Translations under genes and position numbers: made by a program
The notes under the pieces: generated by a model
What the model was told of the DNA's origin: nothing
The model's input: only the letters and a program-made list of their open reading frames with translations
Database searches by the model: none
Part shown: piece by piece, positions 1 through 64,000 of the stretch
Position numbering within the stretch: position 1 is the stretch's first letter
Layout of the letters: every line of letters begins with the position of its first letter
Assembly (NCBI RefSeq): GCF_016403105.1
Contig: NZ_CP046155.1
Location: 620,001 to 684,000, forward strand
Length of the DNA: 64,000 nucleotides
DNA from: Leptolyngbya sp. BL0902
GTDB taxonomy: Bacteria > Cyanobacteriota > Cyanobacteriia > Phormidesmidales > Phormidesmidaceae
Direction of reading: 5' to 3'

Positions 1-746
1 GAGCGGGCCAGGGTTTGGTTGACCGATTCGTCTACCACGTCGCGGATGTGCCGTTCGGGGTGCAGCTTTAGGTTTTCGCGGATGCGGTCGTAGATCACCA
101 CCGTATCGTTCACCGAGAACCCGACGACGGTGAGCAGCGCCACGATGAAGAGGCTGTCGATTTCTACCTCTAGCACCAACCCCAGGGCCGCAAACACGCC
201 CATCGTGATCAGTACGTCGTGGGCGAGGGCAACGATGGCAAAAACGGCGTAGTCCAGCTTAAAGCGCAGGCTGAGGTAGGCGACGATGCCCGCAAAGGAC
301 ACCAGCAACGCCAGCAACCCAGAGGCCAAGAGCTGTTGCCCAATCACGGGGCCAACGGTGTCGATTTGGGTGGAGTTGATGTCGAAGGGGCCGACGGTTT
401 CTTCCAGGTTGGCTTGCAGGGTGGAACGTTCGTCCACGTCCAGGTTGCGGGTGCGGATGGAAAGGGTTTGGCGATCCTGGCCCAACAGTTGCAGGCTGCT
501 GGATTCTAGCCCCTGATCCGCCAACACCTGGCGTACCTCGTCGAGGGAAATCTCCTCGGTGCAGCTTTCCGTCAGGGTGCAGACGTGGGTGAGCTGGAGC
601 CGGGTGCCGCCGACGAAGTCCAGACCGGGCCGCAGGGGCGCACCAAACTGCTGCCAGGAGATGGCCATGGCCACAATGCCCAGGCCAATCACCAAGCCCG
701 ACAGGCTCCACCACAGGCTTCGTTTTTGGTTGATGTGTAGGTTCAT
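1..746 (-). CDS. secF: Protein translocase subunit SecF (C-terminus outside window)
   Basis: SecF works with SecD in the cytoplasmic (and probably thylakoid) membrane, where the complex uses the proton gradient to help the SecYEG channel release exported proteins. Read from the ATG at 744-746, the frame stays open for 248 codons to the window edge. It shows an N-terminal membrane segment, the conserved PGLDFVGGTRLQL motif, a periplasmic region, and then hydrophobic segments with the family-typical ALAHDVLITMGVFAALG and GFSVNDTVVIYDRIRENL stretches. Its ATG overlaps the secD stop codon by four bases (ATGA), so the two are translationally coupled. Only the last few dozen residues should be missing. 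Identity is secure. Confidence 0.95.
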   Translation of the reverse strand, partial: MNLHINQKRSLWWSLSGLVIGLGIVAMAISWQQFGAPLRPGLDFVGGTRLQLTHVCTLTESCTEEISLDEVRQVLADQGLESSSLQLLGQDRQTLSIRTRNLDVDERSTLQANLEETVGPFDINSTQIDTVGPVIGQQLLASGLLALLVSFAGIVAYLSLRFKLDYAVFAIVALAHDVLITMGVFAALGLVLEVEIDSLFIVALLTVVGFSVNDTVVIYDRIRENLKLHPERHIRDVVDESVNQTLAR

Positions 747-2203
747 GGGGTTGCGCTCCGGGGGGCAGTCAGGCGGCTAATGCCGGGGTAAAACCATTCG
801 GGTTTGCGGAACTGGGGCATTCCCAACACCACAAACAGCAGGGTGCGGGTGCAGGTAAAGGCCGTGAACATACTCACCAACACCCCCAAGCCCAGGGTGA
901 GGGCAAAGCCCTTGACGAGGCCTGCCCCAAAGAAGAACAGCGCCAAGCAGGAAATCACCGTGGTGACGTTGCTGTCGATAATGCTGGAAAAGGCGCGGTA
1001 AAAGCCTGATTCCACCGAGCGATACAGGGTTTTGCCCGCCCGCAATTCCTCACGGGTGCGCTCAAAAATCAGCACGTTGGCATCCACCGCCATACCGATG
1101 CTGAGAATGAATCCGGCAATCCCCGGCAGGGTGAGGGTGACGCCCAGCATCACAAAGGCGGCCCAGGTGAGCAGGGCGTAGACCACTAGGGCGATGTCGG
1201 CCAAAATTCCCGGCAGGCGATAGTACACGGCCATGTAGACCAGCACCAGGGCCAGACCGACGAGGGCGGCATAGAGGCTGCGCTGGATGCTGTCGCGGCC
1301 CAGGGTGGGGCCAACGGTGCGGTTTTCCACCACCTCCACAGGCAGGGGCAGGGCACCGCCACGTAGCTGAATTTCCAAATCGCGGGCCGACACCGCATCA
1401 AAGTTGCCAGAGATCACCGCGTTCCCGCCCGTAATCCCCAGTTCGGCATACTGCACATCCACCCGTGGGGCGCTGAGCAGGCGGTTATCGAGGAAAATCC
1501 CCAGCCCTCGGCCTGTGCCCGCCACGGATTTGGTCAGTTCGGCAAAGTCGTTGGCCCCTTCGTTATTGAACTCAATCACCACCTCCCACTGGGTGCCATT
1601 GCCGGGACGGGCCAGGGCATCGGTAAGCTTGTCGCCCTTCAACTCGCTGGGTTCAAATAGGTCGAGAATGGCGGCTTCGCTGATGGTGATATCGGCCTGG
1701 ATGGCGTCGATTTCGGCCTGGGTGGCGTCATCAATGGCTCCGGTGGGGGGCAAGTTCGCCTGAACTTGAGCCAGGTCAGCGAGGTGTTCCTGGAGAATCT
1801 CGTTTTCCACCAAAAGCTGCTGCTCGGTGCCCGCCTTTTGCGCCCGGAATTCGAGCTGGGCCGTGCCGCCCAGTACCCGTTCCGCCTGCTGAGGGTCGTT
1901 AATCCCCGGCAACTGCACCAAAAGCTGGTCATTCCCCAACTGCTGCACAACAGCTTCAGACACCCCCAAGCCGTTGACCCGGCCTTCCACCACGCTCTGC
2001 ACCGCTTCCATTTCCCGGTCGGTGATGGTGGGAATGGCGGCGGTGGGCTGCACCTGAATCGTCAGTTGAGAGCCACCACGCAAATCCAACCCCAGGGAGG
2101 TGGGAAACAGCGGATTTTCCGACAGCAGCGAATTGGCGATCAGCGTCACGGCCCCAATAGTCAGGGCCAGAATCAGTGCCAACCAAGCTTGATACTTTGC
2201 CAT
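743..2203 (-). CDS. secD: Protein translocase subunit SecD
   Basis: SecD is the larger partner of SecF and has a large extracytoplasmic head domain that captures emerging preproteins. The 486-residue product begins with one membrane segment (about residues 5-27). The signature D40-LRGG-SQLTIQV follows, then a long head domain. From about residue 310 there are five membrane helices, including the family-typical GMAVDANVLIFERTREEL stretch. Length and order fit cyanobacterial SecD. It is first in a secD-secF unit transcribed toward the window start and overlaps secF by four bases. The start at 2203 is preceded by TCTCCCTAATCC, a weak ribosome site. Confidence 0.96.
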   Translation of the reverse strand: MAKYQAWLALILALTIGAVTLIANSLLSENPLFPTSLGLDLRGGSQLTIQVQPTAAIPTITDREMEAVQSVVEGRVNGLGVSEAVVQQLGNDQLLVQLPGINDPQQAERVLGGTAQLEFRAQKAGTEQQLLVENEILQEHLADLAQVQANLPPTGAIDDATQAEIDAIQADITISEAAILDLFEPSELKGDKLTDALARPGNGTQWEVVIEFNNEGANDFAELTKSVAGTGRGLGIFLDNRLLSAPRVDVQYAELGITGGNAVISGNFDAVSARDLEIQLRGGALPLPVEVVENRTVGPTLGRDSIQRSLYAALVGLALVLVYMAVYYRLPGILADIALVVYALLTWAAFVMLGVTLTLPGIAGFILSIGMAVDANVLIFERTREELRAGKTLYRSVESGFYRAFSSIIDSNVTTVISCLALFFFGAGLVKGFALTLGLGVLVSMFTAFTCTRTLLFVVLGMPQFRKPEWFYPGISRLTAPRSATP

Positions 2204-2285
2204 GGATTAGGGAGATAACAGGACGAGTCGGAAATCGGGACGCTACAGACGTTCAAAAAACTAGGACACTGAGAACCTTTCCGGC

Positions 2286-2324
2286 CCCCCTCTCCCCCCT
2301 GGGAGAGGGGCTGGGGGAGAGGGC
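2286..2324. repeat. GC-rich hairpin repeat, short copy (family copy 1)
   Basis: This short palindromic block of CCCCTCTCCC and GGGAGAGGGG arms lies in the 135-bp gap between pdhB and secD. The same arms recur at 26227-26320, 47388-47507 and 48499-48570, so it belongs to a dispersed, MITE- or REP-like family. This is the shortest copy, a single hairpin. Being palindromic, it could also act as a weak terminator behind pdhB or before secD, but no T-run follows. Confidence 0.7.
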
Positions 2325-2338
2325 AAGGGATTTGGCCA

Positions 2339-3322
2339 CTAGACCTTCAGCGCCAGCATATTTTCAACGGCGGCCTCGATTTGCTTGGGCTGCACGATAG
2401 TCAGGCTTTCCAGCTTGCCGTTGTAGGGGGTGGGGATGTCTTGGGACGACAGCCGCAGCACCGGGGCATCCAGTTCATCAAAGAAGCGGTCGTTGATGGA
2501 GGCGATGATTTCTGCGCCAATGCCGCCCGTCCGCATACATTCTTCAACCACGATCACCCGGTGGGTTTTCTTGATGGAAGCGCCGATGGTCTCAAAGTCC
2601 AGGGGCTTGAGGGAAATCAGGTCGATGACCTCTGGGTCAAAGCCCTTGGCCACCAAACCCTTCACCGCCTGGGTGACGTGGTGGCGCATCCGGGAATAGG
2701 TGAGGATGGTGACGTCTTTGCCGGGACGGACGATTTCCGCCTTATCCAGGGGCACCAGGTATTCGTGGTTGGGCAGGTCTTCCTTGAGGTTGTAGAGGAG
2801 GACGTGCTCGAAGAAGAGAACGGGGTTGTCGTCGCGGATGGCGGATTTCAGCAGCCCCTTGGCGTTGTAGGGGGTGGAGCAGGCCACGATTTTTAGACCG
2901 GGCACGGCTTGGAAGTAGGCTTCGAGCCGCTGGGAGTGCTCGGCCCCCAACTGCCGACCGACGCCACCGGGGCCACGGATCACCATGGGAATTTTGAAGT
3001 TGCCACCGGAGGTGTAGCGCAGCATCCCGGCATTGTTGGCGATTTGGTTGAAGGCCAACAGCAAAAAGCCCATGTTCATGCCTTCGATGATGGGCCGCAA
3101 CCCGGTCATCGCGGCACCCACGGCCATCCCGGTAAAGCTGTTTTCGGCGATGGGGGTATCCAGCACGCGAAATTCGCCGTACTTGTCGTAGAGGTCTTTC
3201 GTGACCTTGTAGGAACCGCCGTATTGGCCGACATCTTCGCCCAGCACAAAAACGGTTTCGTCGCGGCCCATCTCTTCGTCAATGGCCTCGCGCAGGGCGT
3301 TAAATAGGAGAGTTTCTGCCAT
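2339..3322 (-). CDS. pdhB: Pyruvate dehydrogenase E1 component, beta subunit
   Basis: PdhB pairs with PdhA to form the thiamine-diphosphate E1 enzyme that decarboxylates pyruvate and passes the acetyl group to the E2 lipoyl domain. The 327-residue product starts [18 protein letters not shown], followed by the beta-subunit motif [13 protein letters not shown] (about residues 25-37). The transketolase pyrimidine domain fills the first half, with [21 protein letters not shown]. The C-terminal transketolase domain contains [12 protein letters not shown] and [10 protein letters not shown]. Length matches the family. It lies 108 bp downstream of pdhA on the same strand, so co-transcription is possible. 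In many cyanobacteria the two genes are unlinked, so this adjacency is noteworthy. Confidence 0.96.
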
Positions 3323-3430
3323 GGTTTCGGTGTCGTTGCTTGGGTGAAGGTTACAAAAGTAATTGCAGAGTAAACACGGCCCACCGGATTCAAGCGCCTA
3401 CTCGACGACGGTGGGCATGGCTACGAGCCG

Positions 3431-4459
3431 TTAGCTGTCGGCGAAGATGTACTTATAGAGGTCGTCGGGGCTGGGTTCGGGGCTTTCTTCGGCGAAGGTG
3501 AGGGCATCGTCGATGGTGGTTTGGATGCGATCCCGCACGCCCTTGAGGGTGGCTTCGTCGGCCAGGTTTTGCTCTAGCAGGTAAGCTTCAAACCGCTTGA
3601 TCGGGTCACGGGCCAGCCATTCTTCTTTTTCGGCCTTAGAGCGCAGTTCGTCGGGGTCGGCCAGGGAGTGGCCCCGGAAGCGGTAGGTGAGGCATTCGAT
3701 CAGCGTCGGGCCTTCTCCGGCGCGGGCGCGGGCCACGGCTTCCTGGGCGATGGAGCGCACGGCCATCACGTCCATGCCGTCTACCTCATATCCCGGCATC
3801 CCAAACACCGAGGCCTTTTTGTAGATTTCCGGCTGGGAGGTGGCGCGTTCGTGGGCCATGCCAATCGCCCACTTGTTGTTTTCCACCACAAACAGGATCG
3901 GCAGCTTCCACAGCGCCGCCATGTTCAAACATTCAAAAAATTGGCCGTTGTTGGTGGTGCCGTCGCCAAAGAAGCAGGCCGTCACCTGGTCGGCACTGGC
4001 ATCCCCCAGGGCCACCCGGCGATAGTGGGTTTGGAACGCCGCCCCCAGGGCCACGGGAATCCCTTCCCCGATGAAGGCAAAGCCTCCTAATAAGTTATGT
4101 TCGCCCGAAAACAGGTGCATGGAACCGCCTCGGCCCCGGCTACAGCCCGTTTCCTTGCCGAACAACTCGGCCATCACGTTTTTGGCGGGCACCCCAGCAC
4201 TGAGGGCGTGGACGTGGTCGCGGTAGGTGCTGCATACGTAATCGTCGGGGCGCATGGACTTGATCACCCCGCTAGACACCGCTTCCTGGCCGTTGTAGAG
4301 GTGCACAAACCCAAACATTTTGCCCCGATAGTACATTTCGGCGCACTTGTCTTCAAAGAAGCGACCCAAAATCATGTCTTCGTAAAGCCTCAGCCCTTCC
4401 TCGCTGGAAATGGAAGCCGCTGGAGCCTGAAACTGGGGTAATGTCCGTTCTTGAACCAT
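3431..4459 (-). CDS. pdhA: Pyruvate dehydrogenase E1 component, alpha subunit
   Basis: PdhA carries the thiamine-diphosphate binding half of the E1 active site. The 342-residue protein has the classical cofactor motif, beginning GDGTTNNGQ at residues 165-173 and closing with NN at 194-195. It also has the phosphorylation-loop-like [17 protein letters not shown] near residues 262-278, and the conserved [10 protein letters not shown] at 108-117. The ATG at 4459 gives a normal length. Residues 1-20 form a short variable leader before the dehydrogenase E1 fold. pdhB follows downstream. The gap to the divergent ftn2 (4460-4908) should hold the promoter. Confidence 0.96.
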
Positions 4460-4908
4460 GGGTTTTGCTGGGTCCTACGCTGCGATGTCCAACACTTGAC
4501 TATACCGAAAAAGGTGTCCCCAAACTGTTACCCCGCCGGGGCAGCGCCAGGGAACGCCCAAAACTGTTTCCTATCATACCGAGGGCCGTACCGTTATTAA
4601 AAACCCTGAGTTGACGACGCCTGCAAAAACGGGCTAAAAGAGGGGTGATCGCCCCTGGCCAGAGGTCGAGGTCTATGATATAAACTTCACCTTTTAAGCG
4701 GTTTGTTTTTATCGGTTGAAGGGTGAAGGCCATTGACGATACTCCAAGGCCATGCGCCCCGTGGCCATTGCTATCCAGGCGATGGCGGTAATCGGGTAAC
4801 AAAGGTCAGAAACAACGCTCAGAACCCAAGGGCAGGGGGAAGATGAAGGGATCGGTTGGGGCTTTTTAGGTACTATTTCGTGTGAATTCGCTGCTGGGGA
4901 TATGAACT
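4460..4908. other. Divergent intergenic region pdhA / ftn2
   Basis: This 449-bp gap lies between two divergent genes, pdhA (minus) and ftn2 (plus). Short open frames within it have no recognisable products, and base composition becomes more AT-rich around 4670-4720. It presumably holds both promoters. I see no consensus -35/-10 pair, riboswitch or terminator that I would defend. Confidence 0.5.
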
Positions 4909-7464
4909 GTGCACGTTCCATTAGACTACTACCGAATTCTAGGACTGCCGATTCAGGCCACGGCGGATCAGCTTCAGCAGGCCCATCGGGATCGGGGTGT
5001 ACAGCTTCCTCGGCGCGAATTTTCGGAGGTGGCTATCGCCGCCCGCAAGCAATTGATTGACGACGCCTACCAAGTCCTGTCCGACCCCGACTACCGCCGC
5101 GACTACGACAGCCGCTTTTTGGCCGATGCCTACGCCGCCGAACCCACCCCAGACTCCAGCCGCCCAGCGGGGCTAGCGGTCAGGCCAGATTTGGGCGAAG
5201 CAGCCCTGCGATCCCTGGCCACAGAGCCGGGAGCTGGGGAGGTGCCCAGCAATGCCATCGCCATCGAATCCGAACTGTTTGCGGGGGCGCTGCTAATTTT
5301 GCTGGAACTGGGGGAATACGAGCAGGTGATCCACCTGGGTCGGCCCTACCTCAGCAGCGGCACGGGCAGTTTGGCCGATGGGCAGTTTGGCGATCCGGCC
5401 CTGGTGCAAGGGGATGTGGTGCTGACCTTGGCCCTCGCCTGTTTGGAACTAGGCCGCGAGCAATGGCACCAGCGCCAGTACGAAACAGCGGCAGAATCCC
5501 TCGAAACGGGCCACGAACTGTTAGCGAAGGAAAATCGCTTCCCGGCCCTGCGCGCCGAAATTCAGTCGGAACTGTACAAACTGCGGCCCTACCGAATTTT
5601 GGAACTGCTGGCGCGGCCTCTGGATCAGACTAAGGAACGGCGACAGGGGCTAAAGCTGCTGAAGTCGATGCTGGAGGATCGGGGCGGCATTGAGGGCAGC
5701 GAGGATGACCTTTCTGGGCTAGCCATTGACGACTTTTTGCGCTTCATCCAGCAACTGCGGGACTACCTCACGGCCTCCGAGCAGCAGGAATTGTTTGAGC
5801 ATGAAGCCCGTCGGCCTTCTCCGGTGGCCACCTACCTAACGGTGTATGCCCTGTTGGCCCGGGGCTTTGCCCGTCACCAGCCTGCCCTGGTGCGCCGCGC
5901 CAAGCAGTTGCTCATGGGCCTCGCCCATCAGCAGGATGTGCACCTCGAACAGGCCGTCTGCGCCATGCTGCTGGGCCAAACTGAGGAGGCCAACCGCGCC
6001 CTAGAATTCAGCCAAGAATACGAGCCCTTGGCCTACATCCGCGAACATTCTCGCAATTCCCCCGATTTGCTCCCCGGTCTCTGCCTCTACACCGAGCGCT
6101 GGATTCAGGATGAGTTGTTTCCCCACTTCCGAGACTTCAAAGACCAAGACGCTACCCTCAAGGACTACTTTGCCAATCCCCAGGTGCAGAGCTACCTTGA
6201 GGCGATGGTGCCGGGGCCAGAGGCCGCCTGGGAGGGAGTTGATCCCGGTGCCCAGGGCTACAGTGTGCCCACGGTAGAAGGGTCGCTGCCCATCCATGCG
6301 CCCTCCTTGGCGAGCCCTGCCAGCTACCAGCGTCCGGCCATGGCGACGCCCCCCGCCACCAACGGCTACAGCCCTGATCCGCCTGCCCCAAGGGCCAACC
6401 ACAACGGCTATGGTGGGGCTGACCTGGGCTATGGTGCGGCGGAGATAGCGGTGTCTCGCAATGGACGGGCTCACCCAGCGGCGAAGGCCCCTGATCCTGC
6501 CCCGCCCGACGCCCCTGCCCTCGATGCAGCCCAGGCCGCACCCGCCCCTCGTCCAGCTCAGCGGTCTAAGGCAGCGCAACCCAAGCCAGGGCGGCCCAAG
6601 CCAGAGCGGTTGAAAGCCAAGCCGCCTGCCCTAGATCCCCGCCCTGCCGAGAGAACCAGTTCAGATCAAGAGCCCTCTGTGGCCGAACGGGTGGCCCAGC
6701 TTTCCCCAGAGGGTCAGTTGAAGGCGGCCACCAAGGCCAAGGTGACACCACCCTCCCCCCGCCCGTCTCGATCTCGGTCGCCTAAGCCCAGCTTGCCTGC
6801 CGCCATGGCCAGTGATCCCTCGGCTACGGTGACTCAGCTTGAGCCTGGATCGCGCCGAAAAAAGTCAACCTCCCCCCGCTGGGGCCGACTGGCGTTGGTA
6901 GGCATGGTGGGATTGTTGGGGCTGGGTACCCTGGGCTTTGCTACGGCCCGCACGGTGAGCTGGCTGACGGGGGCCGTATCGGGGCCAAGGCTGGAGGGAC
7001 GTCCCCTAGACCTGAGCTTGGCCGAGCCCGCTGTTGAGATTCCCAGCCTGCCCAGCCCCGACGAGCAAATTGGAGCAGCCAGCATGGCCCAGCAGGTGAT
7101 TGAAACCTGGCTAAGCGCCAAAAGTGCTGCCATGGGAGAGGATTACCAGGCCGACCAGCTAGCGACGGTTTTGACCGGTTCCCTGTTGAGCCAATGGCAA
7201 CGCCGTGCCGCTGCTGCCCCCCAAGAGAATTGGTACTGGCGGTATGAGCATGAGGTAGCGGTGCAGTCTGTTACCCCCGATGACCCGACGGCGGATCGGC
7301 TCCAGGTGATTGCCCTGGTGCGGGAAAACGCCCGCCTGTTTGAATTTGGCGTTGAAAACGACCAAGCCTCCTACGATGAGCGGCTTACCATGGAGTACAC
7401 CCTAGTGCGCCAGGACGGCCAATGGTTCATCGAAAGTATGCGCCAAGCGCCAGGCCGCAACTAG
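4909..7464 (+). CDS. ftn2: Cell division protein Ftn2 (ARC6/ZipN homologue)
   Basis: Ftn2/ARC6 is the cyanobacterial and plastid division protein that tethers FtsZ to the inner membrane. The 851-residue product begins with a J-domain-like segment (residues about 5-66) that ends in AYQVLSDPDYRRDYDSRF. The HPD motif of true DnaJ proteins is absent, as is usual for this family. An alpha-helical, TPR-like region follows to about residue 430, then a Pro/Ala/Lys-rich linker (about 470-640). One membrane helix lies near 655-675, and a C-terminal IMS/DUF4101-type domain (about 720-851) ends the protein. GTG at 4909 is used because the reading MHVPLDYYRILGLP aligns with family starts. The unusually long proline-rich linker is lineage-specific. 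Confidence 0.93.
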   Translation: MHVPLDYYRILGLPIQATADQLQQAHRDRGVQLPRREFSEVAIAARKQLIDDAYQVLSDPDYRRDYDSRFLADAYAAEPTPDSSRPAGLAVRPDLGEAALRSLATEPGAGEVPSNAIAIESELFAGALLILLELGEYEQVIHLGRPYLSSGTGSLADGQFGDPALVQGDVVLTLALACLELGREQWHQRQYETAAESLETGHELLAKENRFPALRAEIQSELYKLRPYRILELLARPLDQTKERRQGLKLLKSMLEDRGGIEGSEDDLSGLAIDDFLRFIQQLRDYLTASEQQELFEHEARRPSPVATYLTVYALLARGFARHQPALVRRAKQLLMGLAHQQDVHLEQAVCAMLLGQTEEANRALEFSQEYEPLAYIREHSRNSPDLLPGLCLYTERWIQDELFPHFRDFKDQDATLKDYFANPQVQSYLEAMVPGPEAAWEGVDPGAQGYSVPTVEGSLPIHAPSLASPASYQRPAMATPPATNGYSPDPPAPRANHNGYGGADLGYGAAEIAVSRNGRAHPAAKAPDPAPPDAPALDAAQAAPAPRPAQRSKAAQPKPGRPKPERLKAKPPALDPRPAERTSSDQEPSVAERVAQLSPEGQLKAATKAKVTPPSPRPSRSRSPKPSLPAAMASDPSATVTQLEPGSRRKKSTSPRWGRLALVGMVGLLGLGTLGFATARTVSWLTGAVSGPRLEGRPLDLSLAEPAVEIPSLPSPDEQIGAASMAQQVIETWLSAKSAAMGEDYQADQLATVLTGSLLSQWQRRAAAAPQENWYWRYEHEVAVQSVTPDDPTADRLQVIALVRENARLFEFGVENDQASYDERLTMEYTLVRQDGQWFIESMRQAPGRN

Positions 7465-7717
7465 GGATGAATCCGCCTCGCCTGCGGCAGCCTCGCCCTC
7501 CCAGGGGCAGGATGGCGGTAATCTCGCCAGCGATGGGGTCAGCCGTGTTTTGATACAATGCTGGCTGACAGCCTTGGGCTTAGCCCTGCGGTGCCTCACC
7601 GACCCGATGCCCTCTGGGAGTGCCACCCTATTCGGTGTCAACCTGGGTGCCCACCATCGGAGCGAATGGCTGTATGGATGAGATATTGATTACTGTTATT
7701 GTGCAGAGCCACCCTGA

Positions 7718-8323
7718 ATGTCAGTAGATAGCCCGCCCCGGTCTTCCGTACCGTTAATTTTGGAGTCGCTGCCAACCCCAGAGTTGCCCAGCCAAGAATG
7801 CCCCCGCCGTGCCCGCACCCAGATTGATCTGCTGCTGTTGGCCATCGAGGCGCTGGACTTGGGCGGCAGCGAGGCCATGCTGGGAGTTGCCCAGGAATTG
7901 GGCCTTGACCCCGTGGTGAAGGGGCGGGTGAACCTGTGGCTCCTCCGCAGCACCAATCCCATGCGTCGCTACAGCCAGCGGCGACCCATGACCCTGGAGG
8001 AAGCCAAAGCCATGGTCGCCATCATCGGCAACCTAGCCCGACGGCTGACGGTGCTGATGCGGCAGTTGCTGACGGGCTATCAGCAGCTTCGGGAACGGGG
8101 GCTATCCCTCGACCATCACCTGCGTCTGGCGGATTATCTTCAGCGGTTTCGCACCCACTTTCGGTCTCGCATGAATCCCCGTCGCGCCGGAGTGATTGCC
8201 TACAGCAGCGATGAACGGCTGGACGAATTAGCCATGCAATTATTAGAACAACTGCTGCTTTGTTCCGGCATTTTAGGCACCCAGCGGCTGTGGAGTAGTT
8301 TGTTTGATGGAGAGGTGGTATGA
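7718..8323 (+). CDS. DUF3038 family protein
   Basis: A conserved cyanobacterial protein of unknown function, recognised by the central stretch CPRRARTQIDLLLLAIEALDLGGSEA (start near residue 27) and NLWLLRSTNPMRR, which I associate with DUF3038. At 201 residues it has the expected family length. It appears soluble and largely helical, with no signal peptide or membrane segment. Its stop overlaps the ATG of the next gene (ATGA at 8320-8323), so the two are translationally coupled. This DUF3038-DUF4335 pairing recurs in cyanobacteria and suggests a joint role. Placement downstream of ftn2 hints at envelope or division functions, which is inference only. Confidence 0.82.
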   Translation: MSVDSPPRSSVPLILESLPTPELPSQECPRRARTQIDLLLLAIEALDLGGSEAMLGVAQELGLDPVVKGRVNLWLLRSTNPMRRYSQRRPMTLEEAKAMVAIIGNLARRLTVLMRQLLTGYQQLRERGLSLDHHLRLADYLQRFRTHFRSRMNPRRAGVIAYSSDERLDELAMQLLEQLLLCSGILGTQRLWSSLFDGEVV

Positions 8324-9834
8324 CCGTTACCCGTCAGTACACCCTGCCCTACTGCAACCTCGTGTTAGAGGGCATGGAGTCCATCGCCTTCGATCCCTAT
8401 TCCCCCATGACGGTGTTAATGAATGCGGAATGCCAGTTCCCCGGCGTTACCGATACCACCCTCACGGGCGGACGGGAGTTTTTAGAGAGCTTGGTTGCCG
8501 CCGTCAGTGCCTATGGTCAACACTTGCTCAGCGGTATTCCCCGCCCGGTTAGCGCCAACGCTTCCCTAGTGGATCTCAAGCCGGGGGAGGGCAATCTCCA
8601 TCATCTGGTCGTGCGTCAGCAGCCGGGAACAGAGCCCGCCGTAGACACCGAAGCCCTGGCCCCGTTGGATATCCCCCTCACCACCGTCCAGTTCTACGAC
8701 CTGATGGAGGCGGTGGATCAACTGCTGGCCGATGGGCTGACCTTGCCCGACCTGAAGGCCCAGTTCCAGGCCGTTCCGCGCCGTTTGGTGAAGCCCGCCG
8801 AACCCATGGCTCAACGGTCGGCCCCTGCCGTGGTGGGAGCCGCCGCCCTGGTCGCTGCGGGATTGGCCCTCTTCTTTATGCCGCCGCCCGAGTTTGACCC
8901 CAGCCGCCTCGAACGCCGCGAGGCCACCGAAACCCTGGCCCCCACCGACACTCAAGAGGCCCTGGAGTCCTGGGAAGATGCCCCTACGATCACCGATGCC
9001 GTGGTGCTGACCACCCTGCGACGAGATTTGCAGCAGCGCCTCCAGGAGGGCTGGACAGCGGCAGAAGCCTCCACCGAAGACCTCGTCTACCGAGTCGTGG
9101 TGTCTGAAACGGGGGAGATCCTCGGCTACAAGTACGAGAATGACGCCGCCCTAGAGGCCGTGGATAGTACACCCTTAGCCCAGGTTGCCGTTCCCACCCC
9201 CGGCCCCACCGCGCCCCAGCAGGCGGTAGCTCAGTTCTTGGCCCGCTTTACCCCAGCGGGGGACGTCGAGGTGGAGGTCTGGGATCCGACCTTAGCGACT
9301 GAGGACGAGCCGCAGGCCACCGAGAATGGAACTCTGGCGGAGTTGCCCCCGGTGGAAGATGCGGCCGATGAGACAGCCAATCAATCCAATGACGACGACT
9401 CCCCAACATCCGAAGCGGCAGAGGATGCCGTCCCCGAGGTAGACAGTGCATCGGATAGCACCAGCGCCGCCGCCAGGGGAAACCCGCCTCCAGCGAGCTC
9501 CGGTCGCGCCCCCCAGGCCCTAGCCACCCTAGATAACCGAATCACCGATGGGAATCGCATTCGCACCCTGAATGGGGATCTGCGGGCCCAGCTTAGCAGT
9601 GCCGATCTGCCCGATACCCGCGCCGATTTGATCTACCAGGTGCGCCTAGATAGTCGGGGTAATGTTGTGGGTTACAACGCCATCAATACCGATGCCCTGC
9701 TGTTGGCCCAGGAGACCCCCCTACCCGAACTGGTGACGGCTCGTCCAGCCAGTGCGGATCAGGCAGACTTCCGAGTGGTCTTTACCGCCCGTGGTGTGAT
9801 TGAGGTCAGCCCCTGGGATGGGTGGCCGCGCTAG
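8320..9834 (+). CDS. DUF4335 family membrane protein
   Basis: The 504-residue protein begins MTVTRQYTLPYCNLVLEGME, the start I associate with DUF4335, a cyanobacterial family of unknown function. The N-terminal domain spans about residues 1-165. A single hydrophobic segment (about 166-190, VVGAAALVAAGLALFFM) follows. The rest is extracytoplasmic or soluble and contains two related modules: about 220-325 (TLRRDLQQRLQEGW...VVVSETGEILGY) and about 410-500 (TLNGDLRAQL...VRLDSRGNVVGY). An acidic, low-complexity linker joins them. Both modules resemble each other internally, which suggests duplication. It overlaps the preceding DUF3038 gene by four bases. Confidence 0.8.
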   Translation: MTVTRQYTLPYCNLVLEGMESIAFDPYSPMTVLMNAECQFPGVTDTTLTGGREFLESLVAAVSAYGQHLLSGIPRPVSANASLVDLKPGEGNLHHLVVRQQPGTEPAVDTEALAPLDIPLTTVQFYDLMEAVDQLLADGLTLPDLKAQFQAVPRRLVKPAEPMAQRSAPAVVGAAALVAAGLALFFMPPPEFDPSRLERREATETLAPTDTQEALESWEDAPTITDAVVLTTLRRDLQQRLQEGWTAAEASTEDLVYRVVVSETGEILGYKYENDAALEAVDSTPLAQVAVPTPGPTAPQQAVAQFLARFTPAGDVEVEVWDPTLATEDEPQATENGTLAELPPVEDAADETANQSNDDDSPTSEAAEDAVPEVDSASDSTSAAARGNPPPASSGRAPQALATLDNRITDGNRIRTLNGDLRAQLSSADLPDTRADLIYQVRLDSRGNVVGYNAINTDALLLAQETPLPELVTARPASADQADFRVVFTARGVIEVSPWDGWPR

Positions 9835-9933
9835 GGTCGATCTGGCGCGGTCATGGACAGCCACCAAGCTAATCCAGGGAAATTCTGGGAAGGCATTTGC
9901 TAAGCTGTTTCATGCTGAAAACCAATCCCTGGT

Positions 9934-11031
9934 ATGACCCATCCCTCCGATGCTTCGCCACCCTCCCATGAGGCTGCCCCACCCTCCCCCAGTGCGTCAG
10001 CCGCTAAGGGGAGTCCGACGCCCGTGCCATCGCCGCCGCCACCCTCATCCCCTGGCTGGTTTCAGCGACTGTGGGTAGTGGTAGTGCGGCTGCTAATTTT
10101 GGGGATGAGCATCAGCGTTGGCTGGCTGGCGGGCCTGCTGGTGGCGCAAGTGTGGCCTGCCCGCAACCCCAATCCGCCAATGCAGGAGCGGGTGATGCGC
10201 CAGGGTAGCCAAACCCTTCGCAAGGTGCGCCAGCTTCCCGAATGGTGGCAGGGCTCAACGGTGGCTCTACCCGCCGCTGAGGGGGGGGCTACCGCTGTCC
10301 CCCAGGCCGATCCAGGGCCAGAACCTGCACTGCCGCCCCTTGGTCAAGCCGTCCTTGATCTTCAGCAGGATCTAGCCAGTTTAGAAGCTCGACTAACAGA
10401 GCTAGAGCAGCAGACTGGCCAGCCCGGTAGTGGCGATCTGGCAGATCGGCTTCAGCAGCTAGCCCAGCAGGTTACGGCCAGCCCCGATACCCGGCCTGAT
10501 GGGGCCACCCAGGACGCTACCCCTAACCCAGACGCTACTCCTAACCCAGAGGAGGAAGCAGAACCCGGCCCTGACCTAGAATCTACCGAAGACCCAGCGG
10601 CCGCAGAAACCCCGACCTCCAACGATGGCCTGGGCCGTCACGCCGCTGCTCCCCCCCCAGAACCCATGTTTCCCCTGGTCAGCCAGCGGATTGGGCTACC
10701 CAGTGCGCTGCTGTTTCAGCCCAATAGTAGCCTGCTCACCCCGACTGGACAGCAGTTGTTGGACGCCATCGTGCCCGACCTCCGCCGCTTTGGAACGGCG
10801 ACCTTCTTGGTGGGTAGCCACACCGATGGCGACCTAAGCGCCGCCGAGGCCCGTACCCTTACCTTTCAGCAAGCTCTTGCCGTGCAGACCTACCTCGCCG
10901 CCCAACTGGAGGACACCAATCGCCGCTGGTTGACCGTAGGCTACGGCAAAACCCGACCCGTGGCCGTTGGTGATGCCCCCGGCACCGTCGCCCGCAATCA
11001 GCGCCTTGAGATCGGTATTGTCCGCCCTTGA
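9934..11031 (+). CDS. Membrane-anchored OmpA/MotB-domain protein
   Basis: This is a 365-residue envelope protein that probably binds peptidoglycan. A Pro/Ser-rich cytoplasmic tail (1-42) is followed by one membrane segment (about 47-73) and a coiled-coil stretch near 140-175 (LDLQQDLASLEARLTELEQQ). A low-complexity acidic linker leads to a C-terminal OmpA-like domain (about 250-365). That domain has the expected features: LLFQPNSSLLTPTGQQLL, VGSHTDGD, LTVGYGKTRPVA and ARNQRLEIGI. This matches the topology of a tethered cell-wall anchor rather than an outer-membrane porin. It lies 99 bp after the DUF4335 gene in the same direction. A flagellar MotB role is excluded by the absence of motility genes here. 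Confidence 0.82.
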   Translation: MTHPSDASPPSHEAAPPSPSASAAKGSPTPVPSPPPPSSPGWFQRLWVVVVRLLILGMSISVGWLAGLLVAQVWPARNPNPPMQERVMRQGSQTLRKVRQLPEWWQGSTVALPAAEGGATAVPQADPGPEPALPPLGQAVLDLQQDLASLEARLTELEQQTGQPGSGDLADRLQQLAQQVTASPDTRPDGATQDATPNPDATPNPEEEAEPGPDLESTEDPAAAETPTSNDGLGRHAAAPPPEPMFPLVSQRIGLPSALLFQPNSSLLTPTGQQLLDAIVPDLRRFGTATFLVGSHTDGDLSAAEARTLTFQQALAVQTYLAAQLEDTNRRWLTVGYGKTRPVAVGDAPGTVARNQRLEIGIVRP

Positions 11032-11151
11032 ACCCGCCGTTTTTCCCTCTCGCCCCATCAGGTAGGACTCCTTGCCCAAACCCCCTGGGCGCTACCCTGC
11101 CACCGTTCCTAGCCATTACCTACCATCACCTAATAAGGACTCAAACCCGCC

Positions 11152-12153
11152 ATGCGAATTGTCTTTTTGGGGACGCCCCACTTTGCCGTACCCAGCCTGA
11201 AACGGCTATTAGCGGATCCTGCCTTTGACGTGGTAGCCGTTGTCACCCAGCCCGATAAGCGCCGGGGCCGAGGTAGCCAGGTAGATGCGTCCCCTGTGAA
11301 GCAGGTGGCGGCGGCGGCGGGGTGCCCGATTTGGCAGCCGCGTCGGATTAAAAAAGATGAGGCTTGTCTCACGGCCCTCGAAGCCCTACAGGCCGATGCC
11401 TTTGTGGTAGTGGCCTATGGTCAAATTCTCTCCCAGCGGATTTTGGCGATGCCGCGCCTGGGCTGCATCAATGGCCACGGGTCGCTGTTGCCCGCCTACC
11501 GAGGCGCAGCCCCAATTCAGTGGTGCATCGTTCAGGGCGCTACCGAAACGGGCATGACCACCATGCAGATGGACATTGGTATGGATACTGGGGCGATGCT
11601 GCTGAAGTCTCAGTTGCCCATTGGCCTGCTCGATAACTTCTATGACGTCGCCGCTGCCCTGGCCGACCAATGTGCCGACCTGCTGGTGGAGACCCTCCAC
11701 GGCCTTGACGCCCACCGCCTTACCCCCGAACCCCAGGACAACGCCCAGGCCACCTACGCACCGCTGATTCAAAAGGAAGACTATCGGCTGGACTGGAGCC
11801 AGTCGGCCCTAGATCTCCATAACCGAGTGCGTGGCTTCTATCCCCATGCCGAAACAACCCTGCGGAATCAGCCCCTTAAAGTGCTGGCCACCGCTCCCCT
11901 CGGCGATCCCCACTGGCCCCAGCTACCCGCCGACCTAGCCCAGATGCGGCCCACGGTTGAGGCGCTGACGTCTAACCTTACCTCGGCCCAGCCCGGTCAA
12001 ATGGTTGCGCTGCTGAAGGGCCATGGGCCGCTGATCTACACCGGGGATGGACTGCTGCTGCTGCGGGAGGTAAAACCCAGCGGCAAAAAAGCCCAGCGAG
12101 GCCAGGATTTTATCAACGGCAGTCGCCTAACCTTGGGAGAACAAGTTGTCTAG
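11152..12153 (+). CDS. fmt: Methionyl-tRNA formyltransferase
   Basis: Fmt transfers a formyl group from 10-formyltetrahydrofolate to initiator Met-tRNA. The 333-residue protein starts with the Rossmann-type [16 protein letters not shown]. Its catalytic centre lies at residues 107-124: N107, H109 and SLLP at 111-114, followed by [10 protein letters not shown]. The catalytic aspartate is D145 in MDIGMDTG. The tRNA-binding C-terminal OB-like domain follows from about residue 210. A GGA-containing ribosome site (AATAAGGACTC) lies upstream of the ATG. Length and motif order are normal. Confidence 0.96.
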
Positions 12154-12325
12154 AGGCTGAGCCTCGCCCGCTTTCCCTACCCTGATCTAGCTTGGGATAG
12201 AGAGCCTCTGACCTATCGTTCCATGGCGAATAACTCAATCCTTGGACTGCCCAAGGACAGCCATCGCCTTGATAAGCTGATGAAGTGCCGCGCCGCCCCA
12301 TGCATGGAGCCAGTGAATTCTCCCC

Positions 12326-13138
12326 ATGAAAACGGAATCCCCAAGCTTGACGGCCCCCTCCGACCCCGTGCCAGAGTCTATCCGCAACCGCCGGGATATG
12401 GTGTTCCTCGTGCTGTCGGGTTTGTTTTTGGGCACCTTGGGAATGCTCAATATTTTAGGAATCAGTCGGTTTGTCAATGTGTTGGAGTGGGGCGACGTGG
12501 CTGTCACCGTAGCCGTAGGCGTCTTGCCCTACCCCCTCACCTTCCTCTGTACCGACCTCATTTCCGAACTCTACGGCAAAGATCGGGCCAACCAAGTCGT
12601 GTGGGTGGGGCTGCTGTTGAATGTCTGGGTGCTGTTCATCGTCTGGCTGGGGGGTGTCCTCCCCGGATTTGAGCCCACCGATCCCACCACCGGAGCAATC
12701 CTGCGCGACTCCGCCGGACGCCTGCCCGTGTTCTTTGAAATTCGCAACCTCACCTTTGGGGCCGTCACCGCCTCCATGGCCGCCTACCTCACCGCTCAGT
12801 TTGTGGACGTGTACCTGTTCCACTTTTGGAAGGAACTAACCAACGGCAAACACCTGTGGCTGCGCAACAACGGTTCCACCCTCCTCAGCCAGCTCGTAGA
12901 CACCGTGGCGGTGGTACTGATTACCCACTTTCTCGCCGGAGCCCTGCCCATCGACGACGGCCAAGCCCTTTGGCCCCAACTCCTTCGCTTCATTGGCTAT
13001 GGCTACGTCTTCAAGCTGGTGGCCGCGCTGCTCGATACGGGGCCCTTCTACCTCTGTGTCTTTTGGCTCACCCATTACCTTCAAATGGAATCCCCGATTG
13101 CTCGCCCCAAACGCCCTCGCCTAGGGCAACGCAGCTAG
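12326..13138 (+). CDS. yhhQ: Queuosine precursor transporter (YhhQ/QueT-like, VUT family)
   Basis: The 270-residue membrane protein matches the YhhQ family, which imports queuosine precursors such as preQ0/preQ1 for tRNA modification. The conserved segment FLCTDLISELYGKDRANQVVW lies near residues 75-95. LGTLGMLNILGISRF lies in the first helix region, and a late motif FKLVAALLDTGPFY sits near 235-248. About six membrane helices are visible. The ATG at 12326 follows soon after fmt (172 bp). A weak hairpin (ACCGAG/CTCGGT, 13139-13159) sits just after the stop without a T-run. Older annotations would call this DUF165 or a vitamin uptake transporter. Confidence 0.88.
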   Translation: MKTESPSLTAPSDPVPESIRNRRDMVFLVLSGLFLGTLGMLNILGISRFVNVLEWGDVAVTVAVGVLPYPLTFLCTDLISELYGKDRANQVVWVGLLLNVWVLFIVWLGGVLPGFEPTDPTTGAILRDSAGRLPVFFEIRNLTFGAVTASMAAYLTAQFVDVYLFHFWKELTNGKHLWLRNNGSTLLSQLVDTVAVVLITHFLAGALPIDDGQALWPQLLRFIGYGYVFKLVAALLDTGPFYLCVFWLTHYLQMESPIARPKRPRLGQRS

Positions 13139-13295
13139 ACCGAGGCCCAGGGTCTCGGTTGGTGCGCCCCACCGCTGATATAAGCTCATCCCTTTTGCCC
13201 TAAAGGGCAGGGCTCGAAACCCATCCCGTTTTGGTCAATGCTCAATCTTCCCAAGCGGTAAAGACTAGCGATTCAAAATCTACGCCTAAATGATG

Positions 13296-13337
13296 AAACC
13301 CTCGGTTGCCGCAAAATTCTGCGATAACCGAGGGTTT
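13296..13337 (-). terminator. Hairpin downstream of tRNA-Glu
   Basis: A perfect 12-bp inverted repeat (AAACCCTCGGTT and AACCGAGGGTTT) with an 18-base inner segment begins two bases beyond the tRNA 3' end on the minus strand. Its A-rich and T-rich outer arms make it a plausible factor-independent terminator for the tRNA transcript. It could also act on the plus strand behind the queuosine transporter. Confidence 0.7.
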
Positions 13338-13338
13338 A

Positions 13339-13411
13339 TACCCCCAGGGGAATTCGAATCCCCGTCGCCTCCGTGAAAGGGAGGTGTCCTAGGCCTCTAG
13401 ACGATGGGGGC
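13339..13411 (-). tRNA. tRNA-Glu (anticodon UUC)
   Basis: The 73-nt cloverleaf folds fully. The acceptor stem is GCCCCCA with TGGGGGT and discriminator A. The D arm is GTCT...GGAC, and the anticodon stem CCTCC/GGAGG encloses the loop CTTTCAC (anticodon TTC at 13375-13377). The T arm GGGGA/TCCCC encloses TTCGAAT. The 3' CCA is not encoded. In cyanobacteria this tRNA also feeds the C5 pathway to tetrapyrroles, hence chlorophyll. It is transcribed from the promoter at 13433-13461. Confidence 0.97.
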
Positions 13412-13432
13412 CTGTGTTTTTCGACAATTCTT

Positions 13433-13461
13433 AGTATAGGGAAGAGGAATGGGATTGTCAA
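13433..13461 (-). promoter_or_regulatory. Sigma-70-type promoter of tRNA-Glu
   Basis: On the minus strand a perfect -35 box TTGACA (13456-13461) is separated by exactly 17 bases from TATACT (13433-13438), one mismatch from the -10 consensus. The -10 ends 22 bases before the tRNA 5' end, which leaves a short leader of about 15 nt for RNase P to remove. This is the best promoter match I found in the window. Confidence 0.85.
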
Positions 13462-13683
13462 ACATCTTGGCCAAAAAAAAATTAAAACCTTTGGCCTGAA
13501 GGCGAAGGCCCCAGCCTGGGCCACCGACAAGACTTCCTGGAGCGGTGGCCCAGCGACCGGAGGGTTAGGCCCTGGAGCATGGATCACCGGGGGCCGAGGC
13601 GGCTGAAACGACCGGGGGCCGCATCGGCCCAGGCAAAGCGGCGCGAGATCCTGAATCTTGGTAGCCATGGGTGGGGCCAACCC

Positions 13684-13956
13684 CTAGGCAGAGGGCAGGT
13701 TACGCAGTCGGATGAGCTGACGACGCATGAGGGGAGAGGCATTGACCTCATCGATAACCTGAACCTTAACCTGGGATTCTAGGGCCTCGACAAACTCATC
13801 GCTGCCGTAGGAGAAGGCGTCAATGAGGAGTTCAAGGAGGTGATCCTGCTGATCTATCACCTGGCTTTCCTCGATGAGCCTAAATTTCAGCGTGACCTCG
13901 CATTCATAAACGCCAACTTGGGAGGGAAGGGGAGAGTGGGATGCAGATGTGGCCAT
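13684..13956 (-). CDS. Npun_R1517-like small regulatory protein
   Basis: This is a 90-residue soluble protein. The core GVYECEVTLKFRLIEE (about residues 15-30) and the tail SPLMRRQLIRLRN (about 74-86) resemble a small conserved cyanobacterial family. I recall it being named after Nostoc punctiforme Npun_R1517, which is linked to heterocyst differentiation. The family assignment is from memory of the motif pattern, not from a search. It stands alone, with more than 250 bp on each side, downstream of the tRNA-Glu promoter region on the same strand. If the host does not form heterocysts, its role must be more general. There is no membrane segment and no helix-turn-helix that I can identify. Confidence 0.6.
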   Translation of the reverse strand: MATSASHSPLPSQVGVYECEVTLKFRLIEESQVIDQQDHLLELLIDAFSYGSDEFVEALESQVKVQVIDEVNASPLMRRQLIRLRNLPSA

Positions 13957-14686
13957 AGCAACAGGGAATCTCTAGGGTGCAGAACAATGGCGATCCTAGG
14001 GCCGAGGCCGGGGCGGGTAGTACCGCTGGGGATCTTAGGCAAGATTGAGCCCAGGGGTGGCAACGGTGAGGATGGGCCTGGAGGGGCTAGGGACATCTCT
14101 GGATCATGATTCCTGCGGGGCAAATGGGAACGATGTCTAGGACGGCCTATCTCTATGAAAACAAAGAATTGATGAATGTGCACTGAGGCATCTTTTTTTT
14201 ACATGATTTATACAGCTTTGTAAGGCTAGATTAAACTCGGCATCATGCCTGTATTAACAACAGCGTTATAGATTTTTTTATACTCAGAAATATCTCTACC
14301 TTCCATAGACTCGGAGGATCGATGTGCTGAGAAGGCAGGCTGTCTCAGAGAAAATCCTGAGCTTATTTCTGAGATGATCTAGAGGGTCTCTAGTTCTCTA
14401 GAGCAGAAGCAAAGATAACCGCAATTTCAGGGGATCAAGGGCTGGCTACCCTTAACCATAGAGAAGCCTTTAGCGGCTATGGGCTCTGAACCATGGACTT
14501 AGCAATGATGGCAGATGTATCTAGATTTAAGAAAAATTGCGTAAACTTACGGACGCTCTGAATCTACTTCGCCCTGAACTTCTGAAGATCCAGAATGCCA
14601 CCTTACCTGTTCTGCAAGGGTACGACGAATAATGGATGAGAAGTGGGTTCCATTGAAACCAAAAATGATGAGATCGTCGGCTGGAA
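13957..14686. other. Gene-free region of 730 bp with AT-rich core
   Basis: No credible coding frame is present on either strand. Base composition changes from GC-rich (13957-14150) to clearly AT-rich around 14180-14300, with TTTTTTTTACATGATT and GATTTTTTTATACT tracts. It holds a set of nested hairpins (see 14343-14403). It could contain promoters, a non-coding RNA, or the decayed remains of a gene. Confidence 0.5.
14343..14403. repeat. Nested short inverted repeats
   Basis: TCTCAGA (14343-14349) is the exact complement of TCTGAGA (14368-14374). Immediately after it, CTAGAG (14379-14384), CTCTAG (14388-14393) and CTAGAG (14398-14403) can pair in two mutually exclusive ways. Such alternating pairing is seen in structured RNAs and attenuators, but the stems are short and chance cannot be excluded. 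Confidence 0.45.
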
Positions 14687-17287
14687 TTAACCTGAAACCT
14701 CCTGCTGGTAGGGCTGTAATGCCTGATCCAAGCTGGGCAAAAAGACCGGGGAGAAAATCACCTCAGGGAAAAATTTTACCATCGGCACATTTTCTACGCG
14801 AGGATAAAAATCCGATGGCGTTGGCCCATCAATGTGACGACTCAGCACCCCAAACCCCAGTCGCCCGCTGCGGGGTTGCCAGACGGGGGCGGTGCGTTGC
14901 AGCCAATCTTTGAAGTTGGTGGCGTTGTCCATGCTGGCCACCAAGTTGGCAATTATCTCAGGGTCGGGCAGACTGTCCGCCAGTTGAGGGAGGTCTTCGG
15001 GTTGCGTCACCCAGGCTCTCTCTAGCAGGGTTTGGCGTTGATCGGGGGTTTGCCAGGCCGCGATGGCGTACTTGGCTGGGCTTTCGGGTAGCTGGTCTGG
15101 ATTCACCCTACCCCCCTGGCTCAGGGTGAGGAGCGCTTCTTGAAGGGGGCCGCCTGTCCAATCCTCGGCGGCGGCCGCAACGTCACCGAGCCACCAGCGC
15201 AGGGTGCCGCGCCCCTGGTGCAGGAAGGCAGTGAGGCCAGGATCGGTACTTTGGTTGAGGAGGTCTTGGTAGAGCGTAGCTAGGCGTTCGGTGACGGGGG
15301 CGTAGAGGGGCGCTAGGGGGCCGAACTGCCACATGGGGCTAGTGAGCACGACCGGATGGCGGAGGAGTTCTAGGGCAAAGGCGGTGGTGGCACAGTCTGT
15401 ATCGCCCTGCCGCAGACAGCTAAAGCCCAGGCCAAAAAAGACCCCCGGCTTGGCGGGCAGGAGGGCAATGGATCGCTGAAAGGCGGCCTGGGCGGCTTCA
15501 GGCTGCTGGTTCTCGACCAACAGCCAGCCCAGGTTAGAGTGGCCGAATTCTTGATAGGGCACCGTGGCGTTACCCACCTCAAACCAGCGGATGGCATCCT
15601 GCCGCAGGGCCGTTTGCAGGTCGGGGTTATCGGTCACTTGGTAGCTTAGATCGCCGAGGTTCCAGCCCAGTTGGTAGGGGTAGTACATTTCCCAGGGAGC
15701 CAACTGATGGGCACGTTCTAGCCGCTGCACAAAGCGGTTAATGTCCTGCTTGGCCAGGGCGGCAAAGCCATCACTGGAGAGGCCCCAGGCGCGATGGACG
15801 GGGGTGAGCCAAAGGGCCATGGCCAGGGTTGTGCCCAGCCCCAGCGCGACGAGAAGTTGAGAGGTTTTGGACGGTGGCTGGGGGCTGGTGGGCAGGGGGG
15901 GAGACCCAAGGGCGTGGGAGAGCGTGGCAAGGTAGAGGATCAGTACGCCGCTGATGGGCAGAATGTCGAGCTGGTAGTCGGTGAGGCTAAGGAGGGCAAA
16001 GCCGACCCCGGCAGCAACGATGCACCACACCATGAGCGGGGGCAGGCCAGAGGGCGTTTGGTGGGCACCGTTGCGAATCCAGCGCATCCCCAGGACAAGG
16101 ATCACCCCTGCTAGGGCAACCGGAACCATGACGCCCCAAATCCCCAGTTCTCCCCAGAGCTGAGCCGGGGTGCTGTGCAGTTGAAATTGCAGTTCGGCGT
16201 CGCGTCCGGCCCAGTGGGGGCGGTAGGCTTGGTAAACCAGGGGCACACTACCCGGCCCTAGCCCCGTAAACGGAGCGCTTTGGCCCATGTGCCAGCCCAC
16301 GGCATTGGTAACGGCCCGGTAGGATAGCTCTCCCCCGGCTAGATTGCCGCTGGTGAGGCCAGCTAGGGCCTGACGCAAACGGCTATTGCTGAAGATTAAG
16401 GCCAACACTAGGGCCATGGCCGCCGCGCCCCCAGCCAGCACCCAGCGCCGAGGCAGGGGGCTGTAGATCAGCGCCACCCCCAGGCCCACCAACCCCGCCG
16501 CCGCCAAGGCCAGCCAGCCGCCCCGAGAACTGGTGGTATAGAGGTTGGCCAAGCCTAGGCCAATGGCCCCCAGCCACAGCCAGCGCCGCCAGTCCTTCGC
16601 CATCCACCCCAGCCCCACAAACAGGGGCAGCACCAGTACCAGATAGCCTGCCACATAGTTTTGGTGGCCGATGGGTTGCCAATTCCGCAGACTGGTGAAC
16701 TGAAAACTAAAGGCGGTTTCAACTCCGTACTGCTGAAGCGCCTGCAACCGGGCCAGTTCGGGCCGATAGATCTGCAAAACCCACAGCGTCAAACTCACGA
16801 CCACAAAGGCCAGGGCCACATAACCTTGAACTTCTAGCGCCGCCTGAACCCGATGGGTGGTTGTCAACCATCCCCGCAGGGCGTAGAGGGCCGCGATGCC
16901 CCCCAGGGCTGCCCAGCCGTACCACAGGGCTTGGCCATGGAACTCTGCGGCTAGGGTGGAAATACCGAGCCCCACCACTGCTAGGACAACGACGCCATCT
17001 AGCCCCGATCCCAGGGCCAAGGAGGCTAGGGGCCGATGCCACCCCTGCCACAACAGCCAAAGGATGGGCAGCAGGATCGCCACCTGCCACAGAAACACCC
17101 AGGGCCAAGCCACCATCATCGTGCTGCTGCCAGGGAGCAGGGTGAAGAGGACATAGAGCGCTAGGGTGAGCAGGCCCAAGAGGGTACCGTCCCCGGTATC
17201 TCTGGGCGAACCTGGGCGAGATGCCGGGGATCCTTTCTGGGAGGCCGCCTGGGGCGATGGTTGAGGCAGAGGTTCGGGCTGGGTCAC
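14687..17287 (-). CDS. O-antigen ligase/polymerase-like membrane protein with C-terminal TPR region (copy 1)
   Basis: The 866-residue protein has about ten hydrophobic helices in its first 460 residues. It carries the Wzy/WaaL-type signature around residues 340-385: FTGLGPGSVPLVYQAYRPHW, then the HSTPAQLWGELGIWG loop. The remaining 400 residues are helical repeats that read as TPR units (for example VENQQPEAAQAAFQRSIALLPAKPGVFFGLGFSCLRQGDTD). Such proteins join or polymerise glycan chains on lipid carriers at the periplasmic face, but the substrate is unknown. The start is GTG (17285-17287). It is paralogous to the gene at 18045-20585, with an FMN reductase between them. IctB-type proteins share only the membrane half. 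Confidence 0.82.
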   Translation of the reverse strand: MTQPEPLPQPSPQAASQKGSPASRPGSPRDTGDGTLLGLLTLALYVLFTLLPGSSTMMVAWPWVFLWQVAILLPILWLLWQGWHRPLASLALGSGLDGVVVLAVVGLGISTLAAEFHGQALWYGWAALGGIAALYALRGWLTTTHRVQAALEVQGYVALAFVVVSLTLWVLQIYRPELARLQALQQYGVETAFSFQFTSLRNWQPIGHQNYVAGYLVLVLPLFVGLGWMAKDWRRWLWLGAIGLGLANLYTTSSRGGWLALAAAGLVGLGVALIYSPLPRRWVLAGGAAAMALVLALIFSNSRLRQALAGLTSGNLAGGELSYRAVTNAVGWHMGQSAPFTGLGPGSVPLVYQAYRPHWAGRDAELQFQLHSTPAQLWGELGIWGVMVPVALAGVILVLGMRWIRNGAHQTPSGLPPLMVWCIVAAGVGFALLSLTDYQLDILPISGVLILYLATLSHALGSPPLPTSPQPPSKTSQLLVALGLGTTLAMALWLTPVHRAWGLSSDGFAALAKQDINRFVQRLERAHQLAPWEMYYPYQLGWNLGDLSYQVTDNPDLQTALRQDAIRWFEVGNATVPYQEFGHSNLGWLLVENQQPEAAQAAFQRSIALLPAKPGVFFGLGFSCLRQGDTDCATTAFALELLRHPVVLTSPMWQFGPLAPLYAPVTERLATLYQDLLNQSTDPGLTAFLHQGRGTLRWWLGDVAAAAEDWTGGPLQEALLTLSQGGRVNPDQLPESPAKYAIAAWQTPDQRQTLLERAWVTQPEDLPQLADSLPDPEIIANLVASMDNATNFKDWLQRTAPVWQPRSGRLGFGVLSRHIDGPTPSDFYPRVENVPMVKFFPEVIFSPVFLPSLDQALQPYQQEVSG

Positions 17288-17370
17288 GGCATCTTCGTTC
17301 AGAGCACGGCTATGTCGTGATCCTAAAGGATGGGTGGGCCTTTTGGATAAAGGCCGGGATGCGGGGGCAA

Positions 17371-17886
17371 CTAGACCGTGGCAGGCACCCCCGCAAAGGC
17401 GGGCTCTAGGGTTGCCAGTTGGGCAACGAGAGCGGCAATGGCTTCGGGGTTGGCCGCTTTGTGGGCATTGGCGACCACTTCTCGACCGAGGACATTACAG
17501 CCCAGGTGCGCCAACTGTTGACGCATCGCTAGACCCACCTTTTGGCCGCCGCCGCCGCTGTGGCTTGCTAAGGCTGCCGGACGACCGTTGAACAGCGCCC
17601 GAAAGTCCTCGGTGCTAACCGACAGCCAAGCGATGGCATTACTGACCACCGGGGGGATGGAGCCGTTATACTCCGGGGCACAGACCACCAGGCTGCGATG
17701 GTGACGCAGGGCTTGGGCAAGCTGGGCTAACCCTGGGCCAGCCTCCCCCACCACCGAATCGTAAAGGGGCAAATGGAGATCAGGCAGGCTGACGACCTCG
17801 GCCGTCACGCCCTGTTTGGTGGACTCCTCGGCAAAGGCGCGGGCTAGGGCTAAGTTGTTGCCGTTAGTGGCAGAGAGAATCAGCAT
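17371..17886 (-). CDS. NADPH-dependent FMN reductase (flavodoxin fold)
   Basis: The 171-residue protein has the family layout: a short first strand with the phosphate-binding loop SATNGNNLALARAF (residues 5-18), then the signature PEYNGSIPPV at 71-80, which contacts the flavin. A later stretch, ASHSGGGGQKVGLAMRQQL, is also typical. It should reduce FMN, quinones or azo compounds with NAD(P)H in the cytoplasm. It stands between two Wzy-like genes on the same strand, 83 bp upstream of one and 158 bp downstream of the other. No mechanistic link to glycan assembly is apparent. Confidence 0.87.
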   Translation of the reverse strand: MLILSATNGNNLALARAFAEESTKQGVTAEVVSLPDLHLPLYDSVVGEAGPGLAQLAQALRHHRSLVVCAPEYNGSIPPVVSNAIAWLSVSTEDFRALFNGRPAALASHSGGGGQKVGLAMRQQLAHLGCNVLGREVVANAHKAANPEAIAALVAQLATLEPAFAGVPATV

Positions 17887-18044
17887 GGAGATAACCGATT
17901 AATAATTGTTAACAAACTTGTGGTGTGTTCAATGTAGCGCACATGGCTAGGGTTTATGGCCCTTGGTTGGGCGGTTGGGGGAGCGAAGCTCAGGTTCGTG
18001 GGCCGAGGGTTTTGCCCTTGGAGCGACACACCTTGAGGGGATAT

Positions 18045-20585
18045 TTAATGGGCAGATTGCCCGGTGGAGAGAGCCCGATAGCGCCCGGTGACGGTGGGAT
18101 GAGCTAGGCCCAGAGCTGTAGTTTTGAGGCTTTCTAGGCGCTGATCTAACGCCGGAAACTCCCTCGGCCAGGGCTGAAAAAGCCCTAGTTTGCGGATCAC
18201 CAGATGGGTTTCTAGGCTGGGTGGGGCCAGCATTTGGGTGATGGCTTGGGCCTGGGCATTGCGGTAGGCGAAGGCTAGCCCCCCTCGGTAGGAGCGGTCT
18301 GGGGGCAGGGGCAGGGATGTCAGCCACGACCGCAGCGGTTGAATAGCCAGGGTGTCGGCCAGACGCAGGGTATCGAGGGTCAGAGATCCGCCCGCCTGAA
18401 GGTCGTTCTGGGTGTAGGCGGGCCAGTGGGTGTCTGGGTCGAGCCATGCCGCCATCAAGAGAGCGGGCGGTGGGGCATCCGTGGCGATCAGGCTTTCTAG
18501 ATGGGCTAGGGCAGCGGCAGGATCGGTGTCAGCCCAGAAGACGGCAGGCAAGAAGGGCCGCAATCGGCTGGTATCCAAAGACGCCAGCGGTTGTCCGACC
18601 CACCAGCCCAGGACAGCACGGGTTTCGTACAGAACGCCGTAGCCCGGATCGCTGGCATTCACCTCGGCCAGCAGGTGATCGTATTCCGCCAGGGTTGCGC
18701 TGACCACAGCGGGATAGATCGCTTGTAGGGGCGGGCTTTGCCACAGTGGATAGGTGAGGGAGGCCGGATTGACCAGGGCTTCTAGGGTAAAGGCCGCGAT
18801 GGCCTGGGCCGCTTGGTCGGTGGCTAAGAGTAGTTCCCCCAGCAGCCAGTAGCCGTAGTGGCGGTGGCGGGGCAGGATCTGGACGGATCGCTGGGCGTAG
18901 GTCAAGGCTTGGGCAGGGTCGTCGGGCTGGTAGAGTACCGCCAGATTTTGGTTAAACCAGACATCATTGGGAGCAGCGGCTTGGGCCTGCTGGGCATAGT
19001 CCACCGCGAGGGCACGCACCCTGACCTTGGCTTCAGAATCGCCCAGTAGCTCACTCAGGTCTTGGAAGGACTCGCTGGCCATGGCGGCGGCGGTTGGATC
19101 CCAGGGACTGAGTAGGGTGGCTTGGTGCCAGCGGGTATCGGCCAGATTGACGGCTTGACGGTCAAAGGCGGCTTTGGCCTGAGCCCCCAGACCCACCGTG
19201 AGCGCAAAGGGCAACCAGAGGTAGACCAGGAGCCCAACCCCGGCCCAGACGACCAAGCTGGCCAGCCGACGGTGGGCGGGCAGAATGGTGCGGCTGGGTA
19301 ATCCATAGGCATCGGCAAGGCTGATCAGCAGTACGACCAGGGCCACCAGGGTGCCAGAAATGGGGATATTTTCGAGCTGATAATCCGTCAGGCTAGACAC
19401 GCCATAGGCCACAAACGCGCCGCCAATGCCCCCCAAAAGGTGCCGATCCGCCGTCGCCAAGGGCAACTGCCACAGTTGCCACAGCCGTCGGCCCAGCCAA
19501 AACAGCCCCGCTAGGTATAGGATCAGCCCCGGCAGGCCCAACTCCCCCGCAATCTGCACCGGGGTATTGTGCAACTGCTGAATGTGATCCAGTCCGGCCC
19601 CGGTTTCAATCGGGCGATAGAGGTTAGACATCCGACTCATCACCCCCGGCCCCACCCCCACCCAGGGGCGATCTGCCAAAATATTGCCCCCCAGCCGCAG
19701 CATAAACCAGCGATCCAGGGTGGGGCCATCCGCAGCGCCTGCCATGCTAAACCAACCGCGCAGGCGAGGGTTGAGGCCCAGGGCCAGCCCCATCGCCCCC
19801 AGGGGCACTACCCCCATCAGCCCCCAACGCCAGCGGTGATCCTGGTGAGCCCTGCCTAGGCCCCAGGCCCAGGCCCCGACTAGCCAGACGATAAAACCCA
19901 AGGCAGCTCCTCGGGAGCCACTGAGGTAGAGGGCGGTGGTGATTAGACCTACGGCTCCGGCAGCGGCCCAACGCCCAGGGCCAGACAGGGCCAGAGCTGC
20001 CGCCACCGCCAGGGGCAGCGTCAGCCCCAGATAGCCGCCCACAAAGTTGTGGTGTCCTAGGGGCTGGTGGTTGCGAAGGGCCGTAAAAAAGTCCTGGGAT
20101 GACAAAGAGGCTACCTCGGGCCAACCCAGAGCCAAGCTGATGAGCGCCACCCCCGCCGCCACCGCCACCAGGCCCAGCCACAGCCGCCGCCGCGTTAACG
20201 CGCTGTGATCAACTTCATTGCGGTAGGCGTAGAGTCCGAGGGCGTAGGCGATGACTACGCTGGTATTCCACAGCGCCACCCGAGGAAACGGCGATGCCAG
20301 ACTCGATAGGGCCAGAACAGCCCCCAGGGCCAACAGCCAGCTATCCAACCCGTGCCCTAGGCCCAGGAAGGGCCGCTGAAGCTGTCGCAGCCGTAGAATT
20401 AGCCCCACCAGTAGGGCCAAAAATCCTCCCTGCCACAGCCCCAGCCAGGGCCAGTCCACCATGCGAAAGTAGCTCAAGGGCAGCCAGCTCAAGATCACCA
20501 GCACAGCGAGGTGAGGCCCCAGCCGCCAGGGCCATCGCCGCTGACCAGGGCAGGAACGGGGGGAATCGAGAGATGGGGCGGTCAT
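18045..20585 (-). CDS. O-antigen ligase/polymerase-like membrane protein with C-terminal TPR region (copy 2)
   Basis: This is a paralogue of the protein at 14687-17287, with the same plan: multiple membrane helices over about 450 residues, then a helical TPR-like tail. The ligase-type signature reads WVGVGPGVMSRMSNLYRPIE, followed by HIQQLHNTPVQIAGELGLPG. I start it at the ATG at 20583-20585 (MTAPSLDSPRS, 846 residues). An upstream start at 20663 would add 26 residues of unlikely leader. Both copies share the phrase SSLTDYQLE/SLTDYQLD in the last membrane region. The gene is divergent from pstS and shares a 175-bp promoter region with it. Confidence 0.82.
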   Translation of the reverse strand: MTAPSLDSPRSCPGQRRWPWRLGPHLAVLVILSWLPLSYFRMVDWPWLGLWQGGFLALLVGLILRLRQLQRPFLGLGHGLDSWLLALGAVLALSSLASPFPRVALWNTSVVIAYALGLYAYRNEVDHSALTRRRLWLGLVAVAAGVALISLALGWPEVASLSSQDFFTALRNHQPLGHHNFVGGYLGLTLPLAVAAALALSGPGRWAAAGAVGLITTALYLSGSRGAALGFIVWLVGAWAWGLGRAHQDHRWRWGLMGVVPLGAMGLALGLNPRLRGWFSMAGAADGPTLDRWFMLRLGGNILADRPWVGVGPGVMSRMSNLYRPIETGAGLDHIQQLHNTPVQIAGELGLPGLILYLAGLFWLGRRLWQLWQLPLATADRHLLGGIGGAFVAYGVSSLTDYQLENIPISGTLVALVVLLISLADAYGLPSRTILPAHRRLASLVVWAGVGLLVYLWLPFALTVGLGAQAKAAFDRQAVNLADTRWHQATLLSPWDPTAAAMASESFQDLSELLGDSEAKVRVRALAVDYAQQAQAAAPNDVWFNQNLAVLYQPDDPAQALTYAQRSVQILPRHRHYGYWLLGELLLATDQAAQAIAAFTLEALVNPASLTYPLWQSPPLQAIYPAVVSATLAEYDHLLAEVNASDPGYGVLYETRAVLGWWVGQPLASLDTSRLRPFLPAVFWADTDPAAALAHLESLIATDAPPPALLMAAWLDPDTHWPAYTQNDLQAGGSLTLDTLRLADTLAIQPLRSWLTSLPLPPDRSYRGGLAFAYRNAQAQAITQMLAPPSLETHLVIRKLGLFQPWPREFPALDQRLESLKTTALGLAHPTVTGRYRALSTGQSAH

Positions 20586-20760
20586 GGTGGCGGAGCAGAC
20601 GGGATCGTGGTGGAAGCAGTGTACCCCACTTGCTTTCTTAAACTTTTGTTGAGATTGAGACAATGTAGCCTTAGCCCAGCCATGAGGTGGGCTTAGGGTG
20701 AGCCTCGTATTCTCTGGGGTGGCGAATTTTTCTTCCTTCGACCGCTACGGAGAATGTCCT

Positions 20761-21681
20761 ATGGTGATGAGCAGACAAAAATTGAACCGCTATGCCCTGG
20801 CTAGCGCAGTAGCGGCCACCGTGGCCCTAGGGTTTGGAGCGACCCCAGCCCCGGCCCAAAGCTCCCTGGTGCAGGTGGATGGGTCTAGCACGGTGTTTCC
20901 CATCAGCGAGGCCATGGCCGAGGAGTTTATCGCGGCGAACCCCGGCACGCAAGTCACCGTGGGCGTATCGGGCACCGGGGGCGGTTTTCGCAAGTTCTGT
21001 GCTGGCGAACTCGACATCACCGGAGCCTCCCGCCCCATCCGCGACACGGAAGCTGAACTCTGCGCGGCAGCGGGGGTGGAGTACGTGGAAGTGCCCATCG
21101 CCATCGATGCCCTGACGGTAGTGATTCACCCCGAAAACACCTGGGCCAGAAGCATGACCGTGGATCAGCTTCGCACCCTGTGGGAGCCCGCTGCCGAAGG
21201 GCGCATCACCCGCTGGAATCAGATCAATCCGAGCTGGCCCAACACCCCGATTTCCCTCTACGGCCCCGGCACCGACTCCGGCACCTTCGACTACTTTACC
21301 GAGGCCATTATCGGCACCTCTGGCGAAAGCCGCACTGACTACACCGCCAGCGAAGATGACAACATCCTAGTAGTGGGGGTTTCCCGCGACCGGGGTGCCC
21401 TGGGCTACTTTGGCATGGCCTACTACCTAGAAAACCAAGGGCGCTTAGCTTCGGTGGCCATCGATGGGGTTGCTGCCACGGTTGAGCACGTGGCCGATGG
21501 CACCTATGTACCCCTCTCCCGACCGATCTTTTTCTACGTGAGGAAGAGCAGCCTAGAGTCTCGGCCTGAGGTACGCGCCTTTGTGGAGTTCATGCTAGAC
21601 CAGGCCACCACCCTGGTTCCTGAGGTGGGCTATGTGCCGCTGCCTACCGAACGCTACAGCGCCATTCGGTCTGGGCTGTAG
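20761..21681 (+). CDS. pstS: Phosphate ABC transporter substrate-binding protein PstS
   Basis: PstS binds orthophosphate outside the cytoplasmic membrane for the PstCAB importer. The 306-residue product from the ATG at 20761 has a signal peptide (residues 1-30, ASAVAATVALGFGATPAPAQ) and begins the mature domain with VQVDGSSTVFPISEAMAEEF. It contains the phosphate-site motifs GVSGTGGGFRKFC and GPGTDSGTFDYFTEAI. GGAGA at 20750-20754 is a suitable ribosome site and decides against the upstream GTG at 20698. No pstC, pstA or pstB follows. Two TonB-like genes come next instead, so this is an orphan binding protein, as often seen for extra PstS copies in cyanobacteria. Confidence 0.94.
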   Translation: MVMSRQKLNRYALASAVAATVALGFGATPAPAQSSLVQVDGSSTVFPISEAMAEEFIAANPGTQVTVGVSGTGGGFRKFCAGELDITGASRPIRDTEAELCAAAGVEYVEVPIAIDALTVVIHPENTWARSMTVDQLRTLWEPAAEGRITRWNQINPSWPNTPISLYGPGTDSGTFDYFTEAIIGTSGESRTDYTASEDDNILVVGVSRDRGALGYFGMAYYLENQGRLASVAIDGVAATVEHVADGTYVPLSRPIFFYVRKSSLESRPEVRAFVEFMLDQATTLVPEVGYVPLPTERYSAIRSGL

Positions 21682-21769
21682 ACTGCTGGTTGCCCACGCC
21701 AACCCCTGCCCATAGCCCTTGGGATGATGGTGTTCCAAGGGCTTTCTGCCCCCTTTGGTACTCAGCCCT

Positions 21770-22702
21770 ATGGCCCCCGACGCCTCTCCACGGATCAACC
21801 CCTTGTCCCGGCTGGCGGGGCTCAAGACACGCTGTGTCTCGCCCACGGCTTGGGCGGGCCTGCTGGTTAGTCTATCCCTAGCGATCCATGGGCTGTTGTT
21901 GATGGCACCGATGCCCCCTCGCCCAGAGGCCACTGAGGAGGAAACAACGGCTGAGGAGGACTTTGTGGATCTGCTCAGTATTAGCTCCCTGGCGGCTCCG
22001 GCCCCGGTGGCTGAGACACCGCCGCCCGCTGAGACGCCCACGGCCCCACCCCCAGCCGCCCCACCCCCAGCCGCCCCAGTGGCTCCTCGAATACCCGATT
22101 CATACCCCGATCCCAGCGCGTTGCCGCCCGCCCCCCTAGAGGCCATGGCCCCAACGGATCTCCCTACGGACAACCTCGAAGCCTTGAGCACCGAGGATAA
22201 CCCACCCGTGGCCTCCTCTACGGCGGTGGATTCCAACCCTCCCCCCGTGGTGGTGCAGGAACAGGAAGTTTTGGAAATTGTGACGCGCCTCACTCGCGGG
22301 TCGGGAGAAAGCGATTTTGACTCCACAGCTACTTCCTTTCCCGCCGTAGCGTTTTTAACCCGACGTGGTATCCAGGAGTGGTCGGCCCAGCAGCAAGCCT
22401 GCTTTTTTAGCCAAATTAGCGCCGATAGCTACCGCTTGGCTCCGGGGGCTGTGGATGTCCGCTACCTGACCCGCAATGTGCAATTCATCGAGCAGCAGGA
22501 TGTGCCCCGCACCTTTCCAACGCCCGCCTACCAGGTCAGCCCCCTACCGGAGGGCTACTGTGGCCACACCCTGTTTCAAGTGTTGCAGGGAGGACAGCCG
22601 CTGCTGTTTATTTCCGTTGTGGGGCTGGGGGTGGGCAATCCCCAGGCCACGGGCCTCGTGATCATTTGGTCGTCTGACCCTAGGCTGGGCTGGGCTCCCT
22701 GA
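21770..22702 (+). CDS. Proline-rich anchored protein, TonB-like (copy 1)
   Basis: From the ATG at 21770 the product has 310 residues. A membrane anchor lies at about residues 27-47 (LLVSLSLAIHGLLLMAP). A long acidic and proline-rich stretch follows (about 50-160, with PAETPTAPPPAAPPPAAPV), then a compact C-terminal domain of roughly 130 residues with three cysteines (QQACFFSQISAD, EGYCGHTLFQV). This topology, a short cytoplasmic tail, anchor, rigid Pro-rich arm and terminal domain, is that of TonB energy transducers, but the C-terminal domain is not clearly TonB_C. A TTG at 21755 is an alternative start. It stands 88 bp after pstS and 101 bp before a second protein of the same design. Confidence 0.65.
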   Translation: MAPDASPRINPLSRLAGLKTRCVSPTAWAGLLVSLSLAIHGLLLMAPMPPRPEATEEETTAEEDFVDLLSISSLAAPAPVAETPPPAETPTAPPPAAPPPAAPVAPRIPDSYPDPSALPPAPLEAMAPTDLPTDNLEALSTEDNPPVASSTAVDSNPPPVVVQEQEVLEIVTRLTRGSGESDFDSTATSFPAVAFLTRRGIQEWSAQQQACFFSQISADSYRLAPGAVDVRYLTRNVQFIEQQDVPRTFPTPAYQVSPLPEGYCGHTLFQVLQGGQPLLFISVVGLGVGNPQATGLVIIWSSDPRLGWAP

Positions 22703-22803
22703 ACCGTCCTTCCTGCCCCAACTCGACAGCCCCCTGGATCTATCCTGAATAGGAAGCCCTATTGATAACGGGCCACCAAACCGTTGCCTCACTTCGTGCT
22801 GCT

Positions 22804-23880
22804 ATGACGTTCCAACCCCCGCCACCCCCAAAATATAGGCTGCCGTGGCAACGCCTGCTCGCCCCCATGCTGCTGGCCTCCCTGGGGCTGCATGGGGCCG
22901 TTCTGATGCTGCCCACCGGAGCCTCGGACGATAGCCCCATTCCCCCACCCGATCCAGAGCAGGACAGTGTGGCGATGACCCGCGTTCTCCCGACGTCTTC
23001 CTCCGAAGGGGAAGACCCGATGGCAGGCCAATCCCCAGGGGAGGCTGTTACCCCAATGGCGGGGACACAACCTCTGAACCCAGCCGGAGTAGGCGTTCCA
23101 GCCCAGCGCTCGCCTGAGGTTGCCCCCACCGCGCCCCGGACAGTTCCCCAACCCAGGACAGTTCCTCGCAACCTGGAAAATGTCGGCCAGGGCCAATCGT
23201 CCCCCAATCCTGCGCCTCCCCCCAGCCCTGCCGCCAACCGCCCCCAGGCCGGGGAAACGGAAAGCCCCCGCCCCAGCGCCCCCAGCCCTGCGGCTCCGCC
23301 TGTGCCTAGCGATAGACCTGCGCCCGCTGATTCATCTAACCAAAACCAAACCCAGGCGCTCATGGCCTCGCCCCGCCCCCCTGCCCTGGCAGGAAATAAC
23401 CTGCGGGAGCAATTGCAGGCCCATGCGGCTCGGCTGAACTTTTCCCCATCTCGGCTCAATCGGCTGACGGAGGCCCTGCGGGAACGGTTTAGCTACAACG
23501 CCGTAACCAGCACCGAGGAAGCCTTTGCCACCAACTACCGTGAATGGCAGACGCAGATTCGCCAAGACACCGGGATCGCTGATCTCACAGCGGAGACCCT
23601 GCCCGACCCCGTGGCTGTGGCCTATTGGCAGCGGGCTTGCCTCAATCCGGCCCCTGGCCTAGTTAGGGTGGGCCTTGTGGTCAATCCCGATGGCTCCCAC
23701 CACGGCCCGCCCGTCCTATTGCAAAGCTCTGGCTATGGGGCCGTCGATGACTGGGCCTTGAGCACCCTGGCCGACCAAACGCTCCCAACGGCCAATCAGG
23801 TCAGCGCCTATATCCTCACGGTTGAACCCAGCGTGGAGGCTGGGCCGAATCCCTGCCTTGCGGTTACGCCTAGTACCTAA
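22804..23880 (+). CDS. TonB-family-like protein (copy 2)
   Basis: From the ATG at 22804 the product has 358 residues: an N-terminal anchor (about residues 18-36, LLAPMLLASLGLHGAVLML), then a long Pro/Ser/Ala-rich linker (about 40-215). The C-terminal domain has the TonB-type segment RVGLVVNPDGSHHGPPVLLQSSGYGAVDDWALSTL (position about 295-330). TonB proteins span the periplasm to energise outer-membrane receptors using ExbB/ExbD, which are not in this window. The same architecture as its upstream neighbour suggests ancient duplication. It lies in a same-strand run pstS-copy 1-copy 2, so a role in phosphate-responsive envelope transport is a possible inference. Confidence 0.7.
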   Translation: MTFQPPPPPKYRLPWQRLLAPMLLASLGLHGAVLMLPTGASDDSPIPPPDPEQDSVAMTRVLPTSSSEGEDPMAGQSPGEAVTPMAGTQPLNPAGVGVPAQRSPEVAPTAPRTVPQPRTVPRNLENVGQGQSSPNPAPPPSPAANRPQAGETESPRPSAPSPAAPPVPSDRPAPADSSNQNQTQALMASPRPPALAGNNLREQLQAHAARLNFSPSRLNRLTEALRERFSYNAVTSTEEAFATNYREWQTQIRQDTGIADLTAETLPDPVAVAYWQRACLNPAPGLVRVGLVVNPDGSHHGPPVLLQSSGYGAVDDWALSTLADQTLPTANQVSAYILTVEPSVEAGPNPCLAVTPST

Positions 23881-24017
23881 AGCCAATCCGACTTGGCTAA
23901 CCCTGATTCCTCTGGAGTGGTATTGCAGCTCACCCAAGCTGTTAGCGTGTCGCCAGGGCGTAATCGCTGCAAATGCACCACCCAGAGCATCATCCAGAGG
24001 CTAGATGCTTCGGATAA

Positions 24018-24404
24018 TCATGACTCTAGATCTTGCTGAGCCCTCAAGAGTGCCTCGGTAGCCACCTTAATGCAGGACTCTAGAGGAACGTCCTGAGGAT
24101 CTATGCCAAACACTTCCGCCATACGGTAACGCGCCATCTTTGCTGTATCCACAATGTCGATTACAGCACCGTTTAACGGGCCATAGAGACCCCCAGGACA
24201 GGCTTTAGCATACATTTCAGCCATGGTGGCGGCACGGTTGGTGTCTATCATTTTATTACTCTCCTCTTCTAGTGTTTCAACCTGCTCAAAGATCAAAACT
24301 CTCAGCTTTGCCCCAAAGCTAAGCTCTTTCCAACTCAAGTCGCTACGACAAGACTCAATTTGCTTTTTTTCGATGTCGGATATATCCAGTGAGTAACGGG
24401 TCAT
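24018..24404 (-). CDS. Hypothetical protein, unrecognised, AT-rich
   Basis: This is a 128-residue soluble protein that I do not recognise. It is predicted largely helical and acidic, with a short middle segment ACPGGLYGPLNGAVIDIVD. There is no signal peptide, membrane helix or known motif. The gene and its upstream 160 bp are visibly more AT-rich than the surrounding sequence, with codons such as AAA, ATT and TCT that its neighbours avoid. That could mean recent acquisition. No strong ribosome site precedes the ATG at 24404. The helicase gene lies upstream of it in the same orientation across a 167-bp gap, and no operon is evident. Confidence 0.5.
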   Translation of the reverse strand: MTRYSLDISDIEKKQIESCRSDLSWKELSFGAKLRVLIFEQVETLEEESNKMIDTNRAATMAEMYAKACPGGLYGPLNGAVIDIVDTAKMARYRMAEVFGIDPQDVPLESCIKVATEALLRAQQDLES

Positions 24405-24571
24405 ATTGCTTGCACGTATTTTTAGCCTCAGTTCAAAGAACTTATGCTGATGCTAGCGCAGTAACTCAATATGAGTATATATTTTATCTTCTAGCTCGAC
24501 TTGAGTCGGTCGCAATGGAGGGTCAGCCTGTGTCGCGGTCAATCTCGCTATGTTTTGACAGCAGGTATTAG

Positions 24572-26182
24572 CTAGGCCAGAAATCTAGAGCTTGTTGGAT
24601 TCTGTGTCCCTTGCCGAAAGCCTGCTAAGCGTTGAAAACTGCCGGGGCCGCATTCTTTTTCAAATTCCTGCACGATCCAGTCCTGGCGTTTGCCGAGGCG
24701 TTTAGCGCTTTTTTGTAGATATTCCCAATACTCCATCATTTGGTAGGGGGTGGGGCGGGGGCCAAACAGGGAGCCAAAGTACCAGGAATCCTTCGGTTTG
24801 CGTCCGCAGTGTTCCCAGAAGGAGCGTTCGGCCCAGGTGGGGGCATTGCGGCGCAGGTAGGCGCGGCGACGGTGGCTGTGGAACAGTTCGACTAGGGTGG
24901 GCAAGTCGTTGATTTGGTGGGCCTGGGCGGCGGAGTAGATCTCCACCATGTCCTCCAGGTTGAGGGGGCGTTCGGTGATCCACTGGTGGCCGCAGTCGGG
25001 GCATTTGGCGATGAAGGCTAGCACTACCCGTCCGCATTGGGGGCAGGGTTTGGTGGGGGCGGGTTTGGAGTCGTCGCTGCTGGCTTGCTGGGTGGGCAGG
25101 TGGTAGTCCTTGATGTCTTCCGGGAAGCCCAGCCGTTCCAGATTGCCCGCCTGGTCGAGGATAATGCCGTAGCCCTTGCCCGTGTGGGGCGAAATCCGCA
25201 TGACGCGGCCAATTTGTTGCAGGTGCAAGGCGCTAGATTGGGTGGGCCGCAGCAGCAGGCCGACCTCCACGCTGGGCTCGTCAAAGCCGATACTGATCAC
25301 GTTGCAGGAGGTGAGCATCAGGATCTTTTCCTGGCGCAAATCTTGGTACATCTGCTGACGTTCTTTGATCGGGGTGCCCCCTTCCACCGTGGCGGCGGGG
25401 ATGCCAGCGGCGTTGAAGGCGTTGGCCACATGGCGGGCGTGTTCCAAATCCACACAAAAGGCGATGGTGCGTTTGCCGGGGCAGAGGCGCTGCCATTCGG
25501 TGACGATTTTTTCGACCAGTTCTGGACGGTCGCAGGCGTTTTTGAGGCCCGCTTCGTCATAGTCGCCGCCCACGGTTTTCACCTCCGCCAGGTTGGCGAC
25601 GCCATCGGGGGGCATACTGTAGTACTTCATCGGGGCCAGATAGCCCATGTGCTGCAACTCGCTGGGTACCGGGGAGGCCACCAGCGTATCGAGCACATCT
25701 CCCAGTTGCTCTTTGCCCAGGCGTTCGGGGGTGGCGGTCATCACTAGGTGGGTGGCGTTGGGAAAGGTCTTCAGTACCGACTTACCGACCTGGCTGAATA
25801 GGGTGATGTGGCCCTCGTCGTAGAACACCACATCGGCGGGCCACTGTTTCCACCAGCGGCGTTTGGCCATGGTTTGAATGCTGGCAATCTGAATCGGGGC
25901 GTCGCGGTTTTCCTCCCAGCCCGCTTTGATGAAGCCGCAGTGCAGCCCAAAGGACTTCATTTTTTCGTAGGTTTGGCCCACCAACACGTCCAGATGCACC
26001 AAAAACATCAGCCGTTTGCCCGCTGACTCCGCGTGGGCACAAATTTGACCGCTAATCACCGTTTTCCCGGCCCCGGTGCCCGCCACAATGGCCACCCGCT
26101 TGTGGCCCTCATTCAACTCTCGGTAGAGATCGTTAATCAGGTCAACCTGGTAGGGACGTAGTTTGGGCGGCACGGCAGACAT
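24572..26182 (-). CDS. SF2 DEAD/DEAH-box helicase with zinc ribbon
   Basis: The 536-residue protein is a superfamily 2 helicase of the type seen in UvrB/RecG-like and phage helicases. Walker A is GTGAGKT at 35-41. Motif II reads DEGH (122-125) instead of DEAH, and motif III is TATPER (149-154). The second RecA domain carries SIGFDEPSVEVGLLLRPTQ and motif VI QQIGRVMR (around 330). A four-cysteine zinc ribbon (CPQCG ... CPDCG) lies near 380-400. A further helical tail with WXXH-like aromatic segments (EYWEYLQKSAKRLGKRQ) resembles DNA-binding tails of phage and plasmid helicases. No partner nuclease, methylase or phage gene lies nearby, so no defence role can be claimed. Confidence 0.85.
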   Translation of the reverse strand: MSAVPPKLRPYQVDLINDLYRELNEGHKRVAIVAGTGAGKTVISGQICAHAESAGKRLMFLVHLDVLVGQTYEKMKSFGLHCGFIKAGWEENRDAPIQIASIQTMAKRRWWKQWPADVVFYDEGHITLFSQVGKSVLKTFPNATHLVMTATPERLGKEQLGDVLDTLVASPVPSELQHMGYLAPMKYYSMPPDGVANLAEVKTVGGDYDEAGLKNACDRPELVEKIVTEWQRLCPGKRTIAFCVDLEHARHVANAFNAAGIPAATVEGGTPIKERQQMYQDLRQEKILMLTSCNVISIGFDEPSVEVGLLLRPTQSSALHLQQIGRVMRISPHTGKGYGIILDQAGNLERLGFPEDIKDYHLPTQQASSDDSKPAPTKPCPQCGRVVLAFIAKCPDCGHQWITERPLNLEDMVEIYSAAQAHQINDLPTLVELFHSHRRRAYLRRNAPTWAERSFWEHCGRKPKDSWYFGSLFGPRPTPYQMMEYWEYLQKSAKRLGKRQDWIVQEFEKECGPGSFQRLAGFRQGTQNPTSSRFLA

Positions 26183-26226
26183 CGCAAGGCAAGGAAGACG
26201 ATAGGTTCATGGAATGTGGGGGATTA

Positions 26227-26320
26227 GCCCTCACCCCCAGCCCCTCTCCCCTAGGGAGAGGGGAGCTGGAGTATCCTTCAAAGTCCTTCTCCCCCAGGGA
26301 GAGGGATTGAGGGGGAGGGA
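26227..26320. repeat. GC-rich double-hairpin dispersed repeat (copy 2)
   Basis: A 94-bp block made of two consecutive palindromes (CCCCTCTCCC/GGGAGAGGGG, then TCTCCC/GGGAGAGGG) bordered by CCCTCACCCCC and GGGGGAGGG, so the whole unit is also roughly palindromic. It fills the gap between the helicase start and the small anchored protein. Related copies occur at 2286, 47388 and 48499. It has no coding capacity and fits a MITE or REP-doublet. Confidence 0.75.
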
Positions 26321-26325
26321 TCTCC

Positions 26326-26805
26326 CTACCACAGGGCTGGGATCGACTCCAGTTCGGGGTCGTTGGTGACGGGGGGCGCTGGGTCGGGTCGCACCAAACC
26401 GGGCTGCACTGGGGCAATGTCGCCAATGGGGGCGGGTAGGGTGGTGGCTCCCTGGCGGGGAATCACGTTTTGAGTTGCTCCGGGCTGGGTGGGGCTAAGG
26501 GTGGGTGGGGTGCCCGCTGGGGCCGTAAACCCGCCGTTGGTGGGGGTGATGTCGCCGCCACCCATCACAGCCGAGTTGTTGGGAACCGTGGTGCCCAGGG
26601 CGGGTGTGCCAGATGGGGTCATATTTTGACGCTGTACGGCCTGCCCTGCCTGCTCGATAGGCTGTGTCCCTAGATCGCGGTCATCGGCTCGTAACCCACC
26701 TCGCGGCTGATTATTGCCCTGAAGCAGTTGGCTCATGCCTCCCGCCCCCGACCAAGCCAGCAGCACCAGCAGCGCCATAGCTGCGCCCAACGCATAGCGA
26801 TTCAT
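26326..26805 (-). CDS. Small membrane-anchored Pro/Thr/Gln-rich hypothetical protein
   Basis: From the ATG at 26805, preceded by a very strong ribosome site (GAGGAGGAGG reading on the minus strand), the product has 159 residues. It has one N-terminal hydrophobic segment (about residues 4-22, YALGAAMALLVLLAWSGAGG) that may be an anchor or signal peptide. A low-complexity extracytoplasmic tail rich in Thr, Pro, Asn and Gln follows, with several PxxG-type repeats (GTPALGTTVP, GGDITPTNGGF). I do not recognise a domain. A longer start at 26916 would add residues without a ribosome site and is rejected. It lies upstream of the helicase on the same strand. Confidence 0.6.
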   Translation of the reverse strand: MNRYALGAAMALLVLLAWSGAGGMSQLLQGNNQPRGGLRADDRDLGTQPIEQAGQAVQRQNMTPSGTPALGTTVPNNSAVMGGGDITPTNGGFTAPAGTPPTLSPTQPGATQNVIPRQGATTLPAPIGDIAPVQPGLVRPDPAPPVTNDPELESIPALW

Positions 26806-27160
26806 GGCCTCCTCCTCACACCGTGCAGTCCCATCATGGCGCAGGTTGCCAAAAATGAACGAAGAATTTGATCGCCATGGGGAAGCGTTGCCAGTCCACC
26901 CAAGGTTGCTATTCACAGCTGGGACGAATGGCTGGAATGCACGCCTGGAATCAACAGCGCTCGGCGGAATCAGGGGATTCCTAACCGGATTGGCTATGGT
27001 GCAACGGTTGATGAGCCCCTATCTGGCGGGAGTGGTCAACGGCCTGCGGGGCCAAGGTACTTTTTTGGGGTAATGGCCATTAAAAAAGCCCGATTTCCTG
27101 AAGAAACCGGGCTTTTCGTTGGCTTATTAACGTCGAATCAAGGCTGACTCAACGCAGCGT
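26806..27160. other. Intergenic region between small anchored protein and chlH
   Basis: A 355-bp gap. It contains the chlH terminator at 27082-27116 and presumably the promoter of the downstream small gene. An 89-codon frame on the plus strand exists but has no features of a real gene. Nothing else is supported. Confidence 0.5.
27082..27116 (-). terminator. Factor-independent terminator of chlH
   Basis: The inverted repeat AAAAGCCCG ... CGGGCTTTT brackets the short complementary pair TTTC/GAAA and a small loop. On the minus strand, the direction of chlH, the hairpin ends in a T-run, and the A-run on the other side makes it bidirectional. It begins 45 bp beyond the chlH stop. Confidence 0.85.
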
Positions 27161-30100
27161 CTATTCAACGCCTTCGATGCGGTCTTCAACTTCCTGGTAC
27201 AGCTCTTGGAGGCGTTCCAGGTTTTCGTCGCTGGTTTCCCAGTAGCCGCGCCCGTTCACTTCCAGCAGGGTGGAAACCATGCGGCGGAAGGAGTTGGGGT
27301 TGAGATCCATCAGGCGCTTGCACATTTCTGGGTCTTGGATGAAGGTGGTGTTCACGTCTTCGTAGACCCAGTTGTCCACTGCGCCTGCGGTGGCCGACCA
27401 GCCCATGGTGTTCACCAAGCGCTTGGAGAGTTCCCGCACGCCCTCGTAGCCGTGGGAGAGCATCCCTTCGTACCACTTGGGGTTCAGCATTTTGGTGCGG
27501 GCATCCAGGCGGACGGTCTCGGAGAGGGTGCGTACCTGGGCGTTGGCGGTGGTGGTGTCGGCGATGTAGGAGGCCGGGGCCTTGCCGTCTTCGCGCAGAC
27601 TGGCCACCAGTTTGGTGGGGTCGGAATCGAAGTAGTGGGACACGTCGGTGAGGGAAATCTCCGAGGAATCCAGGTTTTGGAAGGTGGCGTCCGCCGTCTT
27701 CAGGGCCGACTCGAACAGGCCGCGATTGCTGTCCATCACGCCGGGATTGTCGGAGTTGAAGGCAAAGGACTTGCGCTTCAGGTACATTTCCTGGAGTTCG
27801 GCCTCGTTTTCCCAGGTGCTATTTTCCACCGCCAGGTTGATGTTGGAGGAATAGGAACCGGAGGCGTTGGAGAAGATGCGGGTGGCGGCTTCCCGGAGGC
27901 CAATGCCCATTTCCTCGGCCTGTTGCAGGGCGTGCTTGCGGACGAAGTTCATCTCTAGGGGCTCGTCGGCTTCGGCGGCCATTTTCACGGCGCGATCCAG
28001 CAGGGCCATTTGGTTAATGAACAGGTCGCGGAACACGCCAGAGCAGTTGACCACGATATCCACGCGGGGCCGACCCAGTTCCTCCAGGGGAATCAGCTCC
28101 AGCTTGTTGACCCGACCGAGGGAGTCGGGCAGGGGCTTAACGCCGACGAACCACAGCATTTGCGCCAGAGATTCGCCGTAGGTCTTGATGTTGTCGGTGC
28201 CCCAGAGCACGGTGGCGATGGTTTCGGGGTAGTTGCCGCCGTTTTCCTGGCGCTGCCGTTCCAGCAGCCGATCCACCACAATCTTGGCCGACTGCACGGC
28301 GGCGGTGGTGGGGATGGACTGGGGGTCGAGGGCGTGGATGTTCTTGCCCGTGGGCAGCACTTCCGGGTTGCGGATGGGGTCGCCGCCGGGGCCGGGGAGG
28401 ATGTATTCGCCTTCGAGGGCTTGCAGCAAACCGCCCAGTTCGTTGTCGGCGCAGACCTGCTCTAGGCAGAACTCCAGGTACTCCATCAGAGGCTTGATGG
28501 CGTCGGCGTTGACGTTGGTGTAGCCCGCCTCGTGGAGGGCTTTGATCCAGGGTTCCTTGCGGCCAATGTTGAAGAAGTTCAGCCGAGAGACCATGGACAC
28601 CCGACCCTCGGCGTCAATCTGCTCATGCACCAGGGCGGCGACGGCGGCGCGTACCCCTTGGTTGATGTCGTAGAGCAGTTGCACATCGGCCAGCACGCCC
28701 CGGTCGCTGTTCCGATAGATCTCCTCAATGTCGCGGCCTAGGCTGTCGGCGATGATCCGCTGGAGGCTCATGATGCCGTCCTCTTCGCGATCCAGTCCGG
28801 CGATGTTGACCAGGGTGGCGATGGCTTCCTCGGCGCTGGGGGGCTTGCCGACCACATGAAGGCCGCAGGGCAGCAGACGAGATTCAATCTCCATCAGCTT
28901 GATGTAGATTTTGCCCACCAAGGCATCCCGCTCATCGTTAGACAGGTCGCCAGAATCGCCTTCGGGCAGTTCCACGTCCTTATCCAGGTTGCAGATCCGC
29001 GCCGTTTCGATGATGGCGTTGACGATCTGCACCGCCCGACCGCTTTCCTTGTTGCCTTGGTAGGAGCCGATCAGTTCGCTCAGTTCCTTCAGCCCCTTGT
29101 ATAGACCCGCATTCTCAGCAGGCGGCGTCAGGTAGCTGATGGTTTCGGCGTAGCCCCGGCGCTTGGCGATGGTGGCCTCCGAGGGGTTGTTGGCGGCGTA
29201 GTAGTAGAGGTTGGGGATGCTGCCGATCAGGTTGTCGGGATAGCAGGTGCCCGACATCCCCATCTGCTTACCGGGCATGAATTCCAGAGAGCCGTGGGTG
29301 CCAAAGTGCAGCACCGCATCCGCGCCCCAGATTTTGTTCAGGAAGGTGTAGTAGGCGGCGAAGCCGTGGTGGGGGCTGGCGGAACGGGAGAACAGCAGCC
29401 GCATCGGGTCGCCCTCGTAGCCGAAGGTGGGCTGCACGCCGATGAACACGTTGCCGAAGGCCTTGCCGTAGACCAGCAGGTTTTCGCCGTCGGTGTTGAG
29501 GTGTCCGGGCGCTGGGCCCCAGTTTTCCTCTAGGCGCTCGGCGTAGGGGGTGAGGGCTTGGTATTCGCGCACGGGCATCCGGTAGGCCACGTTCAGTTCG
29601 GGGCTGCTGTACTGGGCCTGGGCATCGTGGATCACCTCTTGCAGCAGCGCTTCAGGGGATTCGGGCAGATCCTGCACATCGTAGCCGTTCTGCTTCATCG
29701 CCTCTAGCACCTTATAGATGGAGCCGAACACGTCTAGATAGGCGGCGGTACCGACGTTGCCCTTATCCGGCGGGAAGCTGAAGATGGTGATGGCCAGCTT
29801 TTTGTCCACTTTGGGCTTGCGGCGCAGGTTGGCCCACTTCATCGCCCGTTGAGTGATGGATTCAATCCGGTCTTGCAGGGAAATCGCCCGTCCGGTCAGG
29901 CCATCGCGTCCCGACAGCACGATGGGTTCGATGGCCCCATCCAGCTCAGGAATGGCCATTTGCAGCGCCACCTGAATCGGGTGCAGGCCCAGGTCGCTGT
30001 CCTCCCACTCCTCGGTGGTTTGGAACACCAGGGGCAGGGCCACCATGTAGGGACGGTTCAGCCGCTTCAGGGTCTCGATGGCCTTGGGGTGATCCTGGCG

Positions 30101-31159
30101 AGCGGGGCCACCCACCAGGGCAAACCCGGTGAGGGACACCACCGCATCCACGATGGTTTTGGAGTTATCCACGGGGTCAAAGAAGTAGGCATCCACGGGC
30201 TTGGAGAAATCCAAACCGCCCGCAAACACGGGGATCACCTTCGCGCCCAGGTACTCAAATTCCTGCACCATGGCCACATAGTGGGCCTCATCCCCGGTGA
30301 CGAGGTGCGTCCGTTGCAGCACCAGGCCAATGGTGGGGGCGAGGGGATCCTTGAGGTCGTCGGAAATATCCCGGCGGGAGGTGTACCAGTTGAGGTATTC
30401 CTTAATATCCTCGAACATGGCCGGGGCCATCGGGTGCCAGATGCCCATGTCGGGGTAGGTGACGGGCTCTTCGTAGTCGAGGGTTTCGGTTTGGGGGGCA
30501 CCCTCGATTTGGCTATCGGTGATGACGTAGCGGTCGGCCAGCATCAGGAAGAAGTTTTCCAGGTTCTCCGGCGAGCCGCCCAGCCAGTACTGGAAGCTCA
30601 GCATGAAGTTGCGGGCATCCTGGGCCTTTTCCACGGGCAGATACTTCAGCACCGTGGGCAGCGTCCGCAGCAGCTTCAGCATGGCATCCTGGAAGCCCGC
30701 GCCAGACTTCTCCTTGCGCTTCTTCATAAAGGAGCCGATCATGCTCTTCGACTGGCCCAACTGCGCCATGGAGAAGCTGCCCATCTTGTTCAGGCGCATC
30801 ACCTGGGGCATGGAGGGGAAGCACACCGCCACATCCAACTGGTCGCGCACGGGGGCCACCGCTTCCACCACCTTATCGGCCAGGTCTTCAATAAAGATCA
30901 GCGAGGCAATGAATACGTTGGCCTCGGCCACATCCTGCTTAAACGCCTCGTAGTTGTTGGCATCGCGCAGTTCTTCGATTAAATAGCCGTTGACCTCAAA
31001 CGCCACCTGGGAATTGTGGGCGTTGATCGACCGGATGGCGGAGGATAGAGCACTCTGGTACTGAGGCTCTAACACCACATAGACCACCTTGACCAGCCTC
31101 CGCCCGTTCAGATCGTCGGGGGCAATGTGGCGCACAGTGGGCTTGACGTGGGTGAACAT
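27161..31159 (-). CDS. chlH: Magnesium chelatase subunit H
   Basis: ChlH is the porphyrin-binding catalytic subunit of Mg-chelatase, which with ChlI, ChlD and Gun4 inserts Mg2+ into protoporphyrin IX, the committed step to chlorophyll. The product is 1332 residues, the normal family length. It shows the CobN/BchH-type domains in order: an N-terminal domain (to about 165), then the large catalytic body with characteristic stretches HGGVD-region equivalents such as [21 protein letters not shown] (about 620-640) and the C-terminal [14 protein letters not shown]. The ribosome site AAAGGAG lies close to the ATG. It is transcribed alone and ends at a strong terminator. It is the longest gene in the window. 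Confidence 0.97.
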
Positions 31160-31573
31160 GCAGTAAAACTCCTTTCGCTGCTAAGGCCGAGGGGCTGGAG
31201 AGGGCCGGATTGCCAAGAAACTTAGTAACCCAGGCTTCACGAACCGCCAAATACTGTATCAAAGAAACATTTCTTAACGGAACCACAGCCGAGATCCCAT
31301 TTCTCTTTGTACCAGAAAACCTTGCCCCATCTAGGTTTAAGGCCCCCAGGTGACACAATTTGAAATAAACCCAAGGTGCTTCCGTAACTAAAATTTACAG
31401 TCTTTTGAGAGGGAAACTCTCATTTTTGTATCAAAACGTTAAATAAAAATTTTTCAGAGAAAAATATCAAGGGAGAGCAAGGCTTAGGGCAAGTGCTGGA
31501 CTGAGCCTCTCAAGCATGGTTGCCGTGCCGTTGGGGTAGCGCTTTCCTGTTCATGGCCCCATCCCCAAGGAAG
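31160..31573. other. Promoter region upstream of chlH
   Basis: A 414-bp gap between chlH and the coiled-coil gene, AT-rich at 31380-31460. It should carry the chlH promoter, but no consensus boxes stand out. It includes a plus-strand hairpin with T-run (31406-31427) that no known gene explains. Confidence 0.5.
31406..31427 (+). terminator. Orphan terminator-like hairpin
   Basis: TGAGAG, a GGAAA loop, and CTCTCA are followed directly by TTTTT on the plus strand. No plus-strand gene lies upstream within this gap, since chlH is on the minus strand. It may end a small or antisense RNA running out of the chlH promoter region. The 6-bp stem is short, so confidence is limited. Confidence 0.4.
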
Positions 31574-31927
31574 CTACTGCCCCGACAGTACAACCTGCGT
31601 AATCAACGGCCCAAAGGCTTGGAGGGCGGCAGGCAACACCGCCACCGTCGCCGCCGCCACAATGATGGTGGTGGCCAAGCGGGACAGCTTCTCGGAGGCT
31701 TTTTCGTAGGTGTCGAACTTATAGTCCAACTTCTCCAGCCGTTGATCCACCTGCTCGAAGCGCTTGTCTACCTGCTCAAAGCGCTTGTCTACCTGCTCAA
31801 AGCGCTTGTCTACCTGCTCAAAGCGCTGATCAACGTCGGCTTTGAAGGCTTGGAGATCGCTTTTCACCGATTGCAGCTCGGTCAGAATGTCGCCAAGGGT
31901 GGGTTCTCTGGGAGGTTGGGCCTGCAT
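31574..31927 (-). CDS. Heptad-repeat coiled-coil protein with C-terminal membrane segment
   Basis: The 117-residue protein has a coiled-coil core in which the heptad RFEQVDK is repeated about four times in a row (about residues 35-65). A C-terminal hydrophobic stretch (about 86-105, LATTIIVAAATVAVLPAALQAFG) probably anchors it in a membrane. The design resembles small cyanobacterial proteins often labelled DUF1640-like or hypothetical coiled-coil, but I cannot name a family firmly. The repeats are nearly identical at DNA level (31760-31822), so the coil length may vary between strains. It is divergent from the flv4 operon. Confidence 0.7.
   Translation of the reverse strand: MQAQPPREPTLGDILTELQSVKSDLQAFKADVDQRFEQVDKRFEQVDKRFEQVDKRFEQVDQRLEKLDYKFDTYEKASEKLSRLATTIIVAAATVAVLPAALQAFGPLITQVVLSGQ
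31760..31822. repeat. Three perfect 21-bp tandem repeats inside the coiled-coil gene
   Basis: Three identical 21-bp units occupy 31760-31780, 31781-31801 and 31802-31822, flanked by degenerate copies on both sides (31739-31759 and from 31823). Each unit encodes one heptad (RFEQVDK). Perfect identity, including third codon positions, indicates recent expansion by slippage rather than old duplication with selection. Confidence 0.95.
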
Positions 31928-32243
31928 GGGCGGTTTCGTTTTGGGGGATGCCTCCCTAGATCATAACCTGCTCACCCCTAGGCGCGACGACCCAGCATTG
32001 ACGATCCCAGCTAGGGTTTAGGCCCTTGCAGGCCCATCTCAGTCCGCGAAAGACACCGGGCCTGTATCGCGATCAGGGGCGGCAAAGTTCAAGATTAATT
32101 CATTGGCTATGCAAATATAAATTTCTCTTGATTATATAAAAAACTTATATTTGAGTTTTGATATTGACATTTTACAAGTCTTGTAGGTTTCCTTCATCAT
32201 TGAGCTATTCAAAGCTTAGTCTCGATGAGGATAGAGATACATC
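31928..32243 (+). promoter_or_regulatory. Regulatory region upstream of the flv4 operon
   Basis: A 316-bp gap whose second half (about 32090-32200) is strongly AT-rich, in contrast to the GC-rich surroundings. It contains the inverted repeat at 32112-32153 and a TTGACA at 32164-32169 without a good -10 at standard spacing. In Synechocystis this operon responds to CO2 through the LysR-type regulator NdhR. I see no clean copy of that operator here. The ATG at 32244 follows GAGGATAGAGA. Confidence 0.55.
32112..32153. repeat. 9-bp inverted repeat in the flv4 upstream region
   Basis: CAAATATAA (32112-32120) and TTATATTTG (32145-32153) are exact complements separated by 24 bases of AT-rich DNA. 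The arms lie about 90-130 bp before the flv4 ATG, a typical place for regulator contact. It could equally be a chance match in AT-rich sequence. Confidence 0.55.
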
Positions 32244-33977
32244 ATGGTTGCTCTCACGGATGTGCATCTCCCAATGGTGCCCCCAGGACGGCTAAGCCTT
32301 CAGGTGGCAGAGATTGCGGCCCACTCAACAACGTTTCGCTGTCAGGATTGGGATCGGGATCGCTTTGATATTGAGTTTGAGTTACGGAATGGCACCACCT
32401 ACAACTCGTTTTTGGTGCGCGGCGACCGGACGGCGTTGATTGACACCACCCACGCAAAGTTTCGGGACTTGTATTTGGCAGAGTTGCAGCGTCGGATCGA
32501 CGTCACCACGATTGATTACTTGGTGGTCAACCACACGGAGCCGGATCACAGCGGATTGGTGGCGGATCTCTTGGCCCTAGCGCCGCAAATCACGGTGGTG
32601 GGCACGAAGGTCGCCATTCAGTTTTTGCAGAATCAGATCCATCGGCCCTTTGCTGCCCAGATCGTGAAAAGTGGCGACCACCTCGATTTGGGGCAGGGGC
32701 ATGAGCTGGCCTTCATCAGCGCCCCCAATTTGCACTGGCCAGACACGATGCTGACCTACGACCAGGGCACCCATGTGCTCTATACCTGTGATGTGTTGGG
32801 GATGCACTATTGCGACGACACCCTCTACGACGAAGCCCCTCGGCTGCTGGAGCCAGATTTTCAGCTTTACTACGATTGTCTGATGGCTCCCAATGCCCGG
32901 TCGGTGTTGGCCGCTCTCAAGCGCCTTGAGCCCTTCACCATTCAGCAGGTGGCAACGGGGCACGGCCCCTTACTACAACACCATTTGGTGGACTGGTTCC
33001 ATTACTACCGTGAATGGAGCGAGGCTCAAGCAGAAAAGACCCCCTTTGTGGCGCTGTTCTACACCCGAGGCTATGGCCATAGCGACCAGATGGCCCTGGC
33101 GCTGGGGCGGGGAATGATGAAAACAGGGCTGGCGGTGGAAGCGGTGGATTACTTAGAAGTGGACACGGCCATCGTCCGGGAGTTGGTGGACAGCGCCGCC
33201 GGGGTGGTGGTGGGCATGCCGCCCCAGGATCGCCCGGAGTTTGCCCCCCTTTTGAGTACGCTGCTGGCTGCTGCCCGTCCGGGGCAAGCCATCGGTTTGT
33301 TTGAAACTGGGGGCGGGCAGGATGAGCCGATCTTTCCCCTGAGAAACCGCTGTACCGCCCTGGGCCTTACCCTCGGCTTCGAGCCCATTCTGATGAAAAC
33401 CGATGCCACCCCAGCCATTGACAAACGCTGCGAAACAGCGGGCCTTGATCTGGGGCAGGCGATTCAGGCGAGGGCAGCGGCCAAATCCCGGCCTACAGAG
33501 CCGCTGACGGGGTTAGATCAGGCCCTAGGGCGACTCAGCACCGGGCTGTATCTCCTCACCACCCAGCAGGGAGAGGTGGGCGGTGCGATGCTGGCCTCTT
33601 GGGTGATGCGCACCAGCCCTCAGCCACCGGGGCTGGCCCTGGCCATTGCCAAGGATCGGGCGATGGCCTCCCTGCTGCAATGGGGCGACACCTTTGTGCT
33701 AAACGTGCTGGAGGAAGGCCAGAACCAGCGGTTGATCAAGCATTTCCTGAAGCGGTTTCCGCCGGGGGTGGATCGGTTTGAGGGCATTGCCACCCGCCGC
33801 GCCACCAACGGTTCCCCCATTTTGGCCGAGGCGCTGGCCTATCTAGAGTGCACCGTCACCCATCGCCTAGAAACCCCCGATCACTGGATTGTCTGCGCGA
33901 CGGCCCAAGCCGGACGGGTCGCCAACCCCAACGGGCGCACTGCCATTCACCATCGCACCAGCGGTAGTCACTATTAG
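32244..33977 (+). CDS. flv4: Flavodiiron protein Flv4
   Basis: Flv4 with Flv2 forms a flavodiiron complex that reduces O2 or relieves PSII acceptor-side pressure without making reactive oxygen. The 577-residue product has the three expected parts. The first is a metallo-beta-lactamase-like domain with the full iron-ligand motif H97-x-E99-x-D101-H102 (NHTEPDHSG), LHWPDTM and TGHGPLL. A flavodoxin domain from about residue 265 (FYTRGYGHSDQMALALG) and a C-terminal NAD(P)H:flavin reductase-like domain from about 425 follow. The canonical ligands mark it as the Flv3/Flv4 type. Gene order flv4, PsiE-like, flv2 confirms Flv4 over Flv3. Confidence 0.94.
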   Translation: MVALTDVHLPMVPPGRLSLQVAEIAAHSTTFRCQDWDRDRFDIEFELRNGTTYNSFLVRGDRTALIDTTHAKFRDLYLAELQRRIDVTTIDYLVVNHTEPDHSGLVADLLALAPQITVVGTKVAIQFLQNQIHRPFAAQIVKSGDHLDLGQGHELAFISAPNLHWPDTMLTYDQGTHVLYTCDVLGMHYCDDTLYDEAPRLLEPDFQLYYDCLMAPNARSVLAALKRLEPFTIQQVATGHGPLLQHHLVDWFHYYREWSEAQAEKTPFVALFYTRGYGHSDQMALALGRGMMKTGLAVEAVDYLEVDTAIVRELVDSAAGVVVGMPPQDRPEFAPLLSTLLAAARPGQAIGLFETGGGQDEPIFPLRNRCTALGLTLGFEPILMKTDATPAIDKRCETAGLDLGQAIQARAAAKSRPTEPLTGLDQALGRLSTGLYLLTTQQGEVGGAMLASWVMRTSPQPPGLALAIAKDRAMASLLQWGDTFVLNVLEEGQNQRLIKHFLKRFPPGVDRFEGIATRRATNGSPILAEALAYLECTVTHRLETPDHWIVCATAQAGRVANPNGRTAIHHRTSGSHY

Positions 33978-33981
33978 GCCC

Positions 33982-34026
33982 CTCGGTACCCACAACCTCG
34001 CTACCCACAACCTCGGTACCTACGAT
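33982..34026. repeat. 15-bp tandem repeats after the flv4 stop
   Basis: Three 15-bp units (33982-33996, 33997-34011, 34012-34026), each starting CTCG(G/C)TACC, begin four bases after the flv4 stop codon, in the flv4 to PsiE-like gap. Units one and two differ at one base, and the third differs at a few. Confidence 0.85.
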
Positions 34027-34112
34027 CTCAGTCTCCCAATCGGGGCAGATCTCCTTTGCACTTGGCTACCTCAACGTCAGTTTTTTCTTTGCCGTTATTG
34101 CGAGACACAGCT

Positions 34113-34661
34113 ATGCCAACTCTTCCTGATTCTTCCCCCCGCTGGCTTCCTGGGCTCAATGGCAGTACGGTGGTGCGCCTGCTGGAAACGGTGCAAGACC
34201 TAATCGTGATTTCCCTTTGCATGGGGCTGTTTAGCTTCATGGTGATGCAGTTGCGGCAAATGTTTCTCTCGCTGCTGCCGCCCCTAAACTTCCCGGAAGT
34301 GACCGCCGATATCCTCTTTCTGCTGATTTTGGTGGAGTTGTTTCGGCTGCTGATTATTTACCTCCAGGAACACCGTATTTCCATTGGTGTGGCGGTGGAG
34401 GTTTCCATCGTATCGGTGCTGCGGGAAATTATCGTGCATGGGGTGCTAGAAACGCCCTGGGTGCAGGTGGTGGCCAGTTGTCTGTTCCTCACGGTGCTGG
34501 GGGCGCTGCTGGTGGTACGCGCCTGGATTCCCCCCACCTTCGATGGCGTTGATCCAGAACAATGGGTATCTCGCCGCCATCGTCTGCGCTTTGCCCAGGA
34601 TTTGCCGACCCTAGCCACGCCCCCCGTGGGCACCACCAGCGACGAGCGGCCCAGCCCCTAA
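34113..34661 (+). CDS. PsiE-like membrane protein of the flv4-2 operon (Sll0218 homologue)
   Basis: The 182-residue protein from the ATG at 34113 has about four membrane helices, including ICMGLFSFMV-like, ADILFLLILVELFRLLIIYLQ and a final helix near 120-140 (VQVVASCLFLTVLGALLVV). The conserved block EHRISIGVAVEVSIVSVLREI identifies the PsiE-like fold. In Synechocystis the middle gene of the flv4 operon (sll0218) encodes a membrane protein that supports PSII stability. Position between flv4 and flv2, with a 14-bp gap to the latter, makes the same assignment here convincing. An upstream TTG at 34056 is a less likely start. Confidence 0.88.
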   Translation: MPTLPDSSPRWLPGLNGSTVVRLLETVQDLIVISLCMGLFSFMVMQLRQMFLSLLPPLNFPEVTADILFLLILVELFRLLIIYLQEHRISIGVAVEVSIVSVLREIIVHGVLETPWVQVVASCLFLTVLGALLVVRAWIPPTFDGVDPEQWVSRRHRLRFAQDLPTLATPPVGTTSDERPSP

Positions 34662-34675
34662 CCCTCCCTCCTCCC

Positions 34676-36403
34676 ATGACCTACTACACCATGTCTACCC
34701 CCAATCCCATGCCTTCCACCGCCGTTCCTATGACGGCACGGCCCCGCGATGTCCAAATTGCCGACCTGGGCCATCAAACCTGGGTTTTGCGGTCTCGCAC
34801 CTGGGAACGGCTGAAGTTTGAGGTGGAGTACAGCCGCCAGTGCGGCACCACCGCCAATGCCTATCTCATTCGTGGAGATCGTACTGCCCTGCTAGACCCG
34901 CCGGGGGAATCCTTTACGACCCTGTTTTTGGCGGCTCTCCAGCCCCAGGTTGACCTAGGCTCGTTAGACTACCTCGTGCTCAACCACGTGAATGCCAATC
35001 GGCTGGCCACCCTCCGGCGATTGCTGGGGTTGGCTCCCCAGGCCCAGGTGGTGTGCTCCCATCCGGCAACTCGTTGGCTACGCGACCGGGGCCTTTCTTC
35101 AGCGCAGATCCATCCTGTCCGGTCTGGAGACAGTCTAGACTTAGGCCAGGGCCACATCCTGCGGTTTGTGGGAGTGCCCACGCCGCGCTGGCCCGATGGC
35201 CTCTGTACCTACGACCCCGCCAGCCAGATCCTCTATAGCGACAAGCTGTTTGGGGTGCACCACTGCGCCGACGCCCTGTGGGATGCCCAGTGGCGGCAGT
35301 TGGAGGCCGACCGTCGTCACTATTTCGACTGTTTGCACAGTTCTCAAACCCGCCAGATCGCCACGGCCCTACGACAGTTGGAGGCGCTTCCCCTAAACCT
35401 TCTTGCACCGGGCCACGGGCCGCTAGTTCGCTATAGCCTCAGTCGGGTGATGCAGGACTATCGCCAATGGTGTCAGCAGCGAGGGCCCAGGTTGCCCCAG
35501 GTGGCCATCATCTACGCCTCCGCCTACGGCAACACCGCTAAGCTGGCCGCCGCCCTGGCGACCGCCCTAACCCAGGCCAACGTAGCGGTGGAGTTGGTAA
35601 ATGGTGAACATACCGACCCCGCCGCCCTGCTAGACATCCTGGCCCGCTGTGATGGGGTGATGCTGGGATCGCCTACCCTAGGTGGCCACGCCCCGGTGCA
35701 AATGCAAACGGCCCTGGGGTTGGTGCTAGATCATTGGCCTAAGACCAAGCCCGTGGGCGTCTTTGGCTCCTATGGCTGGAGTGGCGAGGCGGTTGACTGG
35801 CTGGCCCAAAAACTGCGAGATGCCAACATTCCCCTGGGCTTCGATCCGCTGCGGGTACGCTTTAGTCCCGATGACAACGCCCTAGAATCTTGCCATGCCG
35901 CCGCCGCCCGTTTTGCCCAGCAGTTGCGCAAACGCCAAAAGCAGCATACTCCGCCCCCCGCCGCAGGTCAGGGAGATCGCACCCAGCAGGCCCTAAACCG
36001 CGTAGTGGGAACCCTCTGCGTGCTGACCACCACCGACGCCGATGGCCCCAGCGGCCTGCTCACCAGCGCCGTTGCCCAGGCCAGCTTTGAGCCCCCCGGC
36101 CTGATGGTGACTGTTCCCCAGGGGTGTCTCGACCTCAGCCCTGGCACCGCCTTTGGCCTGAATATTCTCCAGGAGGGTCGCACTGTGCGTCGCCATTTTT
36201 CTACCCAACAGCCTGTCCGCCCGCCCTTTGGCCCCCTGCTCTTTACCCTGGCCGACAATAGCTGCGCCCGCCTCAGCGATGCCCTCGCTTACCTCGCCTG
36301 CACTGTGGTAGAAACCTTGCCCCTGGGGGATCACCTCCTGATCTACGCCACCGTAGCCCAAGGCAGTCTGCTGGCCCAGGGCATGCCCGCCGTGGGACAG
36401 TAG
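34676..36403 (+). CDS. flv2: Flavodiiron protein Flv2
   Basis: The 575-residue partner of Flv4 has the same three domains. The diiron ligands are altered: the HxExDH motif of Flv4 is replaced by HVNANR (in VLNHVNANRLA), LHWPD becomes PRWPD, and the TCDVLG aspartate context becomes SDKLFG. This is the expected state for Flv1/Flv2-type subunits. The flavodoxin part (IIYASAYGNTAKLAAALA, about residue 277 on) and flavin-reductase part are intact. The ATG at 34676 gives a family-length protein and follows the PsiE-like stop by 14 bp. An upstream in-frame ATG inside the previous gene is rejected. Confidence 0.93.
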   Translation: MTYYTMSTPNPMPSTAVPMTARPRDVQIADLGHQTWVLRSRTWERLKFEVEYSRQCGTTANAYLIRGDRTALLDPPGESFTTLFLAALQPQVDLGSLDYLVLNHVNANRLATLRRLLGLAPQAQVVCSHPATRWLRDRGLSSAQIHPVRSGDSLDLGQGHILRFVGVPTPRWPDGLCTYDPASQILYSDKLFGVHHCADALWDAQWRQLEADRRHYFDCLHSSQTRQIATALRQLEALPLNLLAPGHGPLVRYSLSRVMQDYRQWCQQRGPRLPQVAIIYASAYGNTAKLAAALATALTQANVAVELVNGEHTDPAALLDILARCDGVMLGSPTLGGHAPVQMQTALGLVLDHWPKTKPVGVFGSYGWSGEAVDWLAQKLRDANIPLGFDPLRVRFSPDDNALESCHAAAARFAQQLRKRQKQHTPPPAAGQGDRTQQALNRVVGTLCVLTTTDADGPSGLLTSAVAQASFEPPGLMVTVPQGCLDLSPGTAFGLNILQEGRTVRRHFSTQQPVRPPFGPLLFTLADNSCARLSDALAYLACTVVETLPLGDHLLIYATVAQGSLLAQGMPAVGQ

Positions 36404-36445
36404 GCCGCCACGGATGCGCCGCCACGGATGCGCCGCCACGGATGC
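36404..36445. repeat. 14-bp tandem repeats abutting the flv2 stop
   Basis: Three exact 14-bp units (GCCGCCACGGATGC) begin at the base after the flv2 TAG, followed by a partial, inverted-looking variant GCCGCCGTGGCC that could pair with them. The period of 14 is not a multiple of three, as expected for non-coding DNA. Confidence 0.9.
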
Positions 36446-36901
36446 GCCGCCGTGGCCGCTAGGGCGTAATACCTTCCGCCGCTAAGATTGACTCCTGCTA
36501 TACTCAAGTCCCTTTTTAATAAGCTCAGCTTATTTTCTGCATTGAAAATTGCAGGGAGGTTTCGAGCCTTGGGGCATTCCATCCCCTGGAACTTTTGTAT
36601 AGACTGAGAGATATGGAGAAAGATTGAATAATTTATAAAAGTAAATTACTTGATCGTCGTCTCCAGTGCTGCCTAGCCCTTGTCCCTGATGGCAATTGTC
36701 CTGATCGTCTCTGGCGTTTGCCCGTTCTCGTTTTACAGTCTTGGCTCAGGCATGTGGATCTCAGAGTGGGCCGCATCCCATCGCCAAAGGTTTGCTGCGG
36801 CATCATCGCCCTCTGAGCCTGGGCCAGCCTACCCCCATCGCCTCCTCCCCCAGGCGGGTGGTGAGGGTAGGTTTCCTCTTCATCCCTGGGCCTGGTCAGG
36901 A
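36446..36901. other. Intergenic region between flv2 and ABC-F gene
   Basis: About 456 bp between convergent genes. AT-rich in 36500-36660 and then GC-rich. I see no gene, tRNA or strong terminator. The palindromic AAGCTCAGCTT at 36520-36530 is short. Confidence 0.45.
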
Positions 36902-38524
36902 TCAACCAGTGGCTAGGAGGGCGTGGTAGTAGGCATCGGGGACGTGGGGCAGCACGTCCAGGGGTTGCAGACGACCATGGCTGAGGTGGAAGGCTCGGTT
37001 CAGGCCAATGCGGCTGAGGAAATCTACGTCGTGGGAAATCACCCAAAGCGCCCCCCGGTACTGGTTAAGCGCATCTACCAGAGTGTCCACGGTTTCGAGG
37101 TCGAGGTTGTTCGTCGGTTCGTCTAAAATCAGTAGGTCAATAGCAGCAATGCTGACCATGGCGAGGGCTAATCGGGCCAGTTCGCCGCCACTGAGCGCCG
37201 AGGCGGATTTCTCCACGGCCTGCCCAAAGAACAGGAAATGGCCAAGTTGTTGGCGCAGGGCTTGGTAGGGCCAGTCGGGGTTGGTGGCCTGCATGTTGGC
37301 AAGAACACTCCGACAACGATCCACCAGGCTATAGGTTTGATCGAGATAGACCACCCGGAGCGGTTCGGCTTGGCGGTGGTGCTTGGCGGTGAGAACGATA
37401 CCGTCGGCGGCACCCAACGCCGAATCATGGGCCAGTAGCGCTTTGATGAGGCTCGATTTCCCGGAGCCATTGGCCCCGGCAATGACCAACCGATCCCCAG
37501 ACACCACCTGCAACTGAAGGTCTTGAATCAGCGGGTGGCCTCCCACTCTCAGACAACCATCCTGAAGGTCTAGAAGTGTGCGGCGTTTAGAGTTCACCTC
37601 CTCTAGGTGAATGAGGCTGGGCTTGGAAGTTTTTCCCTTGGTGTCGGCTACCCGCTGAGCGGCTTGCTCTAGGGTGGCTTGGTGGCGCTTGGCCGCTGTC
37701 CCCGCTGTGCCTGAAGCCCGATTGGCCAAGTAATGTTTTGCCATTTTGCCCATGCTGCCGCCCGCCGCCTTCTGTTCACCACGGCGTCGAGATTGCGCCG
37801 CCCGTTTTTGTTCTGCCAGGGCCGTTGCCTTGGCGCGGGCTAGGGCTTTTTGGGCCACCTCATGGTGACGAGCTGCGGCCTGCTGTTGGGCTTGGATTTG
37901 GGCTCGATAGGAGTGGTAGTTGCCGCCGTATTCCCGCAGTGTATGGGGCGTGAGTTCCCAGATTTTGGCAACCACTTGATCTAAGAAATGGGGCCTGTGG
38001 GAAACTATCACCAGGGCTCCCTGAAATGCCCCTAGACTAGCCTGAAGACGATCCAGGGCCATTAAATCAAGGTGGTTGGTTGGTTCGTCCAACAGCAAAA
38101 TATCAGGGGTCGATGCCAGCGCAACGGCTAATAGTAGATGGGTCAGTTCACCTCCGCTTAACTGGGCAATGGGCTGTGAGAGATCTAGGGAGGTGGCTAA
38201 CGGATTGCCCCATAAATCATTGATGCACCACCAGTCTTCAGAGGCATGGCTCAGCCAGTCTAAAATTGTCTGAGAATCAAGCTTAGACGACAGCGTACTC
38301 ACCTGGGGAACATAGGCTAGGGAACCGTAGGTGGCAATGGTGCCCTGCATCGGGAGGATCTGCCCCGCCAGCAGCTTCATCAGTGTCGATTTGCCGCTAC
38401 CGTTGCGACCGATTAGGGCAACACGATCTCCACGGTGCAGGCTGAGGTGAATGGACTCAAAAAGGGGAGAGGTGGGATCACAGTCGTAACGGAGATCCTG
38501 GGCAGATAATAGTAGTCTGGCCAT
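36902..38524 (-). CDS. ABC-F family ATPase
   Basis: ABC-F proteins carry two ABC cassettes without membrane segments and act on the ribosome in translation factor or antibiotic-protection roles. The 540-residue product has Walker A at 39-47 (GRNGSGKST), signature LSGGEL near 122-127 and Walker [14 protein letters not shown]. An Arg/Lys/Ala-rich linker follows (about 205-290), then a second cassette with [18 protein letters not shown] and [13 protein letters not shown]. The Ala/Lys/Gln-rich linker matches the interdomain region that contacts tRNA. Subfamily cannot be told by eye. It could be a general factor rather than a resistance protein, since nothing nearby suggests antibiotic resistance. 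Confidence 0.9.
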
Positions 38525-38819
38525 GCTGGTTGCTTAGACTAAAGACCGAAACGGGGTAGCAAAATGCGGGTTTCTGGCTTAGCAAAAGCTTCATGGCACG
38601 AAATTCCAATAGGATATGGAGTGAGCAATTCAATCCAGCAATGGGGTGATTAAAAATGAGATGTCATCCAGGGATCGCTCAAACCCTGAATTGGCCCTAA
38701 AAGGCCCATCTCACCCCCGTCTTGCTGACTATGCTACTGCATGATACAAGCCCTAGGGCTACAATTCCGAAGGGGAATCCCTTGGATGTTAACCCCTGCC
38801 ATTTTCTGCTGACGTGCCC

Positions 38820-39656
38820 ATGACCGATCTATTTGCCCGTCGGGTGGCTGTCCTCGCCACCATGCACCGCAAAGAGCAGGCCATCGCCCCCCGCCTCGAA
38901 ATGCCCTTGGGCCTCACCGTCACCGTGCCCGCTGGGTTTGATACCGATGGTTTTGGCACCTTCACCGGGGAAGTGACGCGCCCCGCCGACCAGCTTGCCA
39001 CCGCCCGACTCAAGGCCGAAGCCGCCCTCGATTACACCGGAGAAACCCTAGCCATCGCCAGTGAGGGCAGTTTTGGGCCGCATCCCCAGATTCCCTTTGT
39101 GCCCTGCAACCGCGAACTGGTGGTGCTGATCGACCGTCAGCATGGCCTAGAAATCGTCGGCGAGTGCCTGTCTACGGAAACCAACTATCGTCAACAGCCC
39201 CTTCGGAGTTGGCAAGATGCTGAAGCCTTTGCCGCCGCCGTAGACTTTCCCAGCCATGGGCTCATTGTCCGCGCCGATGGCACCGTCCTCGCTAAGGGCA
39301 TCACCACGGAATCCGCCCTATCCACCGCTGTGGAAGCCGCCCTTCGCCAAGCCGCCACCGTCCAAATCGAAACGGATATGCGCGCCCTCTACAACCCAAC
39401 CCGCATGGGGGTGATTGCCCAAGCCACTGAGGATTTGCTGCGGGCCATTGCCCAAACCTGCCCAAATTGCGCTTGTCCTGGTTTTCGGGAGGTAAAGCGC
39501 TGGCCCGGTTTGCCCTGTGGTCTGTGCGGCACTCCCACCCTGCTAACTCGCTTGGTGCGCCACCAGTGCCAGCGCTGCGACTACCAACAAGACCAAGCCC
39601 CCGCCGACCTGCCCACCGCCGCCGATCCCCTCCACTGCCCCTACTGCAACCCCTAG
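38820..39656 (+). CDS. DUF6671-like protein with C-terminal cysteine motifs
   Basis: The 278-residue product from the ATG at 38820 (a GTG lies two codons earlier) begins with a conserved-looking domain containing VAVLATMHRKEQAIAP and ASEGSFGPHPQIPFVPCNRELVVLID. I associate this with DUF6671, from memory only. The C-terminal third has cysteine pairs CPNCAC, CGLCG, CQRCD and CPYC, which together look like one or two zinc ribbons. It appears soluble. It lies convergent with lgt, 12 bp apart. Function is unknown, and the zinc motif could mean nucleic-acid or protein binding. Confidence 0.6.
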   Translation: MTDLFARRVAVLATMHRKEQAIAPRLEMPLGLTVTVPAGFDTDGFGTFTGEVTRPADQLATARLKAEAALDYTGETLAIASEGSFGPHPQIPFVPCNRELVVLIDRQHGLEIVGECLSTETNYRQQPLRSWQDAEAFAAAVDFPSHGLIVRADGTVLAKGITTESALSTAVEAALRQAATVQIETDMRALYNPTRMGVIAQATEDLLRAIAQTCPNCACPGFREVKRWPGLPCGLCGTPTLLTRLVRHQCQRCDYQQDQAPADLPTAADPLHCPYCNP

Positions 39657-39668
39657 GCCCACCCGGAA

Positions 39669-40505
39669 CTAGCCTCCCCGCAAGGCAGGCTGACGATGGC
39701 GCGTGTACAGCACCCATCCAGCCACCGCCATTGCCGCCACGGACAAAATATGCACCACATTGAAGGGAGTGCCCGGAAAAAACCAGGAGTCTGTCCGCAG
39801 GAACTCAAGGAAAAAGCGGCCTAGGGGATACCAAATCAAATAGGCGAGGGCTAAATCCCCCGGTTTCAGTTGTTTTTCAAATCTGCGGGCGATCCACAAC
39901 AGCAGGGCAAAGCCGATCAGGTTCCAGACTGATTCGTACAAAAACAGAGGATGAAAGCGGGTGGAGTCGGGGTATTGGGCTAGGTTGTTGTAGGGCGGAA
40001 TTCGATGCTGGGCATCAATCCGCAGGCCCCAGGGCAGGGTGGTGGGCGGGCCATAGAGTTCTTGGTTGATGAAATTTCCCCAGCGACCGATGGCCTGGGC
40101 CAGGGGCAACCCCAGGGCAATGCCATCCAGGTAGGGCAGGGGGTTGAGTTGGCGGATGCGGCTGAAGAGAAAAAGCGCGATTGCCCCAAAAATAAACCCG
40201 CCAAAGATGTGAATGCCGCCCCCCCAAATTTGCAAAATCTTGCCCGGATTGGCGAGGTAATAGCCCAGCCCTTCCGGCCCCCGTGGCGACTGAATGAACA
40301 CGTAATACAGCCGCGCCCCAACAAAGCCGGGAATCAAAATCCAAAACAGCATATCCCACAGGTTGTCGGGGTCTTCCCCTTGGCGGGCCACATAGCGACT
40401 GGCCACCGTGGCCGCGGACAGAATAGCGACTAACATCAGCAGCCCATACCAGCGCAGGGCGAAGGGGCCAAGCTCAAAAATGATGGGGGAAACGGGAGGA
40501 TACAT
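39669..40505 (-). CDS. lgt: Prolipoprotein diacylglyceryl transferase
   Basis: Lgt transfers diacylglycerol from phosphatidylglycerol to the lipobox cysteine of prolipoproteins at the periplasmic face of the membrane. The 278-residue protein has about seven membrane segments and begins YPPVSPIIFELGPFALRWYGL, with the typical early RWYG. The signature GRWGNFINQELYGPPT lies near residues 140-155, and HPLFLYESVWNLIGF near 180-194. Spacing and length fit the family. It runs convergent to the DUF6671-like gene. Confidence 0.95.
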   Translation of the reverse strand: MYPPVSPIIFELGPFALRWYGLLMLVAILSAATVASRYVARQGEDPDNLWDMLFWILIPGFVGARLYYVFIQSPRGPEGLGYYLANPGKILQIWGGGIHIFGGFIFGAIALFLFSRIRQLNPLPYLDGIALGLPLAQAIGRWGNFINQELYGPPTTLPWGLRIDAQHRIPPYNNLAQYPDSTRFHPLFLYESVWNLIGFALLLWIARRFEKQLKPGDLALAYLIWYPLGRFFLEFLRTDSWFFPGTPFNVVHILSVAAMAVAGWVLYTRHRQPALRGG

Positions 40506-40789
40506 GGGGCGTCAGAAATGGGGCGTTGGGAAAACAGATGGAATCGGGCGAGGGTTTGGCCCAGCGATGCCCTCCCATGATACCAAGCCAGACCCCTAGG
40601 CCTTGGAATAGCCTTGGCTGGGCCTCCGTGGGCGGCTAGGACGACCGAAAGCCAATGCGCCCACGACCAAGCCTGACTATCAGCTAGGTGAATAACCGCA
40701 AAGATGTATCGGAAACAACAGATTTGCCAGGGTTTTCTAGCGATTACTTATGGCTTGAGTCGTTTTAGTCCTTTGTGAGGAGTTGCGTC

Positions 40790-42202
40790 GTGACCCAGCC
40801 GTCTGAAGACCTACAAACCCCGCCAGGAGGAGGGCTACAGCCTTCGCCCGGTGGCGGTGGCATCCCAGGCACCATCGCCAGCTTTTTTGATTTTGAAGGC
40901 CATCGCACCAATCTACGTACCGAGGTGATTGCCGGGGCCACCAGCTTCGTTACGATGGCCTACATTTTGATCGTTAACCCCGATATTCTGTCAGCGGCGG
41001 TGTTTCTCAATGAACCGGGGGATCTGTTCGGCGAGTTGGTGATGGCCACGGGTATTTCCTCAGCCATTGCCACGCTGATCATGGGCCTCTACGCCAAGTT
41101 TCCCTTTGTGCTGGCCCCCGGCATGGGTATCAATGCTTACTTTGCCTTCACCGTGGTGCTGGGGCTGGGGATTGATTGGCGAGTGGCCCTAGCCGCTGTC
41201 TTCATCGAAGGGATTATCTTCATTCTGCTGACCATTACCAATGTTCGCAGCAAAATTGTGGAGGCCATTCCCGAAGCCATTAAGCACGCCACCACCGCCG
41301 GGATTGGCATTTTCATTGCCTACATCGGCCTGAAAAATGCGGGCATCATTGTGGCCTACGAGCCCACCTTTACCACCCTGGGCTCCCTCCAAACCCCCTC
41401 CACTGCCGTGGCTATTTTGGGGTTGCTGGTCACGTCGGCCCTGTTTGCCCGTCGGGTTACGGGGGCGCTACTGTGGGGCATTTTGGGTACCGCCATCTTC
41501 GCTTGGGTGTTTGGGGTGGCCCCTTGGCCCACGGGGGTTGTGGCGATTCCCAGTGCGCCCGTGGATCTCTTTGGTCAGGCCTTTGTGGGCTTAGGAGAAC
41601 TGCTGCGGATCAACTTTTGGGAGATGTTCAGCATCGTCTTCGTGTTCCTGTTTGTGGACTTGTTCGACACCATTGGCACCCTAACCGGGCTGGGATCTAA
41701 GGCCGGATACATTGATTCGGAGGGTAAGTTCCCTGGCGTCGAAAAAGCCTTCATGGCCGACGCTGTGGGCACCACCGCCGGAGCCGTCCTTGGCACCTCC
41801 ACCGTCACCACCTACATCGAGTCGGCATCGGGCATTTACGAAGGGGGACGCACCGGGTTCACCGCTGTGGTTGCGGCCCTGCTATTCATCGTGGCGATGC
41901 TGTTTATCCCCTTCTTTTCGGGCATTCCCTCCTTTGCAACGGCTCCGGCTCTGATTCTGGTGGGGGTAATGATGATGTCCGCCGCCCGCATGATTGACTG
42001 GGATGACCCCGCTGCGGCCATTGCGGCCTTTCTGACCATTGTGGTCATGCCCCTGTCCTTCTCCATTGCCGAAGGGCTGGCCATGGGCCTGATTGCCTAT
42101 CCGTTGATCAAAGCCTTCCAGGGCAAAGCCAGCGAAACCACGCTGGGCATGTGGATCTTGGCGGCGATCTTCCTGCTGCGCTATATCTTCATTGCCGAAT
42201 AG
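40790..42202 (+). CDS. NCS2 family permease, AzgA-like (purine)
   Basis: The 470-residue membrane protein is a nucleobase permease of the AzgA-like branch of NCS2, importing purines by proton symport. GTG at 40790 is chosen because a good ribosome site (GTGAGGAG) lies just upstream. The Gly-rich N-tail is followed by about 13 helices. Family motifs include TEVIAGATSFVTMAYILIVNP and LAPGMGINAYFAFTVV early, FVDLFDTIGTLTGLG in the middle, and SASGIYEGGRTGFTAV late. Adenine, guanine and hypoxanthine are likely substrates, but specificity cannot be read from the sequence. A strong hairpin follows at 42259-42297. Confidence 0.93.
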   Translation: MTQPSEDLQTPPGGGLQPSPGGGGIPGTIASFFDFEGHRTNLRTEVIAGATSFVTMAYILIVNPDILSAAVFLNEPGDLFGELVMATGISSAIATLIMGLYAKFPFVLAPGMGINAYFAFTVVLGLGIDWRVALAAVFIEGIIFILLTITNVRSKIVEAIPEAIKHATTAGIGIFIAYIGLKNAGIIVAYEPTFTTLGSLQTPSTAVAILGLLVTSALFARRVTGALLWGILGTAIFAWVFGVAPWPTGVVAIPSAPVDLFGQAFVGLGELLRINFWEMFSIVFVFLFVDLFDTIGTLTGLGSKAGYIDSEGKFPGVEKAFMADAVGTTAGAVLGTSTVTTYIESASGIYEGGRTGFTAVVAALLFIVAMLFIPFFSGIPSFATAPALILVGVMMMSAARMIDWDDPAAAIAAFLTIVVMPLSFSIAEGLAMGLIAYPLIKAFQGKASETTLGMWILAAIFLLRYIFIAE

Positions 42203-42258
42203 AGCAGCGGGTGCCAGATGGGCAGACTTTGATGGCTGTCCCTCCGGCTTCATTCACC

Positions 42259-42297
42259 TAGCAGGGGCGCATTTCTTTGAGGACTGCGCCCCTGCTA
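42259..42297. repeat. 13-bp perfect inverted repeat between permease and asparaginase
   Basis: TAGCAGGGGCGCA (42259-42271) pairs perfectly with TGCGCCCCTGCTA (42285-42297) around a 13-base loop. It lies between the convergent ends of the permease and asparaginase genes, where a terminator is expected, but no T-run follows on either side. It could be a bidirectional mRNA-stabilising stem or a palindromic repeat. Confidence 0.75.
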
Positions 42298-42361
42298 AGT
42301 CCGGGGCAGGGCACCGGAGAAGAGACCACCGACTTCCTGCCGCGCCAGGTTCCCCGTCCGC

Positions 42362-43324
42362 CTAGTAAATCAGCGGCAGTTCACCGACCACATCTAGGCG
42401 CTTGAAGGGGCCAATTTGCATATAGGTTTCGGCCAGGGTGTCAGCCACGGCGGGGAGAATCCAGCCCATTTGTTTGAGGGTGAAAATGGCGGTCGCGTAC
42501 TTCGCCCGTTTGGAGCCATCCATCACCTTAATCGCCAGTCCCAGGCCATCGCCCACCTTGCCAATGCACTGAATCCCTTCGGCTCCAGATTTACTCACCA
42601 GTTCGCCGTCGGTCAGTTCCATGAGCTTCGTGTCAAAGGCGTCGGCCCCGCCGACTAGGCTGGGGTGGCTGGTCATGGCGCGGATGATGCGTTCCATTTC
42701 TAGGTTGTCGCCGGAGGAGAGCATGGCGAAGAGGGTGGCCATCTGGCGCAACTGCATGAAATAGGTGGGGGCACCGCAGTCGTCGTGGGCCATGATGAAC
42801 TCATCGGCGGGCATCCCCAGCAGTTCGGCCATGCGGGAGAGGATCAGCTTTTGGACGGGGTGGTTGCGGTCGAGGTAGCTTTCGATGGGCCAGTTTTGCT
42901 GATGGGACACCGCCAACATCCCCGCGTGTTTGCCAGAGCAATTGTGCTCTAGGGGGCTTTTGCGGCCCGCCGGGGTAGGACAGCGCAGGGCCGTAGAATC
43001 CAAATCCGACTGCCAAAGAATATGAAACACCTGGCGCACCTGCTCGATGGTGCCCTGGTGGGATCCGCACATAATCGCGAGATCCTGGTCGTTGAGGTTG
43101 TAGCGCTCCATGGCCCCAGCGGCGGTCACAGCCAACGCCTGAAAGGGCTTGAGGGCCGAGCGAATGAAGGTGGCCAGTTCGGGATTGCCCGCCACCGAGA
43201 GGGTGCGCCCCCGCGCATCGCACACCACCACATGGGCCGTATGGCTAGATTCCACCACCCCTTCGCGGAGCAGTTGCACGTCAAGTTCTTTGGTTTGGTG
43301 GCGGTTTACCCGGCTGCTGGTCAT
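42362..43324 (-). CDS. Asparaginase (type II/Rhizobium-type family)
   Basis: The 320-residue protein from the ATG at 43324 matches the asparaginase family with conserved AHVVVCDARGR, FIRSALKPFQALA, MCGSHQGT and NCSGKHAGML. A later DDCGAPTYFMQLRQMATLFAML block and GAEGIQCIG also fit. It should hydrolyse L-asparagine to aspartate and ammonia. An upstream in-frame ATG at 43498 would add 58 residues encoded by a GGGGTTGGGGACTAGG-type repeat tract, which is a repeat reading through and not protein. I therefore start at 43324. Confidence 0.85.
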   Translation of the reverse strand: MTSSRVNRHQTKELDVQLLREGVVESSHTAHVVVCDARGRTLSVAGNPELATFIRSALKPFQALAVTAAGAMERYNLNDQDLAIMCGSHQGTIEQVRQVFHILWQSDLDSTALRCPTPAGRKSPLEHNCSGKHAGMLAVSHQQNWPIESYLDRNHPVQKLILSRMAELLGMPADEFIMAHDDCGAPTYFMQLRQMATLFAMLSSGDNLEMERIIRAMTSHPSLVGGADAFDTKLMELTDGELVSKSGAEGIQCIGKVGDGLGLAIKVMDGSKRAKYATAIFTLKQMGWILPAVADTLAETYMQIGPFKRLDVVGELPLIY

Positions 43325-43344
43325 AGGGAATGCTCTGGCTGAAG

Positions 43345-43412
43345 GATGGGGGTTGGGGACTAGGGGTTGGGGACTAGGGATTGGGGGTTGGGGACTAGGG
43401 ACTGGGGCGCAG
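43345..43412. repeat. Short-unit tandem repeat tract, G/T/A rich
   Basis: About 68 bp of degenerate GGGGTTGGGGACTAGG-type units, alternating GGGACTAGG and GGGGTTGGG blocks, lies just upstream of the asparaginase start. It encodes Pro/Ser/Val repeats if read in frame, but this is an artefact. Such tracts are common in cyanobacterial intergenic DNA. Confidence 0.85.
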
Positions 43413-43500
43413 TGAGGTTGTGGGCAGGGGTGGCATTGTGGTGGAAGCCAGTCTGGGAGGACAGGCATCCCTAGACCGTGGAACCCTTGCCCTGTCATCT

Positions 43501-43522
43501 TAGATCACTGGTAGATCACTAG
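43501..43522. repeat. 11-bp tandem duplication after the CGLD27 stop
   Basis: TAGATCACTGG and TAGATCACTAG are two adjacent 11-bp units differing at one base, four bases beyond the CGLD27 stop codon on its 3' side. Confidence 0.8.
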
Positions 43523-43526
43523 CTCG

Positions 43527-44024
43527 CTAGATTAATTGCCAGGTGATGAGCCCTAGGCTGAGCAGGGCAGCGATGGTGCCGATGGTTTTGCGGATGCGCT
43601 GCAAGACGGGCTGCACTTGGTAGTCCACAATCAGGCGGTCGCGGTTCAGCACATCCTCCGGCTTAATCCACACTTGCCCGTCATACCAGCCCGATTCTTC
43701 GTAGGGTACTTTATCTTCCTTCAGGCGTCCGCCCACATGGGCCCAACCGACATAGAGCTGCATCAGGGCCAGCATCGGCAGCACTAAAGCGCCCATGGCG
43801 GCACTGAGGGCAAAGGGGATAGGATGCTTGGCCGGGGCAAAACTCGCCGCCGCCATGGGGCCAGCCACCAGCCAGCCCACCAGCCAGAGGATGACCACAG
43901 GCTTGAGGTAGCCCGTCAAGTCGCGGCTACCCCAGCTGTAGAACCAAGATTCGCGCACATCCTGGTATTCGTTAATCGGCTGCTGTTCCGCCGGAACCGG
44001 ACATCGTTGCGCCATGCCATCCAT
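43527..44024 (-). CDS. CGLD27-like protein (DUF1230)
   Basis: The 165-residue membrane protein carries the family-specific segments CPVPAEQQPINEYQDVRESW at the start and EESGWYDGQVWIKPEDVLNRDRLI near 108-131, then QPVLQRIRKT. These identify CGLD27/DUF1230, a family conserved in cyanobacteria, algae and plants and thought to act in chloroplast metal or photosystem homeostasis. Two to three hydrophobic helices lie near 45-90, and one lies at the end. The start at 44024 puts CPVP at residues 6-9, as in relatives. An upstream ATG at 44174 would overlap the ccmK promoter region and is rejected. Confidence 0.85.
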   Translation of the reverse strand: MDGMAQRCPVPAEQQPINEYQDVRESWFYSWGSRDLTGYLKPVVILWLVGWLVAGPMAAASFAPAKHPIPFALSAAMGALVLPMLALMQLYVGWAHVGGRLKEDKVPYEESGWYDGQVWIKPEDVLNRDRLIVDYQVQPVLQRIRKTIGTIAALLSLGLITWQLI

Positions 44025-44172
44025 CCAAAACCTAGTTTCTAGCCTAAACGAATTCCCCCCAATTCGGTACGTTACCTCTTGACCTACCGTCGCCTCCGTC
44101 GTTCGGATTGCCCCCACGGCCCGTACAATAAAGGATGGATTTTTCGCGTACAGGATTTCGAGGAGAGCAGCC

Positions 44173-44520
44173 ATGCCACAGGCCGTAGGGTCCCTGGAGA
44201 CCAGAGGATTTCCCCCCGTTCTAGCCGCCGCCGATGCGATGGTGAAGGCCGGACGAGTGACGTTGATCGGCTACATTCGGGCCGGGAGTGCCCGGTTTGT
44301 GGTGAATATTCGCGGCGATGTGTCGGAGGTGAAGGCCGCGATGGCGGCGGGGGTAGAAGCGGCGGAAAACACCCCCGGCGGCATCCTCGAAACCTGGGTG
44401 ATCATCCCCCGTCCCCACGAAAACGTGGTGGCCGTGCTGCCCATCGACTTCAATGAAGAGGTGGAAATCTACCGTCAGGCCGTGGAAATGCCGATTCTAC
44501 CTGGTTCGACGGGGCGGTAA
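44173..44520 (+). CDS. ccmK: Carboxysome shell hexamer protein, CcmK-type (CcmK4-like)
   Basis: The 115-residue BMC-domain protein forms hexameric tiles of the beta-carboxysome shell. The sequence runs MPQAVGSLETRGFPPVLAAA, then GYIRAGSARFVVNIRGDVSEVK, and ends with IPRPHENVVAVLPIDF. The segment RAGSARF lines the central pore and is characteristic of CcmK4-like rather than CcmK3-like paralogues. The C-terminal tail after VLPIDF is family-like. In many genomes ccmK3 and ccmK4 are neighbours, but here the gene is alone, with the CGLD27 gene divergent. A separate ccmKLMN cluster must lie elsewhere. Confidence 0.88.
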   Translation: MPQAVGSLETRGFPPVLAAADAMVKAGRVTLIGYIRAGSARFVVNIRGDVSEVKAAMAAGVEAAENTPGGILETWVIIPRPHENVVAVLPIDFNEEVEIYRQAVEMPILPGSTGR

Positions 44521-44592
44521 CGGATCGCTTTACCTTGCCCTGGGGCTATAGCGGCCCTCGCTGGATCAACCGCCCAACGGTATTGGCGGAAA

Positions 44593-44634
44593 TCCGGCGA
44601 GGGCTATTCTTCTTCCGGCGAGGGCTATTCTTCT
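44593..44634. repeat. 21-bp tandem duplication spanning the hisC stop
   Basis: Two identical 21-bp units (44593-44613 and 44614-44634), each beginning TCCGGCGAGGGC, lie directly behind hisC. The second unit runs into the hisC stop codon at 44633-44635. The unit is a perfect direct duplication, so it is recent. Confidence 0.9.
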
Positions 44635-45754
44635 AGGGGGATACCTGGATGATATGCCCCAGGGTGCGCTGGTTTTCGGCGGGGCTGCCGATGGTGATGC
44701 GAAGGCCCCCGCCCGTATGGCGAATCAGGGTGCCCTGGGCCTTGAGGTGCTGGAACCAGTGGGCGAGGTCGTCCTCCATGGGCCGCTGGGGGGCAGCGGG
44801 GCGGGCGTAGATAAAGTTGGCGGCACTGGGCCAAGGGTGCAGCGGGGTTTGGCTGGCCATGGCAGTGCTCAACCAGTCTCGCTGGGCCTGGATTTCGGGA
44901 ATCACTGCGAGGAGATCCTGGCGGTGGGCCAGGGCGAGGGCGGCGGCGGCTTGGGTGGCGCTGGGCAGGTTGTAGGGCAGGCGCACCTTCTCTAGGGCGG
45001 CGGTGAGGTCAGGGTTGGCCACGGCATAGCCCACCCGAAAGGCCGCCAGCCGAAACGCCTTGGAGAAGGTTCTCAGCACCACCCAGTTCGGTCGTTGCCG
45101 CACCTCGGCGGCGGTGGTGTGCTGGCTAAATTCAAAATAGGCTTCGTCCACCACCACCAGAATGTCCTCCGGCAGTTGCTTTAGCCACGCCAGTTCGGCC
45201 TCGGTGAGGGCGTTGCCCGTGGGGGAGTTGGGATGCACCATAAACACCACTCGCACGGGTAAGCCTGCGGGTTGGTCGATGGCCTGCTGGGCGGCGTCTA
45301 GATCCACGGCGAAGGTCTCCTCGTCCCGGCCCACGGCCACGACGGGAATGCCCAGGGTGCGGGCCAAAATGGCATACATCGAAAAGGTGGGATTGGCCAC
45401 CAGCACCGATCCTTCGCCACCGACGCAGGTGGCAATCAGCAGGGAGCGAATCAGTTCATCGGAGCCATTCCCCACCGAAATGTGTTGGGCCAAGATGCCC
45501 GGTGCAGATTCCGCGACATAGGCGGCAATGCTAGCCTTGAGGTCGGCGTGGCCCCCGTCGGGGTAGCGGTTGGCGGCGATGGTGTGCTGCACCGTCCAAG
45601 CCAGCTTTTCCTTCAGTTCGGCGGGCAGGTCGTAGGGGCATTCATTGGTATCAAGGGGATCGATGATCTGGGGTTCTGCCTCACCCGCTGCTCCGGGATG
45701 GGGCTGGTAGGCCGCCAGTTGCACCACATCAGACCGCAAAAAGGAAAGCACCAT
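44633..45754 (-). CDS. hisC: Histidinol-phosphate aminotransferase
   Basis: HisC is a PLP enzyme that transaminates imidazole-acetol phosphate to histidinol phosphate. Motifs in the 373-residue protein are VHPNSPTGN (173-181), D203 in VVDEAYFEF, and the PLP-lysine K232 in [17 protein letters not shown]. The N-terminal [11 protein letters not shown] (34-44), where classical HisC has LNxNENPxxP, is also family-typical. Length is normal. The stop codon falls inside a 21-bp duplication, so the C-terminus could be shorter or longer in relatives. Aminotransferases acting on aromatic or other amino acids share this fold, but the N-terminal motif supports HisC. Confidence 0.9.
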
Positions 45755-46074
45755 ACCCTCACGCCTACCACGTCATAAATTTCCCCGGATGGGTTTTGCC
45801 GGACTTCAATTATGGCAGGATTTAGGGTCTTTGCAGGGGTTTCCGCAGTTCCTGGGGTGATCATCATCTGGCCAACTAGCTCTATGAAAGATGATGAAAT
45901 GCGGTAGTCTTTGATAGGTATACATCCTGCCAATCCGTGCTACATAGGCAAGTTCGACGGGTTGTCATTGACACATCGAAAGGTTCGTTTTGGTTTATGG
46001 CGACCTTTCCTGGGTCAATGAATTGATGGGGATGCAGGAAAAATTGTGATGTCATTATCTAAGAGGATCGGCCA
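45755..46074. other. Divergent region hisC / metK
   Basis: A 320-bp gap between hisC (minus) and metK (plus). It should hold both promoters. I see TTGACA at about 45969-45974 without a good -10 at 16-18 bp. I looked for a SAM or SAH riboswitch fold before metK and found none. Confidence 0.5.
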
Positions 46075-47334
46075 TTGTCTAAGCGCTACCTGTTTACCTC
46101 CGAGTCTGTGACCGAGGGGCACCCGGATAAGATTTGTGACCAGATTTCCGACACCATTTTGGACGCCATGCTGGCCCAAGATCCCCTCAGCCGGGTGGCT
46201 GCTGAGGTGGTGGTGAATACCGGGCTGGTGCTGGTGACGGGGGAAATTTCCTCCCAGGCGAATGTGAACTACGCCAACCTGATTCGCCGCAAAATCCAGG
46301 AAATTGGCTATATAGACCCCACTAACAACGGCTTTTCCGCCGATAGCTGCGCGGTGATGATTACCCTAGACGAGCAATCCCGCGATATTGCCCAGGGCGT
46401 GGATCAAGCCCACGAAACCCGGGCCGCCTCCAGCGACGAAATGTTCGACGCCATTGGGGCGGGCGACCAGGGGATCATGTTCGGCTTTGCCTGCAACGAA
46501 ACCCCAGAATTTATGCCGCTGCCCATCAGCTTGGCCCACCGCATTGCCCGCCAACTGGCGGCGGTGCGCAAAACGGGTCAGCTTCCCTACCTGCGCCCCG
46601 ACGGCAAAACCCAGGTCACAGTGGCCTACGAAGACGGCAAACCCGTGGGCATCGATACCGTCCTGGTCTCCACCCAGCACACCGCCGCCATTGGCGACAT
46701 CACCGACGACGCAGCGGTGCAGGACAAAATTAAGGCCGATCTGTGGGAACAGGTGGTGCTGCCCGTCTTTGGCGACCTGACCATCCAGCCCGACGCCAAC
46801 ACCCGTTTCTTGGTCAACCCCACGGGCAAGTTCGTCATCGGTGGCCCCCAAGGCGACGCCGGACTGACCGGGCGCAAAATCATCGTGGATACCTACGGCG
46901 GCTACTCTCGCCACGGGGGCGGGGCCTTCTCCGGCAAAGATCCCACCAAGGTAGACCGCAGTGCCGCCTACGCCTGCCGCCACATGGCCAAAAACATCGT
47001 AGCCGCTGGCCTGGCGGAAAAGTGCGAAGTGCAGCTCAGCTATGCCATCGGCGTGGCCCGTCCGGTGAGCATTTTCATCGACACCTTTGGCACGGGCAAA
47101 ATCAGCGATGACCAAATCCTAGCCCTAGCGACGGAGCACTTTGAGCTGCGTCCCGCTGGCATCATCGCCACCTTCAACCTGCAAACCCTGCCCCAGGAAA
47201 GGGGTGGACGCTTCTACCAAGATGTCGCGGCCTACGGTCACTTTGGCCGCACCGACCTCGACCTGCCCTGGGAAGCCACCGACAAAGCCGAAGCCCTGGC
47301 CAAGGCCGCAGAGGCGTTTTTGGCGGCTGTCTAG
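46075..47334 (+). CDS. metK: S-adenosylmethionine synthetase
   Basis: MetK makes S-adenosylmethionine from methionine and ATP in the cytoplasm. The 419-residue protein begins [20 protein letters not shown], with the ATP-contact GHPDK at 15-19. It also has the hallmark [12 protein letters not shown] near 134-145 and [18 protein letters not shown] near 280-300. The start is TTG (46075-46077), chosen because the N-terminus aligns with the family and GAGGAT lies about eight bases upstream. Length is typical of cyanobacterial MetK. Confidence 0.97.
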
Positions 47335-47387
47335 GGGATCTGAAAATCACTCTTTCGGGCAAAACCTGACTCCATGTTCGGCACTGG

Positions 47388-47507
47388 CCCTCACCCCCTC
47401 AGTCCCCCTCTCCCAAAAATGGGAGAGGGGGAAGCCAGACAAGGATTTCAAGGATTTTTCTAGCTCCCCTTCTCCCGTCCTGGGAGAAGGGGTTGGGGGA
47501 TGAGGGC
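47388..47507. repeat. GC-rich double-hairpin dispersed repeat (copy 3, full length)
   Basis: A 120-bp unit with border CCCTCACCCC, a first palindrome CCCCCTCTCCC...GGGAGAGGGGG, a linker containing GGATTTCAAGGATTTTTCTAGCTCC, a second palindrome CCCCTTCTCCC...GGGAGAAGGGG, and end border GGGATGAGGG. The borders are inverted copies of each other (CCCTCA/TGAGGG). It ends about 30 bp before the IS630 element. It is the best-preserved copy of the family. Confidence 0.8.
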
Positions 47508-47609
47508 AAAGCCCTGGTAGAAAGGGCTTCAAGACTTATAGTTGATTGACTTTAGACTGGGACGTTTTTAAGCTATTTATAAGCGGAGTGATGGTTGAAC
47601 GAAGAAACG

Positions 47610-47918
47610 ATGCCTTACAGTCTGGATTTAAGGAAGCGCGTGATCGACTTTGTAGAAGGAGGTGGCAGCATCTCGAAGGCGGCGAAAACCTATCAAGTCG
47701 GTCGTGCGACAATCTATCGCTGGTTAAATCGAGTCGACTTGGCCCCGACCAAGGTAACCCGACGCCAACGTAAACTCGATTGGGACGCTCTTCGCAAAGA
47801 TGTGGAGCAGAATCCAGAAGCCACGTTGAAGGAACGGGCTCAGAAATTTGGGGTGAGCATTAGTGCGCTCTCTAAGGTCTTCAAGAAAATGAAAATCACC
47901 CGAAAAAAAAAGAACTAA
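47610..47918 (+). CDS. IS630 transposase, N-terminal part (ORF A)
   Basis: From the ATG at 47610 the frame encodes 102 residues: a helix-turn-helix DNA-binding domain with SLDLRKRVIDFVEGGGSISKAAKTYQVGRATIYRWL, then a second small HTH (LKERAQKFGVSISALSKVFKKM). It stops at 47916-47918. Just before, a nine-A run (47903-47911) provides an A-AAA-AAA-G type slippery site. A -1 slip joins it to ORF B with the reading KKKELRYRERNAEERMKYY. Confidence 0.92.
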   Translation: MPYSLDLRKRVIDFVEGGGSISKAAKTYQVGRATIYRWLNRVDLAPTKVTRRQRKLDWDALRKDVEQNPEATLKERAQKFGVSISALSKVFKKMKITRKKKN

Positions 47919-47947
47919 GGTATCGAGAGCGAAATGCAGAAGAACGC

Positions 47948-48457
47948 ATGAAATACTATCGAACCCTGAGAGCATTGATTCAGGTGTATGGCGTCAAAAG
48001 CCTGGTCTATATTGATGAGTGTGGGTTTGAGGAAGGCGTGGCTTGTCTGTACGCTTGGTCGAAACGGGGAAAGAAAATCTATGGAGAGCGCCAGGGCAAG
48101 CGAGGGAAGAAGGAGAATCTGATTGCGGCCCGGAGGAAAGGCAGAAAAGACTTGATTGCCCCAATGTTGTTTACCGGAAGCTTAGATGCTGAAGGATTTG
48201 AGGGATGGTTTAGTCTGTTTTTGTTGACGAACGTCACGACCCCCTCAGTTTTTATTCTAGATAATGCTCCCATCCATCGAAAGACGAAGATTAAAGAACT
48301 AGCAGAAGAGGCAGGGCATCAGATTTTATTTTTACCGAAGTACTCTCCCGACCTAAATGATATCGAGCATGACTTTAGTGCCTTAAAGAGAGCCAGAATG
48401 TATGCGAAACCCGGCACTTCTCTGGATGACATTATTCGAGACTATTGTGCTTCCTGA
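47948..48457 (+). CDS. IS630 transposase, catalytic part (ORF B)
   Basis: This is the DDE domain in the -1 frame relative to ORF A. The catalytic aspartates lie in YIDECGFEEG and LDNAPIHRK, and the glutamate lies in LPKYSPDLNDIEHDF, where IS630 proteins normally read SPDLNPIE. From the internal ATG the part is 169 residues; in the fused frame it starts near 47912. The intact motifs suggest a functional enzyme if the frameshift occurs. Confidence 0.92.
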   Translation: MKYYRTLRALIQVYGVKSLVYIDECGFEEGVACLYAWSKRGKKIYGERQGKRGKKENLIAARRKGRKDLIAPMLFTGSLDAEGFEGWFSLFLLTNVTTPSVFILDNAPIHRKTKIKELAEEAGHQILFLPKYSPDLNDIEHDFSALKRARMYAKPGTSLDDIIRDYCAS

Positions 48458-48498
48458 TGTCTCATTACTAATTCCATCAACTATATGTATATACAGCA

Positions 48499-48570
48499 GC
48501 CCAGGGAGAAGAGGGGAGCTAGAAAGCGTCAAAGTCCCTCTCCCCACGGGAGAGGGGTTTAGGGTGAGGG
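48499..48570. repeat. GC-rich hairpin repeat (copy 4, 5'-truncated)
   Basis: The copy on the far side of the IS630 element starts inside the first palindrome (CCCAGGGAGAAGAGGGGAGC), then has the linker AAAGCGTCAAAGTCC, a full second palindrome CCCTCTCCCC/GGGGAGAGGG-like, and border GGGTGAGGG. It lacks the CCCTCA border and first arm. It may have been cut by a rearrangement associated with the IS. Confidence 0.7.
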
Positions 48571-48676
48571 CCAAAGTGCACACGGCCAGAAGGCTTCTCC
48601 AGGGTACAGGATTCGGCTAAACCCGAACTCAGGTTAGGTTAAGGGCAGCTTTCTAAAGTCGTTTTCCTGACAACGA

Positions 48677-48705
48677 GTTTCTAAAAGCGGGTTTCCTAAA
48701 AGCGA
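48677..48705. repeat. 14-15-bp tandem repeat spanning the HAD gene stop
   Basis: GTTTCTAAAAGCGG (48677-48690) and GTTTCCTAAAAGCGA (48691-48705) are adjacent near-copies. The HAD phosphatase stop codon (48696-48698) lies inside the second unit. More degenerate versions (TTTCTAAAGTCG, GTTTTCCTGACAACGA) precede them. Confidence 0.8.
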
Positions 48706-49364
48706 TTTTCGATGAGGCGCTGGATGACGTCTTGGACACCAGCGCCTCGTTCGTGTTGGGTGGTGTAGTCGGCAATGGCCTTGAGGGCGGGTAAGGCGTT
48801 GGCTACGGCTACCCCTTGGGTGCAGGCTTGGAGCAGGCTGCGGTCATTTTCGGCATCGCCAATGCCCACGATGGGTAGATGGGCGAGATCCAGTGCCGCC
48901 AAGGCTGCGGCCAAGCCACTGGCCTTATCCACGCCCTGGGGCAAAATCATGATGGCCCGCTTGTTTAGAATCACCGTTGCCCCTAGACCTAGGTCTTGAA
49001 GGGTGCGCCGTACTGTGTCGCCGTGGGGCTCCCAGGTGGCGACAATCACCTGGCCTTGGCTGAGGGGCTCAACGCCAGCCTCTCTAAGTGTTTCTACGAG
49101 AATGGGCGGAAAGGGATCGGCTAAAAGCTGCACCCGATCCCGCTGGGGCTGGTAGAAAACCGCGCCATTTTCTGCCACAATGCCCTCAAACCAATGGCTA
49201 TGGGGAAACACCCGCAACAGATCATCCAACTGTCGCCCCGTCACCAACATCAGGTGGCCACCGTGGCGGCGGTAGCGTTCTAGGGCAGACAGGGTCGCCT
49301 CATCCACGATCCCCTCCGTAGCCAGGGTGCCATCGTAGTCTGTGGCGATGATGGGGTAGTCCAT
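48696..49364 (-). CDS. HAD-family phosphatase (Cof type)
   Basis: The 222-residue product, started at the ATG at 49364, opens with the HAD motif I ATDYDGTLA (D-x-D-G-T), then LVTGRQLDDLLRVF. It ends with motif IV GIGDAENDRSLL and a conserved tail VAVANALPALKAIADYTT. It belongs to the Cof-type phosphatases that dephosphorylate sugar phosphates or similar. A longer in-frame ATG exists at 49598 but the added N-terminus overlaps the divergent gene and looks non-coding. It is divergent from the SH3-like secreted protein gene. Confidence 0.88.
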   Translation of the reverse strand: MDYPIIATDYDGTLATEGIVDEATLSALERYRRHGGHLMLVTGRQLDDLLRVFPHSHWFEGIVAENGAVFYQPQRDRVQLLADPFPPILVETLREAGVEPLSQGQVIVATWEPHGDTVRRTLQDLGLGATVILNKRAIMILPQGVDKASGLAAALAALDLAHLPIVGIGDAENDRSLLQACTQGVAVANALPALKAIADYTTQHERGAGVQDVIQRLIENRF

Positions 49365-49447
49365 GGGGCTGGCTCCTGCGCCTGCGTAATTGGATGCTGC
49401 GTTGTCCTTCCGCTTCTGTGTACCACAATTCACGGTTTCCCTGCACC

Positions 49448-50440
49448 ATGACTCCGTCGTCATCCCAGAGCCGTTCTCACCGCCTAGGCCGTCCTGACCT
49501 TCGGCCCTTAATCGATGCCCTTCCCAGAACCCTAGCCTTAGCAGGACTAGCGCTAGGACTTGCTGCGACGGGGCAGGTTGCAGCCCTGGCGGAACCATCC
49601 ACTGATCCCTCGGCCACGCTGAGCCCTAGTCGTGATCAGCGTCCGTCTGCCGCCGTTGCCCAACTCAAGCAGGACACGCCCCTCGCCCTGCCGCCCCTGC
49701 CGGAAACCATCCCCAACGCTGTGACCCCGCCCCAGGGTGGCATTGTGGGCCTTACCCCCGGCCCTGCGGAGGAGTTGGGGGTTGGGCTACTGCAACCCCA
49801 GGACTTGTCTTTTCTAGAGTCGGCAGCCTGGGAAGACAACTCCCTCGCCTACGGACGCTGGCTAAGTTCCGTGGCCCTGCCCCTCTACGTTGGCCCTGGC
49901 GGCGACCATTGGGGGTGGATGGTGAATGGATGGCTGATGATTAACGGCTTTGAGCCCTTGGCCATCGGCCAAGACGCCAGCTTTTCCATGGTGGAGGCCC
50001 AACCGGGGCTGTATAGCTTCCCGGTTTTGGAGCAGCGCGCCGACGGCTGGTTTCGGTTTCAATACACCCCGGCGGGTAGCGCCTGGGCGCACATGGATCA
50101 CCTAAACGGCGGATCCACGGCTCTCGCTGTCCAGCCCTGGGATGCGGTGTTTGCCACAGCCCCCCAGATTCGGTTTCGTCGCCATGGGCTCTCCCAAGCC
50201 CTGCGGATTGACCCCAGCCCTAGCGCCTCTTTACGATCCTTGGTGGTGCCCAACAGCCGGATTCGGCCCCTGGCGGTTGAGGGCGACTGGATGCGGGTGG
50301 AGGTAATTCAACCCGTCCAGGGCTGCACCATTCTCCCCGGCCACACCACTGAAGAAGGCTGGCTGCGCTGGCGCGACGAGAACCAATCGCTGCTAATTTG
50401 GACGGTCAATGCCGACTGCTCAGTCCCGGAGGATGAGTAA
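49448..50440 (+). CDS. Secreted protein with SH3-like domains
   Basis: From the ATG at 49448 the 330-residue protein has a signal peptide (about residues 26-50, ALAGLALGLAATGQVAALA), a Ser/Pro-rich linker, and a compact folded region (about 110-330) rich in Trp and beta strands. It includes DHWGWMVNGWLMINGFEP and AVEGDWMRVEVIQPVQGC, which look like SH3-type barrels (SH3b-like), often involved in cell-wall contacts. No enzymatic motif is seen. It shares a short intergenic region with the divergent HAD phosphatase gene. Confidence 0.6.
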   Translation: MTPSSSQSRSHRLGRPDLRPLIDALPRTLALAGLALGLAATGQVAALAEPSTDPSATLSPSRDQRPSAAVAQLKQDTPLALPPLPETIPNAVTPPQGGIVGLTPGPAEELGVGLLQPQDLSFLESAAWEDNSLAYGRWLSSVALPLYVGPGGDHWGWMVNGWLMINGFEPLAIGQDASFSMVEAQPGLYSFPVLEQRADGWFRFQYTPAGSAWAHMDHLNGGSTALAVQPWDAVFATAPQIRFRRHGLSQALRIDPSPSASLRSLVVPNSRIRPLAVEGDWMRVEVIQPVQGCTILPGHTTEEGWLRWRDENQSLLIWTVNADCSVPEDE

Positions 50441-50519
50441 GCCCCACCTCAGATCCTGACTCATGCCCCCGATTCCAAGGCTGGTTCCCGTTTTCGACTG
50501 GGGCAATTGCGGATCGTGT

Positions 50520-51362
50520 CTAGGGGTGGCGCACCAAGGTGAGCAGCGTTACCTCCGGTGGACAGCGCCAGCGCCCTGGTGAATAGGTGCCTAGCCCTCG
50601 GTTGACGTAGATCCAACTGGGGGTGATTGGGTTGCAGGTGACAGGGTGAAGCCCAGAGGCCCAGTCCCAATGGCGGATGGCCTGGGCGGCTCTGCGCTTG
50701 AGTTTGGGGAACGGTAGCACTGTGGCGAGCCCTTTTTCCCAGCGCTCTACCCAGGCGGGTACGATACCAAGCTTGGGCACCACAATTTGGCCCCCGTGGG
50801 TGTGGCCAGAAAGCTGGAGATCTACCCGCCAAGGGGTTAGCGTATCTGCGGTATCCGGCTGATGGGCCAACACCAGGCGCGGTAGGTGCGGTGGCACTTG
50901 ACCCAGCACCGAGGGCAAAAAGTCCTTGGCCCACAGTTCCGCCAGACCCACCACCGGAAAGTCTGGCCCCAGAGGATAGACCACCTCGTTCCACAGCGTT
51001 TGAATGCCGACGCGCCGCAGTTCTTCCAGCACTTTAGATCGGTGTTTAGGGGAATGGTTATCGTGGTTGCCCAGCACCGCCAATACCCCGCAGCGGCCCT
51101 GGAGTTGGCCTAGGTAGTCGGCCAGTTCGGCCACGGGGGCAGGGCTGCGGGTGATGAAGTCCCCCGTGAGCGTGACTAAATCCGCCTGGAGGGCGTTTAC
51201 CTGGGCAATGGCCGCTTGCAGCAGGGGCAGGGTGAGCCGCTGGCCGTCGTAGTGCAGGTCGGAAAGTTGGGCGATGCGGGTGCCGACTAGGGCTGAGGGC
51301 AAATCGCAAATCGGAACGGTGACGGTTTCTAAAGTTAAGGGGCCAACCCACAGGGGACGCAT
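50520..51362 (-). CDS. Metallophosphoesterase (calcineurin-like)
   Basis: The 280-residue protein has the calcineurin-like metal motifs in order: DLHYD (35-39), GDF (66-68), GNHDN near 97-101, a later H in LAHQPDTA, and GHTHGGQ near 188-194. These form a two-metal phosphodiesterase site. It has no signal peptide and probably works in the cytoplasm or at the membrane. The fold is shared by UDP-diacylglucosamine hydrolases (LpxH) and YkuE-like proteins. The similarity to YkuE is closer by pattern but not decisive. Confidence 0.88.
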   Translation of the reverse strand: MRPLWVGPLTLETVTVPICDLPSALVGTRIAQLSDLHYDGQRLTLPLLQAAIAQVNALQADLVTLTGDFITRSPAPVAELADYLGQLQGRCGVLAVLGNHDNHSPKHRSKVLEELRRVGIQTLWNEVVYPLGPDFPVVGLAELWAKDFLPSVLGQVPPHLPRLVLAHQPDTADTLTPWRVDLQLSGHTHGGQIVVPKLGIVPAWVERWEKGLATVLPFPKLKRRAAQAIRHWDWASGLHPVTCNPITPSWIYVNRGLGTYSPGRWRCPPEVTLLTLVRHP

Positions 51363-51530
51363 AGGCTAGAGCAGACAAGGAATGGGCACAATGGGGGACG
51401 CCATGATGCCTACGGTAACACTTGCTCAGGGTGGCTGCTACCGATGGGCAGTCTCCCATCTGGGCACTTCCCACCCCGTAGCCTAAAATCGTGGACAGCC
51501 CCTTGCCCCAACGCCAACGGAAGCCCACCC

Positions 51531-53627
51531 ATGCCTGTCACCATCACCCAGCGTAACGGTCTATTCAACGATGCCGCCTTTACCCGTCCTGGGGCAGGTG
51601 AAGAATTAACCCGATCTATTTTGGTAGTGGGGGGGGCCACAGCGGCCTATACCACCGCCCTAATGGCTCTGCGGCTGAATTGGGATGTCTGCCTCGTGCA
51701 GCCCCAGGCCCTGGTAGGTGGTCAGTTTACGGCCCAGGCGTTGCCCGCGTCTGACGATGGCGATTTATTGCGGGACAAGGCCACCCTACAAACCCTGGAT
51801 GGAGAGCAGTTTGCCATCTCCAAGGCGCAGCGAGAATTTCGAGAACGCCAGCGGGAACTTCAGCCCGTGGCCCAGCGCAAGGTCGAGAATCCGGGGGGCG
51901 GCTGGGTGAGCCCCCTGGCGACAACCCCGGTGGTGGCAGCAACGGCGATGAATGAGGCACTCATCCCCTACCTGCGAGATGGCCGACTGACCCTGATTCC
52001 CTTTGTGGAACCTGTGGAGGTGCGGCTGTCCACCGATGGCCCCCGGCCCAAGGTGACGGGGGTGGTCTGTCGCGATCTCCAGCACGGCCATACCTTTACC
52101 GTCTACGCAGCCATCACGGTGGAAGCCACCGACCTGGGCGATCTGCTGGAGGTAGGGCATTTCCCCTCCCGCATCGGGCAAGAGGCTCGCCACGAAACTG
52201 GAGAAGCGATTTTGCCGGAGGAGTCCCGCCCCCAGTGCCAGCAGGCGATTACCTGGGATGCCGTGGTGGAATATGCAAAACCCGGTCAGGGCGTCCCCAT
52301 CCATCCGCCGGAGGGCTATGGACAGGCTAGTTGGCTCGACCCCCTGGAGTTCACGGCCAACTTTTGGGTAAAGCGCAGCGGTCAATGGCAAAAACGAGAA
52401 TTTTTGAGTGATTTTGGCATTTTTCGCTATCGCCGCTTGTATCGGGCCAAGGCCCACGACAAAACGGTGCACCCAGGGGATGTGGCCGTGATTAACTGGG
52501 GCACCTCCAGCGATCCGGATCGGGGCGTTTGCTGCGGCAACGACTACCGCCCCGGATGCCTCGTGGGGGTGAGCCGAGAGGAACGCCAGCATCACCTGCA
52601 TCGGGCACGGCAGCGCACCCAAGCCTACCTGCACTACCTGCAAAGCCAGGATGGCATTGACCTCAAAACCAGGGGCGACCTCACCTGGACGCCGGACGGC
52701 CTCGCCCTGGAACCCTACATCCGCGAAGCAAGGCGGGGTATTGCCCTCACCACCATTCGCCACGAGGATGTGGCCGAGCACTTCTTCCCCAACCGAGCCA
52801 GAGCCCGCTGTTTTGACGATTCCGTCGGCATTGGTCAATACCACTACCTCGACTTCCATCCTAACGATGCCCAGGGCCACATTAACCTCAAAGGCAAAGA
52901 CTTGGTGGCCCTGCCCTTCACCCTGCCCCTAGGTGCCCTGGTACCAGCGGACATCGACGGCCTTATCCTCTCAGCCAAGAGCATCGGCACCACCCACATC
53001 ACCAACGCCGCCTACCGAATGCATCCCGTGGAATGGGCGATTGGCGAAGCGAGCGGGGTCTTAGCGGCCTTTACCCTACAGACCGGGCTAAATCCGAGGG
53101 ATCTGGCCCAGGACGAACGCCATATCCGCAAAATTCAGGGACTCATGGCCCGCAACGGCATTCCCATCTTCTGGTTCAACGATGTGGCCCACGATGACCC
53201 TGATTTTGAGGCCGTTCAGGTGATGGCGGCGGCAGGCATCATCCGCAGCGAAAACGCTGAAAACCTGAGCTTTCGGCCCTTTGCCACCGTCAGCCGAGCG
53301 GTGGTAGCCACGGCCTTGATCAACGTGCTCAAACTGCCCAAATCTAGCCCACCCCAGCCTACCTTTAAGGACGTGCCGCCCGACCACTGGGCCTACGACG
53401 CCATCGAAACCCTCTATGCCCACGGTATGGTGGCTGGTATCACCACCTCGCGCTTCGACCCCGATAGCCCCATTACCCGCGAACAGCTTGGCTTTTTGGT
53501 CAAACGCGCCATGCCCACCGCCTACGACCAAGCCTTCATGCGTACCCCCACGGATCGCCAATTTCTTCAGCGGCGGGAGCTTTCGCGGGTACTCTACGAA
53601 GTCCTAAAAGGGCGATTAGGAATCTAA
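51531..53627 (+). CDS. FAD-dependent oxidoreductase fused to an SLH domain
   Basis: The 698-residue product from the ATG at 51531 opens with a dinucleotide-binding fold (SILVVGGATAAYTTALMA, near residues 26-43). Its glycine motif GGATAA is looser than the usual GxGxxG, followed by VGGQFTAQALP. The oxidoreductase body runs to about residue 550, with an FAD-linked C-terminal motif HITNAAYRMHPVEWAIGEASG near 480-500. A surface-layer homology repeat follows at about 600-660 (FKDVPPDHWAYDAIETLYAHGMV, then FDPDSPITREQLGFLV). SLH domains bind peptidoglycan-linked polymers, so this fusion should place the enzyme at the cell surface. No signal peptide is visible, so its localisation is open. Confidence 0.78.
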   Translation: MPVTITQRNGLFNDAAFTRPGAGEELTRSILVVGGATAAYTTALMALRLNWDVCLVQPQALVGGQFTAQALPASDDGDLLRDKATLQTLDGEQFAISKAQREFRERQRELQPVAQRKVENPGGGWVSPLATTPVVAATAMNEALIPYLRDGRLTLIPFVEPVEVRLSTDGPRPKVTGVVCRDLQHGHTFTVYAAITVEATDLGDLLEVGHFPSRIGQEARHETGEAILPEESRPQCQQAITWDAVVEYAKPGQGVPIHPPEGYGQASWLDPLEFTANFWVKRSGQWQKREFLSDFGIFRYRRLYRAKAHDKTVHPGDVAVINWGTSSDPDRGVCCGNDYRPGCLVGVSREERQHHLHRARQRTQAYLHYLQSQDGIDLKTRGDLTWTPDGLALEPYIREARRGIALTTIRHEDVAEHFFPNRARARCFDDSVGIGQYHYLDFHPNDAQGHINLKGKDLVALPFTLPLGALVPADIDGLILSAKSIGTTHITNAAYRMHPVEWAIGEASGVLAAFTLQTGLNPRDLAQDERHIRKIQGLMARNGIPIFWFNDVAHDDPDFEAVQVMAAAGIIRSENAENLSFRPFATVSRAVVATALINVLKLPKSSPPQPTFKDVPPDHWAYDAIETLYAHGMVAGITTSRFDPDSPITREQLGFLVKRAMPTAYDQAFMRTPTDRQFLQRRELSRVLYEVLKGRLGI

Positions 53628-53718
53628 AAAGCGCTGCGATATGGAAACATTAAAGACACGAATCAATTCAACTTTGGGACTGCAATATTTCAGATAATCT
53701 CAGCCTAAAAGTCCCAAT

Positions 53719-54558
53719 TTGTCCCTGATTTCCTACAAAGAACTTCCTGTGAGCAACCCACGACGAGCACTCTTTTTATCCCACGGCGGTGGGCCACTTC
53801 CCCTGTTAGGCGATTCAGCCCACGCAGAAATGGTGGACTGTTTGAAAACCATGGCCGCAACGATTGAACGACCGTCGGCCATGGTCGTAGTCAGCGCCCA
53901 CTGGGAAGCCCCCTATCCCACTATTACATCCGGTTCTAATCCGGCACTCATCTATGATTACAACGGGTTTCCGAAGGAATCCTACGAAATTCAGTATCCC
54001 TGCCCAGGTGCACCCGACCTGGCAAAGGTAATCGCTGAGTGCCTTATTCAGGCGGGCTTTTCGGCCTATCTGAACGACACCAGAGGCTTTGACCATGGCC
54101 TCTTTGTGCCCCTCAAAATGATGTATCCATCGGCGGATATTCCCTGTGTTCAAATATCTTTGATAAAGTCCCTAGATCCGGCAGCGCATATTCAGCTAGG
54201 CCGCGCCCTGCAAGGGTTGTCTGATCCGTCTATCCTGGTGATTGGATCGGGATTTTCCTTTCATAATATGCAGGCTTTTTTTCGGTCAGAAGCCAGCGAT
54301 GAAAAGGCCATGAACCAAGCCTTTGAAGATTGGTTGATCGACACCTGCTCCAACCTCAATTTAACCGAAGAAGAACGCCATCAACGACTCATCCAATGGG
54401 ATTCTGCCCCCTCTGCCCGCTATTGTCATCCAAGGGAAGAGCACTTGATTCCCCTCCATGTTTGCTATGGCTTTGCTGAATCGGCCTGTACCCAAACCTA
54501 TGCATTAAATATCCTCAATAAACGCGCCAGTATGTATCTATGGGAGGTGACGGGTTAG
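53719..54558 (+). CDS. Class III extradiol ring-opening dioxygenase (DODA/LigB-like)
   Basis: The 279-residue protein has the metal-binding and active-site signature of the DODA family: LFLSHGGGPLPLLG, SAHWEAPYPTI, FDHGLFVPLKMMYP and GSGFSFHNMQAF. These enzymes open aromatic rings (extradiol cleavage) with a mononuclear metal. Natural substrates in cyanobacteria are unclear. The TTG at 53719 gives the full alignment; a GTG at 53749 (VSNPRR) is an alternative. The gene is more AT-rich than its neighbours, which may reflect acquisition. It lies alone between the SLH fusion and larE. Confidence 0.85.
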   Translation: MSLISYKELPVSNPRRALFLSHGGGPLPLLGDSAHAEMVDCLKTMAATIERPSAMVVVSAHWEAPYPTITSGSNPALIYDYNGFPKESYEIQYPCPGAPDLAKVIAECLIQAGFSAYLNDTRGFDHGLFVPLKMMYPSADIPCVQISLIKSLDPAAHIQLGRALQGLSDPSILVIGSGFSFHNMQAFFRSEASDEKAMNQAFEDWLIDTCSNLNLTEEERHQRLIQWDSAPSARYCHPREEHLIPLHVCYGFAESACTQTYALNILNKRASMYLWEVTG

Positions 54559-54818
54559 TTTTGGTATTGATTCCCTGAATCCCCCAGCGATCCAAGCCCA
54601 TTGGGGTAGGATGAATAAGCCATCTATAATCTGAGCAATCTAATCCTAGGGCGCCGATAGATCCCCTTGGCTGCGGTTTCTGTAGGACAGGACAGGCTAG
54701 AGCTGGGTTGTGGTTGGTTGGCGCAAGGCTCCATTCTGCTGGGATGGTTAAGACCTAGGACTTTGCATCCCTAGTTTTCATCCTTAGATCGTGTCGTTAG
54801 TTGTATTTTTGCGTGGTT

Positions 54819-55634
54819 ATGGTGGCCCAAAAGTTAGAGCAACTAAAAGTCTTGTTTGCCGAGATGGATCGGGCCTTGATTGCCTACTCTGGTGGCATTG
54901 ATAGCACCCTGGTGGCCAAGGTGGCCTACGATGTGCTGGGAGATCGCGCCCTGGCGGTAACAGCCAATTCCCCCTCCCTGATGCCGGAGGATTTGGAGGA
55001 CGCCCGCATCCAGGCGGCAACCATCGGCATTGCCCACGAAGTTGTGCAAACCCACGAGCTAGACAACCCCAACTACGCCAGCAACCCGGTCAACCGCTGC
55101 TATTTTTGCAAAAGCGAACTCCACGACACCCTGCGGCCCCTGGCCCTGGAACGGGGTTATCCCTACGTGGTGGACGGGGTGAATGCCGATGATTTGGGGG
55201 ACTATCGACCGGGCATCCAGGCGGCGAAGGAACGGGGGGCACGGTCGCCCTTAGCTGAGATCGGCATCACCAAGCTGGAGGTGCGGCAGATTTCCCAGTT
55301 TTTGGGTCTGCCCTGGTGGGATAAACCCGCCCAGCCCTGCCTCAGTTCCCGCTTTCCCTACGGCGAAGAAATCACCCTGGAAAAGCTGCACCGGGTGGGC
55401 CGAGCCGAGCGCTACCTGCGGGATTTGGGTCTGCGGAACCTGCGGGTTCGATCCGCCGGAGAAACGGCCCGCATTGAGATTCCGGCGGAAGACATCAAAG
55501 ATTTTGTGGCCGATCACGACCTAAATGCCTTGGTCAACGCCTTCCAGGGGTATGGCTTCACCTATGTCACCCTAGACCTCGAAGGCTTCCGCAGCGGCAA
55601 ACTCAACCAGGATCTCCCCCTTGTGAAGGCTTGA
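54819..55634 (+). CDS. larE: LarE-type ATP-dependent sulfurtransferase
   Basis: LarE adds sulfur to the nickel-pincer cofactor precursor, in the pathway started by LarB and completed by LarC. The 271-residue product has the PP-loop SGGIDS (24-29). Three cysteines occur at C94 and C97 (RCYFC) and C174 (QPCLSSRFP). A three-Cys arrangement suggests the iron-sulfur type of LarE rather than the sacrificial single-Cys type of Lactiplantibacillus. This is inference from spacing. The ATG at 54819 is preferred; a TTG at 54801 is possible. larB and larC are not in the window. Confidence 0.85.
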   Translation: MVAQKLEQLKVLFAEMDRALIAYSGGIDSTLVAKVAYDVLGDRALAVTANSPSLMPEDLEDARIQAATIGIAHEVVQTHELDNPNYASNPVNRCYFCKSELHDTLRPLALERGYPYVVDGVNADDLGDYRPGIQAAKERGARSPLAEIGITKLEVRQISQFLGLPWWDKPAQPCLSSRFPYGEEITLEKLHRVGRAERYLRDLGLRNLRVRSAGETARIEIPAEDIKDFVADHDLNALVNAFQGYGFTYVTLDLEGFRSGKLNQDLPLVKA

Positions 55635-55751
55635 CCCCACCCCGTTTTGGCCCTACCTTGGCCTTGGCCCTCGCTGGGCAGGATGTCCCTTCGTTTGGCA
55701 TGGCCCCCCTTGGCCCTCGAACGGCCTGACCTCTAGCCCTTTCTCCTTGTC

Positions 55752-56804
55752 ATGACTTACTACCTCGCTGGCGACATTGGCGGTACCAAAACCATCCTTC
55801 GCCTGGTGGATGCCACGGCGGAAGCCTCTGTCCATCCCCACGTGAAAACCTGCTTTGAACAACGCTACTCCAGTCAGGCTTACCCTGACTTGGTGCCCAT
55901 GGTGAAGGAATTTCTGCACACGGTGGCCGACCAGGCCGGACAGCCGATCCAACCCGTGCGGGCCTGCTTTGCCATCGCTGGCCCGGTGGTAGACAACACC
56001 TCCAGTCTCACCAATTTAGCCTGGTCGCTGGAGGGGGATCGGCTGAAGGAAGAGCTAGGTTTAGAGCGAGTTGAGTTGATCAACGACTTCGAGGCTGTGG
56101 GCTACGGCGTATTTGGCCTAGAACCCGACGACCTCCACACCCTCCAGGCAGGGGACTATCACCCCCATGCCCCGGTGGCCATTTTGGGCGCGGGCACGGG
56201 GCTAGGCCAAGGCTTTGCCATTCCTCACAACGAGCGCTGGCAGGTGTTTCCCTCCGAGGGTGGCCATGCGGACTTTGCCCCCCGCTCGGAACTGGAATTT
56301 CAACTGCTGCGCTACCTGATCGACAAGCACCACATCTCGCGGGTCTCGGTAGAGCGGGTGGTGTCGGGCCAGGGGATTGTCTCCATCTACCAATTTCTGC
56401 GAGATCGGGAATTTGCCCATGAAACCCCCGCCGTGGCCGAAGCCATCACCGCCTGGGAGCGCCAAATCGGCCTCAAGACCAAAACCATCGATCCCGCTGC
56501 CGTGATTGCCCAAGCCGCTGCCGAGGGTCATGATCGCCTCTGCCAAAAGGCGATGGAGATTTTTGTGGAGGCCTACGGGGCCGAAGCTGGAAACCTGGCT
56601 CTTAAGCTGCTGCCCTACGGCGGGCTGTACGTAGCCGGGGGGGTAGCCGCCAAAAACCTCCCTCTGATGACCGCTGGCCAGTTTATGGACGCCTTTTGTC
56701 ACAAGGGTCGCATGAGTTCCCTGCTGGATAACGTCCCGGTTCACATTGTCCTCAACCCCCAAGTGGGGCTGATTGGAGCGGCCCTGAAGGCAGCGCAAAG
56801 CTAG
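55752..56804 (+). CDS. glk: Glucokinase
   Basis: This ATP-dependent glucokinase phosphorylates glucose to glucose-6-phosphate. The 350-residue product opens with the ATPase phosphate-1 loop GDIGGTKT (7-14). It also has VELINDFEAVGYG (about 107-119), LGAGTGLGQGF (about 143-153), the nearby substrate motif PSEGGHADFAP, and a late GGLYVAGGVAAKN typical of ROK-free, Glk-type enzymes. Length is normal. The gene is followed 45 bp later by the IS4-like element, which therefore sits in its 3' flank and not inside it. Confidence 0.94.
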   Translation: MTYYLAGDIGGTKTILRLVDATAEASVHPHVKTCFEQRYSSQAYPDLVPMVKEFLHTVADQAGQPIQPVRACFAIAGPVVDNTSSLTNLAWSLEGDRLKEELGLERVELINDFEAVGYGVFGLEPDDLHTLQAGDYHPHAPVAILGAGTGLGQGFAIPHNERWQVFPSEGGHADFAPRSELEFQLLRYLIDKHHISRVSVERVVSGQGIVSIYQFLRDREFAHETPAVAEAITAWERQIGLKTKTIDPAAVIAQAAAEGHDRLCQKAMEIFVEAYGAEAGNLALKLLPYGGLYVAGGVAAKNLPLMTAGQFMDAFCHKGRMSSLLDNVPVHIVLNPQVGLIGAALKAAQS

Positions 56805-56849
56805 CCCATAGCCCTAGCCGCCCAACCTCAGCCGCCCAGACTGCCAGGG

Positions 56850-58162
56850 CTGACTGCCTGACAGAAGTGGGTGAAAGGCTTGAAACCTCGTGGTGGGAGG
56901 GGAAAAGGTGAGGTGACATGAGACGCTGGAATTTGCGTATTTCAGGGTCTTTGCCATGTCATCCACCACCTGTCTCTATGATCAAGTGCTGTCCTTGCTG
57001 CGTCAATATAGCCATCGTCGGGATTTACGGCACCTCAAAGCGCTGGCGTGGATGGTGACGGCGCTGGTGTGCAGTGGTCGGTTGAGCCTGCCGGAGTGGG
57101 AGGCCTATGTTCCCAGTCGCGCCCGCCAAGCGCAAAGCACCGAACGACGATGGCAACGGTTTATGAGCAATCACCGGGTGCGGATTAAAAGTCTGTACGT
57201 GCCCTTGGCGTTAGCGGCGATTCATCGGTGGAAAGGACGGCGACTCTACCTAGCCCTCGATACGACGGTGCTGTGGAATCGGTATTGCATGATTCACCTG
57301 TCCGTGACCTGTTGTGGGCGGGCGGTGCCCCTGCTGTGGCGGGTGTTAGAGCATCCTAGTGCCACGGTCAGTGCCCAACGGTATTTGCCGATGCTGCGCT
57401 TAGCCCATCGACTGTTGCAGGCTTATCCCGATGTGATGCTGTTAGCCGACCGAGGGTTTGCCAACCATGACCTGCTGGCGTGGCTCAGCGACAGTCGATG
57501 GCACTATGCTTTACGCTTGCCCAGTGATGTGGTGGTGCATGGCCCCCGCCGTCAGCCGATTGAGGTAGGTGTTCTGTGGCCCCCCAAGGGCGAAGTTCGT
57601 TTCTATGAGGGCATTGGCCTGTGGGCCGATGGGCGCTGGCGCTGCAACCTGGTTCTGGCTAACGTCAAAGGCGTTAAGGAGCCCTGGGCGGTCATCACCG
57701 ATGAGCCGCCGACCCTCAATACCCTGTGGCAATATGCCCTCAGGTTCCGAGTTGAGGAACTGTTCCTCGATTCAAAATCCGGGGCCTTTGCCCTCGAATC
57801 TTCCGGCATCCGCTCCGCCCAAGCCCTCGAACGTCTCTACCTCGTCGCGGCAGTCGCCATCCTCTATGGCACCACCCAGGGCATGGCCGCTCAACTCGAC
57901 GGTCTCCGCTCTCAGGTTGACCCTCATTGGACACGGGGCATCAGCTATCTCAAAATCGGCCTCCGCTGGCTTAGAGGGGTGGTCAACAAAGGGCGTCCGT
58001 TGCTCAACCCCATCCCCCTATTGACCGTTGACCCAGATCCCTGTTTTGCATCTAAAAAGGCAGAAGCCCGATATTATGACCGCATCTGGTTCTCTAGGAT
58101 CCAGTCCATGCGCTGTCAGCTACCCCCTTGGGAGGCCGCATAAAGATGTGTCAGGCAGTCAG
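56850..58162 (+). mobile_element. IS4-like insertion sequence with perfect 9-bp target duplication
   Basis: The element is 1313 bp, with inverted ends starting CTGACTGCCTGACA (56850-56863) and ending TGTCAGGCAGTCAG (58149-58162), a perfect 14-bp match. It is flanked by identical 9-bp copies of CTGCCAGGG at 56841-56849 and 58163-58171, so insertion is recent. It lies between glk and a small ORF, and its transposase frame is complete. Confidence 0.95.
56956..58143 (+). CDS. IS4-family DDE transposase
   Basis: The 395-residue transposase has the DDE acid triad in D102 (ALDTTVLWN), D165 (LLADRGFAN) and E267/E268 (RVEELFLDSKSG), which fits IS4-type enzymes. It opens with a helical N-terminal domain (residues 1-95) that should bind the ends. 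The frame is uninterrupted. The ATG at 56956 gives this length. Subgroup could not be assigned. Confidence 0.93.
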   Translation: MSSTTCLYDQVLSLLRQYSHRRDLRHLKALAWMVTALVCSGRLSLPEWEAYVPSRARQAQSTERRWQRFMSNHRVRIKSLYVPLALAAIHRWKGRRLYLALDTTVLWNRYCMIHLSVTCCGRAVPLLWRVLEHPSATVSAQRYLPMLRLAHRLLQAYPDVMLLADRGFANHDLLAWLSDSRWHYALRLPSDVVVHGPRRQPIEVGVLWPPKGEVRFYEGIGLWADGRWRCNLVLANVKGVKEPWAVITDEPPTLNTLWQYALRFRVEELFLDSKSGAFALESSGIRSAQALERLYLVAAVAILYGTTQGMAAQLDGLRSQVDPHWTRGISYLKIGLRWLRGVVNKGRPLLNPIPLLTVDPDPCFASKKAEARYYDRIWFSRIQSMRCQLPPWEAA

Positions 58163-58309
58163 CTGCCAGGGTGTGCGGTATCTCTAAACTTCCCCAGTTC
58201 TCTGAAGAATCGCAGACAACCCAAGCGGGCGCAGAAGCCTCGCCCCTGCGGCTAGCTAGGCACAGATCGGCCCTATCCTAGTCGGCTTTAAGACCAATCG
58301 TGTAGCAGC

Positions 58310-58474
58310 CTATGCCTTGCGGGTGTGTTCGGCCATTTGCATCGTAAATTCGGCCTGGGTAAGGGTAGCGGCTACCTGGCAGGCCACCTCTGGGGAGAGG
58401 CTGGGCTGGGTTTCGGCCAGGAAGGTGAGGTAGCCCTGGAAGGTGCTGGTGATAATAACCTTGTTTTGCTGCAT
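58310..58474 (-). CDS. Small 54-residue protein, unrecognised
   Basis: This short frame reads MQQNKVIITSTFQGYLTFLA at its start and ends AEHTRKA. It has a strong ribosome site (CCCAGGAGAC) seven bases before its ATG at 58474, and codon use similar to neighbours. The middle is LSPEVACQVAATLTQAEF, likely one amphipathic helix. I do not recognise a family. It has no hydrophobic anchor. It lies just beyond the IS4-like element, in the opposite orientation to the photolyase gene. Coding is likely, but it is not certain. Confidence 0.55.
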   Translation of the reverse strand: MQQNKVIITSTFQGYLTFLAETQPSLSPEVACQVAATLTQAEFTMQMAEHTRKA

Positions 58475-58649
58475 GGTGAAGTCTCCTGGGAAAGGCGATC
58501 ACAGGGCGGTTGCCCAAGCGTTTCCGAACGGTGGGGGCCTGTCTGATCACAGTCCCTGTCGGCATAGGTTGGCCAACCCTGTCCCCTGCGAGGACGCCGG
58601 ATTCAGGACTATACTGTAACCCGGCAATCCTGCGGTTCGGGCGTTTTTC

Positions 58650-60089
58650 ATGGCAGATTTAATCCTTTTTTGGCATCGTCGCGATTTGCGCCTAGGGGAT
58701 AACCTGGGCCTGACGGCGGCACGGGAACGCAGCGCCCAGGTGGTGGGGGTGTTCTGCCTCGATCCGGCCATTTTGCAAGGTAAAGACATGGCTCCGGCGC
58801 GAGTGGCCTACATGATTGGCTGTTTGGCCGACTTGCAGCACCGCTACACCCAGGCCGGAGGACAGCTTTTGATCCTCCAGGGCGACCCGCGCCAGCAAAT
58901 TCCGGCCCTGGCCCAAGCCCTGGGAACCGCCGCCGTGTACTGGAACCGCGATGTAGAACCCTACTCTCGCCAGCGGGATAAGGCCGTGGTGGAAGCTCTC
59001 AAGACCGTCGGCGTAGGCTTTGAAACCGTCTTTTGGGATCAGCTCCTCCACGCACCGGGGGACGTTCTCACCGGATCTGGTCAGCCCTACACCGTCTACG
59101 GCCCCTTCTGGAAAAACTGGCAGCGACAGGCCAAGCAATCCCCACTGCCAACGCCCCAGGGGCTCCAAGGCTTGAGCGCCACCCAACAGCAGGCCGCTCA
59201 GGCCGTCGGGTGCGTTCCTCTGCCCAGCGCCCAAGATTTAGGGTTTCTGTGGGACAAGGGTTTTCCTGTGGAACCAGGAGAACAGGCGGCCCTGGCGAGG
59301 CTGGCCAGCTTTTGCGACGATGATCGCCGGATTGGCACCTACGACGACCAGCGCAATTTTCCAGCGGTGGAGGGCACCTCTGGCCTTAGTGCCGCGCTGA
59401 AGTTTGGGGCCATCGGCATTCGCACCCTGTGGGCCGCAGCCGCCGAAGCCTACGACCGAGGCCGCAGCGACGAAGCCCGCAGCAACGTGCAAACCTGGCA
59501 GCAAGAACTGGCATGGCGCGAGTTTTATCAGCACGTTCTCTACTTTTTTCCAGAACTGGCGGATGGCCCCTACCGCCCCCAGTGGAAAGATTTTCCTTGG
59601 GAGAACAACCCCGACCACTTTGCCGCCTGGTGCGAAGGCCGCACGGGCTACCCGATTGTGGATGCCGCCATGCGCCAGCTTCGAGAAACGGGCTGGATGC
59701 ACAACCGCTGCCGCATGATTGTGGCTAGCTTTCTCACCAAAGACCTGATCATCAACTGGCAGTGGGGCGAACAATACTTTATGCAAAATCTCGTTGACGG
59801 CGATCTCGCGGCCAACAACGGCGGATGGCAATGGAGTGCCTCCAGCGGCATGGATCCCAAACCCCTCCGCATTTTTAACCCCGCCAGCCAAGCCCAAAAG
59901 TTTGACCCCGACGCCGACTACATCCGCCAGTGGGTGCCCGAACTCAAATCCCTAGACACCCAGGTGTTGGTAACGGGCAAAATTCCGGCCCAAGTTTGCC
60001 GACGCATCGGCTATCCCGTCCCCATCGTCGATCACAAGGTTCAGCAGGCTATTTTTAAGGACAAATACAAAGCCCAAAAGGGCGCTTAG
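58650..60089 (+). CDS. phr: Deoxyribodipyrimidine photolyase (class I CPD)
   Basis: The enzyme repairs UV-made cyclobutane pyrimidine dimers using blue light, with FADH- and a light-harvesting cofactor. The 479-residue protein has an N-terminal antenna domain ([18 protein letters not shown] at residues 4-21) and an FAD-binding C-terminal domain. The latter carries [18 protein letters not shown], then the photolyase signature [13 protein letters not shown] and [15 protein letters not shown]. This is the class I type common in cyanobacteria. It stops at 60087-60089, inside a tandem duplication. Confidence 0.95.
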
Positions 60090-60121
60090 CTAGGCGTAGG
60101 TGCGCTTAGCTGGGCGTAGTT
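60082..60121. repeat. 20-bp tandem duplication spanning the phr stop
   Basis: Two 20-bp units (60082-60101 and 60102-60121), both starting GCGCTTAGCT, differ at only two bases. The photolyase stop codon (60087-60089) sits inside the first unit, and the second unit repeats the same stop context 20 bp later. Confidence 0.9.
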
Positions 60122-60183
60122 TTTGATGGGCAGTGCGCCAAGCCGACACCCTACCCCACCGAATCAGCACTATGTCCTGCAAC

Positions 60184-62766
60184 CTACACCGCCAACTTGC
60201 CCCGGACATCCCGCAACCACCAGGTTCCCCAGTGGAAGCCCATCACCAGCCCTAGGGATCCGGTGGCTAGGTACATCACGGTGGCCAGGGCACCCACGAT
60301 CATGGGGCGGGCCAAGGTGAAGAGCGGCGTTACTGAGGTAGATCGCTGCCGCAAGTGGTGGTAGATCAGCCAGAGCCCCAGGCTGATCATCGTCCAGAGG
60401 CCAATTATGGAGGGACGCACGCCCTCGGTGGGGTGGGGCAGCAGCAGCACCCGAAACACGAGTTCTTGCCAGAGGACAGGGCTGATCAGAGCCAGCAGGG
60501 CGGCGGCGAGGGTCGGGTTCGTTGGGGCGATGGGGCGTGGTAGGTGGGATTGGGCAAGGCCGAAGATTCCTAGGCCCAGCAGCGCTATCACAACGTCCCA
60601 GCGAGAGGGCGGAGCAAGGGACTCGATCAGCCGGGAAAAGACGACGGGAACAACGACAAACTCCCCAAACAGCGGCGTGGCAGCGAGAGGCAGGATGGTG
60701 GGATCCTCGCCGCCCACTTGGTAGGTGTTCAAAAACCAGAGGTCGCCGCCCTGCTGAAGGAAAATGGCGGTCATGTTGTCGTGGGCCACGCGGGGAATCA
60801 CCGTGCGCCAACTCAGCAGGTTATTGAGCCAGGTGGTTTGGTTGGCAAAGGCGCTGGCGGGGTCGGCGACGGATGGTGTGCCCTCAATTCCGGTGAGGAC
60901 GGAGGCATTGTCGCGCCAGTCGGGTCGCACGATGCCCAGAGGCACCAGTTGCCCTTGCAAGCGCTGACCCAGGGCCACCAGGTCTCGAAACAAGGCCGTT
61001 TGGGGATCGTCGGGATGGCTGGTCAGCCAGTCTTGGGCGGCGGGAGAACCGCTGACCTGGTTCCGCAGCACCCGGATGGTTTCGTAGAGGGCTTGGCTGG
61101 AATCTTGCACACAGGACTGGGCCGGGGTGACGATGGAGGCCCCAGTGCCGTCTCCAGTGCGGTAGCGGGCCATCATCACCATGAGCTGCCGATCTAGTTC
61201 GGCTAGGGGCGAGAAGGTGAGATCGCCCAGCCGATAGGTGTGGCTGAGGGCGGGCAACAGCACCAGCGCATCAACGATGGGACGGGTGCCCAGCCAGCCC
61301 CGTTTGAGGTTGCCGCTATATTCCGCCCACAGGGTGCGACCTGCCACAATTCCCTGGGCATTGTGGGAATAGACTTGGTCGTAAATCACCCGAATCTGCG
61401 GCTCTTGGGTGAAGGGATCGGTGACGACCTCCCCCAGGCCAAAGGCAAAGTGCCCCGTGACGGTGCCCGGTACCGAGCGCGGTTCCGCCAGTTCGCCCCC
61501 AATGCCACCAAAGAGATGCAGCAGCAGCAGACGATCTCCCACGGCCCAGGTGGGCGCTGGCGGGGATCCATCCTGGGCTTTCACCAGCACCGATTCCAGC
61601 GTTCCCTTGCGCTGGGGCGTCCGTCGCCAGTTGCCAAAGCGAATGCGGTTGAGCCCCTGAACCTGCCCTACTAAGACCTGCTGGGGCTGAAGCTGAAACA
61701 GCCGTCGGGGCATGATGGCCCGCACCACCAAGGTGCCCGTGGCATCGGGGGAACCATAGAGATACCAGCCCGCCGCTCCAGCGGGAGACTGGGCCAAGGC
61801 TTGGGGCGTCGATGAAAACACCCCGGTCTTGGGATGGGCGGGCACCTGGGGCAGATGGACGGTTTCCGTGGGGCCATCAAAGGCTTGGCTGGCGGGGTTG
61901 TAGTGTTGTACCTGCACAAAATCGCTGGGACACACCGCCTGACCAGGACACTGATCCGGGGCAGGATACCCCTCGGCTGGCCCCAGAATTTGCACCAGGC
62001 CATAGAACCGCTCTGGAATCTGGGTCGGCATTTCGTCGATCAACAGGACGGGGTTGCCCGCTGGGTCTGGGTTCCCCACCGCAACCGGAGGCAGCGCCAC
62101 CAGCATATCGTCCTGGGGCCGAGTGCCCGCCAAGGATTGCAGCGGCCCCACCCTGGCCCAGCCATTCAGCCGAGTGGGATGCACAATGCCCTTGGCGATG
62201 CTCTCTAGGGCTGCGTCGTTAAAGAGAATTCCGCGAGTGACCAGGGCCAAAAACGCATCGGTTTCCGGCGTTTCCTGCCATTGCAGCCGTACCCGTTGGC
62301 CAACCCAGGCCGTATCGGGACTGGTCAAAACCTCCATCCAGACCCAGTCTCGATCTTCGGCTTCGGCAGCGGTTTGATCCGGCAAGATCAGCCGTCCGGC
62401 CCAGTCGGCCACGGGGCGATAGTTCTGGGGTGTTGCGGGTTGAATCGGTAAGGGCGTCGTCCAGATATCAGGGGACTCGGTGGTTGGGGTGTGCTGATTT
62501 GGGTTCCCTAGGTTTGGACTGTCTGGGCTTGGACTGTCTGGGCTTGGGTTCCCCAACCCTGGAGTTGTGATCGCTGGCGTATCAGGAACTTGGGCCACCA
62601 TTGCCGCTGTCATTGGCCCAAACCCGCCCCAGGCCAAGCAAAGCAGTGCCGTCAGCAGGGTCAAAAGTCCCCAACGACAGTGCTTCCAGGTCGATTTTAG
62701 GCAGGGCTGCTGAGTCCGTCGTGGGATCATCAGGACAAGGCGAGACCAAAGACCAAGGCGGTTCAT
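60184..62766 (-). CDS. Large exported-domain protein with C-terminal CPBP-type membrane domain
   Basis: From the ATG at 62766 the 860-residue protein has an N-terminal hydrophobic segment (about 32-52), a Pro/Asn/Ser-rich linker with short repeats (PSPDSPSPDSPNLGNP), and a large folded extracytoplasmic region (about 110-660). A C-terminal block of about 190 residues with several membrane helices ends it. That block carries WQELVFRVLLLP and GFHWGTWWL, which resemble motifs of CPBP intramembrane proteases (E-x-x-x-R and an H-containing helix). The canonical EE is QE. The start overlaps the upstream gene's stop by four bases (ATGA). No homologue of the exported part is recognised. Confidence 0.65.
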   Translation of the reverse strand: MNRLGLWSRLVLMIPRRTQQPCLKSTWKHCRWGLLTLLTALLCLAWGGFGPMTAAMVAQVPDTPAITTPGLGNPSPDSPSPDSPNLGNPNQHTPTTESPDIWTTPLPIQPATPQNYRPVADWAGRLILPDQTAAEAEDRDWVWMEVLTSPDTAWVGQRVRLQWQETPETDAFLALVTRGILFNDAALESIAKGIVHPTRLNGWARVGPLQSLAGTRPQDDMLVALPPVAVGNPDPAGNPVLLIDEMPTQIPERFYGLVQILGPAEGYPAPDQCPGQAVCPSDFVQVQHYNPASQAFDGPTETVHLPQVPAHPKTGVFSSTPQALAQSPAGAAGWYLYGSPDATGTLVVRAIMPRRLFQLQPQQVLVGQVQGLNRIRFGNWRRTPQRKGTLESVLVKAQDGSPPAPTWAVGDRLLLLHLFGGIGGELAEPRSVPGTVTGHFAFGLGEVVTDPFTQEPQIRVIYDQVYSHNAQGIVAGRTLWAEYSGNLKRGWLGTRPIVDALVLLPALSHTYRLGDLTFSPLAELDRQLMVMMARYRTGDGTGASIVTPAQSCVQDSSQALYETIRVLRNQVSGSPAAQDWLTSHPDDPQTALFRDLVALGQRLQGQLVPLGIVRPDWRDNASVLTGIEGTPSVADPASAFANQTTWLNNLLSWRTVIPRVAHDNMTAIFLQQGGDLWFLNTYQVGGEDPTILPLAATPLFGEFVVVPVVFSRLIESLAPPSRWDVVIALLGLGIFGLAQSHLPRPIAPTNPTLAAALLALISPVLWQELVFRVLLLPHPTEGVRPSIIGLWTMISLGLWLIYHHLRQRSTSVTPLFTLARPMIVGALATVMYLATGSLGLVMGFHWGTWWLRDVRGKLAV

Positions 62767-64000
62767 GGGTGATCCTGGGCAAGGGCTAAAACGATGTCGG
62801 CGAGACGGGCGGCGGCTCCGGCGGGGCCACGGACGGCCCGGAGGTTTTCCCGGATGGCCGCTAGGGTGTGGGGCTGGGTGAGGTAGCCCACGGCCTGGTC
62901 GGCAACGGCTTGGGGGCGGAGGGGGCCGATCAGTTCTGGCACAATTTCCGCCTTGGCCCACAGGTTGGGCCACGCAAACAGGCGACCTTCTTTATAAATT
63001 TGCCGCAAAATCACGGTGTTGATGCCCTTCGCAAAGGCATCCCCCACCAGGGGCAGGTTGGCCAACAGACCCGGAATGCCGTCCCACGCCTTCATCACCG
63101 AGAGCTTTTGGGTGGGCAGCAGCACCATCATCGGCACGCCCAAGGCCCCTAGTTCGGCGGTGTTGGCCCCCACGGTGGTAATGCACAACTGAAACTGGCT
63201 CATCACCTCATAGGCGGGGTGCGGCTGCCACAACATCACCTCCAGCCCGTTGGCATTGCGAAGCACAGGCAACCGATCCGGCGCAACCACTAACTCAGCG
63301 GTAGTGCAGCCCTCGAATAACTGGGTATCTGGATTTTGGTGGGCATCGGCAAACTGGGCTAGGGTTTCGAGGGGCAGCAGCGGGGCCACAGGAATCACAA
63401 ACCGCGCCTGGGGATATTGGCGGCGGATGGCCTCGGCGGTGGCTAGGCAGAAGGGCAGGCCCACGCTCAGTTTGTTGGCCTTAGAACCGGGCATGATGCC
63501 CACCAGCACCTCGTCGGGCTGGAGGTTGAGGGTGTCGCGCAGGTTGGCCAAGCCTGCCGTGGATGGGGCCACATCGGCCATCAGGTCGCCAATCACCTGG
63601 CACTTATGCCGAAACGGGGCCGGAGCCGCCTCCACAATGTTCGGCGTCATACAAGCGATGCCATCCACCCAGCGATGCCAGCGGGCCTCCCATTCGGCAT
63701 AGATCACCGTGCGGTAGCCCAGGCGTCGGCCCAAAATCACCGGATAGACTTGATCGCCACCTAGAAACAGGACAACACCCTGGGGCCGCCAGTCCCAGTT
63801 TTCAGCGGTTTTGCCCGCCAGCAAAAACGGGAAAAAGTGCGCCGCCCCCTGCACCCGATCCACCCCTGGAATCTGCGCCGCCATCGCCGCCTCGCGCCCG
63901 GAGGCATTGGTACAAGGGGACAGCACCACAGAAATACGCAGCAGGTCGGGATCGTCCACCCTCGCCCGTAACGCCTGCACCACAGGCCGCACCCAGGTCG
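62763..64000 (-). CDS. LpxB-related glycosyltransferase-like protein (N-terminus outside window)
   Basis: The frame runs off the right window edge. At least 411 residues are visible. The sequence contains the glycosyltransferase-like steps LFLGGDQVYPVILGRRLGYR, then GIMPGSKANKLSVGLPF, and TTVGANTAELGALGVPM, which resemble lipid-A-disaccharide synthase (LpxB, GT19) and its relatives. The true start lies beyond 64000. Coupled by a four-base overlap to the CPBP gene downstream. Role in lipid A or in another glycolipid cannot be decided. A GTG at 63992 is internal and not the start. Confidence 0.6.
   Translation of the reverse strand, partial: TWVRPVVQALRARVDDPDLLRISVVLSPCTNASGREAAMAAQIPGVDRVQGAAHFFPFLLAGKTAENWDWRPQGVVLFLGGDQVYPVILGRRLGYRTVIYAEWEARWHRWVDGIACMTPNIVEAAPAPFRHKCQVIGDLMADVAPSTAGLANLRDTLNLQPDEVLVGIMPGSKANKLSVGLPFCLATAEAIRRQYPQARFVIPVAPLLPLETLAQFADAHQNPDTQLFEGCTTAELVVAPDRLPVLRNANGLEVMLWQPHPAYEVMSQFQLCITTVGANTAELGALGVPMMVLLPTQKLSVMKAWDGIPGLLANLPLVGDAFAKGINTVILRQIYKEGRLFAWPNLWAKAEIVPELIGPLRPQAVADQAVGYLTQPHTLAAIRENLRAVRGPAGAAARLADIVLALAQDHP

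Follow-up and report, generated by a model that had tools for sequence, protein, structure and literature searches.

Two old WaaL-fold glycan transferase paralogues with TPR arms in Leptolyngbya sp. BL0902 and their possible role in type IV pilin glycosylation

The window (the whole 64-kb stretch of DNA that was analyzed) belongs to a genome of 4.71 Mb in 6 contigs and contains two transferase genes and one FMN-reductase-family gene, which were labeled A, B and R (Table 1). As evident from the ORF listing of the window, the minus-strand transcription order is A, then R, then B, with gaps of 158 bp between A and R and 83 bp between R and B, and A faces a pstS-family gene at 20698-21681. The A frame stays open beyond the inner ATG at 20585 to a TTG at 20663; because residues 1-44 of the longer form had pLDDT values below 50, translation more likely starts at 20585 (846 aa). 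A promoter and terminator scan gave a signal at chance level. The whole genome contained five Wzy_C matches, namely A, B and three others in open frames of 457-501 aa. The ORFs, Pfam matches and structure models bore out the description in the earlier note of two Wzy/WaaL-like paralogues with TPR tails that lie in tandem with a reductase between them.

Table 1. Coordinates of the two transferase genes, their domains and the intervening gene in the window.
Feature	Position	Strand	Basis
A: WaaL-type glycan transferase with C-terminal TPR arm	18045..20585	-	846 aa from ATG; Wzy_C, WaaL fold, A clade
Wzy_C domain of A	19512..19952	-	Residues 238-384 of the 872-aa form, Pfam match
TPR arm of A	18339..19217	-	Structural alignment of the model with TPR chains over about residues 483-775 (872-aa form); Pfam TPR families in further A-type proteins
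R: gene of the FMN reductase family (bystander insertion)	17371..17886	-	PF03358; 171 aa
B: WaaL-type glycan transferase with C-terminal TPR arm	14687..17287	-	866 aa, GTG start; Wzy_C, WaaL fold, B clade
Wzy_C domain of B	16124..16561	-	Residues 243-388, Pfam match
TPR arm of B	14876..15811	-	Structural alignment of the model with TPR chains over about residues 493-804; TPR chains also matched by profile

The A and B proteins were found to share 31% sequence identity over 684 residues (E 3e-49). Both matched Wzy_C, with scores of 60.2 bits for B and 55.5 bits for A at a curated cut-off of 31.7, and the domain was also present in 25 of 25 B-type members (E up to 0.1) and 22 of 23 A-type members (E up to 0.01). 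The Pfam TPR families gave matches below the cut-off in B and none in A; they do match in many other members of both groups. The predicted structures had a mean pLDDT of 92.9 and a pTM of 0.92 for B, and 85.6 and 0.84 for A. Structural overlays of the membrane halves with WaaL (7tpg, chain 7tpg_B) showed a Z-score of 20.6 with an rmsd of 5.0 over 377 residues for B and a Z-score of 22.6 with an rmsd of 4.8 over 373 residues for A, and the next-best structures for both were divisome complexes with FtsW (Z-scores of 12.5-12.6). The second halves of A and B aligned with many ordinary TPR proteins, all of which were tied. PilW and PilF also appeared in this list of TPR structures; these rows carry no weight, since they are tied with generic TPR chains.

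WaaL has 12 membrane helices. The models of A and B each suggested 13, and with this one additional helix, the TPR arm would be periplasmic, on the side of the active-site loop and next to the active site. The charge pattern of the loops fits the 13-helix topology for most loops, with some exceptions; in particular, loop 406-416 of B was not enriched in K+R, and the contrast was weaker in A.

In an alignment of 25 B-type and 23 A-type proteins, we found 71 columns that were conserved with the same residue in both groups, a conserved column being one shared by at least 92% of the B rows and at least 91% of the A rows. These columns include (B/A) N210/N206, R255/R251, R324/R318, P339/P333, G342/G336, G344/G338, H371/H365, D437/D427 and Q439/Q429. 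Residues R255, R324 and H371 of B and R251, R318 and H365 of A were paired with R215, R288 and H338 of E. coli WaaL by spacing only, and the spacings of the conserved residues resemble those given for PglL and WaaL residues in the available text of PMC3643930. The WaaL fold, the TPR arm and the conserved R/R/H set are common to both copies, and judging from this conservation, both appear to be catalytically intact. As a control, the same spacings were inspected in the other three Wzy_C proteins of the genome. The R-P-G-G spacing was present in all three; it is therefore generic to the Wzy_C proteins of this genome and was discarded as PglL-specific evidence. Within this comparison, G[HQ]xN was found in A and B only, and [DE]x[PQ]L was found in A, B and one of the three others, where it lies at the very C-terminus. 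Neither PglL_A (PF15864) nor Wzy_C_2 (PF11846) matched A or B, even at an E-value of 10, and PglL_A was also absent among the families shown for the 25 B-type members. Since these two families were tested and gave no match, A and B are not members of the PglL family.

The family was present in 83 of 193 genomes of the class in a search with B-type rows. A quick maximum-likelihood tree (LG+G4, short search, midpoint root, no bootstrap, several long branches flagged) was built from the 129 rows that remained of 174 after de-replication. One branch with an SH-aLRT value of 100 separated the 41 A rows from the 88 B rows. Because this single branch parts all A from all B rows, A and B are old paralogues and not unrelated acquisitions; a recent local duplication was ruled out as well, as A and B form deep separate groups. 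The A-type copies occur mainly in the taxonomic family of the window, and three distant A rows (L122-L124) come from other families. A third copy in the genus, A2, nests among the A-type rows. Two A-type copies lie side by side in one locus (L092).

Many Leptolyngbya- and Nodosilinea-like genomes have retained A and B next to each other. The set of 80 loci contained 27 with two family ORFs, of which 25 were accepted as A and B tandems after L171 and L211 had been dropped; in each of these two, a single B-type gene appears to be split into two pieces, and A is absent. Nothing lies between A and B in 24 of the 25 tandems. In a second set of 23 loci (L068-L090), A adjoins B throughout, and R lies between them only in L068. 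The two sets share many genomes, and L068 is the same place as L142. Gene calls in the fetched loci came from a simple ORF script, and some of the starts are wrong. The earlier note had named two outcomes that would speak against its reading, namely unrelated acquisitions and an absence of conserved synteny, and neither was found. A and B both belong to a single cyanobacterial family of WaaL-fold glycan transferases, in which they are old members that have been maintained separately.

R matched PF03358 (FMN_red) with 90.2 bits (E 1.3e-25, cut-off 24), and orthologues with at least 68% identity were found in 21 of 26 genomes of the genus, including the window genome. R lies between A and B only in the window genome and in Phormidium FACHB-1136 (G002 = L068, L142); in the other 19 of the 21 genomes, it lies elsewhere. 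No A or B was found in four of the R-bearing genomes (G003, G014, G019 and G023), and the flanks of R, examined in seven genomes, revealed several different neighborhoods. In Leptolyngbyaceae M65_K2018_010, which branches closest to the window strain and FACHB-1136 in the tree, A and B overlap by 4 bp. The position of R is most simply explained by its arrival in the ancestor that the window strain shares with FACHB-1136. R is a recent insertion and a bystander, which agrees with the earlier remark that the gene between the twins has no expected role in glycan assembly.

The earlier note had also proposed that the twins may act as a heteromeric pair. We found B alone in a cassette in three loci (L093, L095 and L097) and A alone in one (L125), and no second copy of the other type was found in these four genomes. 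As A-only and B-only cassettes occur, an obligate heteromer is unlikely, and the proposal was rejected in this form.

Many relatives have a gene order that comprises a WecG/TagA-family transferase, a WbaP-type polyprenyl glycosylphosphotransferase, A and B, facing a gene that we call F4 and pilA. The pilA neighbor has Pilin_GH and N_methyl domains, and the WbaP-type neighbor is an EPS_sugtrans protein. The cassette includes a Wzx-type flippase in L084 and L095, and in L095 additionally a GT4 glycosyltransferase and two methyltransferases. Beyond pilA lie glcD (identified in L095) and a CheA-like hybrid kinase gene (identified in L125). In the 80-locus set, WbaP was located within 3 kb in 36 loci, WecG within 5 kb in 24, pilA within 10 kb in 12, F4 within 5 kb in 12 and ogt within 10 kb in 2; among the 51 loci with at least 5 kb on both sides, the corresponding numbers were 27 for WbaP, 20 for WecG, 10 for pilA, 8 for F4 and 2 for ogt. 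No pilA was thus present within 10 kb in 68 of the 80 loci, many of which are on short contigs, and in 41 of the 51.

The A-type relatives revealed further pilin and pseudopilin neighbors. A2 lies between F4 and pilA in eight loci of the genus (L116-L121, L126 and L127; the pilin was checked by Pfam in L119). In L123, HpsA (1589.9 bits against a cut-off of 400) and HpsB (257.7 bits against a cut-off of 150) are encoded downstream of the A relative, from which they are separated by an ORF of 112 aa; the same two gene families follow the A relative in L124, with an opposite-strand ORF of 149 aa between. The neighbors of the A relative in L122 are F4, a GT41 protein and a methyltransferase; this methyltransferase shares 47% identity over 438 residues with the one beside pilA in the window genome. 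The ogt gene was found near B in L099, L175 and L190.

F4 is a protein of about 265 aa with no Pfam or NCBIfam family; none of 21 members matched NCBIfam, and no solved chain was matched by sequence. A relationship of F4 to the TPR arm was rejected at an hhalign probability of 0.9 of 100. In FACHB-1136 (G002), B is followed by an ORF for an exosortase-dependent surface protein (XDP2), and the PEP_TPR_lipo model matches 12 of the 25 B-type members through their TPRs; a link to exosortase was dropped, as it is F4 that recurs downstream in the other genomes.

A member of the family and pilA were located within 10 kb of each other in 15 of 60 genomes of the class, while about 0.45 would be expected for random placement in 5-Mb genomes. 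The 60 genomes are those of the 83 family-bearing ones with pilA among the matches listed. Among these listed matches, the 15 close pairs came from three families (nine from f1, three from f25 and three from f15) and none from any other family. The genomes are not independent, and as the close pairs come from three families only, the independent events are far fewer than 15. This count shows linkage, not its cause. In the window genome itself, pilA, the WbaP-type orthologue (80% identical to that of a congener) and F4 each have their own location on contig C1, away from A and B, and a link to the pilus is not suggested by the window alone.

Downstream of B in Synechocystis salina lie modA and then a modBC fusion. 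The counterparts of modA and modBC in Synechocystis PCC 6803 are sll0738 and sll0739 (PMC5943405), and by this position, B would be the orthologue of sll0737; the orthology is one of gene position. The product of sll0737 is listed as Wzy(WaaL), and the pattern given for its cyanobacterial Wzy/WaaL group is GH[HPQ]N[FY] (PMC4594306), which corresponds to GHQNY in B and GHHNF in A. In the available text of these sources, sll0737 is filed as an EPS polymerase, and neither a TPR arm nor a pilin link is mentioned for it. Deletion of sll0737 left growth, total carbohydrate and released and capsular polysaccharide without obvious change, for which the authors invoked redundancy (PMC6562117); the terms pilA and motility are absent from the main text of that study.

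We compared A and B with known transferases of similar design. PglL of Neisseria and Acinetobacter shares with them Wzy_C, a C-terminal TPR region and R/R/H residues at similar spacing, and its frequent pilin neighbors resemble those of some of their relatives. In contrast, its PglL_A and Wzy_C_2 domains are unmatched in A and B, which have H, D and Q where PglL has Q178, E404 and P406, and its H400 has no counterpart in them. PilO is not known to have a long TPR arm, and Ogt (GT41) is a soluble enzyme that uses nucleotide sugars rather than lipid-linked glycans. According to PMC3643930, pglL lies beside or close to pilin genes in 21 of 31 cases, and PilO (TfpO) of Pseudomonas aeruginosa is a WaaL-like pilin transferase whose gene lies beside the pilin gene and which, like A and B, is without PglL motifs; this likeness is one of description, not of sequence. 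Wzy_C followed by C-terminal TPRs is described for the protein O-oligosaccharyltransferases WsfB and PglL (PMC2943079). WsfB of Paenibacillus alvei, a predicted S-layer O-oligosaccharyltransferase, is likened to A and B by this description, although its acceptor is a Gram-positive S-layer. Ogt resembles the relatives of A and B in part, as its gene adjoins the cyanobacterial pilA and lies near B in some loci; it is involved in PilA glycosylation, and the review that describes this regards the modification of pilins as critical if cyanobacterial pili are to function (PMC12288463). RntA and RntB were set aside as possible names, as they denote pilin-like proteins of Synechococcus elongatus (PMC7125226).

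The best explanation of these results, which we hold tentatively, is that A and B are oligosaccharyltransferases that load lipid-linked glycans onto type IV pilins; their mode of action may in that case be like that of PglL, PilO or WsfB. WbaP and WecG would start the glycan on undecaprenyl phosphate, Wzx would flip the lipid-linked glycan, and A or B would then transfer it as a whole to a type IV pilin or pseudopilin held by the TPR arm. A and B would be alternative transferases, each for a different pilin, site or glycan, and not an obligate heteromer, and R would take no part in glycan transfer. Of these elements, the fold, the conserved residues, the old paralogy, the conserved tandem, the glycan-initiation cassette and the pilin or pseudopilin neighbors are observed, the last of these in parts of the phylum; the topology, the acceptor and the division of labor of A and B are what we infer.

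Counted in favor of pilin oligosaccharyltransferases were the fold, the conserved residue set, the cassette facing F4 and pilA, the Wzx, GT4 and methyltransferase genes in L084 and L095, A2 beside pilA, the HpsA/HpsB neighbors, the neighbors of the A relative in L122, the linkage in 15 of 60 genomes, the domain precedent of WsfB and PglL, the linkage of pglL to pilin genes and the unchanged EPS in the sll0737 deletion. Counted against them were the unmatched PglL signatures, the 68 of 80 loci with no pilA within 10 kb, the restriction of the listed close pairs to three families, the location of pilA, WbaP and F4 elsewhere in the window genome, the position of B beside mod genes in S. salina, the generic nature of the R-P-G-G spacing, and the link to HpsA/HpsB, which also fits work on a polysaccharide. 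In addition, since Ogt is known to be involved (PMC12288463), an oligosaccharyltransferase is not required for PilA glycosylation.

It is possible, but on the unlikely side, that A and B are Wzy polymerases, or a polymerase and a ligase, of a Wzx/Wzy-type exopolysaccharide, perhaps one associated with pili like the hormogonium polysaccharide, in which case the pilin neighborhood would reflect shared use in motility. The Wzx, glycosyltransferase, WecG and WbaP-type neighbors in relatives (e.g., L084 and L095, not in the window), the EPS_sugtrans nature of the WbaP-type protein, the HpsA/HpsB neighbors and the filing of sll0737 as Wzy (PMC4594306) are consistent with this reading, whereas the sll0737 deletion, for which redundancy was invoked, showed no obvious change in polysaccharide (PMC6562117), and a fixed pair of polymerase and ligase is difficult to reconcile with either copy standing alone in a cassette.

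Clearly unlikely is a role as O-oligosaccharyltransferases that serve other envelope proteins or proteins in general, with the pilin linkage being incidental or pilin being one target of many. The domain plan is like that of WsfB and PglL (PMC2943079), WbaP is nearby in 36 of 80 loci against 12 of 80 for pilA, and many B loci have WbaP without pilA; however, no other protein gene recurs beside the family in the mapped loci as pilA does, except F4, which is itself a neighbor of pilA. A function as WaaL-type ligases, which attach O-antigen to the lipid A core, is quite improbable: the fold and Wzy_C would suit it and the RfaL model weakly matched 3 of 25 B-type members (best 0.015), but the TPR arm, the pilin neighbors and the two to three copies per genome argue against such ligases, and no gene for the lipid A core came to notice in passing on the locus maps. 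Least credible by far is a single working unit of A, R and B, e.g., a heteromer with a redox partner, which the common strand, the short gaps and the same order in FACHB-1136 would favor, but which is already contradicted as a conserved unit by the 24 of 25 tandems without a gene between, the orthologue elsewhere in 19 of 21 congeners and the existence of A-only and B-only loci; R was accordingly rejected as a working partner.

The reading of A and B as pilin oligosaccharyltransferases may be extended, with more doubt, to a missing oligosaccharyltransferase of cyanobacteria: a phylum-wide enzyme whose own periplasmic, acceptor-holding TPR arm replaces the PglL signatures, whose paralogues A, B and A2 serve different pilins and pseudopilins (PilA and HpsA/HpsB), and which has been misfiled as the EPS polymerase Wzy. 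Such misfiling would explain the unchanged EPS in the sll0737 deletion. Our literature search, with most subscription papers and supplements outside its scope, found no proposal of a pilin oligosaccharyltransferase for this cyanobacterial family. The neighborhoods name, besides Ogt, a second and mechanistically different candidate with a matching cassette for a lipid-linked glycan. With this candidate, the sll0737 mutant without a phenotype becomes a testable case, in which the mass of PilA1 and motility, rather than EPS, are the properties to be measured. If true, this assignment would correct the Wzy label of one cyanobacterial Wzy/WaaL group.

The gene for the FMN reductase that lies between the two WaaL-type/Wzy_C membrane proteins with TPR arms (A and B) apparently relocates often as a single gene, since its orthologue was found in several distinct gene neighbourhoods inside one genus (L108, L109 and L111-L115). 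In genome G029, the tandem consisted of two A-type copies rather than A and B. An ORF for an exosortase-dependent surface protein (XDP2) followed B in Phormidium FACHB-1136 (G002). Two proline-rich ORFs that adjoin the pstS-family gene in the window were kept beside it in this strain as well.

In the relatives' loci, a conserved protein of approximately 265 residues (F4) recurred between the Wzy-TPR genes and the major pilin gene pilA. F4 had no Pfam match at gathering level and no NCBIfam or PDB relative. The BL0902 genome retained F4 but separated from pilA. We also observed a conserved methyltransferase of approximately 450 residues that adjoined pilA in BL0902 and in L099, and the same type adjoined an A relative in L122. 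This protein is a candidate pilin-methylation enzyme.

Coordinates of the features in the window and in the compared loci
Feature	Locus	Positions	Remark
Proline-rich ORF	window	21755-22702	adjoins pstS-family gene
Proline-rich ORF	window	22762-23880	adjoins pstS-family gene
XDP2 ORF	L068	16171-16968	
Two A-type copies	L092	7205-12326	
F4	L119	7391-8200	20 further copies in alignment A5
F4, BL0902	L129	8371-9183	
Methyltransferase, BL0902	L139	7163-8518	beside pilA
Methyltransferase	L099	17650-19056	beside pilA
Methyltransferase	L122	11054-12403	beside A relative
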